Source: Beverwykella pulmonaria (Eukaryota > Ascomycota > Dothideomycetes > Pleosporales > Melanommataceae). From it: 64,000 nucleotides of DNA. The stretch lies in NCBI GenBank assembly GCA_001599595.1, contig BCHH01000003.1, positions 2,354,263 to 2,418,262 on the forward strand, read 5' to 3'. The notes under the pieces are model-generated. The model worked only from the letters and a program-made list of their open reading frames with translations. It did no database searches and was not told the origin of the DNA. The position numbers and the translations under genes were made by a program. Shown one piece after another: positions 1-64,000 of this stretch. Within the stretch, counting starts at the first letter, position 1, and every line of letters starts with the position of its first letter.

Positions 1-456
1 GGGTAAAAACTCCTTTATACACTTCAAGATCCTGCGACTCTCCTTCCGATACGGATCCAGGCTCACTTTGTGCGTGGCGATGTGCTTAAAAGCGTCCTCG
101 TGGTACGCCCACTTCTCGTCGCCCTCCTTCCACGTGGCAACGTGCTGCAGTATGAGATCTGGACACACTTTCAGCGCCTCGGTGGAGGTGACGTGTCTGC
201 TGAGGCCGTAGGCGCGCGCGGGGTAGTTGATCGCAATGAGGCCCTGCCATTGCTGAACGGCGAGCGGCTTTGAGGGGTCGAGACCGAGGCGGACGCTCTC
301 GCATTGTGCGTAGAAGGCGTCGAGGTCGACGTGGGCGATTACGCGGAGGGGAGTGGTGACGCTGTAGGATTTAAGCTGCGCGAGCTGTTTGTATGTGAAG
401 CGCGATTTTAGCGCGCAACGAGGGGAGGAGGCGAAGGATACGGCAGGGGAGGACAT
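1..456 (-). CDS. RAD30: DNA polymerase eta, N-terminal part (runs off the window)
   Basis: Y-family translesion polymerase that copies past UV photoproducts in the nucleus. The minus strand is open for 152 codons from the ATG at 456 to the window edge, so only the N-terminal quarter is visible and the stop is outside. Seen: a short variable leader, then HVDLDAFYAQCE (about residues 42-53), which carries the first metal-binding Asp and the 'DAFYA' signature. Next come AVQQWQGLIAINYPAR and RAYGLSRHVT (the fingers region that contacts the incoming nucleotide and templating lesion), LQHVATWKEGDEKWAYHEDA and SLDPYRKESRRILKCIKEFL. These match fungal Pol eta rather than Pol kappa, Rev1 or Pol iota. 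No intron is seen in the visible part. The catalytic S-x-D-E motif must lie outside the window. Confidence 0.95.
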   Translation of the reverse strand, partial: MSSPAVSFASSPRCALKSRFTYKQLAQLKSYSVTTPLRVIAHVDLDAFYAQCESVRLGLDPSKPLAVQQWQGLIAINYPARAYGLSRHVTSTEALKVCPDLILQHVATWKEGDEKWAYHEDAFKHIATHKVSLDPYRKESRRILKCIKEFLP

Positions 457-2948
457 AGCGGGCGAAGGTTACTGCATGTTCAGTGTTGGGTGCCAAAATC
501 CAGAATAGTAGGGTTGAAGGCGGATTGGATGTTTTGCGGTTGTGGGTCGATCGGCGGTGGTGTCGGCGACCAGGATCTCCGACGCGTCTTCCCGAGATCC
601 CGTGCATGCGCGTCATTCATCCCCATCCCCCAAGCGAGCAATAGAGGATGCCACAAACCACGCATCGACACATGAGTAAAAGCAAAAAGCCCATGGGAGG
701 CCATACGATGCCTACAGGGAAATCATATTGTCATTGGTGCTCTTCGTCAAAATGTAAGCCAACGCAGAAGGCTCTTCACGCTTCATACTATTACCTGTGC
801 TTCGCTACATATCAAACCTTATGCAACACTAGAAACGTAGGCTAACATAACCCTCATACTACCTCATCCAGGCCCCATAGTCTCTTTGCCCAAACACCAA
901 CTACAATTCTAGTTGCACGTCCACGACTTACAAAGTAAACTCAAGACTGCCTACTTCTTCCCAGCACATTCCCAACGAAGGTAGGTACCCGAGGAGCCCG
1001 CCACCACCGCCACGAGCTGAACACCCGCCTTTGTGCCCGATTACCTACCCACGATGCCCGATCTCCCCGCGCAAATGCCCAATGGAGGTGCTTTTGGGTT
1101 CCAGAGAAGCGGGATGCACGGAGAGATCCAGAGTTTCGGGGTGCGGCATGTGAAACAAGTGGGAGGTGGCGTGGTTGGTGAACAAGTGGAATAGGTTGGT
1201 GGATAGGTAGGAGAGCAGATAGGTGGCGTGAGGTACTGGGGCTGATGGTGCTATTATGTACACAGTAGGTCGTATGGAGACACGGCACAAAGTACATCGT
1301 GTGGCCGTTGCAACTCCGCTCCCAGCCCGACCATCTCGGTAGAGTTGATCCGAGACTTCGCCACGCCTTGAAAGCAGCCTCTATTCCTACAAGCAAACGA
1401 TCAGGAGACGTTGAACCATCACTCTACATGTCACTACAGTATCTATGCATGTCATTTCATGGACCCGAAGCAATGTGGGTCTCTTCAAGAGGGGAAGCAT
1501 CAACATTGCATGATCGTCTTGGAACTTCGTCTAATAAAACTGGTAGCGAGCGGCGAGATGCACGGAGACGTTCATATCAAGGTAGGCTCCGGCCTTGGCT
1601 CTGTAGTGGATTCCGCACAATGGGTCAAGGGAGTGCAATATGAAAAAGTATCACGTGTATCGCTAAGAAGGCAATCAATGTACCGTTGGGAGTGGATACC
1701 TATTACAGATATAGGTACATGATGATGGTGTGGTAGTGTGGGGCGTGGCGTGGGCGACATACCGGGCGTGGGGCGGGAACTGGGCGTGGGTGGTTGTGTA
1801 TAATGCAGGTGTCTAGAAGAATTTTCCTGCTTCAATTTAGGGTTGGGATTCTAGATTGAGCTGCCATATTTTGGGCATCAAAACTCCATGGAGGAACGGA
1901 AGACTGGATAGACTGCTTATCGGAGCAGATAGAGACTGAGGGCATCGACCCAAAGGGAATGGGAAAGGTCCGTAAACGGCAAGCTTGCAGCTGATGGGAA
2001 TTAAGCATTCTGAATTCCGTGCTACTTGCTAACCCACGCAAGCTATGCATAACGTCAAATGGCCATCCAGTCATAAACGTCCTCTTCGTGGAAAAACCAT
2101 ACGCGAGCAAGGTATATACATACGAATGATATGCGCAATAACGCTCCCTAAGCCCTGATGCAATCCAAAGGAAATGATGAACCGTAATTGCAGCGAGAGC
2201 GGTGAATTTTAGAAAGAAGAAAAATGGCCGTGTCATATCCGGGAGCATTCCGCGCTTGAGTCCTTCCGTGGGGCTGGCGGAGCCGTGGAGAGCAGCCCAG
2301 GCTAACATCCTGACAATAAACAATGGTGCATCCATCCAGGCACTGGCTAGCTCTTAGACAAGATTGGCCTAACTGAGAAAGAACAACAATGAAACGCTAA
2401 AACCAGACAACGTACATTAACAGTGTATGGCATAAATCCTTACTCGGCAGAGATGAGAGAAGATGGACAGAACAGATGAGTCAGAATGTTCCCCCGGGTT
2501 GGCTCAATATGGCACAAGTCCGGACTTTAGCATCGGTGGAGAAAGCACTCTATCCTGGACCTTTCCAGGGCGCTTGCGAAATACCAAACGGATCCTTTAG
2601 AAGTGGAAAAGGGGCATTAAACCTCTGGGTGGGCAGACTCCAGACTCAGTTTCCTAGGAAATGGGAAAGGGGTATCTCCGGACACACAGTAGGACGCGAT
2701 AGCGGAGGAACGCAAAACCTGGCGGTGTGGAAAGTCTACCTCCGGGACTTGGAAAGAGAAGAAAATGTGGCCATGATCACATCAGCAATTAAGCATTGTT
2801 TGGACGGCGAGGCTGCGGCTGTTGTGCAGGTAAGGGATATTCTAAAGCCGGCTATCAGTGCATGGAAGCAGCAATTTGAATATACAAGACTTACGTCGAC
2901 CATCCGAGGCAATGTAGTAGCCTGGCGAAGGAGTAGCACTGAGCGGGC
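457..2948. other. 2.5 kb without a recognisable gene
   Basis: Nothing here resembles a known family. Two ATG-initiated frames stand alone: 1832-2335 minus (167 codons, one hydrophobic stretch near residues 38-60) and 2476-2952 plus (158 codons). Neither has a recognisable motif or intron structure, and I rate each below 0.2. A GT-rich low-complexity stretch lies at about 1720-1800. The first few hundred bases are the Pol eta promoter and 5' UTR. Confidence 0.5.
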
Positions 2949-3802
2949 TTAGCGATATACCAAAAATTGAGGATCAAAGTAACCAAAATACCTAGGAGCA
3001 GCGTAGCCATGTTGGGGGGGTGCAGGTGCGGGTTGCCTGTAGGAATCCTGCGTGGTATGCTGTGGGTATGAGTACTGTGGGGTCGCATAGCTTGGATGCT
3101 CCCTTCCAGCCGTGGGATAGCTGCTATATTCTGGCTGTGTCCTGGGTGCGGCAGCGTAAGCTCCTCCTGGGACCGGGTACGCCGAGCCACTATATGCAGC
3201 GGTTGGAGTGGTTGTGTAGTGCTGATCACCGGAGGGATAGGTCTGGGAATGTGAAGGCGCGTACTGCGTGGTGGTTCTTGCCGGCTGGCGAGGCTGTTCC
3301 GCTGTTTCATGGGCTTTGGAGGGACCGTGGTATTGCCGGGCGGCATGTGTTTCCGAATACTGGTATGCCACTAAAGAAGCGTCAGGGTGTCTTGATACCT
3401 TGTGTGATTCTCGCATGTATGGACTACCTCCGCGTCCTGTCCCTTCCTGGCGTCCCTGCTCGTTATGCCATCGCGTTGAATCCATCTTTAGGTCCTGGAT
3501 CATTTGCTGCGTGCCACGTCAGCTATATGTCCCAAGTCGCGGCTCTTTCTCGAAGGTGTACACATACCGATGTCAGAGTACGGTATGCAGTGATCCAATA
3601 GCCGGATCGACCCTGCGGTTTCGGTCAGAAATCTGCTGCTGGCGAGCGCGGCGGGTCAAAGGGAGAGGCACACCTCGTACTCGCCGGTGCCTGGCCCTGG
3701 CCTTACCAGAGCATCTGGGCCCAGGTAGCGTTGGATGTCGGCGGTGATGACTTCTCTCGCGATGCCCTCTCCGGGGACGAACCACTGGTTTGCCCGCGAC
3801 AT
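2949..3802 (-). CDS. conserved Pezizomycotina protein, three exons, function unknown
   Basis: Reading right to left: exon 1 is 3674-3802 (ATG at 3802, 43 codons), exon 2 is 3568-3612 (15 codons) and exon 3 is 2949-3506 (ending in TAA). Both introns are phase 0 with good signals (donors gtgtgc and gtatgt, acceptors cgcag). The joined protein is 243 residues. The first 70 residues (MSRANQWFVPGEGIAREVIT, then DIQRYLGPDALVRPGPGTGE, GYWITAYRTLTS and MIQDLKMDS) form a block I recognise as strongly conserved in filamentous ascomycetes, but no activity is known to me. The remaining ~170 residues are disordered and rich in Tyr, Pro, Ser, Gln and Ala, with many short S/P-Y repeats. Such a compact conserved head plus Q/Y-rich tail suggests a nuclear or RNA-associated regulator, but that is inference. 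Confidence 0.88.
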
Positions 3803-6800
3803 AGTGAGTGGAGAGATGTGAAGATGACAGAAGAGGAAAAAAGAAGGCACTGATGTCAGAGCCGGAGGGGCCAAGGAACACGAGCTAAAAGAGACAAGGA
3901 GGGACTCAAGGCTCCAAGATAACGCTCGTCCAAGACACAAAAGGCGTCAGCGCGGCTAGGTAAGTACAGGTCCTGTGGGCGTCCGATGGCTGGTGTTATC
4001 GGGTGGAAGAGGAGAAGCAGTTCCAGAAGCAGGAGGAAGCAGGAGCAGAAGCAGAAGCAGGCAAGAAGCAGATGCGGGGGGGTGACCAATATACCGGCAC
4101 TTGGGCTGGCCTGTGAAAGCGGTGATGGGTGGCTGGCGGCGTCCTCTTTGGGGAGACCGTGGGGACAGGGAGGGCCTCAGCTGTCAGGGCTGAAGGAATG
4201 TTGGAGGTGCTCCAGGTACTGGGCAAGTACACACTGGGCACGGGAGCTGCGTCTACGCGAGGCGGACGACGGGAGAGATACTTTGCTGAGTGCTGAGAGG
4301 GGGTGCGGCTCTTTGAGGGAGGTCGAGGTCAGACGGAGCACGCTGCAACGACGGCGGGGGCGCGATTGGCCGGGTGGCGGTTAGGGCAGGCTGCACGTCA
4401 ACGTCGGGCAGCAAGCAGCAGCGCGGATGGTGTCACACTGCGTGCTGGATCGTGTCTTGTGCTGTAGGAGCGTGCGAGGGCTCACGTTCTCTCCCAGGCG
4501 TCTGCGGTGGTGGAGGGGCGGGTGAGGTTGGATGCGGAGGAAAGTGACGGAGAGAGAGGACGACGAAAGGAAGCTTTGCGGCCGGTGCAGCCCGAGCATA
4601 CTTATTCGACATGGGCAGAGCGCGGCCTCAGGTACCTACGCTGTCTTTGCTGTCTGCTAGGCACTCGCGCGCGCACTGCTGGCGGCGCGGGCTTGGGTAC
4701 CATCGCACTCAGGTCTCGACAAAACTGTGGAGACAGGAGGGGCGAATTGGGCAGCAATGTGGGAGGCGCCTAGCCCGCCGCCAGCCCAGCGAACTGAGAA
4801 CGTGTCACCGATGTCATGTCGCCCACCAGAGCCATCAGAGTTATCAGAGCCACCAAGACTCTTCCGAACCACCAGCGACGTGGGCCCGCGGGTTTTATTA
4901 CCCAGGATGCAGCCAGCGCGCGACAGCAGTGTCACATTTTCTGACCGTAGACGACGTGCCACCTCGGGCGCCCAGCATCTGACATCTCGCATCTCCTATC
5001 CCACATCTCACCCAACCCTCACCGACTTCCGGGTTCCATCATGAAGGCGACGGCAACCCCAACAAGAACGGCCCCGACTTGGGCACTGCTGCATGCAGCC
5101 GTGCAAATCCCGCCTCAGAGCGTCGACGTAGGGCGGGCGAGCTCTATATAAGAAGAAATAGCCCGCAGGATGCCGCCATTGGTGCCGACTGGCAAGCTCC
5201 ATCCTCGAAGCTGCAGCTGCATCGACCCATCTCCATCGTCAACACCGCTGCCTATGGCGCCGCGAACTTCTTCGACCTCTCGTGCTACCCGTTGTGGCCG
5301 TTCCCAATTAGGTGGCACTCCGCAGGCATACTTTATCACGTTCCTCCCCGTGGTGTATCGAAAAGCAGCGCCCTGTGTTCTGGCCAGGCACGAAGCTGCA
5401 CAGAACGTGTAGATGTGGTACCAAGCATGCATGCGCCCGTCGATTGCTGCACCCATCTGCAGAGAATTGCATCCTGCCGTGCCCAGCGCTGGCATTGGGT
5501 TCAACAACCTGCGCCACCGTGGTCGATCCAGCGAACACCTTCTTTCTACCTCTGTACAGCAACAGCTTGCTCACTCTGGTCGGACATGCAGCTGATATTG
5601 CAACTCTGCCAATCTCTGATATTAGCTTCCTTCTGTTGTCTCCTCTTCCGGGGTTAGTGTTTTTCGTCGCCTTGAGTACTCGTTTCATCTAACGTGCCAT
5701 TGGGCTCAACACTCCGGTACTGGGTGCGATGTCTTGATTTCATGGCCTTCCGGCGTCGTAGGTTCGGGCGCGGGATATCCTACTTCCTCAAGAAATGCCC
5801 GAAGGCGCTGTAACCAAACATGGTCCTGGGAAGAGCCCTGCGAACATGGCGTATGAAGGCATTGAACAACTCCACCATCACAAGCTTGCTACTTCGGGTT
5901 AGCCTAGTTCCTAGAGCGACGCCTTTCCATCTTCAGCCCACTGCCTTTCCAAATGACCGCTAATAGCGAGCGGGTTCTCTAGAGCGATGCATAGAAGACA
6001 GAGGCTATTAAGGGAGATCCTCGGAGTGCGTATGGAGCTAGCGAATGACGGGGATAGCGTCTGGGGAAGATGATGTGTTGGGACCGCATGCTGTGCCCAA
6101 GCCACCGGCACATTCAGCCCGAGAAGATGGTTTGATGGCAGGTGAACCGGGTGAAAGAATTCCACGCAGAGAAACAAACACCGCAGAGATCTTGATGCAC
6201 CTTCCATGTCTCCCAAGCAGTGTCTCTCTGTTCTCATACACATTCACACCTCCATCCTCCAACGATGTTGCCTCCAAGGATTTAAAATACGTAGTCATTC
6301 TCATTTGCATCTTCGCATCCACGGATGCACTACCAATCTAGATCAGTTCCAGCCCAAGGAAAATTGAACACAAGCCAACCTCCTGCAAATTTCATATCCT
6401 TAAATGAGCGTTCCGCTTGCTCTATTGACACTAGTCTAGCCGCGTGCGTACTCAGTAGCCTCTCCTATCACAAAAATCTGACAGCCTCCTTATAAGTTTC
6501 ACTCGGAGCTTCATGTTTTCTTTTCTTCTCACTTGCGCACGATGAGCTACATGAAAAACTAGATGCTATGTTCAATTACACGGTGAGCATGCGAGCAATG
6601 GGAGTTTTACAAGAACTGGACCTACCTAGGTACCATGACGCCTGCACAACCAAATAGTATTTATAAACCAGCGTGAGATATCTATGTTAAGTCTGTACGC
6701 TCAAGTTTATCCTATACACCAGCCCGTACCAACAAGATTTCGTGCTGTCGTGTTCTCTCAAGATCAGCATGCAGTATACAAACATATACTTGCACTGAGT

Positions 6801-7945
6801 ACATCCTCCTCGCGAAGTTCCTCGGGCTTCGATGCTTTTCAACTCAGCAATCCTACATCCGCTCGCCCCTGCACTATAGTTCAGAGATGTTCCGTCTTGT
6901 GCCTCCCTCTGTTGCAGAGCACTGTCGTATCTTCCAAACAGCATTATGTCGATGTTGAAAGTCGTTACTCAGGATCATTGTATTCACCAGCCCAGATTAT
7001 GAAGGCAGTGCTCTCGCGTTTACGAAAATTCTCGGGGCAGACCTTGAAGAGCGTCTCGAAGCTGCCTATCTTGATCTTTCGGCTTCCCTATACAAATCTA
7101 GAGGTCCTTTCTCAGAGTTCTCTATTCTATTTAGACAATCCTTTCGTATCTACTAGCGTACTATTCGCAATGTTCAACCAGGCACTCTCTAAAGTTGTGT
7201 CCAGCATTTCGCTTTTAGATAGTAAATGCATCCGACTTTGAGAAGGTTCTCCGAACCGATCACATTAATCCTCTTAGAATTGCGTCCAGCATACCGCTCG
7301 CAAACTATGCTAGCTTGAGTGTAGCTAACATACCGCGCTCAAACCATGCGTGCATCTAAACTTAAGGCATCCCCTCAACCGCACCTCTTGATCCTTTGAA
7401 CACTTTCTCTAGGTTGCTGGCCTGCTCTGAGATATCCTAGCATTTGACTTCGAGACGCTTCTCTTCGCCAGAATCCTTAAATCCTCTTGAATACCTACTC
7501 CAGACCGACCCTCCTACCCCTCTCCCCTCCACGCGACCCCCAGTATCGGCCAGTCATCACTATAGCTAGTCTTTCACCTCTCACTCACCACCGCCGCCTG
7601 GCGGTGTTAGTGGAAGTGGGATAGCCTCCGACTCATGACCTTCATCTCGATGCACGCTGTCCGCACAGACACAAGTCTAAAACCCCTTCATGCCCGGCCG
7701 TGTCTCTTCTACTTCTTCTCGACTCCATCTTAGCTTCCAGTTCTTGTTGTTGCTCCCCTTCTGTCGTACAGTCGTACACTACGCACGATGTGTTTAATAA
7801 ATACCAAGACTATTGCTTCAACGAGCTTAGCGGCTCGGCGCTAGCTGGGCCGGGGCTGGTCTGCTTCGGCGGCTTTGTTCCTCCACCATCTCGACAATCA
7901 GAGGCCGAACTCGAAGACAAGCTGCTCCACCTCGCGACACTCACA
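3803..7945. other. 4.1 kb intergenic region, low-complexity patches, no supported gene
   Basis: At 4017-4076 there is an AGCAG/AGAAGCAG-type simple repeat. At about 4830-4860 short CAGAG(C/T)(C/T)A units are reiterated. A TATA-like CTATATAAG lies at about 5151. 6684-7241 (plus, 185 codons) is the longest ATG frame but looks non-coding (Ser/Leu-rich, no motif). At 6998-7157 a different plus frame reads as a plausible protein fragment without an ATG. I cannot build a gene from either. Confidence 0.45.
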
Positions 7946-9733
7946 ATGGAGAGCTACGAGGAGCGCATCATCGAGCTCCAAGACGAGCTTGAACGCGCCC
8001 AGAGTCAGAACAAGGACCTTCGCAAGCAGAACATCGACCTCGAGACCGCCAGCAAGCTCAAGGATGCCGAAATCACCTCCAAGGACAAGCAGATCGGCCT
8101 CCTCACCACCGAACACAGATCTTTCAAGTTTCAGCTTGAAGAAAATAAGAACGACTTTGAACAGCTCAGCCTCTCTGAGAAGGACCTCGAGACACAACTC
8201 CAGAAGACCTACGCCGACCTCGCAGCCGCCAACAAGCAGACCGAAGATGCCGTCAAGCAGACCGAGCGCGTCGAGAACGAGTCCCGCGATATCCAGCTTC
8301 AGCTCAACAGCCTGCGCGAGCAATGGCAGGCCGAGGCGGACCGCGTTCAGGAGCTCCAGAGGGCCGCAGACGCCGCGCACGACCTCCAGTCCCAGGTCGA
8401 GGGCCTCGGCGAGGACGCGGAGAACATGCAAGCCCACCTGAATGACCGGGACCGCACCATCATGGTCAAAGACGAGCGCATTGCCCACCTCGAGAACCAG
8501 CTTCAGAAGGCGATTGAGGGCCAACTCAGCGCCGCTGCACATGCAGAAGCCCTCGCCGCCGCCGTTGCCGCGTCCGCCAGCGACCCGCACATGACGCCCG
8601 GTTACAACCCCAATACCTCGCTCCAGGACGAGCTTGCGGAGCTCAACGACGATATCGACGTGGGAGGCGGCGAGGTTAGCTCCCAATATGATTACAATCT
8701 CGGTTTCGGCTACGTCTTCGAGACAATCAACATTCCGCCCGTCGAGCCCACCCCGCCCTCGCTCGCCCTCTCCGCTACCCAGACGATCGAAACTATACCC
8801 ATCGAGCCTATCCTGCACACTCTCGTCTTCTCCACGATCAAGTCTGCCGAGACACCACCGATTGAACCCACCCCACACCCGCTTGGCCGTTCTCCCACCT
8901 TCGCCGTCGACACCCCGCCGATCGCTCCAGCAGCGCGCCCACTCTCGCTCTCCACGATCAACACTGTTGATACTACGCCTGTCGAGCCACCAAAGCGCCC
9001 GCTCGCCTTCTCCCCTCTCCAGACCGTCGAGACTGTACCCCGCGAGGCGCCCAAGCTCACGTCTTCTTCCATGCAGACCGAGACCGAGATTCCCTCACTC
9101 CAACTATCGACCCTCTCCAACATTTCGACCGTCGACATCGCCCCCATCGAGTCGCAGACCAAGATGAAGTCGACCCGGCAACTGTCTGCCATCTCCTCCA
9201 TCGGCAGTGCCCCGATCCCGCCTCTCACGCCTACAGAACCGCGACGACTCGTGGCAGATGAGCTTGAGCAAGACCGTGGAATGTTCAGTGGGTTGCGACA
9301 GCCAAAACAGAGTACGTCTCGCGTCATCACTTTAGTCGACCAGCGCCCGGTTGCCCCAAAGAGCATGACCACGTCTGCTAGCCAGACTGACGACATCGCT
9401 CCCATCGTACACCAGATCCAATCGTTCACCGCCGAGACCGCACCCGATGCTCCTCGCGCTTCTCCAGTTGCTCATAAGCTCGGCTGGCTCCTCCTCTTCG
9501 TGGCATTGCTCGGTATCTTCTGCAGCATGCTTGCCTCGGACCCAGAGCATGCTTACGACAACTCTGCCAGGAGCTCCGGTGCCTATGGCTATCCTGTCCA
9601 CTTTCTCGGCCTTATTCCGATCGGTTACGACATTGGCGACTCTTACTGGACTGAACTCTTCGCGAAGGCCGCAGCTGTCAGTATCCAGACCATAGAAGCG
9701 TGGGCTGGCGTTGACAGGACTTTCGTCTACTAA
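7946..9733 (+). CDS. coiled-coil protein with five 20-residue repeats and a C-terminal membrane anchor
   Basis: 595 residues, single exon. The frame is open upstream to 7700 but only from a GTG; the first ATG is at 7946 in an excellent context (cacaATGG), so I start there. Residues about 1-200 are a long heptad-rich coiled coil (MESYEERIIELQDELERAQ onward). Residues about 273-372 are five back-to-back 20-residue repeats with consensus L-x-x-S-(T/P)-x-x-(T/A)-(V/I)-(E/D)-T-x-P-(I/V)-E-P, encoded by five 60-bp units at 8762-9061. One hydrophobic segment near residue 510 (WLLLFVALLGIFCSML) precedes a ~75-residue tail ending VDRTFVY. A long cytoplasmic coiled coil, a single TM near the C-terminus and a short conserved tail resemble a nuclear-envelope or spindle-pole linker (KASH-like) or a Golgi tether. 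This is inference from architecture only. Confidence 0.85.
   Translation: MESYEERIIELQDELERAQSQNKDLRKQNIDLETASKLKDAEITSKDKQIGLLTTEHRSFKFQLEENKNDFEQLSLSEKDLETQLQKTYADLAAANKQTEDAVKQTERVENESRDIQLQLNSLREQWQAEADRVQELQRAADAAHDLQSQVEGLGEDAENMQAHLNDRDRTIMVKDERIAHLENQLQKAIEGQLSAAAHAEALAAAVAASASDPHMTPGYNPNTSLQDELAELNDDIDVGGGEVSSQYDYNLGFGYVFETINIPPVEPTPPSLALSATQTIETIPIEPILHTLVFSTIKSAETPPIEPTPHPLGRSPTFAVDTPPIAPAARPLSLSTINTVDTTPVEPPKRPLAFSPLQTVETVPREAPKLTSSSMQTETEIPSLQLSTLSNISTVDIAPIESQTKMKSTRQLSAISSIGSAPIPPLTPTEPRRLVADELEQDRGMFSGLRQPKQSTSRVITLVDQRPVAPKSMTTSASQTDDIAPIVHQIQSFTAETAPDAPRASPVAHKLGWLLLFVALLGIFCSMLASDPEHAYDNSARSSGAYGYPVHFLGLIPIGYDIGDSYWTELFAKAAAVSIQTIEAWAGVDRTFVY
8762..9061 (+). repeat. five in-frame 60-bp tandem units
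   Basis: Each unit encodes 20 residues; unit starts are 8762, 8822, 8882, 8942 and 9002. The translated units begin LALS, LVFS, LGRS, LSLS and LAFS and share the core (E/D)-T-x-P-x-E/A-P. A degenerate half-unit (INIPPVEPTPPS) precedes the array. DNA identity between units is moderate, so this is an old expansion under protein-level constraint rather than a fresh minisatellite. Confidence 0.9.
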
Positions 9734-10516
9734 TTTCCTTCCTATTTTCTCTACGGGTGTTTGGATTTAACAGTTTTCGCTTGGGGAGATTTGGTTTTAT
9801 GTCTAGCGGTTGTTTTCTTGCCTTTACTCTTTTTCCTTTTCGGCGTCCGGCTCTCCCAGCGCCATCGGCTTCGGCGTTCTTGAAGATGGAGAAGTCCTCT
9901 TACTATGATACCCTAAGACACCTAGATACCCAGATACCCTACCTTTTCAAAGCCTTTTCTCGATCTGATTGTAGCTAGTCCCTGTTGGACACCTTGGCTA
10001 CGTCTCGCACGCCGGTGTGCCTTTTCTGTACTTATTGTAGCTGGATAGTTCACTTTGGACGCTTAGCTATGGCTAGCATCTAGAATGCTTAATACATCAT
10101 TTCCTTGCTAAGAATTTTCCGTCTCTCTCCTCATTGTGATCAATCATTATGTGTGCACCATTGACTTGCTTAACTAGATATCACTAACGATGGTCGTGAA
10201 GGGGTGCTCGATCAGTCAGGTCTGTTGCTACGTTCAGCGTCCAGCTACTATACTTTCACTCAACCACAATCTTTCCACCAGCCGACTACTCCTCAGGACC
10301 TGCACGAATTCCCAATACAACCGCTCTGTATCAACGCTAGTATTAACCTCTATCAGAAACCCCCTCTCTCTATGCCTATCCGGCGCCACCGGACTGTTGC
10401 GCATCTTTGTTATTTTTATTGTGCGTACTAATAATAAGGGAAGGTGCGGGTACGCCCGACTCCATCGTCACAAACCGAAGCTCTTTCTCCGCGAGCACGA
10501 AAAGTATATTGATGTG
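9734..10516. other. convergent intergenic region
   Basis: This is the 3' space between the plus-strand coiled-coil gene and minus-strand material. Short plus frames near 10190-10530 lack any motif, and I see no RNA gene or repeat. Confidence 0.5.
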
Positions 10517-10765
10517 CTAGCCGTGCTGTAAGATCCCTCTGACGGGAAGATAAATATTGCCATTGGGAAGGGAGACGAGGGTAATGTCACACAGCTCTTC
10601 ACAACCCCAGATTGGTGCCCCAAGTTCAGTATCAAGCTCAAGCTCAACACGGTCGTCAACCACTTGAACTTTAGGGAAGCCATGATTTCTAATATCGAGA
10701 AACTGCAGCCGTTTTGCTTGGAGTTTCAGGTCCTCATGGTCTGCGGCGAGAACGCAGTAGACCAG
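10517..10765 (-). other. coding-like open segment without a start codon
   Basis: On the minus strand 82 codons run open from 10765 to a TAG at 10517, beginning LVYCVLAADHEDLKLQA and containing DIRNHGFPKVQVVDDRVELE and CDITLVSLPNGNIYLPVRG. Composition and codon use look like real protein, but there is no in-frame ATG. It starts 65 nt downstream of the stop of the CHAT gene, right after a possible acceptor (acggtag). It would look like a final exon of that gene, yet the good donor at the CHAT stop (gtgaga) is in the wrong phase. It is either an exon whose joining I cannot resolve or the relic of another gene. Confidence 0.35.
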
Positions 10766-10829
10766 CTACCGTCATATCACTTCAGATCTCTTTAGAGAAC
10801 TCTCAGCTCATCCATGATGTAACCATCTC

Positions 10830-13800
10830 TCACCAGGATCCAGGTTTTCTCCCACAAAACCAGACTCCATGCAAAACAAACGGCGCCCAATGGTACGGTC
10901 TCGAAGTACTCTCTCTCCTCCTGATCTCCAGAACAGTATGCTGAAGCGCCTTCGCGAGATTCACAATTGGCCCCAATTCTGTCCTATCCACAGGTCCTAG
11001 AAAGTGATCGTAAAATATTTGTGTGAATAATCGGCCAGTGGTGGATTTAATGGGCCATAGAGCACCAATGACTGATGTGGCCCCGCCGAGGAGGAAAGAT
11101 GAAAGCAAGCCGAGGGGCTCGTCTCCGGAAAGGGAGAAGTCCTGCACGCCACCAGAGCAGGCGACAAGAGTTATATGTGCGGCATCGAGGTCGAGAGAGG
11201 TTATGGAAGGGATGGTAAGGGATTGCTGTGGTGGGCCCAGTGCTAGGCATTGGTGGAACGGTGAATCAGGATCGGAGATGCCATGACCATGGAAATGGAT
11301 AAGCTTGGAGCTTCTGGATACTTGCTTAAAGCTGTCCTCTGTGGCTTCATTTCCCAGAATTGGAGCACAGTCTAAGTCATTTGCTAACGATTTGAGGGAT
11401 TTGTAGATCTCAGCCCTCTCGACTATGGTATCGGGCCTCGTGGAAGCATCGTCGTACGCCCCAAATATCGCAGCTTTCCACTCTTTTGGTACAGAAGCTC
11501 CAGGCTCGGGGGCTGCAAGGCGCTGGAGACAGTTGAAAAGGACAGTATGGGAAGGCACGTACACAATTGGATTGCGTTCGATTAAAGGGTTAGCATCCAG
11601 GAGGACCGCATGTAACGGCACATTGTGAAGAGGTGCTGTTGGTGACAGGATTAAGATGTCGTCTTTGCTAGAGCAGTCTTTTAGCGGCCGGATGACTGGT
11701 AAGAATGGCTGGAGGTATCTTTCAGCATCATCGTAGTTCATTCGGCGTTCGTCGATTCTCTCTGCCGCAGCCTTAAGCTCCTCAAGGGATGTTTCAACCT
11801 CGACCATTTCGCGGTTTGCAACGGGTCCATCGTCATCTCTTCCCATACAAAAGGAGAAGAACAAGATTTTGGTTGGGGATAGGCTAAAAGTAGTCCAATC
11901 GACGAATATAAGCTTGATCGTGGAGGCAGATTGAACAAACTGTAAATCCTCAAATGATAATGGACTACTAGCTGGAATTTTCTGCATGAGCGCTGAAGTT
12001 CTGAATACCTTCGAGAATCCTCGAGCTTTCCGTCTCTGGATCCATTTCCAAGTCAGATTCTTCTCTTCGAGGCCAAAAGCAAGTTCGAGAGCGATATCGA
12101 AGTACAGCTGCTCCATTTCGGAAGTAAAGTAAGCCTGTGAAGCAGCTAAAATCTTCGACATGTCTTGGACGTCACTTTTGTCTCTTGTTTCTTGCTCGAT
12201 TTTGTCTTTGAGTTCGAAGGCTTGCTCGAGGCATTCGAGCACTAGTTTTGATGCCTGCTCCATGGACGAGATTCCTGCGATGTCCTGGAACTGCTGGAGT
12301 TTCGGGGTATCGAAGTCCCTCAAGAAATAGAAAATCATGGCCTTCACACAGAGGGCTTCCCCGTGTTTGATAGCAATACTCTCTCTTGCGAAGATGCGGA
12401 TATGTTCATTCAACTGGTTGAGTGTTCGCTTGAATGTCTGTAGATTCTCGTTTTGTAGCGAGAAAAGAAGCGTCTGGAGCCAAGAGCTGCGGCTAAAACT
12501 ACGCTGAGAGGTTGTGTTGTCATCGATGGCCGGAGTTGGTATCGTTGACTGCTTTGGAAATTGTTCATCGACGAGAAGCGAAGCCGATGCCTTTAAAAAA
12601 GCAATCTCGTACTTTACGAATGCATTCTCAGCTTTCTTGTCAACGTTGTCCGACCCCATTTCAGCTTCCTGTAATATTTCTCTCACTTCGGTAAGAACAT
12701 CCTCTGAGTCCTCTTCTTGGAGTCTTCCTAGCTCTACGAGTGCTTCGGCCAGCAAGAGTTGTTTCTCGACCAAGGAACCATACCACAGCTTTACCTTGTC
12801 GGTTTTTATACCTCTTCTGAGTTGTGAACACACGCCTTCCAACAGTTCCATGCGCATGCTTTCTGAAGTACGATATGGCTGTAGAAGCGTTTGGAGTCTG
12901 ATATTCTCAGCCAACGACTGTTCTTGCTCAGTTCTGTATTTCTTGCAATGCTCCAGATACTTCTCTGCATGATACAAAGCATCTTCTCGCTGATGCAGCA
13001 TGAAATATTCCGCCCACTGTCGTTTGTGGAAACGTCGGAAGTAAGGGAATTTGGTTGATAGCGGCGAAGTCAACAGTTCATTCCGTCGAGTTCGTGCCGA
13101 AGCAAAATTGCTAGTTGAAGCGTTGAGAAAGTCGCAGTATCGGAACTCGATGAGTGTATGGGTCAAAACATCTCCACTGGCGTCCCAAACTACTCTTAGA
13201 GAGTCATGGATTTGGTGGCCGAAAGTCGTCGCTTCAGAGATTTCGGGAAGAATTTCTGCAAGTTCAGCAGCATATTCTAGAGCTTGGGAGGACATGTTGC
13301 AATCCTCAAGCTCCTGAAGTGTAGTGGATAAATGAATAAGCTCGCGCACTCTCTCTGCCTTGGTGCTGCTCCCCCCAATGAATCTCAGCCTGACCATCCG
13401 GCAGTATATCTTCGCAACATCTAGCTCTTCATCAAGAGACTCTTCAAGAGGGTCAATAATTCCTTGCACATCCTCCAGGTTTCCTTTCAGAGCCAATACC
13501 CTAGCTAGGCTAAGCATGCAGATGATGAGGGCAAGGTTTTTTTCCGCCACCAAGTATGATGCGAGACTTTCAAGCTGTGGCTCAGGGCTCTCGATAAAAT
13601 GCTCAAGAATTTGGAGAACTTCGTAGTATAAGCCTGATTTAGTGAGCTGGAGAATAAGTTTCTGCAGGAAAGGCCTGTCGCAAGTGATTCCTGGATCGTC
13701 GATCCCGTCTCCATAGAGCCGCCAGAAGTAGTGGACTTCCACGCAATAGTATAGAATCAATAGCTTCGAAAGTTAGCCGCGTAGACGTTACAAAAACGAC

Positions 13801-14172
13801 GTCTGAAAAACTTGCTATCTGGTCACTGTTTTGTTCCGAGTCTAATCGTGGTGCGTGCTTTTGAAATAGCGAGGAGGCAAATTCAAGTGATTGGCGCAGC
13901 TCTAAAGTAGTACTGACAAGACTGAGAGCATTTTGGATTGATACTAAATCCGCGGATTCGTTGCCAGCTAGCTCCAGATTCCGCGACGAGCTGCGTAGTG
14001 ATTTGTGGTTGCCGCGGACCAAGAAAATCCTGTTGACTTCTATGTGAAGATTGAAATCATCATCCTTGACATTACCTGATGATTGCGCTTCCATAAGAAT
14101 GTTTAGAGCATCGGTGAAATTGCCCACCTGGCTGTGTAGCCTACTCCCCGTGATTGCTGTCTGGACTGCCAT
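10830..14172 (-). CDS. TPR-CHAT protein (caspase-like CHAT peptidase domain); one unresolved frame change
   Basis: About 1,110 residues. The N-terminal third to two thirds is helical repeat of TPR type (for example GNFTDALNILMEAQSSGNV and QTFKRTLNQLNEHIRIFA). The last ~350 residues are a CHAT domain, the caspase/separase-clan fold found in NLR-like and signalling proteins. Both expected catalytic residues are present: His in KLIHFHGHG (codons near 11280-11300) and Cys in ITLVACSGG (Cys codon 11157-11159). The typical end PYHWAPFVLHG is there too. ATG at 14172 (MAVQTAITGSRL) is the first in frame; the frame is open to 14244 but only from a TTG, so a 5' exon may be missing. Around 13690-13860 the frame shifts between the two open segments. 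An intron or a real frameshift is needed, and no candidate splice pair fits phase cleanly. It is divergent from the gene at 14576, sharing a promoter of about 400 bp. Confidence 0.85.
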
Positions 14173-14575
14173 TGCTGTGTGCTTGCCGCGAGCGAACAAA
14201 TTGACAAGACGGCTAGGATATAGCGATGCGAGTGACTGTTTCAAGAGAGAAGACCTTGGAAAGAGAAAATTGCTTCATAGATATAGTAAATCAAGACAGA
14301 GCTCGGTGGCGTGTTGCACCTTCTGAGAACGACTGATCGTACGTCCGCGTCAAGCGAGCTGCAAGCATCAGCTGAGTGTCATCCGAAAACAGATGGCAAG
14401 GATGCATTGGACCATACAGTTGAGTAGTGAACAAGGCTATTAAAAAGCCAAGGAAATGCCTCTCTGAAACGTCAGGACATGTACGTCATTCAGAATCCCA
14501 CCCTATTTTGCAGCCTAGTCAACCTCAACTGCACTCATACCCTCTCAAACCACACGTCGATTTCCTAAACACACC

Positions 14576-15400
14576 ATGGAATTTACACTGGATCTCCAAC
14601 CAAGAACTGGCGAGCTTCGGCCCCTGCATAACGAGCCAGGCCAATCATCGACACGAGAAAACGCCCTCGAATACGACCCTGACGAGTACACACTTGTCAA
14701 CATCCGAATCGACACCGTTCAGTATGGCACCTTTGACGGCCAACCAGCCGCACTCGTCATCCTGCGATTCGTTATCAAATTTCGTCCCGGCTCCCGAAGA
14801 ATCAGGAACTTCCACGTAAACATCGAGTTCCGCAAGCAGAACGACGCTGCTCCATCCCATCCGAAAGTGCTACGACTCGCGCCAGAGGAGAGAAGGGGGA
14901 AGATTTTCACGGAGGAAAGATCAAATAATGTCAAGCCTGGCGCAGAGGTGCCTCTGGGACCCACGGGAGGAAAGCTCAAAGTCGACGGTGAAATCGCACG
15001 AAAGATCAATAGAGAGTATGAGCTTAAGCTGAGTGGATGGAAGAAAAGTTCGGACGTTGCGACGGACAACGTTCTGGTATGGGATTGTACGGAAGCGAAG
15101 AAAGCGGCGAAAGGGATCGTGCCTGGGTACCGCGCAGCTGCCATCATTCAGTGTGACCTCAAAGAGCCTTTCATTGCAACCTTTGAGATGGACGCCGAGC
15201 GAGGGATCTTCCAGTTTGAGAAGAATGTGTTTGAGTACTTGAACGTGTTCGCGAAGAAAGAGTTGGATGATCCCGTCATATTTGACCCAGAAAAACCGAT
15301 GGGTCACCAGTACTCGAATTTGGGGGACTTCAAGACTATGGATCTTGACAAACTCGTTGAGTTGGAAGCTATTCCGACCCTACCAGAAGGATACTCATAA
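14576..15400 (+). CDS. uncharacterised ascomycete protein, divergent partner of the TPR-CHAT gene
   Basis: 274 residues, single exon, ATG at 14576 in a strong context (caccATGG), no signal peptide or membrane segment. The first half looks like a beta-sandwich: TLVNIRIDTVQYGTFDG, AALVILRFVIKFRPGSRRI and NFHVNIEFRKQ are alternating-strand patterns. The middle contains VLVWDCTEAKKAAKGIVPGYRAAAIIQC, resembling a 'W-x-x-x-E-N ... G-I-P ... R-A-A-I-L' motif that I recognise from uncharacterised fungal proteins but cannot name. Its close head-to-head position with the CHAT gene suggests the two may be co-expressed and could act together, for example as substrate, sensor or regulator of the protease. 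That is inference from position only. Confidence 0.85.
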   Translation: MEFTLDLQPRTGELRPLHNEPGQSSTRENALEYDPDEYTLVNIRIDTVQYGTFDGQPAALVILRFVIKFRPGSRRIRNFHVNIEFRKQNDAAPSHPKVLRLAPEERRGKIFTEERSNNVKPGAEVPLGPTGGKLKVDGEIARKINREYELKLSGWKKSSDVATDNVLVWDCTEAKKAAKGIVPGYRAAAIIQCDLKEPFIATFEMDAERGIFQFEKNVFEYLNVFAKKELDDPVIFDPEKPMGHQYSNLGDFKTMDLDKLVELEAIPTLPEGYS

Positions 15401-15889
15401 AGGCCTGTTAGATGAAAGTATCAAACAATACTGCCCACAACTCTTACTTGGAGGTTTCATTTTTAAGCAGTCTTTGATATTTTTACCTGTTCGGCTATAT
15501 CTAGGATAGAGCTGATGGTTGTGGCAATGGACAATGTGAGGGTTACTAACCGAGATACAGTGTTGTGAATGCCTCTCCCCGAAATCGGCTTTTGTATATG
15601 TAGGGCGCCAGGTAGAAGAGTACTACTGAAATATTGGTACAAGTGAAGATACTGCTAATGTCTCTGGTGTTGATAGCCTGATTTCTGAAGGGTTTCACCT
15701 CGATTAGATACTAATACAAATCCTCCCGTGAAGGGGCTGCACAGATAGATTTCGAACAGAAAACCGTAGAATTCCCACCAAAAATGGGCGCGTGAGACTA
15801 GCTTGAGGCCCCGCCCCAAAAGGGAGAGCCTCGACTGGTCGGCAGCTAGGAGTCCGCTACGTGGCCACAGAACCTCTTCACATAGCTTA

Positions 15890-15940
15890 TGAATGAACCA
15901 ACCAACCGCCAAGGCTCATCCTGGATCTAACCCATTATTA
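15890..15940 (+). repeat. short fragment of the island repeat
   Basis: The stretch with AACCAACC, AGGCTCATCCTG and TCTAACCCATTA matches, with a few substitutions, the segment that follows the HET fragment at about 20337-20380 and 24745-24790. It is an isolated third copy about 4.4 kb from the nearest other one. Confidence 0.7.
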
Positions 15941-16097
15941 CTTTACTTACACAGTACCTCCAGATACCGCACAGGCGTACAACCGAAGTGAACCTCAGTC
16001 TGGCGCTCTCCCAAGTGACCTAAAGCGACCTTGTTTTGATTGATGTTGTGAGTAGCAATAAATTATTTATATAGTTAGAAAATTTTATGTAATGGAC

Positions 16098-16179
16098 AGG
16101 AAACGGGCAATGTCGAATTTTCGCTTAGCTGGGAAAGCAGTCAAAACCTACTATAGCCCCACTACTGTCTGCACAAGTA
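16098..16179 (+). repeat. 82-bp element duplicated upstream of the HET gene at 26520
   Basis: From AGGAAACG through GCAATGTCGAATTTT to CTACTATAGCCCCACTACTG and CTGCACAAGTA, this is nearly identical to 26235-26345, apart from an extra stretch of about 29 nt in the latter. It ends 177 nt before the ATG at 16356 and 306 nt before the likelier start at 16485. Confidence 0.8.
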
Positions 16180-16484
16180 GTTGACTTGACTTACACAACA
16201 ATGGAGGCGCTTAGTAGTCGAATCCTTCGCAGCAGACTCTCCGTCAACACCGTATGAAACCAAAAAACGGCCACTGTGAATCCTTGTGTTCATGGCTGTG
16301 AGTGGTCTGTATGTAGTTACTCATTTCTTAAGATTAATTAAGAGTTGGTGTATTAATGAGTTGCGGAGTTAGTTCGTTTCAGCCAACACCAACACTAGCC
16401 ACCCTCCTCCATTTTCCATCGTTATCCTACACCCATCCTTCGTTCTTCTCCTCATTTTATATTCAGCGCCGCTTCTCTCTTGTT

Positions 16485-18245
16485 ATGAATATGGCTCCGC
16501 GCACCCTTACCACCGAGACGAACAATCGGCAACCTGAAACTGGCCTGCTGGACGCTCTCCAACTCCCACCTGCCCTGCCATCTCCCACTCCCACTTCTAC
16601 CGCACCCATCTCTCAACTAGCCCATACTAAGCGGAAGCGCTCGCAAGACTCCAACGCTGAAGCTGAAGCCAACGAGCTCCAAAGCGTGCACCCTTCAAAA
16701 CAGGCGCGAAGAACTCATATCCCCGAGTACGAGCTCGCTGGGAGCCTGCAAGCCAGAAAGCCAGAAAGCGCACACCATTCAGAAGAGCCCAAGTCCCAGT
16801 CTGCTCCCTCCCCTACAGCCATCTCTCAGATAGCCCACACCAAGCCGAAGCGCTCGCAAGACCCCAATGCTGAAGCTGAAGCCATTGAATTCGAAAGCGT
16901 GCGCCCTTCAAAACAGACGCGAAGAACTCCTCCCTCCACACACGAGCTCTCCGAGAAAAACTTGCGCATATTTAATATGTCGAGTAGCAATGATACGGAC
17001 ATATCTAACTTTCCAACTCTCAAAAGAACTTCGTCACGGCGTTCCATGGCATCGGAAACGGGGACAGACCGAACATGCTCTACTATCACCAACTCAGTCT
17101 ACCGCTACCAGCATCTTGCGGCCGTCAAGATCTACATCCACGCTGAACCGCCTGACTACATTGAAACCGCTATCAATCGCATTGTCAACGCCCCGATTTC
17201 CAAGGAGCGCCGAGCCGAACTCCGCGCTATATCCCAAACACTCCGCGACGACTGCCTCAAAAATGTCAGAGCTCAGGCCGGCGAAGATGACTTTATCAAT
17301 CCACTCCATACTGCCCTCAAGGCTCTACGTCTTAACCTATGTCTCCATAAAAAGGCCAAGTGGGAAAAGGAGCTTAAGCCAATAGTTCCCCTACAGTTGC
17401 ATTTCAGTTCAAGCTTTATGGCTGGTGTCCAGCAACTAGAGGTTGACGACACCGCAGCTCCGCCGCGAAAGCGCCAGCAGCAGGCTACCGGCGCATCGTA
17501 CATGTCACCCGAATCATTAATAGCCAACGCACCCACTCATACATCAACCGTCAATTCACAGGAATCGAACGCAATGCCTCCTCCAGCCCCTCCTTTCCTA
17601 GCGAAAGAGGGAGATCGCTCCTCGATTAAAACCCCCCGCCCCCACATGTCGATAGGCATTCAGCTCAAAGCTCTTATCTCTACTCTCTCTTCGCAACATC
17701 TGAGCAAGAACAAGGCCCGACTATTCCTTACATGGCTCCAAAACGAGATAGTACAGCACGGAGACGGTCCGTTTGAACCGATGCTAATCTCAGTACCCGC
17801 CCCACGCGCCTTAGATCTTGTCTTCCCGTTCATTGTTGTTGAGGGCAAGGCCTACTCCACCGGCAAACAAATATTTGATGCAGAGAACCAAGCCGCGGTT
17901 TCTGGAGCTTGTGGGATCAAGATGCAGCTTGATCTGGATCGCCTGGCAGATTTCGCAAGTCCTGACGCTCTGCGCTCATCTTCGAACACTAAGCCCCCAC
18001 TCTTCTTTTCTATTACCACCCAAGGCCCCATCCATGAGCTCTGGGTCCACTGGACTGTCATCGAAGATGGTATGCGCATATTTAATTCGAAAATTGTGGA
18101 TAGTTGTAATGTGCTATTGCTGGAGCGTGGAGAGGACTTTATGGTTAAACTTAACAATGTAGGCCTGTGGGGTACAGGCGCGTTTCTAGAATCAGTAGTA
18201 GAGCGTCTAAGGAGGGTAGCAAGCAAGGCAATGACTCAGAACTAA
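16485..18245 (+). CDS. fungal protein with PD-(D/E)XK-like motif (DUF7924-type C-terminus)
   Basis: 586 residues from ATG 16485 (MNMAPRTL); ATG 16491 has the better context. The frame extends up to ATG 16356, but that stretch is UTR-like. The N-terminal third is disordered, with a duplicated segment: ISQLAHTKRKRSQDSNAEAE and ISQIAHTKPKRSQDPNAEAE, each followed by (V)HPSKQ or (V)RPSKQ plus R-R-T. Each copy holds a KRKR/KPKR-type basic patch that may be a nuclear signal. The C-terminal ~200 residues contain RALDLVFPFIVVEGKAYSTG followed by ENQAAVSGA. A D-x(8)-E-x-K spacing in strand-like context is what PD-(D/E)XK nuclease folds show. I recall this C-terminal block as the fungal DUF7924 family, often near repeats and HET genes, but have not verified the name. 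It ends TAA at 18245. Confidence 0.8.
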   Translation: MNMAPRTLTTETNNRQPETGLLDALQLPPALPSPTPTSTAPISQLAHTKRKRSQDSNAEAEANELQSVHPSKQARRTHIPEYELAGSLQARKPESAHHSEEPKSQSAPSPTAISQIAHTKPKRSQDPNAEAEAIEFESVRPSKQTRRTPPSTHELSEKNLRIFNMSSSNDTDISNFPTLKRTSSRRSMASETGTDRTCSTITNSVYRYQHLAAVKIYIHAEPPDYIETAINRIVNAPISKERRAELRAISQTLRDDCLKNVRAQAGEDDFINPLHTALKALRLNLCLHKKAKWEKELKPIVPLQLHFSSSFMAGVQQLEVDDTAAPPRKRQQQATGASYMSPESLIANAPTHTSTVNSQESNAMPPPAPPFLAKEGDRSSIKTPRPHMSIGIQLKALISTLSSQHLSKNKARLFLTWLQNEIVQHGDGPFEPMLISVPAPRALDLVFPFIVVEGKAYSTGKQIFDAENQAAVSGACGIKMQLDLDRLADFASPDALRSSSNTKPPLFFSITTQGPIHELWVHWTVIEDGMRIFNSKIVDSCNVLLLERGEDFMVKLNNVGLWGTGAFLESVVERLRRVASKAMTQN

Positions 18246-18845
18246 TCTTTCGGTTACTTTCGCGACCTTTCACCCCACATCTTCCAGCACAGGTTCCGAT
18301 ACAATTGACGGACTGGCACTGCCCGCATTCTCGGCGACAACGACCACGATGTTATGTACGCGGCGCAGAGCCAGATCTCGAGGAAATGGGTCCATTTTGG
18401 GTCCCTCCCACTAACCATAAGCTAGGGTAGCCCCAGGACACTAGGTCCACTCGAGGTTGGCAGGGTATAAAGTAACGTTACCATAACAATGCCCTACAAA
18501 AGTGTGTGCATTTGCTGCCGGAAATGATGGGTCACATTGAAACCCAACCTTGCTTAGACGCACCCTCAGCTTACTTAGCTATATTTTTCTGCATTAAAAA
18601 CCGACCTTCATCTTACATGTCTAAGCGGTCATGAGCCCTGTAGGACTTCCGGTAGCTATCTCAAGCTAGAACAGCCCCAGATTGAATATTGATAAATTTG
18701 TAATAGCGAAGTAAATCCAGAAGGAATAGAATTATCTATAGGAGGTTCGATCCAGTACAGTAGTAGGGAACTTCAAAAATTGGAGCAATTTTCTGCAGCT
18801 ACTGGTAGGACACATCTCTCTGCAGACGCCCATAACAACCTTTGT
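18246..18845. other. 600-bp convergent intergenic region
   Basis: I see no reading frame, RNA gene or repeat that I can support. It separates two convergent genes. Confidence 0.5.
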
Positions 18846-19634
18846 TTATCGCAAGACCTTCCAGCCAGAATTGAAGTACATATTTACCGTCCCTGCTATG
18901 GGGTCAAACTCTGAAACATGGATTTTCTTGCCGTAAAAGTCAGAGCCAAGAAGGTTGAGTCCAGCAAAGTGCGAGATACCCGGCGAAATGGAAACTGTGT
19001 GATCGTATCCAGCAATACAAACAGGCGTATTGTTCTTAAGGATACCCAAAGCATTAGCCATCTAGACAGAACTTAGTGGTTTGGCATTTTTTCTATAGGT
19101 AGGGACATTTACGTGACTTGAGATGTATGTTAGTGGGGAGCTGCTATCTACAAGGAAGAAAACCCAACAAGCTGACTTTGAGGTGCTGACGATGCATGGG
19201 AATATCGTACGGGACGTGTGGCTGAAGACAAAACCCTTGCCGATATCTACTCTCTTTAAGGCTTCATCTTGACTCGCCTCCTTAAGGTATTGTATGCCTG
19301 CTAATTCTGCAATTTCATTTCGCAATGTGCTCTCGTCCATATCTGTAATTAAGACGTCAAAGTCTTTTGGGTCCACGCCACCAATGTCATGAATGTCAAC
19401 GAATTCACCGCGCGATAAAGCCTCATCTTCCTTCTTCTTGCGGTAGTAGGCTATTGGATTAGGGTACGAAGAGAAGCGTTGAGTGAGAGTCTCATACGTT
19501 GGTGGTCCTATGAACGGGGCTCGCTCAATGTGGACTTGGCGCATCTGCAGAGGCTGACAGACGGCATTCTGGAAAGGATTACGGAGGGGATTGCGGAGAG
19601 CCTTGAGCGCTTGCTGGCTTGGAAGTCTGAGCAT
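18846..19634 (-). CDS. probable mitochondrial fungal protein, two exons
   Basis: Exon 1 is 19113-19634 (ATG at 19634) and exon 2 is 18846-19061 (TAA). The 51-nt intron is phase 0 (donor gtaaat, branch CACTAAG, acceptor ctgtctag). The joined protein is 245 residues. The N-terminus (MLRLPSQQALKALRNPLRNP) is rich in Arg, Leu and Ala without acids, as in a mitochondrial presequence. Then follow FSSYPNPIAYYRKKKEDEAL, an acidic block, a hydrophobic stretch (ACWVFFLVDSSSPLTYISSH) and MANALGILKNNTPVCIAGYD. I do not recognise the family. The intron assignment is supported by the clean phase and by the hydrophobic segment running smoothly into MANALG. Confidence 0.75.
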
Positions 19635-20099
19635 GTCGAAGGAGGAGTGTTTGGGAAGAAATGTAAGGCACGTGGTGCAAGACCAAAGAGTGTGTGTAGA
19701 ACGAGATTGTTTAGCTGATCAATCACCAAATCTACAGAGGATACTTTTATGAGAGTGCGAAGTCGCGTGCGTGCTAGGCCTGATTAGGACTAGCGCATCG
19801 CTTCCAACGCCAGGACCACACGCTGTCACGTGTGCCACCATTCCCCCTTTCTCCCAGCGAACAAAGGAATCTCTTTCCTTACAAGAAGTGTTGTTGAATG
19901 AATAAGGGAAGCCCAACCACGTAATACGCGAGGGCAGCGGCGAACGGCGACAATTTCTCCGAAAATGACACTCCGCAGCACGTTGAGTGAATACAAGTCG
20001 GCTCAAAGACGGATAATACAGTTTAAAAACAGGAATTTCAAACTCAGACTAAGGCTGCAAAGCCTCCTAGAACTCGGTATGGTAATATAGTTTGTATTA
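19635..20099. other. intergenic, start of accessory island
   Basis: No supportable gene. A minus frame at 19719-20006 lacks any motif and is probably chance. Confidence 0.5.
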
Positions 20100-20336
20100 A
20101 CAAAAAGCAGCAGCGTAGAACTTTCTGAAGCGATAAATTCCATGTTTAGATGGTACAAGAATGTAGTGGTGTGTTATGCATATCTCGATATCGACATTTT
20201 GGATCCGATGAGAAGCGGAGAGATAGCGTTTGCGAAGGGCGACCCAAAGCGATTCTGGACCAAAAACATTGATCTGCTTAGTGAGAAGGATTTATCCAAA
20301 GCAAGATGGTTCAAGAGGGGCTGGACGCTACAAGGG
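20100..20336 (+). pseudogene. HET-domain gene fragment (copy 1)
   Basis: Matches the middle of the intact HET gene at about 26775-27010: SSVELSEAINSMFRWYKNV, then VVCYAYLD, a 3-nt deletion within the DDID segment, then DPMRSGEIAFAKGDPKRFW, SEKDLSKARWFKRGWTLQ. It starts and ends abruptly with no ATG context, domain start or C-terminus. Many differences from the intact gene are C-to-T or G-to-A (for example ATCG to ATTG, CTCAGC to CTTAGT, AAGGCG to AAAGCA). Confidence 0.85.
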
Positions 20337-20565
20337 CCAGCCAACCACAGAGGCTCATCCTGAGTCTAATCCATTACATTTAAGAACAGTCTTTGGATGT
20401 AATGATGGCCGTTATGACCATCTAGCGTCGTTATGAGCTCTAGCTCTTGATCCACCATGACTCTTCGATAGCACCCTGTCCATTTTTGCTTGCAAGCAAG
20501 CGGTTTTCTCAAAATTTATCCTCTGTTAAAGATGGAGCAAGCCTGAGAACAGGGCTGTTTACTTT
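20337..20565 (+). repeat. duplicated segment downstream of HET fragment copy 1
   Basis: Continues collinearly with about 24741-24975: AACCACAGAGGCTCATCCTG, TCCATTACATTTAAGAA, GGATGTAATGATGGCCGT, GAGCTCTAGCTC, then the reverse complement of the 3' end of the Cys-rich gene seen at 24847-24980. In this copy that coding end carries a TGA. Differences from the other copy in the last 120 bp are almost all CG to TG/CA or TA changes. Confidence 0.85.
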
Positions 20566-21413
20566 CATGGGGCGAGTTGATAATACTATTGTTGCATACA
20601 ACGTACAGTTTCTAATTGGTGATCTAAGCTACGTCTGTATCACTAATGGCTGTGGCAACTGCATTTTGAATGGCAGGTTGCGCAACTCTGGCGACTCTAG
20701 CGACCGGCGCGACTCTGGCGAACGACGCAACTCCGGTGATCAACGCCACCTGACGGTGGATTGACGGTCAAATTTTTTTGAGTGGCGTGAATATGGCTAA
20801 TCGGCTGGTTGCCCTGGTCGCCGGCTGGCAACCACATTCCTTACAAACTCGGGTAGGAATTGCGAATGTACTTTTCCTTCCTGAGGAAGGTAACTAAGGT
20901 AGATCTAGTAGGTTAGTTCTTAAGGTATAAGTAAAGACGGAGATCAACAGTGCGATACTAAGACAGTGAAGAGGTAAGCTTTCTAAAAAGAGTATTTAAT
21001 CAAGTAGTAACTAATGTATTGCTAATTATTGTCTAAGGTTGAGCACAGCCTACTATAAGGGGTATTTTGTGCAAACTATATACATATACTGATGCGATAC
21101 AAGGAGCTCACTTGGCTCAGTGGTTGGTTCAGGATACAGCTCAGCCGACTGCTTGGCGCGAGGGCGCTCGAATCCCACCAGTCGGCTTGGCTTTTTGACC
21201 AGTCGACTAAGCTGTAGTCTCAATCCTTTCTCTGGAATGCGTTGCCCTGGTTCGGTCCCTTGTCGCATTCCAAGCCCACAACTTTCTTTCTCCCTCGGCA
21301 TGGCACGTGAGGCTTAGAAGCCCTATCGTCTCTTCGTTCCTCAAGTCATGGACCTACACAAACCCTACCTGTAGCAAGGGCGAGTCTGTATTCGAGTCCT
21401 AGATTTACAACCA
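20566..21413. other. intergenic; short Arg/Asn/Ser/Gly-type tandem repeat and a tRNA-like stretch
   Basis: At about 20690-20755 four imperfect 15-bp units (CGCAACTCTGGCGA-like) occur in tandem. At 21109-21195 there is a tRNA-like hairpin, listed separately. Nothing else is supportable. Confidence 0.5.
21109..21195 (+). other. tRNA-derived or SINE-like relic
   Basis: The stretch has an A-box-like TGGCTCAGTGG, a B-box-like GCTCGAATCCC about 50 nt later, and a T5 run just after, as in Pol III genes. CAGCCGACTG and CAGTCGGCTT flank the B box as a 9-bp inverted repeat. T-stem pairing is poor (at least two mismatches), so it is not a working tRNA. It could be a tRNA-derived SINE or chance. Confidence 0.3.
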
Positions 21414-23279
21414 ATGCAGAACGGGGTTCTAGAATGCACCATTAGCACTGTGGATGTTTCCGAAGGGGGATACCAGGCACTGTCATACGAATGGGGCGGC
21501 TCAGAAACTCCGTTCAAAATAACAATTCGGGACGAAAAGGAAGGTCAGTTGAAGCACATACCTGTGACGGAGAACCTCCACAGCGCGCTTCAAGACCTTC
21601 ATGACTCCCCGGCGTTGTGTTCCAAGAGGTTTTGGATTGACCAAATATGCATCAACCAACAGGACGATCACGAAAAGGGACAGCAGGTTGCCGTGATGAC
21701 GAAGGTCTATCACAACGCGTCGCAGGTCATCACTTACCTCGGCTCACGATCGGATGACGCAGAAATGGAGGACAGAGCCCTAGAACTCATCGATCGCCTC
21801 GCCAAACACTTTAAACCGAACTTTGATGTCTTCACGGAAAGATCAAGCCGGGAGTTGTGGGCAGACCGTAGCTTGCTCCCAATTCGGGGGCTTCCAGACG
21901 ACATCACTGAGAACGACTCAGGCTGGCTAGCCGTCTTACGAATCGTCTACGGTGGATGGCTTCGACGGTTGTGGATGTTACAGGAGAACATCCTATGTCC
22001 GAAAACAATTATGCTCCGAGGTCCCAATATGCTCAAATGGTCGTCTGTGGCTGTCATTCCGTTCCTCTTTATCCACGGATGCCTACCTCTCAGGCTGTTG
22101 CATCGACACTGGCCTAAACTAGCCTTCAAAATCTCTCCAAGACAGACCTACTTTGCTGTCAGAGAAATGTGGTTACTGCGAGCCCAAATTTACAGCCGTC
22201 TCGGACCACGCACTTCGTTTAACAAACTAGAGCACAACCTGATGGGTTATACTTATCTGGCTTGCAAAGAACCGAGGGATCACATATATGCTCTGCTTGG
22301 AATATCTTCGGATACTGATGAGCTAGGTATTGTGCCAGACTACGAGTGTTCGGATTTGACGGTGTTCATGGACCTGACGATGCGTATTTTCAAGAAAGAT
22401 ACAGGGGGCCTATCCTTCCTTCGTCAGCTGGGCTTAATCGACAACCACGACCCGACTATCATTCAACTCCCTTCATGGATATATCGTCCGGGGAAGGTCG
22501 TGGAAGGAATTCTCTACCCTCATCGCCCCCACCCAACGGTTCGACCGAGTTGCAGATTTGATACAGGCCTCACATTGGTCCTACAGGGTAGAATAATCGA
22601 CCGTATCGAGTTCACGACGCCTGCTGTTCCTTATCCTGACCCTGATGATGACGAGGATGATCCCCTGTGCGATGAATGGGCTAAGGCGTTCAGGCAATTT
22701 TTATCCAATGTTGCAGCAATTCTCGAACACCGGGGGGTCACATTAGAGAGTATGGCAACTGTTTTTCATGCCCTCATATGTGAAACCCCCAACTCCACGA
22801 CACTGTTGGATGCCTCGTATCAGCTATGGTGTTACTTCGCTCGCTTTGCGCAAAGGTTACTCGAATACGTTGATACCAAACGTAATAGAGAGCAACCATA
22901 CTGCGAAAACGTCGCCCTGGCGCTCTTGAAACTTGGGAACGCCCTAAAGGAGGCAGGTAAGGTTGTCTACGAGGACCTCAATCATGCGACCAATCGCAAC
23001 TTGAGAGAGCTCACGGAGTCAACGATGGCCAATGCAGTGGACCTTGGACGATCACTTAGTATTTCTGAAAAGGAGAGAGTTTGTAACACAACTGGTAAGG
23101 CGCAGATAGGGGACATGATTGCGCTGCTCGCTGGTGGTGATTCTGCATATGTGCTTAGACCCGTTCACAGTGGTATGTATCGGTACGTTGGCACTGCTTA
23201 CATGCCAGGGTTCATGGACGGAGAAGCCTATGAGGGCGTATCGCCCGAGACAGTAGATGTTGATATTAGGCTTATATAG
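21414..23279 (+). CDS. HET-domain (heterokaryon incompatibility) protein
   Basis: 621 residues, single exon, ATG at 21414. HET proteins trigger cell death after fusion of genetically different hyphae, and act in the cytoplasm. Seen in order: YQALSYEWGG (HET block 1, residues about 21-30), RFWIDQICINQQDDHEKGQQ (block 2, about 73-92), HNASQVITYLG, WLRRLWMLQENIL (block 3, the R-x-W-x-x-Q-E motif), then EPRDHIYALLGIS and the usual C-terminal trailer ending CNTTGKAQIGDMIALLAGGD and a G-x-x-Y-x-x-V segment. The domain starts very near the N-terminus, so a short 5' exon upstream may be missing. No NACHT, WD40 or ankyrin effector domain is attached. An acidic loop (DPDDDEDD) sits near residue 407. 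Confidence 0.93.
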   Translation: MQNGVLECTISTVDVSEGGYQALSYEWGGSETPFKITIRDEKEGQLKHIPVTENLHSALQDLHDSPALCSKRFWIDQICINQQDDHEKGQQVAVMTKVYHNASQVITYLGSRSDDAEMEDRALELIDRLAKHFKPNFDVFTERSSRELWADRSLLPIRGLPDDITENDSGWLAVLRIVYGGWLRRLWMLQENILCPKTIMLRGPNMLKWSSVAVIPFLFIHGCLPLRLLHRHWPKLAFKISPRQTYFAVREMWLLRAQIYSRLGPRTSFNKLEHNLMGYTYLACKEPRDHIYALLGISSDTDELGIVPDYECSDLTVFMDLTMRIFKKDTGGLSFLRQLGLIDNHDPTIIQLPSWIYRPGKVVEGILYPHRPHPTVRPSCRFDTGLTLVLQGRIIDRIEFTTPAVPYPDPDDDEDDPLCDEWAKAFRQFLSNVAAILEHRGVTLESMATVFHALICETPNSTTLLDASYQLWCYFARFAQRLLEYVDTKRNREQPYCENVALALLKLGNALKEAGKVVYEDLNHATNRNLRELTESTMANAVDLGRSLSISEKERVCNTTGKAQIGDMIALLAGGDSAYVLRPVHSGMYRYVGTAYMPGFMDGEAYEGVSPETVDVDIRLI

Positions 23280-23683
23280 CACCAATAACTGCGATTCTAA
23301 TGCGTATCGTATTTGATACATGACAGCGTCTAGTGCTTGTAACTCCCAAGATAATAAAAACTAAATACATGTTGGAGGGAGTGCTATGCACAATTGATTT
23401 CCTTATCACGAACCTCCAAATGGCGAGTACTGCAATAGGGCTACTTCGGCAGAAGAATAGCACATTGCATGCCTGTGGCGATATTATACATCGCCAGCCC
23501 CGGAAGGCCCTCGGGCAGGCTACGGGCCAGCCACGGGCCAGTCACAGGTCCTAGATAGGATCACGTGACCACACAGGAGTATATAGTCTTCTCGACGTTC
23601 CTGAGTCAACCTCAAAGATTCGTCTCAATACAATCGTATACCTAAATTCAAGCTTCCTACTTACGAAACCCCTCATAGTAGTC
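23280..23683. other. intergenic with a short GC-rich tandem repeat
   Basis: GGGCCAGCCAC / GGGCCAGTCAC units at about 23520-23550 are reiterated. A TATA-like AGTATATAGTC at about 23578 and TCACGTGACC just before it could be the promoter of the pseudogene at 23684. No gene. Confidence 0.45.
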
Positions 23684-23980
23684 ATGCCTAAAGAGAGCAG
23701 AAACAATCTGTATGTACACAACAAAGCTTTCCACCTAGATTGTCGGCGTTTCCCTAAAGTCTTTGTAGGTTCTGCGCGCCTTGGTAAGGATAAATTAGCT
23801 GGTGGAGTTGTTAAATCTTGTAAGGTGCTAGAGGTCCTTATTTAGGTTGCCAATAGCGTTGTAGAGCTTTAGGAGGCTCATAGGGTTGAGTTTCCTGTAA
23901 AGGATAAGGCTGACTTCTTTGGCCTGTACGCTGGGGAACTGTGTAGTAGTTAAAACTTGGGGTGTAAACTGCTCACCTGA
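23684..23980 (+). pseudogene. small ORF disabled by three C-to-T stop codons
   Basis: From ATG 23684 one unbroken frame of 98 codons runs to TGA at 23978-23980, interrupted by TAG, TAG and TAA and by no frameshift. All three stops lie where CAG or CAA would fit. Recognisable pieces are FPKVFVGSARLGKDKLAGGV, VANSVVEL, EAHRVEFPVKDKADFFGLYA and NLGCKLLT. I do not recognise the protein; it may have belonged to a transposable element. Just downstream on the other strand (about 24250-24030) another open stretch reads NPLSAAELRDLKAIVEEKKL, again without a start, and may be the remains of a second gene of the same element. Confidence 0.7.
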
Positions 23981-24407
23981 ATCAAAGTCGTCGCTTGCGA
24001 TAGTCCGGGGCGATTGGCCCTAGCCGTCAGGTTCTCGAGGGCGGGCCCTCGCATGATCTGACAAAGTCGTTGTGCTCTATCTGGGCAAGCTCGTCCTGCA
24101 GCTTCTTCTCTTCAACAATGGCCTTAAGGTCTCGGAGCTCTGCAGCAGATAGAGGGTTACGAGAGCCGCGTTGTGTAGAGCCCAGCGCCTGTAGATGCGA
24201 CCATTGTGAGGGCGGCGGAGCAGTTACTAAGAGCAGGCAATGATAAAAAACTTATGAAAAAGCAATGATGAAAAAGCAATCGGATAGTGGGCCGATTGAT
24301 GGTACAGCTTGTTCGTGATGATGAGATAGATGAGAATGGGAGCGGAAAACTCTTTGATGAGGCCCGAGGCCTGTGCAGGCCTCGACAGAGTCTAACCAGA
24401 GATAGAA

Positions 24408-24980
24408 CAAACCATTTAGATGGTACAAGAATTCAGTTGTGTGTTATGCGTATCTCAATGTGTAAGCCCAGGACACCATACCGTCACGTTGATATGCCAC
24501 TGACTAATCAGTCTGTCATATATATATATAAGCTGTACATACATCAATACACATTTTGATACCTTTTTCTTCAACACTTCTGCTTACACGATGATATCGA
24601 CATTTTTAATCCGATGAGAAGCGGTGAGATAGCGTTTGCGAAGGGCGACCCCAAGCGATTCTCGGCCAAAAAAAACATCGATCTGTTCAGTGAGAAGGGT
24701 TTATCCAAGGCGAGATGGTTTAAGAGGGCTGGACGCTACTGGAACCAACCAACCACAGAGGCTCATCCTGAGTCTAATCCATTACATTTAAGAATAGTCT
24801 TTGGATGTAATGATGGCCGTATGACCATCCAGCGTCGTTATGAGCTCTAGCTCTCGATCTGCCATGACTCTTCTATAGCACCCTGTCCATTTTCGCTCGC
24901 AAGCAAGCGGTTTTCCCGAAATTCGTCCTTTGTTAAGGATGGAGCAAGCTTGAGAACAGGGATGTTCACTTGTATGAGGT
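24408..24980 (+). repeat. HET fragment and flank (copy 2), interrupted by a 128-bp insertion
   Basis: 24408-24460 and 24589-24735 together match about 26813-27010 of the intact HET gene (TTTAGATGGTACAAGAAT..., then MRSGEIAFAKGDPKR). The reading frame is broken by several small insertions and deletions. From about 24741 it continues with the same flank as copy 1, as a direct repeat 4.4 kb away. The 128-bp piece 24461-24588 is absent from both other copies. Confidence 0.88.
24461..24588. mobile_element. 128-bp MITE-like insertion
   Basis: Interrupts the HET fragment exactly where copy 1 and the intact gene read continuously. It begins TGTAAGC and ends GCTTACA, a 7-bp terminal inverted repeat. 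It is flanked by CAATG on the left and CGATG on the right, compatible with a 5-bp target duplication with one later change. The inside is AT-rich (TATATATATATA near 24521) with no coding capacity. Confidence 0.7.
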
Positions 24981-25824
24981 GAGTTTCAAGGTTACGCGTC
25001 GCCGTTGCAATTGCAGTTTTTCTAATGAATGGCACGTTTTTATCTTTAGGAATCAACCATACTTTCTTGAAAGTGCATTTCTGTGGGCATCCTTTCCTGT
25101 AATTGGAGACATATGCTCTTGTATGACGGTGGCACTTTGGCGCATAATTATTGCCGCAATCTTTTCCACATTTATCGCACTTGACAGGGACAACACGCGG
25201 TTTGCTTGAGTTGGTAACAACTAAGTTGAGTAGAGCAGAATCAACAAGCGGGTTCTTCTGGACGACATCTGAAGTGAGGTTAATGTTCGGCTTCTGGGCT
25301 TAGCCAGCTGAGTTGGCTCCAAAAATTGTGACTTTCTCCTACCGTTGCTTCCCTGGGCGGAGATTTTGGGCTGGAATAACGTTGATTACTGGGCTCCAAG
25401 GTGTGCAATAAGAGCAGCCTCGTCCATATACTGAAAATCCCTTCGAAATTCGAAAGATCCCAAAGAGAAATCGTGTTAATAGTTTCACTAGCTAGGATGA
25501 ATTGATGCGTTTTAGCCGAACAGTTGCTACAGTAGAAGAGCCGTGATATGTATTTTAGCTGAGCACCTTTTGTCCATTGTAGGTTTACGTTGATTGCTTT
25601 TTTCATTGACTGGTCCTTAGAGAATTTCGTGTGCTCTTTGCAAAAAACACACCAGCACTCGATAACGGCTGGGAGCCCCGAGTAATCTTTGATTCGTGGA
25701 CTAGTCTTAGTTGAATAACCTCGTTCTTCGTGTACGGCCTTAACCATGGCGTGTTATCGATAAGAATTCCTCTCCGGATAGCGCCCTGGCACGTTGGAGA
25801 TGCGTATTTGATAGGTCTTGCCAT
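24847..25824 (-). pseudogene. Cys-rich, probably zinc-binding gene, frame-broken
   Basis: Reading right to left: 25824-25745 starts MARPIKYASPTCQGAIRRGI; about 25747-25440 continues in another frame with VIECWCVFCKEHTKF and LFYCSNCSAKTHQFILA; 25300-24847 (open, no ATG) contains VKCDKCGKDCGNNYAPKCH, RKGCPQKCTFKKVWLIP and ends SENGQGAIEESWQIES. Repeated C-x2-C and C-x3-C pairs suggest zinc binding. The three pieces look like parts of one gene separated by a frameshift near 25745 and an intron or damage around 25300-25440. Its last ~120 bp are duplicated at 20445-20565. I do not recognise the family; association with a mobile element is possible. Confidence 0.5.
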
Positions 25825-25937
25825 ATATAGACCGTAATGTGGGATGGAGAAACGGGGAAGAATGTCACACTTTCGTGGAATCTCTTGAAAGTTGGAATAG
25901 CATTTCCGAGAAGCTTGATTTGATTACTTGGCTTTGA

Positions 25938-26213
25938 ATGCCCTGCAGCGAAGCAACTACTGGTATACATCTTGCTATCTTAGCTATTGATCAAGCCCAA
26001 ATTGGAACTGAGCAACGCGCTGCCTCAACGTTTAATGTCCCCCGGTTGGCCCTCCACAACCGACGCACTGGAATGGTTTATAAGATAGTGTTGCTAGACG
26101 GACAGGTCTCTGCCCATTACAAAGCCAACGACGCTACCACAAAGCGTAGAGAGCGTAAAAGGAAGCAGATATAGAAGAAAGGGAGCTTAGCAATAGCAGC
26201 ATGTTATGAGCAG
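25938..26213 (+). pseudogene. pogo/Fot1-type transposase relic, internally deleted
   Basis: ATG at 25938. LAILAIDQAQIGTEQRAAST followed by FNVPRLALHNRRTG is the N-terminal psq-type helix-turn-helix of fungal pogo-like transposases. It then jumps to VSAHYKANDATTKRRERKRK, which matches the basic tail normally at the very C-terminus. The DNA-binding CENPB domain and the DDE catalytic core (normally ~400 residues) are missing. The tail reads K-Q-I-stop-K-K-G, where a Q is usual, so the TAG is probably CAG with C to T. The frame then runs on to a second TAG at about 26213. Confidence 0.7.
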
Positions 26214-26234
26214 CAGATATAGTTAGTAATGACT

Positions 26235-26345
26235 AGGAAACGAGGCAATGTCGAATTTTTGCTTGGCTGTGTGGGCTGCTGTGCTAAAGCGTAATTAGGA
26301 AAGCAGCCAAAACCTACTATAGCCCCACTACTGTCTGCACAAGTA
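26235..26345 (+). repeat. copy of the 16098 element, upstream of the HET gene
   Basis: Same sequence as 16098-16179 with about 29 extra nt (GTGGGCTGCTGTGCTAAAGC and neighbours) in the middle. It ends 175 nt before the HET start codon at 26520. It lies between the transposase relic and the HET gene and may be TE-derived or part of the promoter. Confidence 0.8.
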
Positions 26346-26519
26346 CTATATACAGTCCCGATTACCTGATCCTTCTGTTCTGTGGCTGAGCGGTCGCACA
26401 GCCTCAGGCATCCAAGTATCATATCTATTAAGAACAGCAGTTCCACCAGCTTGCAGTGCAATTCTAATAACAAACCGCAGGATTCAAATACCAAGCTCTA
26501 CACTTTCCATCCAACAACT

Positions 26520-27854
26520 ATGCGCCTAATAAACGCCTCCACCCTCCGCCTCGAAAACTTCCACGAATCCTCCGTCCCACGCTACGCCATCCTGTCACAT
26601 ACCTGGGGGCCCAGCGAAATAACATACAACGAGCTGCGCAAGCTAAAAATGACACTCGTAAACGCGCGCATCCGGATCAAAGCAAAAGCCGGGTACTACA
26701 AAATCACACAATGCTGCTTGCAGGCGCTGCGGGATAATCTGCAATACGTGTGGGTGGACACGTGCTGTATCGACAAAAACAGCAGCGCGGAGCTTTCGGA
26801 GGCGATAAATTCCATGTTTAGATGGTACAAGAATGCAGTGGTGTGTTATGCGTATCTCGATGACATCGACATTTTTGATCCGATGAGAAGCGGTGAGATA
26901 GCGTTTGCGAAGGGCGACCCCAAGCGATTCTGGGCCCAAAACATCGATCTGCTCAGCGAGAAGGATTTATCCAAGGCGAGATGGTTTAAGAGGGGCTGGA
27001 CGCTACAGGAACTCATTGCGCCCGAAAACGTAATGTTCTACATCAAGGGCTGGAACTATGTCGGAAATAAGGTTAGCATGAAGGAGAAGCTGGCGCGTAT
27101 CACGGGTATCGATGAAGCGACGCTCGTATCTCGGAATCTTGAAGCCGTCAGTGTAGCGAGGAGAATGTCATGGGCGTCTAGGAGAGTTACGACGAGGTTG
27201 GAAGACCTGGCGTACTGTTTGCTAGGCATCTTCGACGTGAACATGCCGTTGCTATACGGCGAAGGAGAGAAGGCGTTTGTTCGGCTACAGGAAGAGATCA
27301 TGAAGGACTCCGAAGACCAGTCACTATTTGCGTGGAGACCACCAAACGTGACAGAGGCTTGCGACCTCGATCTCGATCTCGTCGTGCCTATGGCTGAGGG
27401 AGAGGGCCGTTCAGTGTTCGCACAACATCCGAGTGAGTTTGCAGACTCGAGTGCAGTGCGTCAATCATCCTCGCGAGGAGAACCGTACACTTTGACAAAC
27501 AAAGGAGTGAGAATGGAGATCCCGATACTTCCCTTGGATCGGGGTCTCTTCCTGCTTATTCTCGAATGCAACTATGAAGGGGACATAAGCCAGCGGCTCA
27601 GCATCGTCGTTCAGAAGCTCCATGGAGGTAGCGCGAACCAGTTCGTTCGGCATGACTTGGTGGGCCCGGCAAAGGTCGGTCATGAAATGATCCAGACAGC
27701 AGAGCTCAGCACTGTGTATCTCTGCAAGAAGGTGCCGCGCGCCAAAGACATTTCTCCTGCGTTAAAACTTTTGTCTTCATGTCGGCCTCGACAGGCCGAG
27801 GAGATGAGCTTAGCCTCTAGTAGTACGCTGACTGCGGATGACAATGTTCAATGA
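26520..27854 (+). CDS. HET-domain protein (source of the two broken copies)
   Basis: 444 residues, single exon. The frame is open from a GTG at 26382; the ATG at 26520 (MRLINASTLRLENF) is the family's standard start. In order: RLINASTLRLENFHES, YAILSHTWG (residues about 24-32), a conserved GYYKI-x-x-C-x-x-AL segment, YVWVDTCCIDKNSSAELSEA (about 76-95), INSMFRWYKNAVVCYAYLDD, ARWFKRGWTLQELIAPENV, then RLEDLAYCLLGIFDVNMPLL and YGEGEKAFVRLQEEI. These are the hallmarks of HET-D/HET-E-type N-termini. No NACHT-WD40 region follows; the last ~130 residues are a divergent tail. Three near-copies of its middle in 7 kb show that this locus has been duplicated and broken repeatedly. Confidence 0.93.
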   Translation: MRLINASTLRLENFHESSVPRYAILSHTWGPSEITYNELRKLKMTLVNARIRIKAKAGYYKITQCCLQALRDNLQYVWVDTCCIDKNSSAELSEAINSMFRWYKNAVVCYAYLDDIDIFDPMRSGEIAFAKGDPKRFWAQNIDLLSEKDLSKARWFKRGWTLQELIAPENVMFYIKGWNYVGNKVSMKEKLARITGIDEATLVSRNLEAVSVARRMSWASRRVTTRLEDLAYCLLGIFDVNMPLLYGEGEKAFVRLQEEIMKDSEDQSLFAWRPPNVTEACDLDLDLVVPMAEGEGRSVFAQHPSEFADSSAVRQSSSRGEPYTLTNKGVRMEIPILPLDRGLFLLILECNYEGDISQRLSIVVQKLHGGSANQFVRHDLVGPAKVGHEMIQTAELSTVYLCKKVPRAKDISPALKLLSSCRPRQAEEMSLASSSTLTADDNVQ

Positions 27855-28412
27855 AATGGCTGTGTTGCTGAAGACCTTTATTGAGTGGTGACACTGAGCA
27901 ATACAAACCGTGAGAGGCAAAATTGATTGTACGAAGAACAATTAGCATGCAATCATAAACACTAAGTATTTATCTTTGACCGTTACTACAATAGCATTTG
28001 GTGAATACTGTGTTCGGCTTAGTTTTCGATCTCGAGAAAGAATATGGAGTGAAAAGACATGAATCAAGAGTAAAGAGAATGCATCATAACAGGCTTTTAG
28101 GATTTGTAAGTGTGGGACACATTTGATCCAACTAGCTACGTGCATTTGCGTATGGTACAAGAGCAATTCCATTTGCTAACGCCGTACCTACATATTAGAA
28201 GTTGTAGACTGACTCCATAAATCACGGACTGAACGTAGCCTAAGAGATACAATATCCAGCGGCGCTTAATTAAACAAGCGAAGTTTGCCTAACCTTTCAA
28301 TTTGACAAGTCGCGTCTCCAGCAGCGTGAAGCCGGCATTTTCCAGCGGAGAAGCAACACACGACTTATGTATTCCATTCTGCAGTATTGCTTCCGCTTGA
28401 GCACTTGACAAA
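27855..28412. other. convergent 3' intergenic region
   Basis: AT-rich, with no supportable gene. It lies between the ends of two convergent genes. Confidence 0.5.
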
Positions 28413-29591
28413 TTACTGACTCTCGTCAACTACTTCCTTCTCTGAAGCTTCTTCGTAGACAGGAGGCGCTTCATAGTCGGGAAGTTCGGCATAAGCTACC
28501 TTCTCGCTACCCGCTTTAGTGTCTTCATCTTCATCTTGTGCAACTGTCTGATATGCAGAGCGCCCACGTGCTTTGGCAACAAGCATGGCAATGAGACAGC
28601 CCAAAGCCATGCCGATGAGATAAGTAAGAGTTCCTGCGAAGATGCCAATAAGGATCGGGACGAAGATTGTGAAGAACACACGACGCAGGAACATATGCAT
28701 TCGGTGGTGAGCATGGTGACGGTGACCGTGGTGGTCGTTCTCGCTGTTATGGTGCGGTCGGTGGTGAGGACGGCCACCATGATGGAACCTGTGCGGTGGC
28801 TTGCCGTGGGTAGTTTCATGTTCCATGGGGTTTCCCTTCTGCTTGTGACAGCCCTTACCTACCGAGCTCTTGACACCGTTGACTTTGTCCGATATGATGC
28901 TCTTCCACTTGCAAAGTAGAGGCCACTTCTGACATTCTTTCTCCTGTTCGATCGGGCTCGCCTCTCCAGCCTTGGCTGTTTGGAACGACGCAATCATGAG
29001 GCGGCCGTTGACGTCTTTGAGAAGGTTGATTGTGAGGGCAGGCGGATCGACTGACTTGGATTCGATCGAAGTAACACGGAACGTCATGGGAAGAAGCTCG
29101 GTACCGGCTTCGGTGATTGTATTGGCATGGCTGTAGTGGAAGGTGTAACCGGTCACGCGGAGCCGAAGTGGTGTTTCGGAATTGGGGTCTACTTGGGTAA
29201 CGTAAAATGGCGCTCCAAAGTAGCCAAAGGAAGGAGGATAGAGTTGTACGCCGCCTATGTTGAGTGTGTCTTCATGTGCGCCGACTTCGAAATCAAGAAG
29301 CTGTCCGGCCTTGTCAGCAACGGAAAGCCGCGCGGAGTGAAGGGGGGTGGAGGGAGAATGACATACGAAGGAGTTGCCCGCATTCTGAGTCCAAGACAGA
29401 GTCTTGCCGTCCTGCGATGCGAAAGCGCATCCTGGGCATTCCAAAGCTACTGTGCGCTTGAAGGGGTTGACGGCGAGCGTCTCCATGGCGAGATCGTCAC
29501 CGAGGTCGTCAGCAGTGAAGCTGGGGGGTACGAGGATTGCGCTGGTCGCCAGCGCCAGGCTGGCGTATACGCCCAAGTTGTGTAGGAACAT
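28413..29591 (-). CDS. secretory-pathway single-TM protein with His-rich linker (DUF7728-type)
   Basis: ATG at 29591. A signal peptide (MFLHNLGVYASLALATSAIL) is followed by an ~200-residue luminal domain with ALECPGCAFASQDGK and LNIGGVQLYPP, features I associate with the fungal DUF7728 family. Then come a linker of ~35 residues with many His (HHGGRPHHRPHHNSENDHHG), one membrane segment (FTIFVPILIGIFAGTLTYLI) and an acidic cytosolic tail with AYAELPDYEAPPVYEEASEK (P-x-Y motifs suited to WW/Nedd4-type ligase binding). 29310-29366 is probably a 57-nt intron (gtatgt donor, gctgac branch, aag acceptor). It is in frame and free of stops, so the gene reads through with or without it: 392 or 373 residues. 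Confidence 0.85.
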   Translation of the reverse strand: MFLHNLGVYASLALATSAILVPPSFTADDLGDDLAMETLAVNPFKRTVALECPGCAFASQDGKTLSWTQNAGNSFVCHSPSTPLHSARLSVADKAGQLLDFEVGAHEDTLNIGGVQLYPPSFGYFGAPFYVTQVDPNSETPLRLRVTGYTFHYSHANTITEAGTELLPMTFRVTSIESKSVDPPALTINLLKDVNGRLMIASFQTAKAGEASPIEQEKECQKWPLLCKWKSIISDKVNGVKSSVGKGCHKQKGNPMEHETTHGKPPHRFHHGGRPHHRPHHNSENDHHGHRHHAHHRMHMFLRRVFFTIFVPILIGIFAGTLTYLIGMALGCLIAMLVAKARGRSAYQTVAQDEDEDTKAGSEKVAYAELPDYEAPPVYEEASEKEVVDESQ

Positions 29592-31634
29592 GATGAAAGG
29601 TTAAGGGAAGAAGAATGGGTATAATGTTGGTAACGAAGGGTGGAGGAAGAACGAAGAGAACAGACGGAGGTGTGGTGTGGTGGTGTGGTCAGAGGCAGCG
29701 CTTGCACAGCCCAGCCGCGTCATGGCAAGCGCTAGTAAATCATCACGTGATTCAGCCCTACCTTACCAACTTTGCATGGCAGTCATGAAGAGCTTTACAA
29801 CGGTGTGAACGGATGTCAAAGAGTATGGCGTTTTATTAATCCTGACACCGTTAGATACAATCGAAATTTAAGTGAATTTTTTACTACCGGATTAATATGA
29901 ATTCCCATCTGTTTACACATCGGATAGAACTGAAGTAGCTGCCGCTAAAACCCCTTTCTCCGAGGCACTGGTATTGTCTAATTCTGATCTGAGGCGAATC
30001 ATGTACGATCTTCCTTTGCGCTCTATTTCTGCCGGGTGGGGGAATACGTAGCAAGTCAAATTATCCTAAAATCAAGTGTGGCTCTATAAACTACGCTTCA
30101 GGCAAGCAAGACATGGTCGAGACTTGCAATAAAGCAGACAATCGGATAAAGAGACTTAGTCGATTCGGTCTTCTCATGGGCAGTCTGGATAGGGTGGCTG
30201 CAAAATAGCCGGCCAGTGAGCGGAGAAACTGGTGACCCATTTACGGCATACCGTCCTATCTTGGAGTGAGACAGCTTCGATCACGTTGTACAGTCGGGGT
30301 CCGTAGATGCAACATAAGTCAAGCCGATTTCTTGCTGGAGCAGTGCAAATTGGTTTCCCAAGCGGGTCAGTGATCAGGCAACTGTGCCCTCGTCTTGCTG
30401 CCATTCCAGCTAACGTAGGGGAACTTGTGGGTGGCCATTCTCTCTGGCTCGGATTCAGATGCGGGGCATCAGTCTGTGACTCATTCCATGGTCTGGAAAT
30501 TGCCTCTCAACCGTGAGACCGTGCGATTGAGCCAGTAGGGGGGAGGTGCCGTGAAGGTCACTTCGATTTCTCGCCCGGGATGTCTCGTCTCATTGTTCGA
30601 TGCGGGATTTACGGTGCGTGTCTCGGTATGACTCCTACGCATCATGCGGTGTGCTGAAAGCCACCGTACTGTTTCCAAAGGATCTTGCCACATGTCTCTA
30701 TGTGTGCAGATTCTTTCGGTTTGCTTGGCCCGTTGCCGCAATTCAGTAGGTATGGAATAGAAGGACTGAGTCCGACTAGATTTTGACCGAGGAAACAAGA
30801 AGCTTCTAGTAATGAAATGCAAAAAGGACGCAAATGGAATCGAGATAGCCAAATATCTAGAATTTCTGTGACGACCGGATGTGAAGATGAGAAAGTGTGA
30901 TCAACTCCAAGTACTGGTGTTCTATCTGAAAAGACGTGCGCTTCTTCTAGCTCAACACCGGGAAGCAATCGCACGACATGGAGACGAAGGGGAACTAAAC
31001 GTGTGCATGTGCTGCTCGATGTAATCGGTCGCGTCTGAAGGCACTAGCAAAACGCGTGCGAGGAGCAAAGCAATTGACGTCTGCTGCGCAAAACACCGTT
31101 ACCATCATTTTGAATGGCAAGTTCGCGTTTCTATCCACTTTCCCGACATTATTCGAAGTATTGCAGCATCATTAGATACCGTTGTTGCTGTCGTGTGGTG
31201 GTGTCGCGATCGAAAGTGTGGTCGCGAGCGTGGTTTGGTTTTGGTGTTCTGCGGCTGACAGCCGAGGCGACTAGCGCCATTTTTTCTTTCGTAGCGATGC
31301 GCCCCTGCCAAACGACGCTGGTTTTCAAGTGCGAGCTTTCCAGCGTGTCCAACAGCCCGCCAAGCCCAGCATTTTAGACGGGAAAGTTGCAATCATGTTC
31401 CGCTGCCCCTCCCGACTCAGCCTAGCGCCACTTGTTTGCGCGCAGTGATCTTGAGGCACCCGCCGCCCTGCCCACCTATATATTCCGTCCCCCGCTACTT
31501 TTCGTTTTCTTTCTCTTCTCTTTCCACTCCACACAACTGCATCCCCACCCGCATCTCCATTTATCAACACACGCGCGCACGCGTCTCACCCAACAAACTC
31601 CATCAAAACCCATCAACACTAACACACTCCCATC
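29592..31634. other. 2 kb intergenic region with the histone H4 promoter at its right end
   Basis: No gene is supported. A TATA-like TATATATT at 31477-31484 and a pyrimidine- and CAC-rich leader precede the H4 start. No histone H3 gene is present, although in many fungi H3 and H4 are divergently paired. Confidence 0.55.
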
Positions 31635-32261
<627 letters not shown>

Positions 32262-32643
32262 GCTTTTCAGTCACGTCTCGTCTCGACTATTCACTTCGTC
32301 TCTGCTCGAGTTACGTTTGGTTTCTCGTCAAAAGTCGGTGTGGATATCGTGGCTTGTTTCATTCAGATAGGATTTATGGCATGGATATTGGTCTTCGGCG
32401 TTAAGGGCATGGGTTATGGTGGCTCCATGATTTCATGATCTACAGTCGAAGGGACTCACGTTTTCGAATGGCGAGAGCCTCTTCACTGTGACTGCAATAG
32501 TCAATACAAAACCTTCAATGATGCTTTCGTCCCATCTCTACCATCTGTTCACCATGCATGTCCCACTAGGTCGTTGTCTATTCACTTGGTGCAAGTTCTT
32601 GCTCTTTGTTCTTCATTCGGCCCCTTGATGTTCAATCATTGCC

Positions 32644-33366
32644 TCAGCCTTTCGCATTCACCCAGCTTTCCACGGCTTTAACGATGTCCCTGCACTCGCT
32701 TGTGACTCCAAACAATCCTCCCTCCACTCTGATAGCTTCTAGACTCCATTTCTTCAGCTCGTCATCCACACTCTCCACGCCATCCTCGACCACCAGCACG
32801 TCATAGCCCCGATCACTCGCATCCCTCACCGTGCTGCTGACGCACGCATCGGCCGTCACCCCGCAAACCACCAAATTCCTAATACCTCTACATCTCAACG
32901 CAGCATCTAACTCTGTATGAGCAAACGCACTTCTCCCCGGCTTATCAATAATCGGCTCTCTAGGTAGGGGACACAGCTCTGAAATAATATCATGACCCCT
33001 CTCGCCTCTAATCAACAGTCTCCCTAGGGGGCCCTGCGATCCTATCCGCGCCCCATTCACGCCCGATCTATGCCGCTCTCTCGACGATATAGTGGCCATG
33101 TGGACTTCGTGACCTTCGCGCGTATGATAGATTGGGAAGCCTGCGCGTCGGAAAGTGGATAACAGCGAGACGAGCCGCGGGATTATGGCTTGGAAGCGTG
33201 ATATGGAGTAGCCTTGCGAGGAGAGATAGCCGCCTTCCGAGAGGAAGTCGCGCTGCATGTCGATTATTAGGAGTGCGGTGGTGGTGGGATTGAGGGAGGA
33301 GTCGTGTGGCCAGGCGTAGGGGCGCGAGGTCGGGACTTGGGTTGTCATGGTGGGTGTGGTGGACAT
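32644..33366 (-). CDS. isochorismatase-family cysteine hydrolase
   Basis: 240 residues, single exon, ATG at 33366, TGA at 32644. The alpha/beta hydrolase of the isochorismatase superfamily uses an Asp-Lys-Cys triad; all three are seen: Asp in ALLIIDMQRDFLSEGGY (about residue 36), Lys in IIDKPGRSAFAHTELD, and Cys in GVTADACVSSTVRDASDRGY. A non-proline cis-peptide site (GVTA) precedes the Cys as usual. The P-G-R-S-A-F and C-V-S-S-T patterns are nearer to amidohydrolases of the biuret/ureidoacrylate type than to nicotinamidases, but the substrate cannot be read from sequence. No targeting signal is seen, so it is probably cytosolic. It is convergent with histone H4. Confidence 0.92.
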   Translation of the reverse strand: MSTTPTMTTQVPTSRPYAWPHDSSLNPTTTALLIIDMQRDFLSEGGYLSSQGYSISRFQAIIPRLVSLLSTFRRAGFPIYHTREGHEVHMATISSRERHRSGVNGARIGSQGPLGRLLIRGERGHDIISELCPLPREPIIDKPGRSAFAHTELDAALRCRGIRNLVVCGVTADACVSSTVRDASDRGYDVLVVEDGVESVDDELKKWSLEAIRVEGGLFGVTSECRDIVKAVESWVNAKG

Positions 33367-34315
33367 TGTGATTGCGGATCTTCAAGAAGACATTGAGTTG
33401 GGGAATAGGGAAGGCGATGAGGAATTGAGATTGGGAAGGAAATAGAGGAAGGAGACGAATTAAGCGGTGAAGATTATGCGTTTTGCGGGTTGGCGCGTAT
33501 ACCGGACTTTTCTGCTAGAGCGAATCGGTACCTGAGATCGAAAATTTTGCCATTGCTGGATGAGATATGAATTCACATCCTCTTTGTGAGGGTGTCGTGG
33601 TGAAGAAGCGCATGCTTTGGTGCATGGTGTGATTGAAGACTTGCGTCTGTAACGTTGTGTTAATGGCCCACATATCTTTCCGGCGGCATTTGTATCCTAA
33701 AATATAGGTCTGGGATATTCGGATAACCGTTACGTGGGATTTGTGTGTCAAATGACAGAATCAAGAGTTGATGTCCTCGGGACGGTTTACCTACCCAAGG
33801 TAGCGCGGACCACCCTTCACCCATGTCGTTTCCAACCGTATCCGTCCCACCTTCGTCCTTTCTTTAATTATCCCACGCATCACCAATTCCTCAACTGGGT
33901 AGGCCTCACATATACACAAAGCTTCAATATTGTAATGGGGCCGAAGACCTACACAACCGGCATCGTCATTGCATCGCCCAAGAGCTCTGATTTGCACATC
34001 CCGCAGACAAATTTCTATCCAGCTACTACCACGCAATCATTGACCAATCGCTTCCACAAAACTCTCCGATAAGAAGACGCGAACCCTCGCATCGGATACC
34101 GGTGCGGGTGCATCTATCTGCAGACGCCGCTGCTATCAGTGCCGGACGAGATGGTTGACGCAGAAATGGTAATGGCATGCGGCTGGCGATAGATCGTCGC
34201 CTTTTGGGGACTATATATGTGGACTGGTAGTCCGTTGTGGATTCATGTTCTCTTTTTAATCGACTTCGTCTGCCCTCTTTTCAAGTCTTGCACGTCCAAT
34301 TGTTTGGTGTGCATT
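33367..34315. other. divergent intergenic region
   Basis: Holds promoters for the hydrolase (minus) and the permease (plus). A TATA-like CTATATATGTGG at about 34210 lies ~105 nt before the permease ATG. The plus frame 33734-34072 has no motif. Confidence 0.5.
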
Positions 34316-36037
34316 ATGGCGTCGCCGTCAGAGTCAGCGAATGTCTTCGATGAGAGCACCAGCGATGATGCGGTGCTAGAGCAGCTTGGGTACACTCAAG
34401 GTACGCGATCCTCGGTTCCTCTATAATGCCATCTGATTATAAGCTGCTGATACCCCACAGAGCTCAAGCGCAGCTTTGGCCTCATTGGAATGGTTGGATT
34501 CTCCTTCAGCATTGTCACCAGCTGGACAGCTCTCAGCGGCGTCTTGATCATTGGTGTTGAATCTGGAGGCCCGCCTGTCATGATTTGGGGGTGGCTTGCG
34601 GTCTGTCTGATGACACTGACTGTGGCCTACTCCATGGCAGAGATGTGCTCGGCGTATCCAGTCGCAGGCGGGCAATATTCATGGGTTGCGATACTGGCAC
34701 CGCAGCGATGGGCAAGAGGACTATCCTATGTTTGCGGCTGGTTTATGCTAATAGGTATGCCATGCTCGTAACACTTTCGAGCTTGAGAACTAATCATGGG
34801 AAGGCATACTCGCCATGGGAGCGACGAACAATTTCGTCGCGGCCAATTACATACTGGGCACTGCCCAGCTCAACCACCCCACGTATACAATTGAACGATG
34901 GCACACAGTCCTGGTCACGTATCTCGTCACTTTTGTCGCCGCAGTATCCAATATCTTCCTTCCGCATATGCTCGATAGAATCTCCAAAGGAATTCTGGTT
35001 TGGAATATTACCGCCTTCTTCGTCTGCTTCATTACCATCCTCGCGACCAATGACCACAAGCAATCGTCAAGCTTCGTCTTCAGCGAGTTCCAAAATTTCA
35101 CAGGCTTCAGCGGGTCATACACTGCGATTTTGGGGCTCCTCCAGAGTGCCTTTGGAATGTGTTGCTACGACGCCCCTTCGCATATGACGGAAGAAATCAA
35201 GAACGCGCGCAAACAAGCCCCCCGCGCAATTGTCATGTCGGTTTACATTGGCGCTGTGACGGGCTTTATCTTCTTGATCTCCCTCTGTTTCTGTATAGGG
35301 GACCTTGAAAGCACGGCAGGGACTCCAACTGGCGTGCCGACCATTGAGATCTTCTTCAACTCGACTGGAAGTGTAGGCGGCGCATCTGCACTGGCCTCGT
35401 TCATTTCTGTCATCGTTCTGGTGTGCGCCAATTCTTTGATGGCGGAGGGCTCGCGCGCCGTGTTTGCGTTTGCTCGAGACCATGGCCTACCCTTCTCTCA
35501 AACCTTCAGCAAGGTGTGGAAGAAGAGGCAGGTGCCTGTTCACGCTGTCCTCTTGACTGCCGTGGTGCAAATTGCTTTCAATTCGATCTACTTTGGGACG
35601 TTAACGGGGTTCAACACCGTCATCTCCATCGCAACGCAAGGATTCTGTAGGTTTCTCGTCTCTGTCTCCTCGCTGCTCAGTAGCTGATATGTCCAGATCT
35701 TTCGTATGCCATGCCACTCCTCTCTCGCATTCTCGCCCATGTATCTGGCAGGAAGCACCGTCTTGAAGGGCCATACTCTTTGGGGCGATATGGACTCGGT
35801 CTAAATATTGTCGGGTTTCTCTTCCTGACGTTCTGCTGCATCACGTTCAACTTCCCTTCCGTCAGTCCAGTGGACAGCGAGAACATGAACTACACGTCAG
35901 CAGCGACTGGCGTGGTAATGCTGATTAGTCTCATTACCTGGCTTACCACGGGGAGGAAGCGGTTCACGGGTCCAGATGCGGGCCACTTGCTTGATGTTGG
36001 GAGGGGAGAGGTGGCAGCAACGGAGGCAAAGATTTGA
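34316..36037 (+). CDS. amino acid/GABA/choline permease (APC superfamily)
   Basis: Four exons: 34316-34400, 34461-34754, 34804-35646 and 35697-36037, joining to 520 residues. Donors are gtacgc, gtatgc and gtaggt; acceptors are cacag, gggaag and tccag. The transporter has about 12 membrane segments. The N-terminal ELKRSFGLIGMVGFSFSIVT and the following G-G-P-P-V-M-I-W-G-W form the conserved TM1-TM2 substrate-site region. YPVAGGQYSWVAILAP, SHMTEEIKNARKQAPRAIVM and EGSRAVFAFARDHGLPFS are characteristic of the Uga4/Hnm1 group of fungal permeases, which carry GABA, choline or related amines across the plasma or vacuolar membrane. The ligand within the group is not decidable. TGA is at 36035. Confidence 0.92.
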
Positions 36038-37739
36038 TATGCAGTCTCAGCGGTAGATGAAAGGTGGATGGCGGCACAGCGTCAATACAAGCATACTTAT
36101 TCGGAGTGTTTGAAGGCTCGGGATGATCCTGCAGCGCTGTTCGGAGACGTTTCAATTGATCCTTGGAGATGCTCAAAGGCCACGTTCGACATGCGGTGCC
36201 GCGCCCTGCTGAATGTAAGAAACAGGATCAGATTGATTTCTTTCTCACCAGGAGTCCTGGCCTACCTATATAGGTAGGCCAGCTTGCTATCAATCAGATG
36301 AACGTGTACCGGTAAGTCCTGATGGGTACGAGCATGATGTGATCGAAACATGATGGTGGCTTCTAGAAACAAACACACATACACACACCATGTACCAGCC
36401 CAACCTCGTCCACATATCGAAGAAATGTTATCGCAGGCAAACTTGGTGGCTGACAGGGGTTGTGTTAGTAAGTTTGCGTTGTTCTCATCACATGTACAGA
36501 CGTCATCGCGCGGGCTGCAGGGTTGCGGGCAAGTAATAAAGCAGTATACCACAGGGATAACCAGGTCTTGTTCTGACTGCACACGTCTCCAAGCATCGGG
36601 GGAAGGGTCCCCACCAGAAATTGACACAATGGCCCGCGTGGGCCAAAACCGTGGGAACCGTGACAAGGCGGCGGATCGCCTCCAAGGTCGCACGTTGGGC
36701 TAGGGATTCGAGGCTCAGCAACAGATTGCGGGAGAGCTACGTTAGGCAGATCTGTCGCTGTGAGGCTGCTAGGCCATGGTTACGGTGCAAGATGCAAACG
36801 AGGTGGTGCTGAGAGACCGGCGCTAGGGCCAGGTATCCCGGCCACGGTCGCTGTTGCTTGACTGTGCCCGCCACCGTGGCATGAACATTGGGTTGCGAGC
36901 TCGACGGGCGCCGTTCTGTGCCTCTGCTCGCCGCGCGGTGCTGGTTTGAGGTCGGAGGCGTGCGGGCCCGTACGGCAGATTCTGCCAACGTGACAGATGG
37001 GCAGCCACAGCCTGGTGAAGGGCAGCTGGGAGACGGCGAGCGGTAGCGGCGCCGGCTCGCTCTGGATTGCGCAGGCGTCCTCATCGCGCGGACTGACCGG
37101 TTGCAGGCGTGCAGCGAGTGCCGCGAGTGCTCTGGGGGGAATTGGGGACTGGGCTGCAGCACCGCGGGCCACTGCGGTTGGCTGCACTCGGCGTCGACTG
37201 GCCAGATTTGGTTGCGGTGTTGCGCGCCCGGTGAAGCGACGACGTCATCGTATGCGAAGACGAGGAAGCCGCACATGGGGCGTGCCCAACCTGCTCAGAG
37301 CGCGCACTCACCCCACCGCGGCAGCAGCACACAGACAGGGCTCTCCCACCAAGGCCAGCTCGCCGTAACAGCAGGTCTTGAGGGCGCAGCCTTGCCCGCG
37401 ACACCTAGTTAATCCTGCCTCTCCCCTCTCGTCCCGCCCTCTTCCTTCTTCACTGCTCCACCATCCATCCATCCACCCACCCATCCACCTAGCCTGCCCG
37501 CCGACCTGCCGCCGCGCCAGGCCGCCGTCCGCACTCTCTCACCAAACCCACCCACCGCGCCTTCCCGCGGATCCTAGGCATTCCTCCCGGCACCTGCCAT
37601 CTGAGAAATACTGTGCAAGCCCAGACCGGCTCACCTACCCCTCGCCATACCTGCCCGGTAAACCCCAACACGCTACCCCACCAACACCACCACGGGAATC
37701 GTGCGGCACGCAGCCTCTCCCAACGAGCCAGGTGCCGCC
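36038..37739. other. 1.7 kb intergenic region, GC-rich on the right
   Basis: Contains a perfect 26-bp palindrome at 36257-36282 (listed separately). From about 36800 to 37400 the DNA is GC-rich with chance frames on both strands, probably promoter and leader of the gene at 37740. 37440-37740 is very pyrimidine-rich (CACCCA/CCATCC units), as in fungal leaders. Confidence 0.5.
36257..36282. repeat. 26-bp perfect palindrome
   Basis: CTGGCCTACCTA followed by its exact reverse complement around a central TA. It lies ~220 nt beyond the permease stop and could form a hairpin or bind a dimeric factor. Confidence 0.9.
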
Positions 37740-39623
37740 ATGTCGCGACGCTATCCCACCGCCGAGCTCTATGAAGAGCGCCAGCGCGACTTCTATCGCG
37801 GCGGCAACCGCAGCGAGCGCAGCTACGACGAGCTGGACATCGAGCTCAACCGCTCCCACGGCGACCCGCGTCGGAGCGCCCCAGACTTCTTCCGCGAAGA
37901 ATACAATCGATCGGCCGGCCCACTCGTCGTCCACGAGCGACGAGAAGAAGAAGTCACGCGAGGCCCCGTTCGTCGCCGCGAGGTCGAGCAAGATGCCGTC
38001 GTAATCCGCAGCCGGCCTCCGCCTTCCGCGCCCAGTGTGAGGGAAGTGGAACGGGAGGAGATCAGCATACGCCGTGGTGAGAGCGAGCGCCGCCGCCCGC
38101 GAGAGGTCGACAGAGAAGAGACCGACATCAGGATTCGGACTCGCGAGCAGTCCAGGCCTCGTCCACCCCCGACCGAGGTCCGCGAAGTCGAGCGCGAGGA
38201 CATCACCTTCCGCCGTGGAGGCGGTCCCCCACGACCCCGCGAAGTCGACATTGAGCGCGAAGAGGTCAGATTCCGAGAACGAGAACCGCCACGCCGTGAC
38301 GTAGAGCGCGATGAGATCACGTTTCGCCATGAGCATCGCGAGGAGAGCCGCCACGGCAGAGAGCGGGACGTCGAGAAAGACTCCATCACCATCCGCGGCC
38401 GCGAGAGGAGTCTGCCCCCTCCACGGTCGTCTCGAGGAGAGCTGGTCGCGAGAGAGCGCGAGGAATTCATAGTCCGTCGCCGTGAACCTTCTCCGCCGCC
38501 TCGCGAGGTCGTCAAAGACCAAATCATTATCCGCCGCCGCGAGCGCTCCCCGTCCCCAGCCCCTCTGCCTCCACCGCCACCGCCACCTCCAGAGCCAGAA
38601 ATCAGGCCTCCGATTATTCAGGAGATTATCACGCATCATCGGCATATCGACCATGGTAGGTTAAGCCCACAAACATTTAAAGGTCGCACTTCTCACGATT
38701 TTGCAGGTGTGGAACGAGCTCGATCGCCAACCCCGCCCCCACCGCCCCCGTCACCTCCCCGCGATGACATCCTCGATATCTCCATCCGCCGACGAGAGTA
38801 AGAACCCCTATCATCCAATTTTTTCTTTCTTTTTCTTTTTTTCTGCTGTATACTAATAAGCCGTGAAGAAGTAGAGGCGGAAGAGCCTACGATGAAGACA
38901 TCATCTATGAGCGCGAGACATCAGAGCGAAGATCCCGAGACATGCAGATTAGCCAGACGCGCGGGCGATCACTGAGTGCTCCCAAGCGCCGTTTTACAGC
39001 TCCCGTTGACAGCGAGTTCGGAGAGGAGGCAGAGTACTACAATCGCAAGGCGATGGAGCGTGCCTACCCCGGCGAGGCGATCAACGGAGCAACCAGGGAC
39101 TGGGCAATCGTTGATGTACCACCCGGGACAAGCCGTGTCCGCATGGACGGCGTTGGAGGTGGCGCTCAGGAAATCTCTTGGCAACGTTACAATGGTGTCC
39201 GCCGCTCAAAGTTTCTCAGTGGAGACGAGGAGGTCGCCACTGATTTCGGCATACCCCCAGTAGGACAAACGAAGAAGAAGGACATGTGGACAGAGATCAC
39301 GAAGGATCTTGTCCTCAGGGAGGCCATTGATGCCATGGGCTATGATTGCGAAGAGACAGACTATTTCTTCTACGTTATGGAGTACCTCCGATATGTACGT
39401 TGTATTTCTACTCTTTTCTCGGGTCTAAAGCTAATTTCTATTGCAGGAAGATGTTCTCCACCTGGTCGAAATCTCCGACGACATCCGCCGAAAGCGCAAG
39501 TCCCGCATTCGACAGATCGAGTTCGAGCGCGAGGAGATTCGCGACCGACGACCCGTTGGTTGGGACGACCGCTACTACGAGCACGAAGTGACATACGACC
39601 GACACCGACACCGATATAGATGA
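37740..39623 (+). CDS. Arg/Glu-rich repeat protein (DUF8035-type), four exons
   Basis: Exons 37740-38655, 38707-38797, 38875-39394 and 39447-39623 give 567 residues. The ATG at 37740 is in gccgccATGT; upstream codons start only from a GTG. Introns use gtaggt/gcag, gtaaga/gtag (branch TACTAAT) and gtacgt/gcag. The first 300 residues hold about ten units of (E/D)-V-(E/D)-x-(E/D)-x-I-x-(I/F)-R-x-R, for example EVEREEISIRRGE, EVEREDITFRRGG and DVERDEITFRHEH. A run of prolines follows (PAPLPPPPPPPPEPE). The folded C-terminal part (RAYPGEAINGATRDWAIVDV, ISWQRYNGVRRSKFLSGDEE, VLREAIDAMGYDCEETDYFF, YLRYEDVLHLVEISDDIRRK) is the segment I associate with fungal DUF8035 proteins. Its function is unknown; alternating charge suggests a self-associating scaffold. 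Confidence 0.9.
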
Positions 39624-40832
39624 ACGTCTTGGATGCATGAACCAAGCTCGAATTACCCACGATTGCCGAATCCAATCGCCTCATTGATTCTCTAGAACGC
39701 GTCTCCAGTTCCCACCAACACCTACCAATTTCCTCCTTATAGAATCTCAGCATGTTTTTCACTCCCAACCGACTGTTTCTCCGTTCCCGAGTCAGAAGGC
39801 TGCCAATCTGACGGCGAGACATGCGGATTGCTCCAATCCCGCCGTGCCCCGTCACTCACACCAGGAGGCGGCAGGACTGCCATGGACTTCTACTCTCCAG
39901 CAGTTTTCTCGACAAAAGTTTGAGGATGATACCAAACGAATTTACGATATGACATCATTACGACCCGTGTTGGCGTTTCTCTCTTAGATGTCTGAGAGGG
40001 CACAGTCGCGGCTTTTGAACCTGCATACCTTTACGACTCTCATGACCAGCATCAGGCGAGTGAGGAAGAGATGGCTTGTGATTTCCCTTTTTTTTCTTGT
40101 TTCCATTTCTTTGCAGTTTATTCAGGACCCAGGATATGGCTTATGGAGTGGAGGGTTGTATTTCTTCGATTCTGTCCAGCAACTTCAGTTCGGTATATAT
40201 ATATATAAATATATATAATTCAATGGCACGATTATGAACAGAGATTGGTAGTTTCACCGATTGCAAGCTGCGTCCTTTCCGGAAGAATGAGGGCAGTGCA
40301 GTGCAACGCGATGCATTTGATATATTAGGCGAAGCAGCGCCCAAAAGGGACAGGCGCCCGCTCCCCGCTTCGCCGACCACACACATTCTACCTCACGCAA
40401 GGCTGACAGTGGTGACCACGCACGATTTATTGCTGTCTAAAAATACCACGGCCAGCGAGGGCGATTTCATGTAGCGCCCAAGGTCTTGGTCTCACACTGC
40501 GCAGCTGCGCTGCTGCGCTGCATTTGTGGTTGGCGAGCACCCCTGGCTTTGGGCAAGAAGTGTAAGCGCCCTGTTTCGCCGGTGCTGGTATGCTATTGGC
40601 CGGCGAGCCTCCTTGCAGCAGGACGACAAGCTGTCGAAGCGCTGGACAGTGTTTCAATAAGAGGGTGAGATGGAGGGCGTATAAGGCGAGCGTTGGCCCC
40701 GACAGCTGTTCGCAGCCCGGGGAATTTTCTCGCGTTAATCCTACGGTCTATGACAACTATTCTCCGTCGGACTTCACTTCTTCGCACCTTCGTTTGCGTT
40801 TGATTGCGCGTATTTTGATGCGCTGAGTTACG
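39624..40832. other. intergenic, no supportable gene
   Basis: Holds the 3' UTR of the preceding gene, an AT dinucleotide run at about 40193-40217 and the promoter of the next gene. No coding frame has motifs. Confidence 0.5.
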
Positions 40833-42504
40833 ATGAAGAGGTTCGAGAGCGTTGTTGCGCTGCTAGGCGCGCTGCTGGCTTGTATGTGCCTTCTTTTTCC
40901 TTTCCTTTCTTTTTCCCCGGATACCAGAGCGTAGGAGTCTGGGTGTCTTACTTGCATCCTCCTTTTTCATTGTCTATCTTCAAATTCGTGTTTTGAGTGC
41001 TGGGACACCGAACTAAACTGACGTTTCTCTAGTCTGGCCCTCATTGGCACATGCCGAGGCCGCAGCGGTCAAAGCATCGACCTTCTTCCTCGCCGAAACA
41101 GAAACACAGTTCTCGGTCAATATCGCGAATGAAACTAGCGATGTCTTCATATACTTTACGAGTCCGGCATACTCGTGGGTCGGCGTCGGGTTTGGGGAGG
41201 ACATGGCGAAGAGCTTCATGCTGATCATGTATCCGTCGAAAGATGGCAACAGTACGATATGCCCCACCTCTAGATCAGGGAACAGCATCTACGTTTCAAA
41301 GACGGAAAGCTGACCTGTATCCGAACTGTAGATGTCACCGTAAGCCCGCGCATCGCAACCGGTCGCTCCGAACCCAGTGTCGTGCACGACGTCCAACTCG
41401 AAACGCTCAACGGCACCGGCATCGTCGACGAGATGTTCGTCCTCAAAGCCGTGTGTCGCAACTGTCGCGTCTGGCCCGGCGGCTTCCTCAACGCCGACAA
41501 CGCCGCGCATCCCATGATATACGCCTTCGGCCCCGGAAACAAACTGCAATCCAACGCCCTCGATGCCCCGCTCCAACGACACATCAGATATGGACGGTTT
41601 ACGATGGATATGGCAGCGGCGAAGGGCACTGGTGGTGTACCAGCCGCGAGCTCGGCGTCGAGTGGTGTGGTGATGCTTGGGGGCATGACAAAAGATCATG
41701 ATCGCGCGAATCTGGCGCATGCCGTCTGTGGTAGCATTGCGCTGTTTGTACTATGGCCGTTAAATGTGGTCCTTGCGGGGTTCTTCAGGAGGATAGGGAT
41801 CCATGTCGGCATGTCGGTCGGCATACTAGTCTTCCTCATCATTTCTTACGCCCTGGGCATCTTGACATCGGGGGAATTCAATCGGGTACGTTTCTTCCGC
41901 TCCTCTTTCCTGACTTTCGTAACTAACAGATGTACTTCTATAGTCTAAATCCTTCACCTCACCCCACCAGATCCTTGCCTTCCTCAGCCTCGTCCCGATC
42001 CTCGTCCTCAGCATCCTCCCCATAAAACGTATCGCCGCCCTCTCCCCCAAGATACCGCGTCTCCATGCCCCCATCTCCACTCTCACGTTCTTCTTCCTCG
42101 TCCTCACCGGTGGGTTGGGCTTACACCTCTCATCCTCGTCCCGTCCTATCATCATGGCGTATGCCGCCATCGCTCTGCTCGCATTCGCCTTCATCACATT
42201 ACTTCAAATGTGGATACGGCGGCGGGGCTCCGCGTACGCAAGAGCGAATACAAGGAAGAGACTAGGTGAGGAAGATGAGAGGGATTTGGTGCTGGCCAAA
42301 TTTGGTGTGGGGAGGAAGTTGGGGTTCGGTGGGTATGAGGAGGAGAATCGGAGTGCGAGCGCAGCTAGCAGTGATGGAGTGTATAAGGATCCGGCACATA
42401 TCAGGAGTGCGAGTGCGAATGGTGGGTTGTATGGCGGTGGGACGATGCCCGGACCGCAGTATTTGATGAATATGCATCCTGGTGTGCCGGTTCATCGGTG
42501 GTGA
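40833..42504 (+). CDS. DOMON-cytochrome b561 membrane protein
   Basis: Four exons: 40833-40881, 41033-41251, 41332-41885 and 41944-42504, joining to 460 residues. Introns have gtatgt, gtacga and gtacgt donors, and ctctag, ctgtag and tatag acceptors. The signal peptide is MKRFESVVALLGALLAFWPS, cut after AHA. Then comes a DOMON domain (YFTSPAYSWVGVGFGEDMAK; KAVCRNCRVWPGGFLNADNA), the haem-binding fold related to the cellobiose dehydrogenase cytochrome. The C-terminal half has about five membrane segments, starting NLAHAVCGSIALFVLWPLNV with its His, as in cytochrome b561. Such proteins move electrons across the plasma membrane and are often linked to ferric reduction. The cytosolic tail (~80 residues) is Gly/Ser-rich. 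Exon 2 can be misread as terminating in the intron; the phase-1 join fixes this. Confidence 0.9.
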
Positions 42505-43103
42505 GGTGGTTTCCCCCTGCCATTCGGAGGAGCGGATTGAGAGAAGGGAGCGGAGAGTTGTATGATTCCCATAATCGGGTGGACTGGGCTGGATGGATTA
42601 GGGGCGTTCTTGTTTGGACGGATTCTAGGCTTCTTTGCGATGTGATACCAGGACTACCGGATGGAGTTTTTTTTGGGTTGGGTATTGGGTTTTGGGGGAT
42701 CTTGATTGTTAGCAAGCGTGCATGCATTTCTGCGGCGTACAACGGCTGTCTTCTAACGAATTTACTTTGTACTATTTACGAATAAAATCAAGATACCAGA
42801 GCATTTAGGACGAAGGTTGTTGGTATCATCGAAGATATTTTGTCTGAGGAATGGAGTGACGATGGTGATGTAGTGAGTGATGTCTGTTTGCTCAAAGAGC
42901 TTGATGGCTATGGACATCAGAGAACCTAATCCTTTGCTGGCCCCGCGCAACTCCATAGCCCCCACCCCACTTTCCAACTAGCCAACTACCCCGCATAGAG
43001 CGGAATTGTCTTCCAGGCATCCCTTTAAGCTTTAATGACGTCCGCTCACTTTACCTGTTCTCTATATTAATACTTTATTTAGCTCCCCGTTTCATAATTA
43101 CCT
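42505..43103. other. intergenic
   Basis: Convergent-type 3' region followed by the tRNA upstream flank. No gene is seen. Confidence 0.5.
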
Positions 43104-43240
43104 GGTTCGGTGGTGTAGTTGGTTATCACGTCAGTCTAACATTCGTTAGTGCACTGAAGGTCCCGGGTTCAAGTAAGTCGAAACAATCAACCAACAAATC
43201 CATATGGAAATACTAACAGAACTAGACCCCGGCTGAATCA
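43104..43240 (+). tRNA. tRNA-Val(AAC) with two interruptions
   Basis: Removing two inserts leaves a 74-nt tRNA. The acceptor stem GGTTCGG/CTGAATC pairs over 7 bp (two G-U), with discriminator A. The anticodon stem is TCAGT/ACTGA with loop C-T-AAC-A-C. The variable loop is AGGTC and the T-stem CCGGG/CCCGG has loop TTCAAAC. The first insert, 43142-43151 (TTCGTTAGTG), sits just 3' of position 37, the canonical site, and its GTTAG can pair with the anticodon region CTAAC. The second, 43173-43225 (53 nt), splits the T-loop after TTCAA. It starts GTAAGT, has TACTAAC 15 nt from its end and ends CTAG, so it has all the signals of a spliceosomal intron. A T5 Pol III terminator follows at 43248-43252. 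The second insert also interrupts the B box. The gene is either processed by an unusual route or inactive. Confidence 0.88.
43173..43225 (+). other. mRNA-type intron inside the tRNA-Val T-loop
   Basis: 53 nt with a GTAAGT donor, TACTAAC branch point and CTAG acceptor; length and signals are those of protein-coding introns in this window (for example H4 intron 2, 53 nt). Exact excision restores a standard T-arm (TTCAA + AC between CCGGG and CCCGG), which fixes both boundaries. Confidence 0.85.
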
Positions 43241-45205
43241 TGATTACTTTTTGCCCACTTCTTTAAGCTTACTTATGTGCAAATTGTAAAAAAGCCTTTC
43301 CGAATATCTGTTGCGTTTTGTTTTTAAGAAGGGAGAAAAACTTTGTAACGGAGTCTTGAGAAATAACAGGAGAGAGAATTTTCCGCCCAATTGCTTGTCA
43401 AGTGCGGTGTTTCAATAACAGAGTAGAATTTTACCTAATTTTAGAAACGTCTTGTTAGCTATTGCATTTCTATTGAATCTTTCTTGCTCTACGTTCTTTA
43501 AGTAGCTTCGAATTAGATATTCTCTAAACTAGTAGACCACCTAGTTACAGGTGTTCTCGCGGAGCTTGAGGTTAATTTGAACATGGACAACGCGAGTGGT
43601 GGGTCCCGTCGAAATGAATATCATCCGTTGAATATCTGCTACGGCAGATAGCTAGGTGGGAAGCGGAATCGATTACTTAGAGCGGTAGTTATCGGAGGAC
43701 ATATAGTACTTCTTTCACTGCACTACGACTACTTGGTCGCCACTCCACCACGAATACTACCATGAACACTTGCAAGTATCAAAAATTTCAGTAAAGCCAT
43801 GAGTGTATTGGGTTCTTAAAGTCCGCTATAGCAACACAGTTGCACGGGCTGTGAAGGGGTTATGGTGTGGTAACACTAGTGCATACAGACGTTCTAGTTT
43901 TGTAGGGTCCGCCGTCATGGTATAGTTGTGCGGGCGGTGAAGCATTGTGGTCTAACAACAATGAAGGTGGATGATTTGGTTCGCAAGGTCCAACACTTGC
44001 AAGAGTGCTGCTTTGATTTCCCAAGAATCTGCCCTGGGAGTAGCGCTGCGCGGGTCCAAGATGTTGTTGCATGATGATACTTGTGAAAAGAGATGTTTTG
44101 ATCTCGTATAATCCGCCGTGATAGACCTGGCGCCAGGATTAGAAATGTCGTTGTAGTCTGTATGGCAATCCGTAAGTACCATAGACGCTGGGCTTGTCCG
44201 ATGAGCGCCTAACTCAGATGCGGAGACTGTGAAACGCAGGGATGAGTTTTCGCGATCGTGAAAAGGATTCGCGGATGGTTAAGTACGTGGGAATTGTCCA
44301 CGGGTACAGAATCATGTCTGCCAATGATCGAAAGACTGGGGCAATCTGCCGAGGGTTGTACTGTGACGCGTTTTCATCTATGGGCTACTGAAAGTAGAGA
44401 GCATTTGTAGTATACCAGTATAGTGATGTCAATGATGGTGGAGCTCCGCGTAGAATGACTGGTCGAGCGGTGCAGTCGAAGAGATGAAAATGCTGTGTTG
44501 TACTTTGGGGAGCCGAGAGGTGAATGCAACAGTTCGCCATCGCCTGGATAAAAGAACTTGGCGAGTTGAGAAATGATGCCCAAGTTTAAAAAATTCTATA
44601 CTCAATGCGAGGCTCCACGCTTTTACATTCTGGTCCGCTTACACCCTGTTTGCATCGCGAATTTGGTATCGTGAACTGCAAAAGCGAGGTATGGGTATGA
44701 ATGATTCCTTGTCACCTAGGTAGATATAATTGGCGGAGAGAGCAATGGCAGAACCAGACGATGGCAAGAGATTCTCGAAAGTGTGTAGACTGCGCAAAAT
44801 ATGGAGTGCCGTTAGTACAAGAGTTGGGGCTTGTCGTTACAACCACGGCTACTTGTCAGGGAGTGAGTATTTTTTATTGGAGAGATTCACTAGAGTGGAG
44901 GTATCGCTATAGCCTCGAATGGAATGGGGAAAAGCACGTCCGCAAGCATTCCTCATTGATGTATACATCCTGCTTAGTTCCCGCATTAAAACACTAAGCT
45001 TCACCTTGTCCATCCCCATGGCACAGAGCTATCAATGTAAGCCAGCACGAAGATGTGTACGTCTAGGCTCTAGCCTTGCCCTTGCCCTTTGACAGGCGCT
45101 TCGTCACCACCGCATGTCCCGACGTCTCCTCCTCCGCATCGGGACTTCTTCGCGGATAGCATCTTGCTCTCCTTCATCTGCGCTCTCTATATGATCAGAC
45201 TCGAG
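43241..45205. other. 2 kb without a supportable gene
   Basis: Short frames on both strands only. The imperfect motif TGTTG(T/C).. / GTGCGGGC(G/T)GTGAAG recurs around 43840-43945 (CACGGGCTGTGAAGGGGTTATGGTGTGGT versus TGCGGGCGGTGAAGCATTGTGGT in parts), a weak local repeat. Confidence 0.4.
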
Positions 45206-45406
45206 CTACATCTGCTCGGGATGGATTTTGTCAATATGTCCTAGGAACTCTGAGGCGTGGTTGAACTGCGGCGTGCAAATTGGACATTTGACTTTTGGTG
45301 TGTGCTTGATATCATTCTTGAACGCTCGGCGGAGCTGCTCCCTACGCGAGTGCTCTCTACTCTTGAGATGCGCGTTGAATTTGGACAACGTATACCTCTT
45401 GTTCAT
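45206..45406 (-). pseudogene. C2H2 zinc-finger fragment
   Basis: 66 residues from ATG 45406. It ends VKCPICTPQFNHASEFLGHI followed by DKIH, one complete C2H2 finger. Before it, YTLSKFNAHLKSREHSRREQ looks like a finger that has lost its Cys pair. This paired arrangement (incomplete finger, basic R-R-E-Q-L-R-R-A linker, second finger) resembles the C-terminal end of fungal FluG/DUF3435 proteins, so I read it as the tail of a truncated copy. A tiny free-standing gene is the alternative. Confidence 0.5.
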
Positions 45407-45472
45407 ATTCTCTGTTTGAAGTCAGATTACACAATAAAAAATGGTGGAAGATATAAAGCTCATAGCCGACGT

Positions 45473-45502
45473 AGGTCCCGAGCTCAAACCTCGGCTGAAT
45501 CA
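45473..45502 (+). other. 3' half of a tRNA-Val (tRNA fragment)
   Basis: AGGTCCCGAG, CTCAAAC, CTCGG, CTGAATCA reproduces the variable loop, T-arm and 3' acceptor strand of the tRNA-Val at 43104, here without any intron. The T-stem CCGAG/CTCGG is perfectly paired and differs from the other copy at both paired positions. A T5 run follows at about 45508. Nothing upstream resembles the 5' half. Confidence 0.7.
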
Positions 45503-46063
45503 TTATCTTTTTGCTTTCTTTTCACTCTTTTTGCCACGTTCCGGGAGATGGTGATTGGTGGCTGTTTTTGCACATGTAGAGGGGTTTAGAGTAAGTGCGC
45601 TAGGTAGTTACATGTTTTTGTAGCGAGGAACGCAAGGGGTCAGCGGCCCAAGAGAACAGAACAGGTTTTAGTCTCTCATTTGAGACAAATACAGGAAGTC
45701 TGCTCGCTGCTATCAACAACCCTTTTTACATTGTGTCTGTAGCGGAGGATAGCAATTTCCTACACACGGAAAGAGCAATCCATGTCCAACATGTGTTAAA
45801 GAATATTAACGTTAAGGTATATTCTGCGTATGCAAAGAGATTCTAGTTGCATTCCTTAGTACAAAGCTTATGCTCCACAGCTCCTGTGTAATAGTGCTCT
45901 GATGCTTACGAAGTATCTGCGGGGTACTGGAAGTATATCTTTTTATACTTTCTAGGGAACTTGCAAGTGTAACTTTTTAAATCAAGGTTCAAATGTGTCC
46001 TAAAATTAACCCCAAAATATTACCAACCCACCTGCAAGTTTCATTAAGCCTAAGAAATGTGGT
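45503..46063. other. intergenic, AT-rich
   Basis: No reading frame or repeat I can support. Confidence 0.45.
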
Positions 46064-47136
46064 ATGGGGCTCACAAGCTGTCTCGTGGATCAGGTTGTCA
46101 AATATCTATCAACCAGGTCGGTCTTTGAAAACGAAGACTCCGACTTTGATGCATTTAACTTTGAGATCGAACGTGAGGGCCAATTGCAGGAATGGCGCAT
46201 CTTTCGGGCATGCAATTTCATAACCAAGATCGAAGACGAGGTTGATGTGGACGACATACCGTCTCCTGGGGACATTATCAGTGACCACGAATGGCCCAGA
46301 ACTGCAGAGCCTACACTAGAACATCTCGAGAACGGTCTTCTAGTGCCATATATGTATATTTGGCATCCTCACATCGTCATCAACTCGAACATATTGTTGA
46401 GAAAACAACAGGTACGTCTGTGCGGAAGTCGCGCGGCAATGGCCAAAACAAGTGATCATGGCTGTCTATTGTTTCGGTGGTTGGGGTGGCGGTACTGTGG
46501 CAGATTTGCACTGTACAGCTTTGCAAGGAATAAGCTTGGGTTCATATGGGTGATGAGGGCAAACCTGAAGAAGCTATATAAGCCGCGGCTGAAGAAAATT
46601 CAGATACGATATTACGAAAAGAAGGTTGACGATTGCTGCGAATAGACTACTGGCTATCTCGGGTCTTGTCCAAATGTATGGCGGCATCGCCAACGGCAAA
46701 TATGTGGCTGGCATTTGGGAAAGACGATCTCGTAGCCCCTTGGAAAACCGACACTCTTCATCGCGATCATGGACGCCAGTGGATGGCCCCGCACACTAGG
46801 CCATCGACCAAGAACGGGATCTCAGAGATGCAAATATCACAGTTTTGGATTGCAAGATTGAGCTTTGAGTCTCAGTCCGCCCTATTCGAGGCCGTGAAGA
46901 GCGGCATCATTCGCATAAGAGGCAGGATCCGCAGAGGATACGTGAATGCGCAGCCCCACAGACTCGTGCATTTTCACTATGGAGATACAGATAACGACTG
47001 GGCTGCTGAAGATGTTGCAACTATGCCAGTAGTATTCGACGACATTCCTGAGTCCCTTCATAGAGCAACTGAGGTCGAAATCTATGTGGTGCTTGGAGGT
47101 AGTATCACTTCACACCGTGAACAAGGTCAATTCTAG
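46064..47136 (+). CDS. hypothetical protein, possibly two exons or frame-broken
   Basis: Two long plus frames are adjacent. 46064-46645 (ATG 46064, 193 codons) begins MGLTSCLVDQVVKYLSTRSV and contains an acidic middle (EDEVDVDDIPSPGDIISDHE). 46633-47136 is open only from a TTG but reads like protein (IRIRGRIRRGYVNAQPHRLV, DVATMPVVFDDIPESLHRAT). A good donor (gtacgt) occurs at about 46411 after LLRKQQ, but I find no acceptor giving a clean join, so the structure is unresolved. I do not recognise the family. It could be a decayed gene in this gene-poor zone. Confidence 0.4.
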
Positions 47137-47159
47137 TCCGAACTTTCCTGCTCACTTCC

Positions 47160-47750
47160 CTATGCCACAACAGCGACAGTCAAACCAGCCAACAATGTTG
47201 CTAAAACAACCACAAGAGCTGCAATAACCGCCACAGCAGCAATGAAATTTGCATTCTTCAACAAGACATCCACAAAATCCATGCTTGCCTTCACTCCCTC
47301 CTTGATAGCAGAGCCCCAGTTGCCATAGCAATTGTCAAATATCTCCTTCTTCGTCGCCGAATCATATATGTAGAGACAGAATCTTTCGCTTGAATGGTAC
47401 TTGACTATATGCAAGTTGACAACTTGCTTGAAGCCAGTCGCTGGCGGATTCTTGACTCTATCGACACGGACATTGACGTGCCATGCGGCAGGGAATTTGG
47501 GTCCAGCATAGTCGATATGAGGATTCGTCACGGCGAGCTTGAAGTTGCCGACGTACACGGGGCCCCAATAAAGTCCTGCAGAGTCGCGATTCTCGATATC
47601 GTGTTGAGGCTGAGGAAGAGGAACTAGAATGTCCTCTGTGATTTGAATGGCGTCTTCAGGGGACAATGTTTCGTTTCTATCCACCGCTGGAATCGCGGAA
47701 ACCGTGGAAACGGCAGCAGAAAGAAGAGCAAGAACTGAGAGGAGCTTCAT
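47160..47750 (-). CDS. small secreted or membrane-tethered protein
   Basis: 196 residues, single exon, ATG at 47750. A clear signal peptide (MKLLSVLALLSAAVSTVSA) is followed by a short propeptide-like stretch and a compact domain with GLYWGPVYVGNFKLAVTNPH, AAWHVNVRVDRVKNPP, VVNLHIVKYHSSERFCLYIY and IFDNCYGNWGSAIKEGVKAS. Only two Cys are left after the signal. The C-terminus is one long hydrophobic segment of ~30 residues (FIAAVAVIAALVVVLATLLA), which could be a membrane anchor, a GPI-attachment signal or a pore-forming helix. I do not recognise the family. Size and signal peptide are compatible with an effector-like secreted protein, but nothing specific supports that. Confidence 0.75.
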   Translation of the reverse strand: MKLLSVLALLSAAVSTVSAIPAVDRNETLSPEDAIQITEDILVPLPQPQHDIENRDSAGLYWGPVYVGNFKLAVTNPHIDYAGPKFPAAWHVNVRVDRVKNPPATGFKQVVNLHIVKYHSSERFCLYIYDSATKKEIFDNCYGNWGSAIKEGVKASMDFVDVLLKNANFIAAVAVIAALVVVLATLLAGLTVAVVA

Positions 47751-50683
47751 GGCCGCGATGTGCTAATTTGGAATGATGTTATCTGGTTTGTACAGCACCA
47801 TAGTGCGCTTGGAAGGGTTGTCAACAGAATTTATGGTCTTCACAAAGGCAGAAAACAGGTGGCATGGTTCCCCTCCAGAACATACCACTCTTTAATCCCC
47901 TCACCCAACCCGACGTGATTCGCTTCTTGATGCCACAGCAAGCCACAGTAGCAGCCTTCTTCAGTTTTGTACCAGTCAACATCGAAAACAATCAGCCACT
48001 GAACGCCACACACAACACTATTTTCGAAAATGTCTATCACATTCTCATGAGCAGCGATATTATCAGGAGACCGTCACACTTTCTTCACCCTTCCATCAGA
48101 AGATAAGCTGAAATGCAAATGGTGGGTGAATTGGGTGACTTATAGCTGATCCACTACCTCTGCTCACCTCAGTGCTCACTGCTGAGGTTATTCCTAAGCT
48201 GGCAAGTAGGGCCAATCCCTAGAGGAACACATTGCATTTTTCACTTATCCTACCTCTCATTGGCTAAGCAGATGAAAGTGAACTTTACGCAGTTTTAGTT
48301 CAAAGAAAGGTGGCTATATGAAACGAAGAATAAGCAAGGGTGAGTTTTGGGATGAAAACCAAGATATATATGTATTAATATATATCTTTGGTCTAAGCCC
48401 AAGTTTCTGTGGCACTAGATATATGTAGGCTACAGCATGAATATCATCTTACAATGACTTCAGACAAATTTGTGACAAAGGCGTTCCTACTTGGTTGACC
48501 CTGTTTCGCATCCTTTCTTGCCTAGGTAGTCTAGGACAGAATCGATTTCATTATGTCTGCAGACACCCTAAGGTCCCCCTAAATAAAGCATTGCATCTTT
48601 CTTCTTGCAACCTCATTCTGTATATTAGGTATCGCAAATATGTACTTGTATACTTGAGTGAAGAAATCTTTCAATGGGAGCGAGGAGTGGCCAGATGTGT
48701 AACATCACTTGAAACAAGCCCAAGAAGGCTGAATATCTTGTCCCAGGGGTTTGAACACGCCTGGTGTGCGGATTGCAATATCAAAGAGCTCAAGGTGAAT
48801 GCCGTACCCTGTTCTTCCCACCATCGTTCTCTCTCTTTCACTAGGGTCATCCACTCTGCTTGATCATGGAAAGCGCTTAGTCATGGGTTTTTAGTTTGAT
48901 TCATACCCTCCGTCGAGAGCTCAGCGGCTACGCTTTGTACATTGTACCAGGGCATGAGCTCATCTCCCCAAACAACGAGAATGTCACAGGCGAGGTTCAC
49001 CTCCTCCATAGTCCATAGCCGTCTCCAATGGTTACAGTCAGTGAAGGATTCCAGAATGAATCAACTCTGCTGGTGATAATAGGGAGTATGATGATAATAT
49101 ACTGTAAGTGCTTAAAGTGGCCGTTTCGTTTGGGCTTCATGGCCCAAGCCATGTAATGATAAAGTGAGGGTTGGAATAGATTTTCTTCATCAGTCCTACT
49201 TGATAGTCGTGCTCAAGAACGTCCGTCTGATCGATACGGATTGACTCGGTCTAAAAGGACTCGCATTGAGACATGTCATCGCTTCTTTGTTGAAAGTAGA
49301 AGAGTCTTATCTCCAATATTTCTCTGTTCAGAGGCGTGGAACTATAGTTGTGATTCAATTCATATCCCGCAATATTATTCCCCATATTCGTGTAGTCTTC
49401 ATGGACTTCGAAACCACGCGATCTAAATTGGGAAAGCTTGGAGGGTGGCATCTCTAGAAGAATAAAATCGGGAACAGTGGTGGTGATACGATGAAGTTTA
49501 GACTAGATTTGGGAGCCTTCAAGAGCCTTATGTATGATTAGACGAGGTATGAAGATGGCATAATCGACAATGTTATGCACTTGTAGTAGGTTGAAGCCAG
49601 GAGCATAGCTAGTATCCTGCACATGCAGGGATCCTTCACATTCGATGTGCTCAGGTCTGAAGCTGCCTATTATACAGCATATTCCCATATCTAATGAGAG
49701 TTATCGGATTTTAGGCACATCACAAGAGAATTAAGTCTGCCCTAATAAACCTAACTGTTATCTGCTAGCACACCTTTTACAACGTCCTACAGATCCTTCT
49801 AGACGCAACCCCCTTAATCTTATCTGATGTGAAAACAGGCAGTAAAGTAAAAAGCGAAATTAGTGGTATATCTAAACCTTGAACTTTCACATAGAGAAAG
49901 AAGAGAAAAGAACGAGAGTAGAAAATATGTTTGATGCAAGTTCAAACACACTGACCTCGGTATCTCTTGGCATTACAAATAAAAGATTTTATACTTGCCA
50001 AATTTCGCGACTTCATGGCCATCGCGCGTCCTCCCTCTATATCTCCATCATGAGAAAAGAGGGATTGAAATAGAGATACAAAGTGTGTCTGACAGGAGCT
50101 CAGATATGCTAACAGATGTATAACTAAGCATAAACTAATTAACACCTAACTTATTTGACTTCGCGACATCTTTCCTCCCACATCCATATCATAGATGAAC
50201 GCCGTGCAGCATGGGATGCGAGGCCCACGGCGGCCTTCCAGCACACGAAGATTACCTACCTTAGTATCTGTTTCAGGCTCCACAAGTCGCATTTGTGCCG
50301 ACCCTACCAACGGACCAATTTTGTTTCCTAACCCTGGCAGAAATGAGGACCGCGGCGATCATACATATGCTCATTTGAGCGGCTCGCCTTCAAAACTTTT
50401 ACAAGCTAGTGAGCTTATCAGATGGCCTTCGTGGCTCCGCTTCCGCTGTCCGCCGTTTTGTTTAGATTCAAATTCATGTTTCATTTCAAGTCAGAGCTTG
50501 GCATTATGCCTGAGGCTGGGCTTCAGCATATCCCTATTTATGCCCAAATCCTCAAATTCATGGTGAGCCACGTTGGGAATATTTGTTCCATTTCGCTCGT
50601 TCGTTTCTTTGGTGTCTTAGGATCCCCATTTTCCATTCCTTCAAATCATCAAGCCTACAACTCCCCTTCTTTCATAGCACAGG
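47751..50683. other. 2.9 kb without a supportable gene
   Basis: AT-rich. A hairpin-prone AAGATATATAT / ATATATATCTT inverted repeat lies at 48361-48388. Overlapping short frames on both strands at 49240-49690 cannot be told apart and show no motif. The last ~200 nt are the promoter and leader of the DUF1996 gene. Confidence 0.45.
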
Positions 50684-51682
50684 ATGCCTTCTATCACTTC
50701 TTTCGGTGCCGCCCTGTGGAGCAGCGGCTTCGTGGTGCACGTGGCCCATGCTTACACTCAGGTCAACGTCGCTTCTCCCTTCATGTACAAGAACATTGAC
50801 CCCATCGTCTTCCCCGGTCAGTACGACAAATCCCATCTACACTCGTTCTACGGATCGGATGCCGTGACGATCAACACGAACACCAGCGCCGAGCTGCAGA
50901 AGGGCTGCACCAACGCCGAGAACCCGAACGATTTGTCAGTGTACTGGACACCTACACTGTTATACCAAAGCGGCAACTCTTGGGAACCCGTGCCCGTCAT
51001 GCGCTTCAGCGCGTATTACAGCCTGGGCGACACCAAAGCTGAAGTCCCGATTCCACAGAACCTCAAGATGGTGGCCGGCATTGCTACTGCCACGACGGCG
51101 GATGCCATGGATGCCGACGCTCATAGCGAGTGGTTTTGTGAGGGAGGGGGCGGCGGGTCGGCGGACGCAAACGGCTTTCCCAGCAGCACCTGCAGTACGC
51201 ACATGCAGCAACTGCTGTACTTCCCCAATTGTGTCAACACAGACACGCTAGAGACAGGCTACAAGGCCGGCCAACCAGGCAACTACAAAGCCTGCCCGGA
51301 TGGCATGAGAGGCATGCCACAGCTGCGCTTTTCCATCCGATACGATCTCCGCAAGGTGCTCCCCGACGGCTGGAGCGGTACCGCACCGCTGCAACTAGCC
51401 TGCGGTAACACCTTTTGCAGCCACGGAGACTTCATCAACGGCTGGACTGAGGAGGCCGCTCAGAACATGGTTGAAGCCACCAGCTCCAAGAACACATTTG
51501 CAGCTGTTGACGGCAGTTTGGGCAACAATGGCGTCGAACCTACGTGCACGTCTGTTGATGCAGATCCTGACCACGGCACAAGCGACTACGCAGAGAGTGT
51601 TGCGGCTATGAGCAAAAGGTCTGCCCCTGCTCTTGGTTGGATATCTAGGAGCAGGCTAGCTCGAAGCCCTCGCGCTAAGTGA
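50684..51682 (+). CDS. secreted DUF1996 protein
   Basis: 332 residues, single exon, ATG at 50684. The N-terminus (MPSITSFGAALWSSGFVVHV, then AHA) is a signal peptide. DUF1996 landmarks follow: DPIVFPGQYDKSHLHSFYGS near residue 38, NDLSVYWTPTLLYQ, VMRFSAYYSLGD, LLYFPNCVNTDTLETGYKAG, MPQLRFSIRYDLRKVLPDGW and the closing FCSHGDFINGWTEEAAQNMV. These proteins are abundant in fungi, extracellular or wall-associated, of unknown activity; the conserved H-x-H-S-F-x-G motif suggests metal or carbohydrate contact (inference). The last ~50 residues are a basic Ser/Arg tail with no carbohydrate-binding WSC domain attached. Confidence 0.93.
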   Translation: MPSITSFGAALWSSGFVVHVAHAYTQVNVASPFMYKNIDPIVFPGQYDKSHLHSFYGSDAVTINTNTSAELQKGCTNAENPNDLSVYWTPTLLYQSGNSWEPVPVMRFSAYYSLGDTKAEVPIPQNLKMVAGIATATTADAMDADAHSEWFCEGGGGGSADANGFPSSTCSTHMQQLLYFPNCVNTDTLETGYKAGQPGNYKACPDGMRGMPQLRFSIRYDLRKVLPDGWSGTAPLQLACGNTFCSHGDFINGWTEEAAQNMVEATSSKNTFAAVDGSLGNNGVEPTCTSVDADPDHGTSDYAESVAAMSKRSAPALGWISRSRLARSPRAK

Positions 51683-53170
51683 CGTGCTGCTGAAGGGGGA
51701 TTATATGGTCATATTTTGGACTGTTTTTGTGCAAGAGACTTTGATGATCAAGGTGAAAAGTTGCCAAAGGAAAATTTCATGTACATACATTGAGCTGTTC
51801 TTTTACACGGGACTTTGATGCGATAGATATCGTAATTGTACATAGTAAAAAGATTCTTTTCCCTTCCTGTACTGGCACACTTTTGGCAACGATGAGAGGT
51901 AGGAGACAAGGAAACTTCATCTAAAACAACAGTTGCATTGCCTTGGTATAGAGAGAAAGAATAGTTTGGATTGTGTTCGGTCCTTTGTCGAACTCTTTAG
52001 TGGGCACATACTCAGTCTGGTCATGTTGTTATTTGTGTTCATTCGATCAGTTGGTATGCTAGAGCCAATTTCATCTGTGAACAGCAACAAGTGATGCGCA
52101 GTTACTTATATGCTGTCCCTGAAAAATATGAATTCCCAGATCATCCAGGGTCCTCTTTTCTACGTGGCTCTAGATCGATGGCAGGTTCATGTTGCAGAAT
52201 CTGAAACCGTTGACAATGCGCATTGAGGCAATGTTCACATTCAGTTCTGGGTTCTCGATGAGAGTTGGCGTGCCACCTCAAAAGGCTTATCTCACCACAG
52301 GAGAGAAACATGGATCAAGACACTAGCTCGGAAAGACTGAGAGAAAGGTGTTTTACCACCTTACTACACATTGTCCAAAGAGCCACAAGTTGAAGGAATA
52401 TTTAGATGGACTACTCCCCAAATACGAGCGAGCAAACAAAGGAGAGTGACCCAAACAGTCGTGAATGTACTGGGAGCTCTTGGTTCCTTCCGTCACCCAA
52501 CGGATATTCTAGTATTGTTTGACATTGCGAGAGGCCACAGAAGCCAGCGACTGTGTGCGTTGCTAGGGGGAAGATTGGAGACTGGAACAAAAATTCTTGT
52601 AGACTGAAGAGAGGACTGTGGCGAGACAATACGAACGAGATATTCCCGCACATACTACCAACTGAAAGGATACTTCGTCGCCACCATGGCGTGAATGTCT
52701 AGGATATTGTATTTGCTGAAAGACGGGAATGAAGATATTGCTACCGTTGAGGCGATGGCTAGAGACCGAGTGCAACTAAGACAATGGAATTTGGGGTTTT
52801 GACGTGCAAACCCGGTAGCTCAGAAATGAGCTTTGCGGTCGCGAAAATGTTTACGCACAATTGGTTCGACGTGTCGCGTCCGAAGGTTGACGTTGGTTGA
52901 GGTGGGTCGTGCGCGTTGCTGGGCCAGCGCGGTTTGTTTGGGCTGCGTCACAGCTTCGCTTCCCAGCCTCCTTCCTCAACCTCCCCAATTTCTCCACCAG
53001 CCACATCAACACCTCACATACGGCGGGAGCGACGCTCCCACTTTCTCCCCTATACCCCAACACAATACAGAACTCTACCTGACTATACGAACAGTCCATC
53101 CTATCTTCTACATTCGCTCAGGCGACTCCCATTATCATCTGCCGCTACCACGCCTCCGAACCCGCCCACG
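51683..53170. other. 1.5 kb intergenic region
   Basis: No gene is supported. 52950-53170 is CT- and CACC-rich, typical of a fungal 5' leader for the gene at 53171. Confidence 0.5.
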
Positions 53171-54712
53171 ATGGCGCCCTTCTTGCACAGCATCCGGGCT
53201 GCCCTCTCTCCGATGGCAGTCCACGACATGGGCGTTGCAAAGCGGGCTGTTTCTAAGATCAACCCGGGTGCGGGCGCCCGCCCACCGAACGATTTCAACA
53301 ACATCGGCTTTCAGGTCCTGTTCGCTCTCATCGGCATGGGCATGGTGCTCACGGCCTTGTGGTTCTTTTTCTGGGCTAAGAATGGCGGATTCCACTTTAA
53401 AGACAATGATTGGGAGGACTACAAGTCGACTGTCCTGCGACGGAAAGGACCAGATGGAAAGACGCTCTCCAACGCAACGAAGAGCACGAGGCTCGGTGGT
53501 GGAAGTGTCGTACATGGCGGCAGTTACGGCCCGGAGAGCAGCGTGGGATACACCGACGAGACAGGGACCAGCGCCGACAGAAACGAGATGAGAGAGGTCG
53601 AGGAGGGCAAGAGTCGCGGATTCGGACTTCGAGGCGGAGACGACGAGAGGAAGAAGCCTAAACGCCGCGAAAGCACAAACAACTACAAGGACCCCGAGTT
53701 TCGTCAGTACCGCAGCGAGAGACCTGCTCGCGTCGGCGGCCTCAATCGTCAAGCCGATGGCATGTACACCGATTACTCCAACACCGAACCATCTGAACTA
53801 GGCTCCAACGTCTCCGGCAGGCCTCTTGTGAAGGACAAGAAACAGGAAGCCAAAGACAAGGAGGCACGCGCTAGGGAACGCATGAGAATCGCCAAACTCC
53901 AAGAAAAGAACGCCGCCAAGTTCGCCGCCGCTGAAGCTAAAGCAAAGAAGGCTGCCGATAAAGAGCGAGCAAAGAGGGCAAAGGCTGAACAGAAGAAGAC
54001 CAAGAAGACCAAGACTGAAGCCACTCCTTCTGAAGCCGCTCCTACTGAAGCCGCTCCCACCGAAGCTCCAACGACCGAGTATGCCATGTCTGAGGCCCCG
54101 ATGTCTGAGGCTCCCATGACTGTCGCTCCCATCTTGGTGCCCTCGCCAGCCCGTCGCGCACCCCCCTCTGCAGCCTATTCCTTCGTTACTGGCGATGACA
54201 ACACCGTCTATACCGGCGACGGCACAAACACTGTCTACACTGGTACATACACTGCGACCCGTAGCGCACCGTCTGTCTCCGAGCACAACGAGTCGTCCTA
54301 CTACTCCGACTACCGTCCTAACGCCGACCCATCTACCTTCTCAGCCACCCGTCCTCGTGGTGAGCGCCGTGAGCGCCGTCCACGTGATTCTACGTCTCAG
54401 TCACAATCCCAATCTCAAACTCGTCGTACCCACTCTTCCTCGCCCCGCAAACAGCATCGTCCCTCCCATACGTCGAACGCCTCAGACATCTTCACCCAGA
54501 CCAACGGCGACGTACAAGGCACCATTGCCTATCCGTGCCACATCCCCGGCCTGAGCTCCGTTGGCAGTGTCGGAGTCAGTGAGAGCGTCAGCCAGGTCGG
54601 TGGCCGGAGTCAGGGAGCAGCAAGGCGGCAGCGCGATGTAATGGATGGGTATCGACGGGGTGGTGTGAGAGCTGTGGTCCGGAGGGACAGCCTCAGCGAT
54701 AGCGATTCTTAA
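53171..54712 (+). CDS. single-TM fungal protein with long charged tail
   Basis: 513 residues, single exon. The frame is open from a TTG at 52916, but ATG 53171 (cacgATGG) is the right start. N-terminal ~50 residues (MAPFLHSIRAALSPMAVHDM) precede one membrane segment (FQVLFALIGMGMVLTALWFF, about residues 48-67). Then comes a conserved juxtamembrane block HFKDNDWEDYKSTVLRRKGP and TLSNATKSTRLGGGS. I recall this block from ascomycete proteins sometimes labelled 'endosomal SPRY domain protein', although no SPRY domain is evident here. The rest is disordered: an E/K/A/R helix (ARERMRIAKLQEKNAAKFAA), a repeat of (T/S)-E-A-(A/P)-P units, Ser/Gln-rich and Arg/Ser-rich stretches. The topology predicts a short luminal N-terminus and long cytosolic tail. 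Its function is unknown. Confidence 0.85.
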   Translation: MAPFLHSIRAALSPMAVHDMGVAKRAVSKINPGAGARPPNDFNNIGFQVLFALIGMGMVLTALWFFFWAKNGGFHFKDNDWEDYKSTVLRRKGPDGKTLSNATKSTRLGGGSVVHGGSYGPESSVGYTDETGTSADRNEMREVEEGKSRGFGLRGGDDERKKPKRRESTNNYKDPEFRQYRSERPARVGGLNRQADGMYTDYSNTEPSELGSNVSGRPLVKDKKQEAKDKEARARERMRIAKLQEKNAAKFAAAEAKAKKAADKERAKRAKAEQKKTKKTKTEATPSEAAPTEAAPTEAPTTEYAMSEAPMSEAPMTVAPILVPSPARRAPPSAAYSFVTGDDNTVYTGDGTNTVYTGTYTATRSAPSVSEHNESSYYSDYRPNADPSTFSATRPRGERRERRPRDSTSQSQSQSQTRRTHSSSPRKQHRPSHTSNASDIFTQTNGDVQGTIAYPCHIPGLSSVGSVGVSESVSQVGGRSQGAARRQRDVMDGYRRGGVRAVVRRDSLSDSDS

Positions 54713-57700
54713 GCGGTTCCGATCGGGTTGCATTTGTCTTCTAGCGTGTAAGAATGTAAAGGGATTCACGGGATGGAACGGAAAGGGAACTGGATACCAT
54801 GGCAAGGAAACGAAACTGTAGATAGTATTATACCAATGAATCAACGATTGATATATCACCTTGGTGCTGGGCTGTCTGCGTGACTTTAGGCGACGTTATG
54901 TATTTATTGAATCATGCTCCATATATGGCTCAAAACACTGAAGCAGTACCCGCATCGCGAATACTTACGTCTTCTGCATAACCTTTATCGACATGGTACT
55001 TGTGTCTCCCAACAACGATTATGGGATAAGAAGTAAACATTAAAAGAAACGCGTTATGCAGAATACAGAAAAGGGATACTTGCAAGAAATTACCTCCTTA
55101 CCCCCAACGAGATTACGACATGTGAACAGGCCTTGGAGCTCGTCATCGCCCAGCTCGGTGACTTTCTTACTCGTCAAATCAACAGCCAGCGCTCGCGTCA
55201 AATCTACTGCCTCAGACCCATCACCAACAGTGCCGCGTTTCCGGTACAGGGCCCCGCCCAGGCGCTCTGAAACGCTCAATATTCTTTTATCAACACGCTG
55301 TACAACATCACTGAAACTCCTAAACAGCGTCGGACGAAGGTCACGTATGTGCGCGGATGTATGTGTGCGGGTCGAAGGTGGCGAGATATTTGCATTCGCC
55401 GCGGACGGGGGTTCTGGATGCAGGTTTGGCTGATAGGGTCAGTGAGCGAAATGGCCGTAGATGTGACTGCTAGGATGGTGTTTTTGTTCTGTCTTGATAA
55501 TGACTAGTAAAGTTCAGCAGAAAGTTTGAGGCCTACAGCGGCGTTTGGCTATGTGTATCGGGATGGTGTAGGATACTGTATGTACAACTCATCCCGTGCC
55601 CAGTCATCATGCTCCGTTCAATATCTTGTGCGGTGTCGTGTTATTTCTCGCGCGCGCTCGGCAACTATAGGACCATATCAACATATCTCACATTCACGTA
55701 AGAAAATAGAAAGAGGAAAGGGAATGGTTTCATAGTCAAAAACGCAGTGTTGGAGTCGGTGGAGGCTGCCGCGTGAATTCAATCCTTCTTCGTCGCAGGC
55801 CAGCCGCCACGTTTTTCTAGGCTGGACTAAGTTCTTGATTTGGATACGACAGTCGGAGCGGAAGTGTCAGACCATGCGTAAAAGGCGGTGTGTGGCGACC
55901 GGTGAACGCGTCATGGTTCAGGCGAGCTCTACACGTACGCTAAAGGTCGTTCTCGATTTGTCTATTCCTCCAATGATTGCGAGGGTTGGCCAAGATAGTG
56001 GTTAATTGATGGTGTTGTTGACGAAGCAGAGTAGACCAGAAGATGAGGAAATAAAATCAATGAAATTGTCTACCAACCTGCTTACTACTTGCGTCGATGC
56101 TTGGTAATTATCTTTCCGAACGAACCGTGTGATAAAGCGGGTTTCTCTACACACAGCATTAAAGCCAATCATATTTTGGTCACAAAATGCCTACGCCCGG
56201 GTTGAGGAAGAGGTTCTTGTGAAACAAATTGGGAAATCGATAAGGCAATTGTCTTACGGAAATGATACCAAGACCCCATCTCACGGTCAAAGCTATTTTG
56301 GTCAGGGAACAGTACCGGTTTGAGCATAGAAATGGGGCTTTTGAAGAAGTGTGCAAATTGAGCTGAGCATCGTCCGCCAGCTTGTTGCTTTTTCTTTGGC
56401 CATTTGCGGCCAGACTTGGACTCCGCACTGGGCGCTGGCAGCCGACATTCTTCTCAAGCCACAACCGAAATGCCATGAGTTCTCTGCCAACGGTTTGGTC
56501 TTCTCCAATACGAGCGACATTGGATCAGTTCATGTGAAGACACATTCTAATCTTTGGGCAGGGGAACAAACCCGGGAAGATGTCAATCCGAGTCGTCGGA
56601 GTAGACCGACGACGAAGGGGATGGAGTGCTGCAGGTGACACAGTGATAGAGTTCTTACTCAGAAGCAGGGAATCCGGTATCTGGGAGGCGCGGTAAACGG
56701 CAGTCAAGGTTTCACGTGTGGGTGGGCGTTGCACGGAAAACATGGATTGCGGTTTTCGTAAGCGGGACTGGGGTGGAACCGATGGTGGAGGTGTAAGCCT
56801 CAGTGATAACGTACGACGTTCGTGTGTAACCTGGATAGTCCAACTCTTTCTCTCGCATCATTTCACCTCGAACACACCAGGTGTGCGCTTTTTTAGTATG
56901 GCAACAGGCGACCAACTACCTGATGACGACGACGGTCAGAAGCAGGTATATCTGTCGATAAGAGCTGGTATCATCATCTATAGATGTCTGAAGATGGCGC
57001 ACTTTTGCTGGTCTAGGGAAGGCTAGCTGGAGATTGGCGAGCGATTTTTGGGGATCACGCTCCATGTAGAATGGCAGTCAGCCATGGCAAACGCCCCTTT
57101 CGCGGCATTCATCTGATCGCAATCAAGTCTTTGGCCGTAGGAGATAGATTGCGTGGTGTACTGGTCGTCGTCGGCTGAGACAAGCGCAGCACACTCGATA
57201 CTTGTCGATGACGGCGTGAACAGGGACGGTGGAGAATATCGCCTCCGAGAGTGTCCCGAACGAGGGTTCACGCAATCAGCACTGGAAACGACCGGGGAGC
57301 GCGCAGGTTTGGAGCTGGGTGGAAATGCTCTCACCCTCAGTCAGCCCCTTCGGGCGTGGGAAGCGAGGTGTGGGTGCAAGTATTGGCGTCTAGGAATATT
57401 GGGGCGCCTTGACTAAACATCACGCCGAGGCTGGCGAAGAGTGAGGCTTGAGTTGTTGGTGGAGGTGAGGGAGGAGGGCGGTGGTAAAGGCTGGCCGCGA
57501 CATCGGTCCGGTGTGTCCCCACGAGAGAGGATGGCTAGCCGGGTCCCCGATTGGCCTTTGCAATGTGAGGCTTGGCATCTGCCATTCTGCCCATTCCTGG
57601 CGGTCATTCACGCCTCGCACGCTATTGCTTCAATTGCTCTGCTGCACTCTGCTGCCCCGCCAGTGCGCTGCCGTCTGCACTCTGCACCGATCGCCCGCCC

Positions 57701-58544
57701 TGCAGAAGCGGGTTGGATTACGTGCTGCAATGTCCTGTGGCCACTCTGCTTGTTGCATGCGGAATGCAGGGGACTGACTCCAGCTTGCAGATGACCGTCC
57801 TCGCCGCCTCCTCAGCACACCATCACAGCAGCCTCAGCCATCATGCGTCGAACGGACGGTCATTCCTGCCCGCGCGCCGTGGAATTCTTGCCCTTTTCGT
57901 CCCTGCTCAACTAAGCTTTCCCGCCCTCGTCCGCTAATGTAGGCGTGCTGCACGTACAGGGCACACCAGAGGATGCGTGAGCCGCTCGTCTCTTCCTCCC
58001 TCTGCACTCTATATAAGACCTGCAAATATCCTTCCCAAAGGACTCTGATGCTCGGCGTCCTCGAGGTGGAGTTCTGGGTCAAAGGGTTTGCTTTTCCTTC
58101 TTCTCAATTATTATTAATTGCCACTTCCCGCCCTCCTCTTCTCGCCAGGCAAACACCTCTCTCCAGGCACCGTCCAATATTGTCTCATCCTATGATTCAC
58201 ACCCCCTCTGTCCACCCACCCCGCTGCGCCTCGGTGAATTTACCACGCGGCTCTTCGAGAGGCCGTATGCAGCGGTCACGTATATAAGCACTCCGCGTGT
58301 ACACTCTTCCCAGCCTCCCACCCTGCTTGCAGGACTACAAAACGCTCCCATCGTTACTGCATTTCTCCTCTCCTTGGCCATCACCCAAAAGTTGCGGCCT
58401 CCAGCATCAACCGGCCGCGGGCCGGAAAAGACGAGGGCACTTCAAGGCAGCATTACCGTCGTCCAGGTTGAGTCCAGTGCCAGGCCCTCGCTTCCTATTC
58501 GCCGCTCCTCACGTGTTCGATCCTTCAAGGACACCATATCAACA
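54713..58544. other. 3.8 kb without a supportable gene
   Basis: Frames at 55040-55433 are open on both strands with equal plausibility (minus: SERLGGALYRKRGTVGDGSE), so I call neither. 56100-57500 has only chance frames. Two TATA-like boxes occur upstream of the next gene: TATATAAG at about 58011 and CGTATATAAGC at about 58278, the latter ~265 nt before the ATG, with a long pyrimidine-rich leader after it. Confidence 0.45.
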
Positions 58545-59207
58545 ATGCCTTCCTTCCTCCGGAACTCTAGGGCCTACTCGTTCCCTCCATGCATCGACGA
58601 TGTCGAGTTCGCACCGTCGTCAGACCTTGATCTTGCAGACATCGACGAGAACCCGTTCGCTCACTTCCTGACTCCCGTGAATGAGGAAGACGACCCATAT
58701 GACGGCATGACTATGAGCGCCGGCATCGTCGTCTCCGACGGACCTCGCGCTTCCAAGACATCCAAGTTCAAGTCCACTGTCGCTGACAGGTGGGCTCGCT
58801 ACGTCAAGAACAATCACGCTCAACTCCATGACCACTACCACGAGGAGTCAACCGACGATGACGAGGAATCGTTCATGCAGCTCGAAGACAACCGCTTGTT
58901 CGACAGACCACATGCAGTGAGTCAACTCACAGGACCACCCACACCAAAGATCATCATCACCGAGCCTACTCGAGGCCGCGCCCAGGAGCTGGTCCCCCGA
59001 AAGCCCCGCAACCGACATCGACACTCACGCACCCTTTCGGGTCATCGCCACTCCTGGAGGGAGCCAAGCCCGGATCTGTTCACCGTCGAAGAGTCAGAGG
59101 AAGAGGAGAGCCCGGTACTCATGAGGCGGACCAAGACAAAGAAGACCAAGGATGGCGTTGACCGCCGGAGGTCGAAGGTCGAAGTAGCTGAGAAGTCAAG
59201 ACTGTAA
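58545..59207 (+). CDS. fungal acidic/basic disordered protein
   Basis: 220 residues, single exon, ATG at 58545 (aacaATGC); the same frame is open upstream to 58374 but without a convincing start. Begins MPSFLRNSRAYSFPPCIDDV, followed by acidic DLADIDENPFAHFLTPVNEE, a short ordered block VADRWARYVKNNHAQLHDHY, an acidic stretch (EESTDDDEESFMQLED), PPTPKIIITEPTRGRAQELV, then basic KPRNRHRHSRTLSGHRHSW and a final EESEEEESPVLMRRTKTKKT. No catalytic motif, membrane segment or signal peptide is seen. Alternating charge blocks suggest a nuclear or scaffold role; I do not recognise the family. A strong promoter-like upstream region supports it being a real gene. Confidence 0.75.
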   Translation: MPSFLRNSRAYSFPPCIDDVEFAPSSDLDLADIDENPFAHFLTPVNEEDDPYDGMTMSAGIVVSDGPRASKTSKFKSTVADRWARYVKNNHAQLHDHYHEESTDDDEESFMQLEDNRLFDRPHAVSQLTGPPTPKIIITEPTRGRAQELVPRKPRNRHRHSRTLSGHRHSWREPSPDLFTVEESEEEESPVLMRRTKTKKTKDGVDRRRSKVEVAEKSRL

Positions 59208-60920
59208 TTAGGAGCGCACATACTTGGGAAAAATACACGCAAGGAAATCAGATGATTACTACAGTACTTGAGTACTAGAAGATTGCATACGCTTAAGAGG
59301 GGTCGTTCCGCATTTGCATTGGGAGGTGTCGGCGTGTTTTTCTATTCATATCATCATCGTTGTCGCATTTCTGGAGTTGGTTTGTTCATTTCTGCATTGC
59401 ACATATATGCTACCGGCGTTGGTGGATTTCTTCTTTTTTCTTCTTCCTTTTCTTCTTCTCCTTCTTCTCCTTCTTCTTCTCCTTCTTCTTCTTCCGCTTT
59501 TACTCGCATCGTTCTTTCACCTCCTTATGGGGCTTAATTATCTGCATAATATGCATACTAGGGATTGGAGCATTGGGCGGCGTTACAATCATAGCATTTA
59601 CACACAACTTTGCAATAACCGTCGTAGGAGGATAATACATGAGAGGGCCTCGTCACCGCATAATAGAATATAAACAAATTGGTAGCAACCCTTCCCTTCC
59701 ATGCTTCCTGCTTTGTGACTTCCAAACCCCTTCGCATTCGTTCTTCATCCCGTGTTCCGGACGTTACCTCAAGCCTCTTATCTCGCCAAAAGCGCTTGCA
59801 TCGTGATCTCACCCCGCATTTCCCCGCTAATTTATACCTTCCCAAGTGAAAGCTCGGCGCGCAGCGCGCTCGGACGAATAAATACAAACGTGGTAATTTA
59901 TATGTCGGAGATCTTTTGCGCGAAACCTTGTTCCCACTTCGGGTGTGATTTTCCCAGAAATGTGGTCATGTTCTTCTCGAAGTCTGCATGCTTTCGCCAG
60001 AGACGCTTCGAATATTGAACCATACTCGTGGTACATCACTGCCTCTTGGGGAAATGGACCACTCCCCACACCCCACGAAAACATGTTCATCACAAGTCAA
60101 TATGATACGCTCGGGATTACATCCTACTCGTTGCGTCTATCCACATCTTCTCAGCTGAAGGCGTCATCTAGAGTACAGCCGCGATCGTCCTGCCGGACAA
60201 ATCCATGCGATAGACACACAAGATAGAGGATAGATAGCCGTGCAGTGGACCCTGATAGTCGGGCGATCTACCATCTCTACTTCAGCTGCCACTAGTAGGC
60301 TTGACTACTCCAGCTAGCATGTAGTGCGGGGCTATTTCGGCGGGGTTAGGGATGTCACGAGAAGAGTCGCGGCAACGGCGGTGAGCAGTGTGTTATGTAT
60401 CTCCGGAGTAGAGTGAGGACTCCTAGGTTTGAGGTGATCTTGAGTAAAACTTTGGCCGTGGGGGGTTATGATAGGTCCGATATGATGTGGAGATGCTTTC
60501 AGCCCCCGTGGAATTACGGAACAGGATCATGGAATGAGTGGGTGAAGACGCATGGAGATGTCATTGTAGCCGAGTGAAGCTGGCTAGTAGTCGCCGACTT
60601 GTAGAACTTTGGAGAGTCAGGGACAGGACGCTGAGAACGCTACTTGACATGGAAATATGCCGTTTGTGGAATGTGATGCTTACAGTTGTTCTAGGCCTCG
60701 AGTATGAGACATGTTGCGCACGGGGGGGTTTCGGCCTGTCCATGGGTGTCTATAGAAATTGAATATGGATGGAGGGTGACTTCGCAAGCTCTCTAGTGCA
60801 TTTACTGGACTTCGAGCAATCGCCATCTCTTCTATTTCCACGAAAAAGAATCCATGTACGCAAAGGGGGTTATCCGCAGTCCCGAACCGTCGACCTCTGA
60901 CACCTCCCATCTCATACCAC
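59208..60920. other. intergenic with a long polypyrimidine (CTT)n tract
   Basis: 59430-59506 is almost pure CTT/TTC with occasional TCC. No gene is supported in the rest. Confidence 0.55.
59430..59506 (+). repeat. CTT/TTC polypyrimidine microsatellite
   Basis: About 75 nt of TTC/CTT triplets with C-rich interruptions, immediately downstream (~220 nt) of the gene ending at 59207. A tract like this can form triplex DNA and is a likely length polymorphism. Confidence 0.9.
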
Positions 60921-61536
60921 TTACAGCCCCCTCTCCTCCCTCCCATCCAACCAGCTCGTACAATTAACACACCTCTTCGCTTTCTCGCTAACATACTTCC
61001 TACAATACTTGCACCTGACCTGCTTCTTGACAATATTATCCTTGGTGGTTCTCGAATACGCCAACGCAATGCCCCATAGTGAGACTGCTATTAGCAAAAA
61101 CCTCAACACCTTATCGAGGAAATTCCCGTACGCAAATACGACCGCGCCATCGGCGAGAGCCTGGTCTTTGGTGTTGTACCCATTGGAGATGGTGCTGTTG
61201 TAGTGAGGCCCGTGTTGTAAGGTAGCGAATTTCTCGTCGAGGTTGCGCGCGAGGAAGGGGAGGAGGGAGACGAGAGGGAGTATGATGTCGGTCACGAGAG
61301 AGTTGGCACAGGCCGTAAAGGAGGCAGCTAGACTATTTCATTCATTAGCTAGCTAGTCATTAGAGGAGGAGAGCATATGAGATGCGGAGCGCGTACATCA
61401 AGCCGACCGCGACTTCAAGCACATTGTCACGAAGCGCGAAGTTAGAGAAGGAGTCCCACGCTGAAAATGCGTGTTCACGGACACCGTGTTCTGCGTCGCG
61501 CAGGTACTGCTGCGTGTTTTCGTCGAGTTGGGGCAT
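60921..61536 (-). CDS. MscL-family mechanosensitive channel with C-terminal zinc-ribbon-like tail
   Basis: Exon 1 is 61397-61536 (ATG at 61536, MPQLDENTQQYLRDAEHGVR) and exon 2 is 60921-61332. The 64-nt intron (gtacgc donor, CTAATGA-type branch, aaatag acceptor) has phase 2 and joins to 183 residues. The join creates FALRDNVLEVAVGLILAASF and TACANSLVTDIILPLVS, the TM1 signature of large-conductance mechanosensitive channels. TM2 is GNFLDKVLRFLLIAVSLWGI. The periplasmic-type loop lies between. The tail holds two Cys pairs, CKYCRKYVSEKAKRCVNC, which would suit one zinc ion; bacterial MscL ends in a helical bundle without this. Fungal members are thought to act in osmotic or mitochondrial/ER membranes; location here is unknown. 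Confidence 0.93.
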
Positions 61537-61964
61537 CGTTGAGCGTGGGAGAGAGCTTCTTTGGAGCTGAAGGGCGGAGACATCTGCCCTACGTCATTGG
61601 ACGGAGCTTGTCATTGTGATGACTAATCTACAGACTGCACTTCATTTTGCACTTCGTTTTCATGGTCATAATAATAATTGAAGCATGTTAGATTAGCTCA
61701 AGTCACAGGTGGACGAACATCGTTGCAATTATGTTCGTTGCCTATATGTCCTCCTGGGTGTTGCCTCTGAACCAAAATTCGCAAGGGAGGTCAAGTTTCC
61801 AGCCCGAGGGTAATAAGATGAACTTATATCTACCTGTCCATTTGTTTCTACTTGAGCAGCATTGTTTGCTTCGATGGGATAGAATGGCGTGTCTCCAAAA
61901 TATTGCACAGAAAGACGGCCCGCCTGAAAGGAGCTCGCCCGACGCCAAAGTTCTCAAACAACAT
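61537..61964. other. intergenic
   Basis: No supportable gene. It lies between the MscL promoter and the end of the HET pseudogene. Confidence 0.5.
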
Positions 61965-63960
61965 TCATCTGCCTTGTTCGTCAACCTTCTTCAAGCATCC
62001 ACTGACCAAATATCTCTCCATGGAATACACCGCACCTCTCATTTCTCTCACTAGGGCCAGCAACAGATCGAAGCAGAAGTCCGCACTACCAAGCGTAATC
62101 AGTAGCTGAATCCCTCTTAGAGTATACAAGTAGGCAAACATAATCCAAGATATTCCCAAAGAAATCGATAGCCAAATCTGGGATGAAGTTTGGGCGGAAG
62201 AAAGACGCCTTCCTTCCTGGACCAGGGACAGTAAGGTGACCACCGTCGATCAAGCTGGCCGGATCGAAAGCTTGCTCCTCCGATACCGCGACAACAACAT
62301 CTTCAATTTCAATGTGGATCTGAATGTCCAGAGCTAGTTCAACACCCACCCTAACTGCCTTAGAGCACCTGGCCAGCAAAGAGTCTACTTTCCCATCTAT
62401 AGCTGCCCAGGACCACGATGGAGTTATGTACTCCTGAGCTCTTGTGGTGGGAGCCTCGAACGAGGTCCAAAGTAAGCCCAATGCAAGCGTAGTCTCCCAC
62501 AGCCCTGCAACGTATTTCTTTCTGGTACTCCTTTGTATGGGAGAGGCGAGACCAGAGAGGGCGATAAGCTTGTCTGACTTGTGTGTGATCGAGTGTCGAG
62601 AATACGCGGAGTGAGTTCGTACCAGCAATGATGGCACTCGATCTGTTCGACAAGGGAGAGACCGGTCGTGGGCAAAAATTGCAGCATATCCAGAGAGCCT
62701 CGGATTCCAGTTAGCGCGGTCTGAGAATCGAGAATTACCTTCAGCTTCTGCATTTTTAAAGAGATAAGGTTTGGGCGGGCTTTCCTGAGTTTAAACTGTT
62801 GCTCGTAGGTATATATCTTCTCAGGGTGGCCATGGAGAAAATAATATGGCTTCGGAAGAGCAGCCCTCAAGCGTTGAAAGTTATTTCCCGTGTGCATCTT
62901 CTCATCGTGGCGTATGTATTCCTTTCGTTCATAACTCTCTCCATGCGTATTCAAATCAGATGCACGCATGGCGTTACATTCGAAGAGGACGAATCCATTA
63001 CAGAAATGCAAGATCCGAAGTGAAAGTAGCCTTTCGTAGAACTCCATGCCCGCTAGCTTACAGGCGCAAGTTCGACCTCTTCATGAAATGTTTCTTCGAG
63101 AGTTTCGTAACGCAGTCCGGTAATGTCCGGAGATAGGAGTCGCCCAAAACCCGCAGGATGCAGTCCTAGTTAGAGAAGTTTATGAATTGTTTGTGTGGAC
63201 GGAAATAGCCACCAGCTGAGCCATTTGAGGCAGTGGCAGAAATCGTGCATACAGCGTGAGCGTACACGTCGCCCATAGTCGGAGATTCCGCTGGCCAATC
63301 TTCTATGGAGTCTTGCGATATTCAAAGTGAGTCAATCCAGATGTAAGAGTATCCCAGGGCTCGTGGGACTGGAATTTCATTTTCAAAAGTCAACAGCAAT
63401 TTGGAGATGTCGAACGATTTAGTCAAATTCTGATAATTTTTTGGGGTGAGCTTGAAAGGTACACCGGCACCCCAGCAGTGGCTGAGAGCAGTGTACTGAA
63501 CCGAATGTGATTGGATTGCTTGGATGACCCTAACACTGCTTTCTTGAGCATCGAAATCACCAACGTAGACCAACCTAGAGGTGCGAAATTGGGAAGACTA
63601 AGGATGATGGCAGAAAGTGCCATGTTTCATACAACATTGCCAGATCCAGTCCTTCGCCTTTTCCATTGTATCGTATGATCCAGTCCAATCTCCTTCAAGG
63701 TTTCGCCAGTCTGCAAGCCATACTGAGCTACGTATTAGCGATCCTATCCTTCAATGTACATGTGTTGCATACCCACCTTTGCTTCTTTTGTAAAGCTTGA
63801 ACATACGTGAAGTATCGCCCATAGATGAATCAAGTTGGATGAACAGTTCCCAGCTTCTGTCGTCGGGCCGCCATATCTTCAGCCGTAGGACTGACGTTTC
63901 GATGCTACTCAATTCCTTTAAATCTTCATCGTACATGGGATCCTCTACAGTGAACCCCAT
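61965..63960 (-). pseudogene. HET-domain gene broken by stops and frameshifts
   Basis: Reading right to left from ATG 63960 (MGFTVEDPMYDEDLKELSSI). An intron at about 63730-63778 (gtatgc, GCTAATA, ctcag) joins KLYKRSK to VWLADWRNLEGDW. Then comes KAKDWIWQCCMKHGTFCHH, a TAG, RLVYVGDFDAQE, YTALSHCWG (HET block 1), YSYIWIDSL followed by a TGA where a Cys is normal, DSIEDWPAESPTMGDVYAHA, later stops at about 63166 and 63075, a TAG directly before RAW, and a frameshift into EFYERLLSLRILHFCNGFVL. Another frameshift falls near SITHKSDKLIALSGLASPIQ, followed by QEYITPSWSWAAIDGKV and YSKRDSATDYAW. At least four stops and two frame changes are present, so it cannot encode the full protein. The gene may begin beyond the window. 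Confidence 0.88.
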
Positions 63961-64000
63961 CTATACACATAGCGACGTGGACACGATTTCTTGAGGCGGA

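Follow-up and report, generated by a model that had tools for sequence, protein, structure and literature searches.

Textbooks keep tRNA splicing and the mRNA-splicing machinery separate. Ordinary eukaryotic tRNA introns lie at position 37/38, have no splice-site consensus and are cut by a protein endonuclease; mRNA-type introns are known from the nuclear rDNA of fungi, where they resemble the case described here in interrupting stable RNA genes but differ in that the RNA concerned is a Pol I rRNA. A 2026 review also sets tRNA splicing apart from the spliceosome (PMC13149111). Fungal U3 snoRNA genes carry GT-AG introns with an RCTRAY branch motif in the vast majority of the Pezizomycotina analysed, and according to the same source, from 2017, no small structured RNAs besides U3 and U6 were known to contain an intron frequently (PMC5832005). 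The U6 snRNA gene of fission yeast and other fungi contains a U2-type intron, which has been attributed to reverse splicing close to the catalytic site (PMC10484740). Non-canonical tRNA introns are described as rare in eukaryotes; the examples come from nucleomorphs and from the red alga Cyanidioschyzon, which have them in the D arm, in the T arm and elsewhere, with up to three per gene (PMC4090602).

The window analysed here, a stretch of 64,000 nucleotides from the ascomycete Beverwykella pulmonaria (contig BCHH01000003.1, positions 2,354,263 to 2,418,262), contains a tRNA-Val(AAC) gene at 43104-43240 of the plus strand, in which two introns can be read directly from the sequence. An earlier note had described them as a 10-nt anticodon-loop intron and a 53-nt insert in the T-loop, which is correct to the base, and had proposed that the latter is an mRNA-type intron within a Pol III gene. 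The proposal is supported by the recurrence of the same arrangement in 23 further tRNA genes. Judged from its sequence, the insert very probably is a spliceosomal intron of the U2 type that interrupts a live Pol III tRNA gene. At least 24 tRNA genes would carry such introns, at least 29 in all, besides one in the U6 gene, and the spliceosome would have to process the transcripts of all these genes. The locus is like U6 in that a U2-type intron resides in a small structured Pol III RNA; U6, however, is part of the spliceosome, which tRNAs are not, and here tens of genes are hit. The introns of U3, alike in their GT-AG ends, are confined to one RNA family. Those of Cyanidioschyzon share the unusual positions but form bulge-helix-bulge structures, those of Guillardia measure 3-24 nt, and the section describing them mentions neither GT-AG ends nor a branch site (PMC4090602). 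Ordinary 37/38 introns are present here too, in the window gene and in many others. Among the entries listed in searches of an open-access library, none describes tRNA genes with spliceosomal introns. Taken together with the rarity of non-canonical tRNA introns in reviews and with the statement on U3 and U6, this suggests that we are dealing with a known intron class in a gene class where it was previously not known.

Excision of the 53-nt insert rebuilds the standard T arm of tRNA-Val (CCGGG-TTCAAAC-CCCGG), as the earlier note had claimed, and ARAGORN then calls a tRNA-Val(aac) with a 10-nt intron (Table 1). The ends of the insert cannot be slid, since a single placement is possible, and 174 of 2,000,000 random segments of 47-58 nt from the window satisfy even a looser form of its motifs. 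In the unspliced sequence, ARAGORN calls no tRNA anywhere in the window, nor any in the locus L001 when introns of up to 150 nt are permitted, and an Rfam search of the unspliced window gives no tRNA at the gathering score. Interrupted genes of this kind are thus missed by tRNA finders.

Table 1. Features of the interrupted tRNA-Val(AAC) gene; positions are those of the window.
Feature	Position	Strand	Basis
TATA-like element TATATTAA, 41 nt upstream of tRNA-Val	43063..43070	+	sequence
Exon 1, to position 37, with A box and anticodon AAC	43104..43141	+	sequence; ARAGORN on spliced gene
Ordinary 10-nt tRNA intron at 37/38, tRNA-endonuclease type	43142..43151	+	ARAGORN i(40,10) on spliced gene; without GT-AG
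Exon 2, positions 38-58, 3' end GGGTTCAA = 5' part of B box	43152..43172	+	sequence
53-nt GT-AG spliceosomal-type intron in the T-loop, site 58/59 (after A58)	43173..43225	+	sequence; ARAGORN on spliced gene
5' splice site GTAAGT	43173..43178	+	sequence
Branch site TACTAAC, inferred branch A at 43216, 9 nt from intron end	43211..43217	+	sequence
3' splice site AG (CTAG)	43224..43225	+	sequence
Exon 3, positions 59-73, discriminator A at 43240	43226..43240	+	sequence; ARAGORN on spliced gene
T5, Pol III terminator-like	43248..43252	+	sequence

A look at the other tRNA genes of the genome, which the earlier note had put forward as a check, extends the single case to a genome-wide one. In 45.6 Mb on 31 contigs we found at least 24 tRNA genes with 29 spliceosomal-type inserts at about ten sites, with up to three inserts per gene and a distribution over 12 contigs. 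Thirteen of these genes were first discovered without a search for splice motifs and 11 through splice-motif patterns. The Rfam tRNA search of the genome (39 matches with E values of up to 10, from 63 scored candidates out of 1174), in which splice motifs are not used, returned 28 uninterrupted genes and ten interrupted ones, namely Ser(GCT), His, Leu(CAG), two Leu(TAA), Trp, Cys, two Ala(AGC) and Leu(TAG). A tRNA-like match with an odd anticodon arm at L038:146-215 (minus strand), also among its results, was left outside any assigned tRNA. Uninterrupted genes (L125, L127) were missed by this search as well.

The splice-motif pattern GGTTCRAGTRNGT occurs at 30 places, compared with 42 in the backward control, and hence shows no bulk enrichment; 12 of the places are tRNA genes, eight of them new (nine recognized by ARAGORN after splicing, three first by eye). 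For the pattern CTAACN{2,22}AGTTCRANYC there are 24 places against 32 in the control, five of which are tRNA genes, including three new ones. The A-box pattern TRGYNYARTGGTANNRYK, which requires D-arm sequence only and is blind to introns further 3', fits 11 of the 28 tRNA sequences tried and hence covers part of the tRNA families; it gave 33 places against 20 in the control, and the 17 tRNA genes among them, nine interrupted and eight not, added one interrupted gene (Gly-3). In total, the tRNA genes recognized number 24 with and 30 without an interruption (the latter being the 28 from Rfam, L125 and, by eye, L127), a ratio that depends on the route of discovery. Genes for tRNA-Phe, tRNA-Tyr, elongator tRNA-Met and some other tRNAs are absent from the matches of these general searches, none of which was family-specific; those for Phe, Tyr and elongator Met may be interrupted too.

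Numbered by eye, the introns in the T arm fall at 58/59 (n=13), 53/54 (n=6) and 52/53 (n=1); the others lie in the variable arm (1), in the D arm and D loop (5), at 25/26 (1) and in the acceptor stem at 6/7 (2), and 0 of the 29 spliceosomal-type introns are located at 37/38. Both Leu(TAA) genes (L037 and L040) share the acceptor-stem site, with the intron following six exon bases. Two Asp(GTC) genes and one Arg(ACG) gene contain two introns each, and a tRNA-Thr(TGT) gene (L092; G000:C10:425220 region) combines three GT-AG introns with a 13-nt anticodon-loop intron and thus has four. When the intron ends were set by eye, with GT-AG expected beforehand, 28 of 29 introns were GT-AG and one was GC-AG, each with exactly one GT/GC-AG placement, and position +5 is a G in all 29. 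The GC-AG intron (GCAAGT together with CTTACTAAC) belongs to a tRNA-Leu(TAG) gene (L042; G000:C1:909262-909408). Of the 29 introns, 28 contain an NTRAY branch motif that lies 8-14 nt before the 3' end (CTAAC in 13, CTAAT in eight, others in seven); intron 1 of the tRNA-Thr(TGT) gene is without a standard branch motif. Lengths are 47-58 nt in 28 introns and 72 nt in one. This motif rule is followed by 12 of 12 first introns in genes found without splice motifs (one being the window gene), by four of five further introns unprompted by a motif search, and also by Gly-3, the A-box find. After splicing, ARAGORN reads all 24 genes as tRNAs with a restored cloverleaf; its anticodon differs from the assigned one in five (Val-2, Arg-2, Asp-1 and both Leu(TAA) genes), since several placements of the anticodon-loop intron are possible. 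Introns at 53/54 end in AG and leave AGTTCRA before the last exon, a sequence that comes near to a B box, and those at 58/59 leave GGTTCRA. The B box core is largely retained at T-arm introns, to which we give no weight, since most of these cases were found by patterns that demand it.

Chaperonin genes of the same genome served for comparison. Six of their eight gaps are GT-AG introns of 49, 49, 52, 55, 58 and 160 nt (a small sample determined by eye, with the reading frame checked for one), five of which are within the length range of the tRNA inserts. A further 17 introns in coding context were selected by motif and length and therefore cannot test likeness in size or motif. Runs of at least four T occur in two of 28 tRNA-gene introns; shuffled sequences predict 6.8, and a count as low appeared in 0.9% of the shuffles. 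Three of the 17 coding-context introns contain such runs, and the difference from the tRNA-gene introns has p = 0.35. No T5 is present in any of the 29 spliceosomal-type introns, and T4 is present in two. A genome-wide search with the window intron alone as a query for introners found no other match. Group I and group II self-splicing introns, with hundreds of nucleotides and a catalytic fold, are not matched by inserts of 47-72 nt.

The search for intact tRNA-Val(AAC) copies, likewise proposed in the earlier note, was run with joined exons and found two genes only, both interrupted and at different sites. The second gene (L002; C3:1019454) is located about 1.38 Mb from the first on the same contig, and its insert reads CCCGG/GTTAGT...TTAAC...ACAG/GTTCAAACC. 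Joined-exon searches also found three Gly(GCC) genes, whose matches break at position 56, and one Trp gene, all interrupted. Since the Asp search detected a third, diverged Asp gene of 75% identity without spliceosomal-type introns, intact copies of Val(AAC), Gly(GCC) and Trp should have shown up within the sensitivity of this approach. The same search missed the two Asp genes that are cut in pieces, and any tRNA may therefore have additional interrupted copies. Under the usual decoding rules, the tRNAs for Val(AAC), Gly(GCC) and Trp are indispensable.

Comparison of paralogs revealed constant exons next to diverged introns. The three Gly(GCC) genes have identical exons (the 37/38 intron apart), and the extra introns of Gly-1 and Gly-2 are 59% alike (shuffled 49%). 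Exons are also identical in the two interrupted Ala(AGC) genes, with same-site introns 61% alike, and, again apart from the 37/38 intron, in the two interrupted Asp genes, with introns 75% and 71% alike; the exons of the two Leu(TAA) genes are one base apart and their introns 60% alike. Uninterrupted copies exist for Ala(AGC), Ser(GCT), Lys(CTT) and Asp(GTC). Two Lys(CTT) genes (L020 and L094) agree in all 102 bases that make up the exons and a 29-nt anticodon-loop intron; what sets them apart is an exact GT-AG intron at 53/54. An uninterrupted Ala(AGC) gene (L009) has exons identical to those of the two interrupted copies, and the Ser(GCT) genes with and without insert are one base apart. A T5 is found within 20 nt downstream in 24 of 24 interrupted and 25 of 28 uninterrupted genes (random 1.4%), and a TATA-like element upstream in 21 of 24 and 20 of 28, respectively (random 5.2%; for Gly-3, 42 nt of upstream sequence were available). 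In the case of L127, an uninterrupted gene recognized solely by eye, the 20 nt past the end contain no T5.

The U6 snRNA gene of the same genome (L033:1501-1650; G000:C3:4042637) contains a 55-nt GT-AG intron at L033:1570-1624 in the context GATGACA/GTAAGT...ACTAAC...CAG/CGCTC; farther downstream, past the T run of the gene, lies a B-box-like GGTTCGAATC. Given this intron, the organism seems to depend on splicing a Pol III transcript in any case. From these features we infer a pathway, including the order of its steps, in which Pol III would transcribe the pre-tRNA from a start below the TATA-like element to the T5 terminator, the spliceosome would remove the GT-AG intron or introns and the tRNA endonuclease the anticodon-loop intron, and the tRNA would fold normally after both removals.

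The earlier note had left two outcomes for the insert, that it is still removed or that it disables this copy. Removal is much better supported, since no intact Val(AAC) copy was found, paralog exons stayed constant while introns diverged, and TATA-like elements and T5 terminators are retained; that the spliceosome performs it is what the motifs suggest. Dead tRNA copies, with other copies serving the cell, would agree with the treatment of most D- and T-arm insertions in eukaryotic tRNA genes as pseudogenes (PMC4090602) and with the uninterrupted copies of Ala(AGC), Ser(GCT), Lys(CTT) and Asp(GTC). This account was rejected and has very little probability left, given that no uninterrupted gene for Val(AAC), Gly(GCC) or Trp was found, that exons are unchanged and that T5 is present in 24 of 24 genes. 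A slightly larger, still very small probability goes to non-canonical tRNA introns for which the tRNA splicing endonuclease would do the cutting and tRNA ligase the joining, as happens in Cyanidioschyzon and perhaps in cryptophyte nucleomorphs. The enzyme must be active here, since many genes carry 37/38 introns, and the eukaryotic enzyme has no strict bulge-helix-bulge requirement; the red alga and the nucleomorphs offer a precedent for introns in the D and T arms, with as many as three in one gene (PMC4090602). Ordinary 37/38 introns are common in this genome, differ or are absent among the paralogs of Asp(GTC) and Gly(GCC) (L067, L052, L074), and of those examined by eye none starts with GT and ends with AG. 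The inserts, in contrast, avoid 37/38, and none of the 29 junctions matched a bulge-helix-bulge together with its flanking helices in a simple test run without positive control (random 2.9%), a structure that the earlier note had named as speaking against a spliceosomal intron. GT-AG ends, G at +5, a branch motif and near-constant length are unneeded by an endonuclease. We therefore rejected this enzyme as a poor candidate, the consensus being that of the spliceosome.

Spliceosomal splicing is normally coupled to Pol II transcripts, and the interrupted tRNAs might accordingly be made inside such transcripts, spliced like mRNA and trimmed by RNase P and tRNase Z, the more so as introns at 58/59 and in the D arm interrupt the internal B or A box. 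We consider this unlikely, if a little less remote than cutting by the endonuclease, because the T5 terminators and TATA-like elements of the interrupted genes occur as in uninterrupted ones, and no intron contains T5. Moreover, fission yeast provides a known example of a U6 precursor that is spliced (PMC10484740). An assembly artefact, the other objection raised in the earlier note, or chance has no finding in its favor and is practically negligible in view of 24 genes on 12 contigs with base-exact structures and of the low rate of the motifs in random segments, and the artefact was rejected on the grounds of this recurrence.

If the inserts are spliceosomal introns of live genes, mRNA-type introns in tRNA genes at such a scale would break the divide between tRNAs and the spliceosome, and their presence suggests that the tRNA supply has been made dependent on the spliceosome. 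We hold it reasonably likely that the spliceosome is an obligatory tRNA-maturation enzyme in this fungus, where about half of the tRNA genes, among them each gene found for Val(AAC), Gly(GCC) and Trp, would be interrupted by between one and three spliceosomal introns, so that translation would depend on both spliceosome and tRNA endonuclease, and that the hot spots at 53/54 and 58/59, common to unrelated tRNAs, arose from repeated insertion into tRNA, plausibly by reverse splicing. Presence and absence among paralogs, compared within one genome, are compatible with gain or loss. Paralogs with identical exons, with and without intron, constitute a natural set of gains or losses for testing the origin of introns, for example by reverse splicing into abundant RNAs.

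For 5S rRNA, 29 matches were obtained, 23 of them above the cut-off, and all are full length (120-121 nt) by their coordinates, in a search that scored 47 of 2265 candidates and that an interrupted 5S gene could escape. Elsewhere in the window, the protein encoded at 50678-51679 (DUF1996) has its best named relative in Lophium mytilinum (a Dothideomycete of the Mytilinidiales; 82% identity). Two neighboring genes with HET (heterokaryon incompatibility) domains are located at 21375-23276 and 26370-27851, and a CHAT-domain gene at 10833-13772 on the minus strand (Pfam).
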